NCBI GenBank assembly: GCA_019348395.1
Contig: JAHWJN010000012.1
Coordinates: 1-8,705, forward strand
Direction: 5' to 3'
From: Chloroflexota bacterium
GTDB lineage: Bacteria; Chloroflexota; Limnocylindria; QHBO01
Length of the DNA: 8,705 bases
The position numbers were made by a program, and so were the translations under genes. Shown here one piece after another: positions 1 through 8,705 of this stretch (positions are counted from its first letter, which is position 1; every line of letters starts with the position of its first letter). The notes below the pieces were generated by a model, which saw only the letters and a list, made by a program, of their open reading frames with translations, had not been told where the DNA came from and searched no databases.

Positions 1-346
1 CAGAAAGGCTGGTGAGGAGGGCGACCTGATCGCCCAGGGCGGCGTGGTCGCCGACCGTGACATCGGCGTGGGCGGTGATCCGCACCGCATCGGCGAGGGA
101 GGCGTTGGCGCCGATCCGCACATGGCCGGCGAAGGCCTCGAGGGTGAAGCGGTCGCCGATGCGGGCGCCGTGCTCGATGGTCACCCGAGCGCCGGGCGCG
201 ACGCGGATCCGGGCGCTGCGGCCGATGCGCACGCCCCGGCCGAGCTTCAGCCGCCCGCGCGCCCGCAAGCACAGGAGGAAGAGTCGCACCGCGCGAGCGT
301 AGCTGCGCTCCGGCCGGGTCGAGTTGAGGGCGTATAGGACCCACAA
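1..346 (-). CDS. Hexapeptide-repeat (left-handed beta-helix) acyltransferase-like protein, 3' end outside window
   Basis: The leftward frame encodes a basic N-terminal stretch (RLFLLCLRARGRLKLGRG) followed by imperfect hexapeptide turns such as VRIGRS, ARIRVA, VTIEHG, ARIGDR, VRIGAN and VTVGDH. This is the pattern of a left-handed beta-helix, as in WbbJ/DapH-type O-acetyltransferases acting on sugars or cell-surface polymers. About 115 residues are visible and the C-terminus lies beyond base 1, so catalytic residues cannot be checked. The start is uncertain. I use a TTG at 346; a GTG at 289 would begin right at the basic stretch and is equally plausible. No Shine-Dalgarno is visible. The gene follows the GH-like gene on the same strand after about 32 bases and could be the last gene of that transcript, but a functional link is only inferred. 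The fold is fairly sure; the enzyme activity is not. Confidence 0.66.
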   Translation of the reverse strand, partial: MWVLYALNSTRPERSYARAVRLFLLCLRARGRLKLGRGVRIGRSARIRVAPGARVTIEHGARIGDRFTLEAFAGHVRIGANASLADAVRITAHADVTVGDHAALGDQVALLTSLS

Positions 347-378
347 CTCGACCCGTTGGCGCGTTGACGACGCCCGGG

Positions 379-1548
379 TCAGGGCGCGCCGGGCGTCGCG
401 GCGGGATCGACGGGCGCGGCCGGATCGACGGGCGCGGCCGCGTCGAAGGCGACGACGTGGACCCAGGAGCCGCGGTCCATGTAGGGCATCGTCAGCGAGG
501 GGCCGATCACGCCCGTGAGCGACCTGATGGGGCGGCGCTCTTGCCGCATCCGCCAGCACGCAGGGTCCTCGCCGAACTGCTCGGTCAGCGTGGCGAGCGA
601 GCGGTCGTAGAGCTCCTGGCGGGCGTACGGCATCGGGCTCCCAGCGTCGAGGCGAGCCTGCCGGCACTGTTCGCCCCAGCCACAGAACATCGGTCGCGAC
701 CACCAGTCGGCCGCTGTTCGCGTGACGGATGGAGCCAGCCCATCGGACCGGAGCCGGTCAGCGTGATGCCCGACGGCGTCGTAGGGATTCGAGACGCCCG
801 GGCGGATGACGAGCGGCGGCGTGGTGAAGGAGCCGTCGACCGCGGTCTGCCCGTCGTACGACAACTCGAGGCTGAAGCCGCCCTGCGACGGGGCGTACCG
901 CAGCTCGGTGAAGGTCGCGGTGTCCACGCCGGTCCGCAGCTCGAGCACGGTCCACGGAGCCCCGTCCGGGTCATCGGGGTCGACGAGATCGGCTCCGCTG
1001 CCGGCCAGCACGAACGGCGCGGGGGTGAAGAACCAGTGGCCCCGACCGGGATGCGCGCCGCCGATGACGCCGATCGACGCGGGCTCGGCCGCCGGCTGGA
1101 GGACGCGACGCGGGTCGTCCGGCGACGGGTCGAACAGGATGCGCGCCGGCCAGGAGCTGTGGAACCGGCCGCCACCCCATCGAGCGGTGCCGCTGTACGG
1201 TCCGCCGAGCAGGCGGACGTCGGTGAGCCGCCCGGCGCCGGCGACCGTGGCGTCGAAGGCGATCTCATCCTCACGGCAGGTGAGCCGGACCGACTTGCGC
1301 TGCCAGGTGGTGCTCTCCGCCGCGACCGTCACGACGCAGCCGCCGTCGGCCTCCTCCACCACCGGCTCGCTGACGAACAGCGTGCCGTCCTGGCCGCGGT
1401 CGGAGTCGAGCCCCACCAGCAGCATGAGGCGCATCGGCCGCGCGCCGGTCCCGTCGTGCAGCCAGGCGACGGGATTCGACCGGTCGACCTCGAGCCTGTA
1501 GGCATCGGACTCCACGACCAGGCCCGCGTCGCCGGTGCTGACCTCCAT
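379..1548 (-). CDS. Glycoside-hydrolase-like protein with N-terminal beta-sandwich but no complete catalytic barrel
   Basis: This 389-residue protein starts with ATG at 1548, whose A is also the last base of the upstream gene's TGA, so translation is probably coupled. Residues about 10-255 read like the beta-sandwich domain that precedes the TIM barrel in GH31/GH36-type glycosidases. Segments include TWQRKSVRLT (81-90), GAGRLTDVRLLGG (104-116) and LVIRPGVSNPYDAV (246-259). Residues 282-293, WWSRPMFCGWGE plus Q, look like the first barrel strand of such enzymes. After about residue 325 the similarity stops: the tail (330-389) is unfamiliar and ends in an Ala-Pro-Val-Asp-Pro repeat. No catalytic Asp/Glu strand such as the IDDxW type follows. 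The other two leftward frames over 421-600 contain no barrel continuation either. It may be a decayed or deleted glycosidase, or a stand-alone carbohydrate-binding remnant. There is no signal peptide. Confidence 0.72.
   Translation of the reverse strand: MEVSTGDAGLVVESDAYRLEVDRSNPVAWLHDGTGARPMRLMLLVGLDSDRGQDGTLFVSEPVVEEADGGCVVTVAAESTTWQRKSVRLTCREDEIAFDATVAGAGRLTDVRLLGGPYSGTARWGGGRFHSSWPARILFDPSPDDPRRVLQPAAEPASIGVIGGAHPGRGHWFFTPAPFVLAGSGADLVDPDDPDGAPWTVLELRTGVDTATFTELRYAPSQGGFSLELSYDGQTAVDGSFTTPPLVIRPGVSNPYDAVGHHADRLRSDGLAPSVTRTAADWWSRPMFCGWGEQCRQARLDAGSPMPYARQELYDRSLATLTEQFGEDPACWRMRQERRPIRSLTGVIGPSLTMPYMDRGSWVHVVAFDAAAPVDPAAPVDPAATPGAP
404..439. repeat. Perfect 18-bp tandem duplication near the end of the GH-like gene
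   Basis: The unit GGATCGACGGGCGCGGCC occurs at 404-421 and again at 422-439. On the coding (minus) strand it adds an Ala-Ala-Pro-Val-Asp-Pro-type hexapeptide twice, at about residues 370-383 of the GH-like protein. Because the unit is a multiple of three it keeps the frame. Such a simple repeat fits a relaxed C-terminal tail rather than a folded domain. Confidence 0.85.
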
Positions 1549-3368
1549 CAGCGGATCGTCACGAGCGCCTCGGCGTGCTGGCCCAGCCGACGCGCTCCGA
1601 TCGTCACGTCGGCCGCGATCCGGGCTCGTCGAACGGCCTCGGAGCCCGTCTGCAGCGTGAAGCGGACGGTGGTCTCCGAGCGGCCCTCGAGCGTGGTCGA
1701 GCCCACCTGCGGTTCGGCCGTCCAGCCGGGCGGAACGGCGAGCTCCACCCGGGTCTCGCCGCCCTCGGGGAATGGATTGCGCACCCAGACGTCCAGCTCG
1801 ATCGAGGTACCGGCCGCGACCTCGCTGCGGTAGGGCTCGATCCGCGCGGCGAAGCCCTCCAGCCCCAGGTCCACCTCGTCGAGGGGCAGCAGCGAACGGT
1901 GGAGCTCCCGGAACAGCTCGCCGCGGGTCGCCAGCATCTCGAGGTAGTCCGGTGCGATCCAGCGGGGTGCCCAGTGGCCGCCCGCCATGAGCTCGGGTGC
2001 GAGCCGCCGGTAGAGCTCGGCGGACTCGACGAAGTCGTCGAGCGTGACCCGGTTCTGGTAGATGTAGTTCAGCCGCTCCGGGAAGGGATGGCGCCCCCAG
2101 CCGAAGTCCTGCTGGTCGCCGCTGATCACGACGCTGGTGCCGTCCGCCTCGAACGAGTAGGCGGCCGCGTAGGCGGTGTGGCCGCGGAGCTCGTGGATCG
2201 AGATCTCGTACTCCTCCCATCTCACCGTGCCGCCGATCGGGAGGACGCGGTCGACCGGTACCGGCTCGTACCAGAGGCAGGGCAGGTCGTACCGCTCCGG
2301 CCGCTCGATGACGTCGCTGAAGTTCTCCGGCGTCCAGACCTCGGTGCCCTCCACCTCCCGCAGCAGGTTGATCCCGGCGACGTGGTCGTCGTGATAGTGG
2401 GTGGGGATGACCACGTCGATGTGGTCGATGCCCTGCTCGCGCTTGAGCCGCTCGATGGTGTAGAGCCACGGACGGCGCCCCGCGCGGTCGGTCCCGGCGG
2501 GGAGCCCGGTGGTGAAGTCGTAGCCATAGTCGAAGAGCAGCGCCTTCCCGCTGTGGCTCTTCAGCACGTATCCGTACGCCTGGCTCGTGCGGTTGTGGAG
2601 CAGATGCGGCGTAAGCTCGACGTAGGGACGGTCGAGCCAGTCTTCGAGGTCGAGGTGGGAGCCGCGGACCTCGAGCAGGCGCCGGAGCTCGGTCACGGTG
2701 CGGTCGATGGCGGCGATCGGGTCGGTGATCGGTTCACCGTGAGATGGAAGCAGCAGCTCTGGCCGCTTCTCGCGCAGCGCCAGCAGCGACAGGATGGTCG
2801 AGGCGACGCCCTGGAGCTCGCCGTAGCTCCACATCGTGGCGGCCAGGGACCACACCTTGCCCGCGGCGTAGAGAAGGTCGCCGGTGAAGGCGACCCGCTG
2901 CCCGTCGATCTCGGCCCGGTAGCTGACCGAGCCGATGGTATGGCCCGGCGTCGGGATCGGCGTCAGCTCGAGCTCGCCGAAGCGCATCGGCCGGTACTCG
3001 GTCACCGTACCCGCGATCGGGACCGAGTTGAGCAGCGAGAAGCGATCCTGGCGAACGTTGTAGCTGTTCGAGATGTGGCGCGCCTGCCAGTGCTCGTTCG
3101 CGCCGGCCACCAGGTTCTGCTCGACCGGCGGCACCCAGATCGGGATCCCGGCGTCCACCGCCGATCGCAGGCCCTGCACCTGGTCGCGGTGGTGGTGGGT
3201 GACCAGCACGTCGCTGGCGTCCGGGAAGTTCGCGGCCCGGAGTCGCTCGAGCACGGTGCCGGAGCCGAAGTCCACGAGGTGGGTGCGGTCACCGTCGCGC
3301 AACGCGTAGACGTTGCACGTGTCGGGCAGCACCAGCAGGTTGGGCGTGATCTGGGCGAGGGCGGTCAC
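1548..3368 (-). CDS. Tandem metallo-beta-lactamase-fold hydrolase with C-terminal NEW3/Ig-like domain
   Basis: The 606-residue protein contains two MBL domains in series. Domain 1 (about 6-235) has THHHRDQ (His58, His60, Asp62, Gln63), PGHT (His143), TGD (Asp164) and SHG (His210). Domain 2 (about 255-490) has THYHDDH (His324, His326, Asp328, His329), GHT (His397), SGD (Asp418) and GGHW (His465), a full two-metal ligand set. Domain 1 has Gln where the last His of HxHxDH should be. Residues about 511-606 form an Ig-like beta domain similar to the NEW3 domain found behind alpha-galactosidases. The substrate is unknown; MBL folds hydrolyse esters, lactones, thioesters or phosphodiesters. I chose the GTG at 3368 (mature start near TALAQITPNLLVLPD) because the MBL fold begins there and because a -10 box and a palindrome lie just upstream. 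A GTG at 3422 would add 18 residues but place both inside the gene. It leads the leftward operon. Confidence 0.9.
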   Translation of the reverse strand: MTALAQITPNLLVLPDTCNVYALRDGDRTHLVDFGSGTVLERLRAANFPDASDVLVTHHHRDQVQGLRSAVDAGIPIWVPPVEQNLVAGANEHWQARHISNSYNVRQDRFSLLNSVPIAGTVTEYRPMRFGELELTPIPTPGHTIGSVSYRAEIDGQRVAFTGDLLYAAGKVWSLAATMWSYGELQGVASTILSLLALREKRPELLLPSHGEPITDPIAAIDRTVTELRRLLEVRGSHLDLEDWLDRPYVELTPHLLHNRTSQAYGYVLKSHSGKALLFDYGYDFTTGLPAGTDRAGRRPWLYTIERLKREQGIDHIDVVIPTHYHDDHVAGINLLREVEGTEVWTPENFSDVIERPERYDLPCLWYEPVPVDRVLPIGGTVRWEEYEISIHELRGHTAYAAAYSFEADGTSVVISGDQQDFGWGRHPFPERLNYIYQNRVTLDDFVESAELYRRLAPELMAGGHWAPRWIAPDYLEMLATRGELFRELHRSLLPLDEVDLGLEGFAARIEPYRSEVAAGTSIELDVWVRNPFPEGGETRVELAVPPGWTAEPQVGSTTLEGRSETTVRFTLQTGSEAVRRARIAADVTIGARRLGQHAEALVTIR

Positions 3369-3379
3369 TACAGGATTCG

Positions 3380-3385
3380 AGTCTA
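3380..3385 (-). promoter_or_regulatory. Candidate -10 box (TAGACT) for the leftward MBL/GH operon
   Basis: Read on the minus strand, TAGACT matches four of six bases of TATAAT and lies 11 bases before the GTG at 3368. Initiation would fall about 4 bases before the start codon, giving a nearly leaderless mRNA. No convincing -35 box is seen 17 bases upstream (GCACGA). Confidence 0.45.
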
Positions 3386-3388
3386 TCG

Positions 3389-3402
3389 AGCGGTATACCG
3401 CT
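3389..3402. promoter_or_regulatory. Perfect 14-bp palindrome AGCGGTATACCGCT, probable operator
   Basis: AGCGGTATACCGCT equals its own reverse complement over all 14 bases. It lies within the 17-base spacer just upstream of the leftward TAGACT box, a classic repressor position, and about 40 bases upstream of the rightward TAGCCT box. A GTATAC core with GC arms resembles operators of dimeric sugar-responsive regulators of the GntR or LacI kind. The family is a guess and no regulator gene is in the window. Confidence 0.6.
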
Positions 3403-3442
3403 TCGTGCGGCCGCTTCGGCACGCGCCGGCCACGCGGGCGCT

Positions 3443-3448
3443 AGCCTT
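3443..3448 (+). promoter_or_regulatory. Candidate -10 box (TAGCCT) for the kinase-aldolase operon
   Basis: TAGCCT fits the TAnnnT pattern and lies 8 bases before an ATG at 3457, a spacing that would place transcription start at or next to that ATG. No good -35 box is visible, so the call rests on the hexamer and its position alone. Confidence 0.35.
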
Positions 3449-3456
3449 GAGGCCGA

Positions 3457-3501
3457 TGCTGCCGCCAGCGGTGCGCAGATGCACCATTCCGCGCCGATGA
3501 C
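3457..3501 (+). CDS. Possible 14-residue leaderless leader peptide coupled to the kinase gene
   Basis: An ATG at 3457, 8 bases after TAGCCT, opens a frame encoding MLPPAVRRCTIPRR. It ends in TGA at 3499-3501, overlapping the kinase ATG (3497-3499) as ATGA. That overlap is the usual geometry of translational coupling and would explain how the kinase is translated without a Shine-Dalgarno. The peptide has no recognised function. In GC-rich DNA such a short frame can arise by chance. Confidence 0.3.
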
Positions 3502-4402
3502 CGCCGAGATCGTGTGCCTCGGGCTCGCGACGTCCGACCTGGTCGTGGAGCTGCCGCGCTGGCCGGATCCCGACGGGCGGATGGTGGTCGACGCCATCCA
3601 GCGGTCAGGTGGTGGCCCGGCGGCGACCGCCGCCGTGGCCGCGGCGCGGCTCGGACGGTCGGTGGCGATGTGCGGAGCCATCGGCGCCGATGCGGCCGGC
3701 ATCGCCGTGCGGGACGCGCTGGCGGCAGAGGGCGTGGACGTCGAGCTGCTGGTTCGTCGCCCTGGCGACACCCCGGAGAGCGTCATCCTGCTCGACGCGG
3801 AGCACGCCACCAGATCGATCCTCCATGCCCCGGGCGCCACGCTCGACGGGCTCTCGCCCAGAGCACTCGAGGCGGCCGGCGCGGCGACGTGGGTCCACGT
3901 CGACCACGTCGGGTGGCCGCTCGCCGCCGACCTGGATCCCGCGTCGCTGTCGGTCGATGCCGGCAATCCCATCGACGGCCTGTCGATCGAGGGCATCGGC
4001 GTCTACGCGCCAACGGCGGCGTCGCTGCGGTCGCGCTATCCGGACCGGGATCTCGGCGCCGCCGTGCAGGCGGCGCTCGACGACGGCGCGCTGCGCGTGG
4101 TCGCCACCCTGGGTGTCGGGGGCGCGCTGGCCGCCGACGCGGCCGGTGCCTGCCGGGTGGGGCCGGCGCCGGTCGCCGTTCGCTCGACCCTGGGGGCCGG
4201 TGACGTCTTCCACGGAGCGCTGCTGGCCGCCCTCGTCGCCGGATTCGAGCTGCCCGAGGCGCTGCGCCGTGCCAACCTGGCGGCGGCCCTGTCCTGCCGC
4301 GGGCTGGACGGCCGCGAGGCGATCCCCACCCCCGATGAGCTTGATGCCCACCTGGCCGCCGCGCCGCCCGCGGAGCCGATCATCCTGAGAGAGGTTCGAT
4401 GA
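3497..4402 (+). CDS. PfkB-family carbohydrate kinase, sulfofructose-kinase (YihV)-like
   Basis: This 301-residue kinase carries GGGPAATAAVAAARLG at 38-53, which matches the same stretch of E. coli YihV as I remember it, and the PfkB signature TLGAGDVFHGALL at 231-243 with catalytic base Asp236. Kinases of this family phosphorylate a sugar hydroxyl with ATP in the cytosol; YihV makes sulfofructose 1-phosphate. The residues that hold the sulfonate in YihV (Lys27, Asn109, Arg138, from memory) align with Arg28, His110 and a non-Arg position near His137-Gly139. Sulfofructose as substrate is therefore not supported. I chose the ATG at 3497 because the PfkB fold begins there (EIVCLGLATSDLVVELP) and a short upstream frame overlaps it as ATGA. 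An ATG at 3479 would add six residues. It overlaps the aldolase gene by 4 bases, so the two products very likely act in sequence. Family is sure; substrate is open. Confidence 0.9.
   Translation: MTAEIVCLGLATSDLVVELPRWPDPDGRMVVDAIQRSGGGPAATAAVAAARLGRSVAMCGAIGADAAGIAVRDALAAEGVDVELLVRRPGDTPESVILLDAEHATRSILHAPGATLDGLSPRALEAAGAATWVHVDHVGWPLAADLDPASLSVDAGNPIDGLSIEGIGVYAPTAASLRSRYPDRDLGAAVQAALDDGALRVVATLGVGGALAADAAGACRVGPAPVAVRSTLGAGDVFHGALLAALVAGFELPEALRRANLAAALSCRGLDGREAIPTPDELDAHLAAAPPAEPIILREVR
4389..4394 (+). promoter_or_regulatory. Shine-Dalgarno (GAGAGG) of the aldolase gene
   Basis: GAGAGG lies inside the last codons of the kinase gene, 4 bases before the aldolase ATG at 4399. It supports that start, and the aldolase is probably translated both by coupling and by its own binding site. 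Confidence 0.55.
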
Positions 4403-5310
4403 CCGACCAGACCTCGTATGCGCGCCTCGCCGAGATCGCCCGTTCGTCGGGCGCCTTCGCCATGGTGGCAATGGACCAGCGCGAGTCGCTGCGCGCGATG
4501 TTCGCCGAGAAGCTGTCCGGCGAGATTTCGCTGGAGCGGCGTGTCGCATTCAAGCTCGCCGTGGCGCGGATCCTGTCCCCCCATGCATCGGCCATGCTGA
4601 TCGACGCGCCGGAGGGTTTCGCCCCGATCCTGGAGGCGCGCGCGCTGGACCCCGGCTGCGGGCTGATCGTCGCGGCCGACGACCTGGTGCAACCCTTCGG
4701 CGGCGCGGTCGACGACACCGGCCTCGACGACTCGGTCGACCTCGTGGCGGCCGCCGAGGCCGGAGCGGTGGCGGCGAAGCTGCTCGTCATCTGGAAGCCC
4801 GATCGCTCGGCCGAGGCGCGCGCCGACCTTGTCGGCCGCTTCCTGGAGCGGTCTCGCGCCGCCGGACTGCCGGGGATCGTCGAAGGGGTCGTCCGACCTC
4901 CGTCGGGCACCGAGGAGCCGGACTGGAGCGAGCGGGAGGACGCCCTGCTGGAGGCGACTGCGGAGCTGGGGGCGCATCGGCCCGACCTGTACAAGGCGCA
5001 GGTGCCGTTCAACGGCCGCGGCGACCCTGATTCGGTGTCGGAGGCGTGCCGCCGGATGAGCGACTCGCTGCCGTGCCCGTGGGTCGTGCTCTCCTCGGGC
5101 GTCACCATCGACGATTTCCCGGCCGCGGTGGAAGCGGCCTGCCGCGGTGGCGCCTCCGGCTTCTTGGCGGGTAGGGCAGTGTGGCGCGACGCGATCGGCC
5201 CCGAGCCGGAGCCGGCGCTCCGCGCTCGGTCCGTCCCGCGCCTGCAGCGGCTCGGCGAGATCGTCGACGGGGCGGCTCGTCCCTGGACCGAGGCGCCCCG
5301 ACCGGTCTAA
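4399..5310 (+). CDS. Class I aldolase of the LacD/YihT family (sulfofructosephosphate-aldolase-like)
   Basis: The 303-residue protein follows E. coli YihT closely in remembered landmarks: SSGAFAMVAMDQRE (17-29), RILSPHASAMLID (57-69), LIVAADDL (89-96), KLLVIWK (127-133), VVRPP (164-168), DLYK (196-199), WVVLSSGV (228-235), SGFLAGRAVW (253-262) and RLQRLGEIVD (281-290). Lys199 aligns with the Schiff-base lysine (Lys193 in YihT). Arg259 of GRAVW aligns with YihT Arg253, a ligand-binding arginine. The length is near the usual 290. The family makes a retro-aldol cut of a ketose phosphate into DHAP and an aldehyde; for YihT the aldehyde is sulfolactaldehyde, for LacD glyceraldehyde 3-phosphate. 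Given the kinase next door, it most likely cleaves that kinase's product. Aldolase is firm; the substrate is not, and tagatose-bisphosphate aldolase is the main alternative. Its TAA interlocks with the stop of the convergent gene. Confidence 0.9.
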   Translation: MTDQTSYARLAEIARSSGAFAMVAMDQRESLRAMFAEKLSGEISLERRVAFKLAVARILSPHASAMLIDAPEGFAPILEARALDPGCGLIVAADDLVQPFGGAVDDTGLDDSVDLVAAAEAGAVAAKLLVIWKPDRSAEARADLVGRFLERSRAAGLPGIVEGVVRPPSGTEEPDWSEREDALLEATAELGAHRPDLYKAQVPFNGRGDPDSVSEACRRMSDSLPCPWVVLSSGVTIDDFPAAVEAACRGGASGFLAGRAVWRDAIGPEPEPALRARSVPRLQRLGEIVDGAARPWTEAPRPV

Positions 5311-5690
5311 TCGGCCTTCTTCTCCGCGCGAACGAAGACGCGCGGCAGTCCGGCACGCAGCTCGCGCACCGGCCGGGCGTCGGTCTCGTCGACGGTCGCG
5401 TTCGGTCCGGTGTCCTCGTCACGGACGCGTGGCCGGTCACTGGCCGTCGGCTGCAGGGTGTGGACGATGCGGGTCACCCGGTAGATCTGCCGGTCCCCGG
5501 TCGCGTCGATGAACTCCACGATGTCGTCCACGCACGGCAGCACCGCGCCGTGCTCCAGGTCCGCCGACCAGGCATGCTCTCCCTCGACCACCAGGGTCCA
5601 AGGCAGAGCCGCCGGCGGTCCGCCCCCCTGCTCCGGGCCCAGATCGGCGAGGTCGTCTCGTTCCGCGCCCTGCTCTTCCGCGTCGGTCAT
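5307..5690 (-). CDS. Small acidic hypothetical protein
   Basis: I do not recognise this 127-residue protein. The first about 28 residues are acidic and Gly/Pro-rich, probably disordered. Residues about 30-80 look like a small folded unit with alternating beta-strand-like segments (WTLVVEGEHAW, DDIVEFIDATGDRQIYRVTRIVHTLQ split at about residue 66). A second acidic linker (83-108) leads to GLPRVFVRAE (114-123). There is no signal peptide or membrane segment, so it is likely cytosolic. The ATG at 5690 is supported by a -10-like CAGAAT 6 bases upstream and by the acidic start MTDAEEQ. The frame stays open upstream, but that part is antisense to the AI-2E-family gene. Its TAG (5309-5307) shares bases with the aldolase TAA. 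It is divergent from the membrane-protein gene, with a gap of about 72 bases. Confidence 0.68.
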   Translation of the reverse strand: MTDAEEQGAERDDLADLGPEQGGGPPAALPWTLVVEGEHAWSADLEHGAVLPCVDDIVEFIDATGDRQIYRVTRIVHTLQPTASDRPRVRDEDTGPNATVDETDARPVRELRAGLPRVFVRAEKKAD

Positions 5691-5696
5691 GGATTG

Positions 5697-5702
5697 ATTC
5701 TG
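5697..5702 (-). promoter_or_regulatory. Candidate -10 box (CAGAAT) for the small hypothetical gene
   Basis: On the minus strand CAGAAT is followed by six bases and then the ATG at 5690. The spacing would give a leaderless transcript, in line with the missing Shine-Dalgarno. Confidence 0.35.
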
Positions 5703-5738
5703 ACGCAAGGCCGGTGCCGAAGCGGGCGACGTGACGCG

Positions 5739-5765
5739 CATCGGCCTGCCATGATCGCGCCGATG
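5739..5765. repeat. 7-bp inverted repeat around the start of the AI-2E-family gene
   Basis: CATCGGC at 5739-5745 is perfectly complementary to GCCGATG at 5759-5765, with 13 bases between. The right arm contains the ATG at 5763. In mRNA it could form a hairpin that hides this start; in DNA it could be a binding site. A 7-bp repeat is weak evidence by itself. Confidence 0.3.
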
Positions 5766-7154
5766 GAGCCCCGTCCCGACCCGACCAGAGCCCGGCGGGA
5801 GCGCTGGTGGCGCTCCGTCTTCATCATCCTGGCGACCGTCTACGTCGCCCTGCTGCTGCTCGGCCTGGTGCTGCAGATCCTGGGCGGGTTCTCCCAGATC
5901 GCGCTGACCATCTTCGTCGCCTGGCTGCTGGCATTCATCCTCTCGCCGGTGGTGGCCTGGATTCACGAGCGGTTTCGCGTCGGCCGGGGCGTGGCGATCG
6001 GGCTCGTGTACACCGCCACGCTGCTGATGGGCGGCGCGTTCCTCTTCTACGCCGCGGCATCCATCGCGGCCAACGTCGCCGCCATGGCCGCCGACTTCCC
6101 GCTCACTCGCGTCCGGATCATGGGCACCCTGCGGACGTGGGAGGACGCGCTCGATCTCGGCCGCTTCCAGCCGAACCTCGTCAGCCTCTACCAGGACATC
6201 GAGGACACGCTGGCCAGGACGCTGGGAGGCTCCGTCGAGGAGGTGCCGGAGGTCACCATCGGGGTCCTCGGTGGACTGGTGCTCGTGGTGATCCTCAGCC
6301 TGTACATGCTCGCCGACAGCGAGCGGATCATCGCCCGGCTGAAGCGGGTCGTCCCCACGCGCTACCGCGAGGAGGCCGACATCTTCGAGCGCAACGTGTC
6401 GCTGGCCTTCGGCGGCTTCCTCCGCGCGCAGGTGATCCTTGCCGGCATCCAGACGCTCCTCACCGTCGCGGTGATCGTGCTGGTCGGTCTGCCGTACGGG
6501 TTCTTCATCACGGCCGCCTCGGCGCTCGCCATGCTCATCCCGTTCTTCGGTCCACCGCTCGCCCTGGTGCCGCCGATCCTGGCCGTGGCCATCTTCGACC
6601 CCGGAGCGCTGCTCCTCGTCGGCCCGCTGCTGCTCGTGGTCCAGACCGTGCTCGTGAACTACCTCCAGCCGCGGCTCATGCAGGAGGCGCTCGGCATGCA
6701 TCCGCTGCTCGTGCTGATCGGCCTCCTGGTGGGTGCCCAGGTGGCGGGGGTCTTCGGTGCGTTGTTCGGGATCCCGGTTCTTGCCGTGCTGAACACGTTC
6801 TTCAACTACGCGGTGAACCTGCGGACGCTCGAGGAGAGCGAGCCTGATGAGCGCGACGACGTCATGGAGGAGCTGCGCCAGCAGCAGCCCGACGCGGCGC
6901 CCGAGGAGCTGGTGGCCATGGCCGCCGACCAGGTCGAGGAGGAGGAGGCGGCCGAGCGGGCGGAGGCGGAGCGGGCGGCCGCCGAGGTGGAGGAGCCCGA
7001 GCTCGCGTCCGACGATCTACGGGTCGCGGCAGGTGAGCTGCGGGTCGCCGCGGGGGAGCAGCGGCAGGCCGCCGGGCAGATGGGGGAGTCGGCCACCGAG
7101 CTGCGCGAGGCGGTCGATCGGCTCACCGACGAGCAGCGGGAGGAACGAGGCTAG
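5763..7154 (+). CDS. AI-2E/PerM-family membrane transporter with long charged C-terminal tail
   Basis: The 463-residue protein has the UPF0118 layout. Two N-terminal membrane helices (about 18-40 and 44-66) and a third (about 76-100) precede a soluble loop (103-160). Helices at 165-184, 222-242 and 245-278 follow, then a helix pair (about 282-298 and 312-345). Family landmarks include the Pro-rich PFFGPPLALVP (260-270) and NYLQPRLMQEALGMHPLL (299-316). Members export small solutes or ions; the AI-2 role applies to few of them, so the substrate is unknown. The cytosolic tail (about 352-463) is unusually long: a Glu/Ala-rich stretch (390-412), then six seven-residue repeats (419-460). The start is ATG 5763; ATG 5751 would add four residues. 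The TAG interlocks with the response regulator's stop. Confidence 0.88.
   Translation: MEPRPDPTRARRERWWRSVFIILATVYVALLLLGLVLQILGGFSQIALTIFVAWLLAFILSPVVAWIHERFRVGRGVAIGLVYTATLLMGGAFLFYAAASIAANVAAMAADFPLTRVRIMGTLRTWEDALDLGRFQPNLVSLYQDIEDTLARTLGGSVEEVPEVTIGVLGGLVLVVILSLYMLADSERIIARLKRVVPTRYREEADIFERNVSLAFGGFLRAQVILAGIQTLLTVAVIVLVGLPYGFFITAASALAMLIPFFGPPLALVPPILAVAIFDPGALLLVGPLLLVVQTVLVNYLQPRLMQEALGMHPLLVLIGLLVGAQVAGVFGALFGIPVLAVLNTFFNYAVNLRTLEESEPDERDDVMEELRQQQPDAAPEELVAMAADQVEEEEAAERAEAERAAAEVEEPELASDDLRVAAGELRVAAGEQRQAAGQMGESATELREAVDRLTDEQREERG
7017..7142 (+). repeat. Six consecutive heptad repeats in the membrane protein's tail
   Basis: Residues 419-460 divide into LRVAAGE, LRVAAGE, QRQAAGQ, MGESATE, LREAVDR and LTDEQRE. 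The first two are identical and the third is close, so this is a degenerate seven-residue (21-bp) repeat. The spacing of Leu/Met and Ala suggests a coiled coil or amphipathic helix. The DNA copies differ at third positions, so the duplication is not recent. Confidence 0.7.
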
Positions 7155-7522
7155 CGCTCGATCTCGCGGTGCAGTCGGCAGTTCCGCTGCACCAGGGCGT
7201 CCAGCTCGGCCACGGAGTACGGCTTGTCCCGGGCCGGCGACGTGAACGACAGGATCCGGTCGCCGGTCATGACCACGACCGGGATGGCGGAGAGCTGAGG
7301 ATCCTGTCCGGCCGCGCGACTCAGCTCCCATCCGTCCATGCGCGGCATCCGGACGTCGCTCAGGACGACGCAGGGAGCGGCACCGCTCCGCAGTCGGTCG
7401 AGCGCCTGCTCACCGTCCCCGGCGACCTCGACCCGGTGCCCGGCTTCCTCCAGGGCGTCCACGAACAGCTCGCGGACGCTCGGCTCGTCGTCGACCACCA
7501 GGACCGAGTGCGCCTTCGTCAT
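7151..7522 (-). CDS. Single-domain response regulator (CheY-like receiver)
   Basis: The 123-residue protein is one complete receiver domain with no output domain. The acidic pair is Asp11-Asp12 (VLVVDDEPSVREL), the phospho-acceptor is Asp56 (LSDVRMPRMDG), the switch Thr is Thr86 (VVVMTGD) and the conserved Lys is Lys100 (RDKPYS). All key residues are present, so it should accept phosphate from a histidine kinase or phosphotransfer protein. None is encoded in the window, so its partner is unknown. The region between Asp88 and Lys100 (RILSFTSPAR) is slightly unusual for the family. It starts at ATG 7522 with no Shine-Dalgarno and ends convergent with the membrane-protein gene on a shared CTAG. 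Confidence 0.93.
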   Translation of the reverse strand: MTKAHSVLVVDDEPSVRELFVDALEEAGHRVEVAGDGEQALDRLRSGAAPCVVLSDVRMPRMDGWELSRAAGQDPQLSAIPVVVMTGDRILSFTSPARDKPYSVAELDALVQRNCRLHREIER

Positions 7523-7567
7523 GCCGCACCGCCATGCACTCCGTGTGCCGATGCTGGGCCGGACCGA

Positions 7568-7573
7568 ATCGTA
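7568..7573 (-). promoter_or_regulatory. Candidate -10 box (TACGAT) for the response regulator gene
   Basis: On the minus strand TACGAT matches four of six bases of TATAAT and is 45 bases before the ATG at 7522. The region 17 bases upstream, where a -35 would be, falls inside the inverted repeat at 7584-7609; no clear -35 hexamer is seen there. Confidence 0.3.
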
Positions 7574-7583
7574 CGGGTCGGGG

Positions 7584-7609
7584 TGGTACCCGACTCCCCC
7601 GGGGTACCA
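7584..7609. promoter_or_regulatory. 8-bp inverted repeat (TGGTACCC / GGGTACCA), possible operator
   Basis: TGGTACCC at 7584-7591 is perfectly complementary to GGGTACCA at 7602-7609, with a 10-base spacer. The arms are 18 bases apart start to start, nearly two helical turns, so a dimer could bind both on one face. It lies in the divergent region between the response regulator and the CAP-domain gene and covers the likely -35 of the former. It has no T-run, so it is not a terminator. Confidence 0.45.
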
Positions 7610-7633
7610 GTGCCGGACGGGACCAGCGGGCTA

Positions 7634-7662
7634 CTGACCCGGCGGCCACCGGTCCGTAGGGT
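7634..7662 (+). promoter_or_regulatory. Candidate promoter of the CAP-domain gene
   Basis: CTGACC (7634-7639, four of six matches to TTGACA), a 17-base spacer and TAGGGT (7657-7662, three of six matches to TATAAT, TAnnnT form) make a plausible sigma-70-type promoter. Transcription would begin near 7669, giving a leader of about 50 bases. Confidence 0.45.
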
Positions 7663-7710
7663 GGTGGTGGGCGCCGAGCCGCCCGTACCCACGCCACCGA
7701 TCCGCATCCC

Positions 7711-7715
7711 GGAGA
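7711..7715 (+). promoter_or_regulatory. Shine-Dalgarno (GGAGA) of the CAP-domain gene
   Basis: GGAGA lies 4 bases before the ATG at 7720 and fixes this start. The codon run after it begins a typical export signal. Confidence 0.55.
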
Positions 7716-7719
7716 TCCG

Positions 7720-8705
7720 ATGGTTAAGCCGACTTCGCAGCCACGTGGCATCGCCCTCCGCGCCCTCGGCCTCGGACTGAGCGCCGTGCTCGCCGCGGTC
7801 GCGATCGCATGGAGCCCGTCGTCGACGACCGGGTGGAACCAGGGGGCTGCCGAGGGCACGCTCTGGCAGCTCATGAACGGAGCCCGGGTCAACAACGGCC
7901 TCGCGCCGCTGCAGTCTCACGGGACCATGGTGAGCCTGGCCCGATGGCGCAGCAGCGACATGCTGCAGCGCAACTACTTCAGTCACACGATTCCCGGGTG
8001 CGGCTGCCTCGTCTACGCCTACTACACCAGCAACGGCGTGGCCTACGACTGGGCCGGCGAGAACATCGCCTGGAACTCGGGCCGCACCGACGACTACTCC
8101 CCGGTTCGCGCTCACGAGCAGTTCATGGGCTCGACCGGACATCGTGCCAACGTGCTCGACCGCCGGTTCACGCACGGCGGCGTCGGTGCTGCCGCGGCCG
8201 ACAACAAGGAGTTCCTCGGCTACGTCCAGAACACCCGGATGTACACCCAGCTGTTCCTCCAGCCGAAGTCGGCACCCGCACCGGCTCCAGCCCCCGCGCC
8301 GGCCCCGGCACGCGCACCGGCTCCAGCCCCCGCGCCTGCGCCCGCGCCCCCGCCCAGCGGCAGCGGTGGCGGTGGCGGGAACGCCACGGCGCCGGTCGCC
8401 CAGCAGGCCCAGCTGGTCGCGTCGACGCCGGAGCCGAAGCCGGAGCCGAAGCCGGAGCCGAAGGTCGTGCGCATGGCCGTCCCGGCGCGCCCGACCTCGA
8501 CGGCCGGTCTGGACGGCGTGACGACTCAAGTCTCTCCGTCCACCTGGACGGTGGACATCGCCCGGCGCCTGACCGACGAGGAGCGTGCCGCTCAGCGAGC
8601 CGCTACCCTCACGGTGACGAACTCGCGGGCCGACACGGCAGCGGTCGCCGATCCGATCGACGTCGACCCCGTCGCGCTGGAGGTGCGCACCCCCGATCGG
8701 TCCGA
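7720..8705 (+). CDS. Secreted CAP/SCP-domain (YkwD-like) protein, 3' end outside window
   Basis: The frame is open from ATG 7720 to the window edge, 328 codons. Residues 1-31 look like a signal peptide or anchor: basic residues Lys3, Arg9 and Arg14, then the hydrophobic ALGLGLSAVLAAVAIAW. Residues about 46-180 form the CAP domain, with NYFSHT (His89), AGENIAW (Glu114), AHEQ (His132, Glu133) and STGHRANVLD (His141). These are the cavity residues of the YkwD/SCP family. An Ala-Pro run (about 185-208), a Gly/Ser patch and three Glu-Pro-Lys-Pro repeats (about 236-248) link to a C-terminal part (from about 260) I do not recognise. That tail has beta-like TWTVDIARRLTDEERAAQ and ATLTVTNSRADTAAVA. 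Bacterial CAP proteins are extracellular with poorly known roles; Pro-rich linkers suggest crossing the cell wall or envelope. The pair Cys94 and Cys96 in PGCGCL is unusual here. Confidence 0.88.
   Translation, partial: MVKPTSQPRGIALRALGLGLSAVLAAVAIAWSPSSTTGWNQGAAEGTLWQLMNGARVNNGLAPLQSHGTMVSLARWRSSDMLQRNYFSHTIPGCGCLVYAYYTSNGVAYDWAGENIAWNSGRTDDYSPVRAHEQFMGSTGHRANVLDRRFTHGGVGAAAADNKEFLGYVQNTRMYTQLFLQPKSAPAPAPAPAPAPARAPAPAPAPAPAPPPSGSGGGGGNATAPVAQQAQLVASTPEPKPEPKPEPKVVRMAVPARPTSTAGLDGVTTQVSPSTWTVDIARRLTDEERAAQRAATLTVTNSRADTAAVADPIDVDPVALEVRTPDRS
8278..8336 (+). repeat. Direct 23-bp repeat encoding the Ala-Pro linker
   Basis: GCACCGGCTCCAGCCCCCGC followed by GCC occurs at 8278-8300 and again identically at 8314-8336, a 36-base period. 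It encodes alternating Ala-Pro residues. Identity at third positions shows a recent in-frame duplication, so the linker length probably varies between strains. Confidence 0.8.
8428..8463 (+). repeat. Three perfect 12-bp tandem units (CCGGAGCCGAAG)
   Basis: CCGGAGCCGAAG occurs at 8428-8439, 8440-8451 and 8452-8463 with no mismatch. It encodes Pro-Glu-Pro-Lys three times, an extended charged spacer like the TonB-type EPKP linker. Confidence 0.9.

Follow-up and report, generated by a model that had tools for sequence, protein, structure and literature searches.

A kinase and YihT-like aldolase gene pair of a Limnocylindria-type Chloroflexota bacterium, a putative phosphorylate-then-cleave module for a non-sulfonated ketose

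Does a gene pair that resembles the sulfofructose kinase YihV and the sulfofructose-1-phosphate aldolase YihT of E. coli act on sulfofructose, or does it process another ketose by the same logic? The stretch of DNA analysed here (8,705 nucleotides, called the window) covers bases 1-8705 of the 15,907-base contig C33, from a Chloroflexota genome that is 59% complete. Comparison of the sequences leads us to favour, with a fair degree of confidence, a phosphorylate-then-cleave module that handles a non-sulfonated ketose derived from glycan sugars. The following features were found in the window and, for one gene, on contig C211 of the same genome:

1..578, no strand assigned: hexapeptide acyltransferase fragment beyond the broken glycosidase gene, likely a chimeric join or rearrangement
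579..1548, minus strand: GH31/GH36-like glycosidase, N-terminal part of about 320 residues, the barrel half lying on contig C211
1548..3368, minus strand: double metallo-beta-lactamase-fold (MBL) protein (PF00753, PF12706) with a C-terminal part that is beta-rich by eye, divergent to the pair
3497..4402, plus strand: leading gene of the pair, predicted to encode a PfkB-family ketose kinase of 301 aa (PF00294, 119 bits)
3827..3829, plus strand: kinase Ala111, adjoining an alignment gap, with a putative role in substrate choice
4399..4402, plus strand: ATGA shared by the kinase stop and the aldolase start, read from the sequence
4399..5310, plus strand: 303-aa class I (Schiff-base) aldolase resembling YihT, predicted to be a ketose-1-phosphate aldolase giving DHAP
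4486..4488, plus strand: aldolase Ser30 in the motif DQRES, at the place of YihT Ala26 by column comparison
4993..4995, plus strand: aldolase Lys199 of DLYK, the predicted Schiff-base lysine, invariant across the aligned aldolases
5307-5690, minus strand: small protein of 127 aa without a Pfam match; G003 has a counterpart in the corresponding position (L034_g5)
7720-8703: protein with a CAP domain and a low-complexity stretch rich in Pro and Ala
C211 16521-17327, minus strand: barrel half of the GH-like gene (residues 321-583), 74% identical to a same-genus relative

The first-pass annotation had described kinase and aldolase as fused at ATGA; the genes do overlap there, but they are two separate genes with no fusion. 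Of the YihT-like motifs it had named, DLYK and the GRAVW part of SGFLAGRAVW are present in the window aldolase and in YihT alike. In a search of solved structures YihT was the top match at 219.5 bits, with the next other enzyme at 66.5 bits, and the window aldolase shows 41% identity to E. coli YihT and 78% to the P0020 aldolase of a Candidatus Limnocylindrales assembly. Its predicted model has the YihT fold. The protein, with its predicted lysine in DLYK, belongs to the class I DeoC/LacD family, as do the LacD tagatose-1,6-bisphosphate aldolase and the DUF2090-type sulfohexulose-1-phosphate aldolase 8tnf. A LacC/LacD-like pair would act on tagatose-6-phosphate or fructose-6-phosphate and cleave the 1,6-bisphosphate, which is very unlikely here: the lead of YihT over LacD entries exceeds 150 bits and, for the predicted model, is about 7 Z units, and the lacD equivalog model gives just 37 bits against a cut-off of 432. 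Moreover, the gene calls and family matches for the locus, which stand in for a dedicated search, include neither a galactose-6-phosphate isomerase nor a lactose PTS gene. The aldolase is thereby set apart from LacD (219 bits for YihT, at most 66 for the DUF2090-type aldolase and 59 for LacD entries).

The kinase is a PfkB-family protein with a GAGD motif at residues 233-236. Among solved structures, YihV (PDB 7ag6, sulfofructose kinase) matched it best at 78.8 bits, with ribokinases at 75-76 bits, and the two proteins are 33% identical. They have in common the PfkB family, GAGD and the 16-residue stretch GGGPAATAAVAAARLG, which starts at window residue 38 and E. coli YihV residue 37 and is their longest identical run; the long YihV-like stretch reported earlier is real. 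The kinase is no YihV orthologue: the kinase tree (midpoint root) sets it apart from the group of YihV with support of 100/100 and places it in a sister PfkB clade. The kinases of actinobacterial loci with SftI- and Suy-like genes form a sister clade of the window kinase, with 36-50% identity (tblastn) and a DHVG-type motif in common. Positions Asn109 and Arg138 of YihV, its sulfonate contacts, read His and Gly in the window kinase. As a test against sulfofructose these positions were rejected, since both residues are equally missing in kinases of actinobacterial sulfoquinovose loci, and their loss alone is therefore no argument against that substrate. The column of Ala111, one of 11 kinase columns that passed the filter, holds Arg in 39/40 actinobacterial-type marker-locus kinases and Ala or Tyr in 4/4 of the window's group; unlike the window kinase, the actinobacterial kinases adjoin sulfoquinovose markers.

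Several observations would suit a sulfofructose kinase working with a sulfofructose-1-phosphate aldolase. Of the characterised aldolases YihT is the nearest, loci with SftI- and Suy-like genes contain kinases of the same PfkB clade, and many of the listed relatives carry the JGI names sulfofructosephosphate aldolase or sulfofructose kinase. Sulfoquinovosidases are among the fold matches of the predicted model of the neighbouring GH-like protein. In addition, Arthrobacter clusters without YihQ and YihR homologues are described in PMC8873060.

We compared aldolase loci (n=89) drawn from 80 genome_contigs loci, 14 related-genome stretches and the E. coli K-12 yih region, leaving out of the counts the duplicates L046, L065, L086 and L100 and the split G003 aldolase (L034, L035), which is also outside the tree. 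The 11 loci placed with the window's aldolase were handled as a grade and not as a clade. In the 89-row tree the window's group lies within an open polytomy, and in the 56-row tree it falls outside S1+S2+P0120 with support of 96/87; AU tests rejected neither a grouping of the window's group with S1 (p 0.174) nor S1+S2 alone as one clade (p 0.3).

Locus stretches were searched by tblastn for a marker set of SftI, YihS, YihQ, an IolG-like oxidoreductase, SuyA, SuyB, SlcC and ComC, with GH188, Suy and Slc among the names used for these markers. No marker (isomerase, sulfoquinovosidase or sulfolactate enzyme) was found in the 11 loci of the window's grade. Markers occurred in 50/65 loci of the two sulfo clades, or 50/71 if six proteobacterial loci nested in S1 are counted (L089, L104, L105, L108, L115 and L120, set apart after their Ser or Gly at the position of Ser30 was seen). 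In clade S2, of freshwater Actinobacteria, 32/36 loci had a marker, and in S1 without the six, 18/29; tblastn found none in the six themselves, in two further Chloroflexota loci (L037, L039) or in five far outgroup loci. L117 counts as a marker locus on one weak 38% ComC match, YihQ matches in actinobacterial loci are just 26-28% identical, and close to contig ends the stretch of a locus extends for under 10 kb on a side. The sulfoquinovose queries came from L045, L052, L058, L072, L077, L079 and L081, which match by construction, a circularity that leaves the 0/11 result untouched. Glycan-type queries were taken from L031, L032, L033, L035, L036, L046 and L050, again matching by construction, so the 8/11 window-grade loci with glycan-type genes are a partly circular count and not evidence of enrichment.

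The other sulfoglycolysis genes had been reported absent, and indeed E. coli YihS, YihU, YihQ, YihR and YihO gave no match over threshold on the window's contig (YihP had no separate query). Across eight related genomes (59-92% complete), protein searches run without a built-in positive control found no YihQ-, YihS- or SuyB-like protein. SftI gave weak protein matches in 2/8 and a family-model score below cut-off in 3/8. The pair thus lies outside a sulfoglycolysis cluster, as first described, with no sulfoquinovose marker around it and just sub-cut-off SftI matches in these eight incomplete genomes.

A single residue goes along with these differences in gene content. The place of Ala26 in YihT (E. 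coli and Salmonella; PDB 7ag1, 7ag7, 1to3) is Ala in 50/50 sulfoquinovose-marker loci and Ser, as in Ser30 of the window aldolase, in 10/10 readable loci of the window's grade, L038 being too short for the residue to be read. Ala also follows DQRE in 15 loci without a marker, and the remaining 23 readable loci have Ser, Gly, Asn or Thr, with a marker in 0/23. Among the 120 aldolase relatives listed, 110 have DQRES, two DQRDS, seven no motif and one DQREA; the last, P0120, groups with the sulfo clades. The column is one of eight aldolase columns that passed the filter and the only one to separate both sets without a shared residue. Such associations of residues with markers are correlations between related sequences, in columns chosen from several, so that Ala at YihT position 26, which the window aldolase lacks, is a correlate found here and not an established criterion. 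Compared with YihT, the window aldolase differs in this residue, in its place outside both sulfo clades (56-row tree) and in having no sulfoquinovose markers nearby. A sulfofructose role for the pair is unlikely, given the 0/11 loci with a marker, the eight related genomes, Ser30 in place of Ala and the lack of Arg where marker-locus kinases keep one, and sulfofructose is probably not the substrate.

A precedent for a role other than in sulfoquinovose breakdown within the YihT/YihV family comes from E. coli Nissle, whose short yihTUVW cassette is not induced by sulfoquinovose according to PMC12608037. Like the window pair, this cassette has YihT and YihV relatives without an isomerase or sulfoquinovosidase. 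L098 and L113 may be cassettes of this type by gene content; judging from them, the Nissle aldolase would be much closer to YihT than the window's and have an Ala26-type motif. In eight enterobacterial loci (L090, L094, L095, L098, L101, L113, L117, L122), the companions of the YihT, YihU and YihV relatives are not YihQ and YihS but two MFS transporters, a zinc alcohol dehydrogenase and a gene that is epimerase-like by eye.

Planktophila-type loci of freshwater Actinobacteria (L048, L049, L051, L055, L058, L060, L068, L077, L080-L083, L085, L107) bring together an SftI-like isomerase, a kinase, a YihT-like aldolase, an IolG-like oxidoreductase and Suy/Slc-like genes, and most add a ComC-like gene and a YeiH-type exporter. 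These clusters likely encode a near-complete predicted route from sulfoquinovose to sulfite; no paper on Planktophila together with sulfoquinovose was found in the open-licence literature. The SftI-like isomerase of L072 scores 264 bits, below the cut-off of 700.

The genes divergent to the pair lead to a wider locus. The GH-like protein has the beta-sandwich and barrel fold of GH31/GH36 (clan GH-D), with the Asp in KVDF, and 112/120 of its listed relatives are 561-616 aa long, the other eight being shorter. The protein had been taken to be barrel-less; this is a contig-join effect, because the missing barrel lies at the very end of C211. Relatives of the double MBL protein occur in G003, G012, G112, G115 and G123. 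After the barrel half, C211 continues with a gene for an Asp/Glu-racemase-like protein (83% to G003) and one for a DUF1537 kinase. The other strand carries XylA-like, xylulokinase (494.6 bits; cut-off 380), ROK, SIS, GH38, GH127-like (26.3 bits; cut-off 24.9), GH1 and hydroxypyruvate-isomerase-like genes, and further genes of the contig include one with a methyltransferase domain. Genes were called with a simple codon-score script in place of a standard gene finder. Since the two contigs share the broken gene, and since the order in G003 is MBL, GH-like, racemase-like, DUF1537, C33 and C211 would form one locus. Much of the C211 gene set recurs in G012, G112 and G123, with parts in G003, Kutzneria and Actinophytocola. 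The pair likely sits in a glycan-degradation locus of a Limnocylindria-type Chloroflexota bacterium. Matching by the length of the longest contig, based on 35 rows for the aldolase, 31 for the kinase and 12 for the GH-like protein out of the 120 listed for each, gave 22 lengths common to aldolase and kinase rows, four to aldolase and GH-like and nine to kinase and GH-like, an indirect hint that relatives of the three proteins share contigs.

In the module that we favour, the kinase would phosphorylate C1 of a ketose, probably not sulfofructose, and the aldolase would cleave the ketose-1-phosphate to DHAP and an aldehyde, the two enzymes likely acting in series in that order. An FGGY-family kinase takes the place of the PfkB one in three loci of the window's grade, L050 and L067 of Actinophytocola and L096 of a Hyphomicrobiales assembly, where its gene overlaps that of the aldolase at ATGA. 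The exchange suggests that what the aldolase requires is a phosphorylated ketose, and it supports the phosphorylate-then-cleave logic proposed at the outset. Candidate substrates are a pentulose giving glycolaldehyde, a 6-deoxyketose giving lactaldehyde and a hexulosonate giving tartronate semialdehyde, the last of which could suit the hydroxypyruvate-isomerase-like gene. The pair may serve an undescribed sugar pathway, as was first proposed.

The hexulosonate candidate can be extended to a carboxylate counterpart of sulfoglycolysis, in which the kinase would add a phosphate to C1 of a uronate-derived hexulosonate and the aldolase would split the product to DHAP and tartronate semialdehyde, with putative hydroxypyruvate-isomerase-like and DUF1537 steps to follow. 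In this full form it is quite improbable. Genes of both kinds are on C211, with relatives of both in the G112 stretch, a tartrate-dehydrogenase-family gene adjoins the aldolase in G123 and lies one gene off in L096, and the uronate isomerase family UxaC matched none of the eight related genomes against 7/14 control genomes. However, the isomerase-like gene of C211 (217 bits, below the cut-off of 353) resembles 2-oxo-tetronate isomerase too, at 196 bits. No paper on a kinase-aldolase route from uronates through tartronate semialdehyde was found in the open-licence literature, nor one on Limnocylindria with sulfoquinovose.

More tentatively than the module itself, we put forward as a possibility that the Limnocylindria-type locus is an undescribed non-sulfonated counterpart of sulfoglycolysis. 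A plant or fungal glycan sugar would be isomerised to a ketose, which might be a hexulosonate of uronate origin; after phosphorylation at C1, a YihT-type aldolase would cleave it to DHAP and an aldehyde, either tartronate semialdehyde or a different one. PfkB and FGGY modules would have been swapped between lineages, and sulfo-EMP would be a specialised branch marked by a Ser-to-Ala change in DQRE. If the non-sulfonated reading is right, sulfoglycolysis would sit inside a wider phosphorylate-then-cleave family, the JGI labels would make sulfoquinovose breakdown in soil Chloroflexota look commoner than it is, and the last residue of DQREx (Ser or Ala) together with gene context would help to tell both groups apart.

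Two minor observations concern neighbouring genes. The gene downstream in L119 resembles the Asp/Glu-racemase-like protein by eye (LLHTVPAL) and was not listed by tblastn at the threshold used. Tartrate-dehydrogenase-family genes recur with YihT-like aldolases of the Ser type in the DQRE motif (L089, L104, L108, L096, L033), in different lineages.
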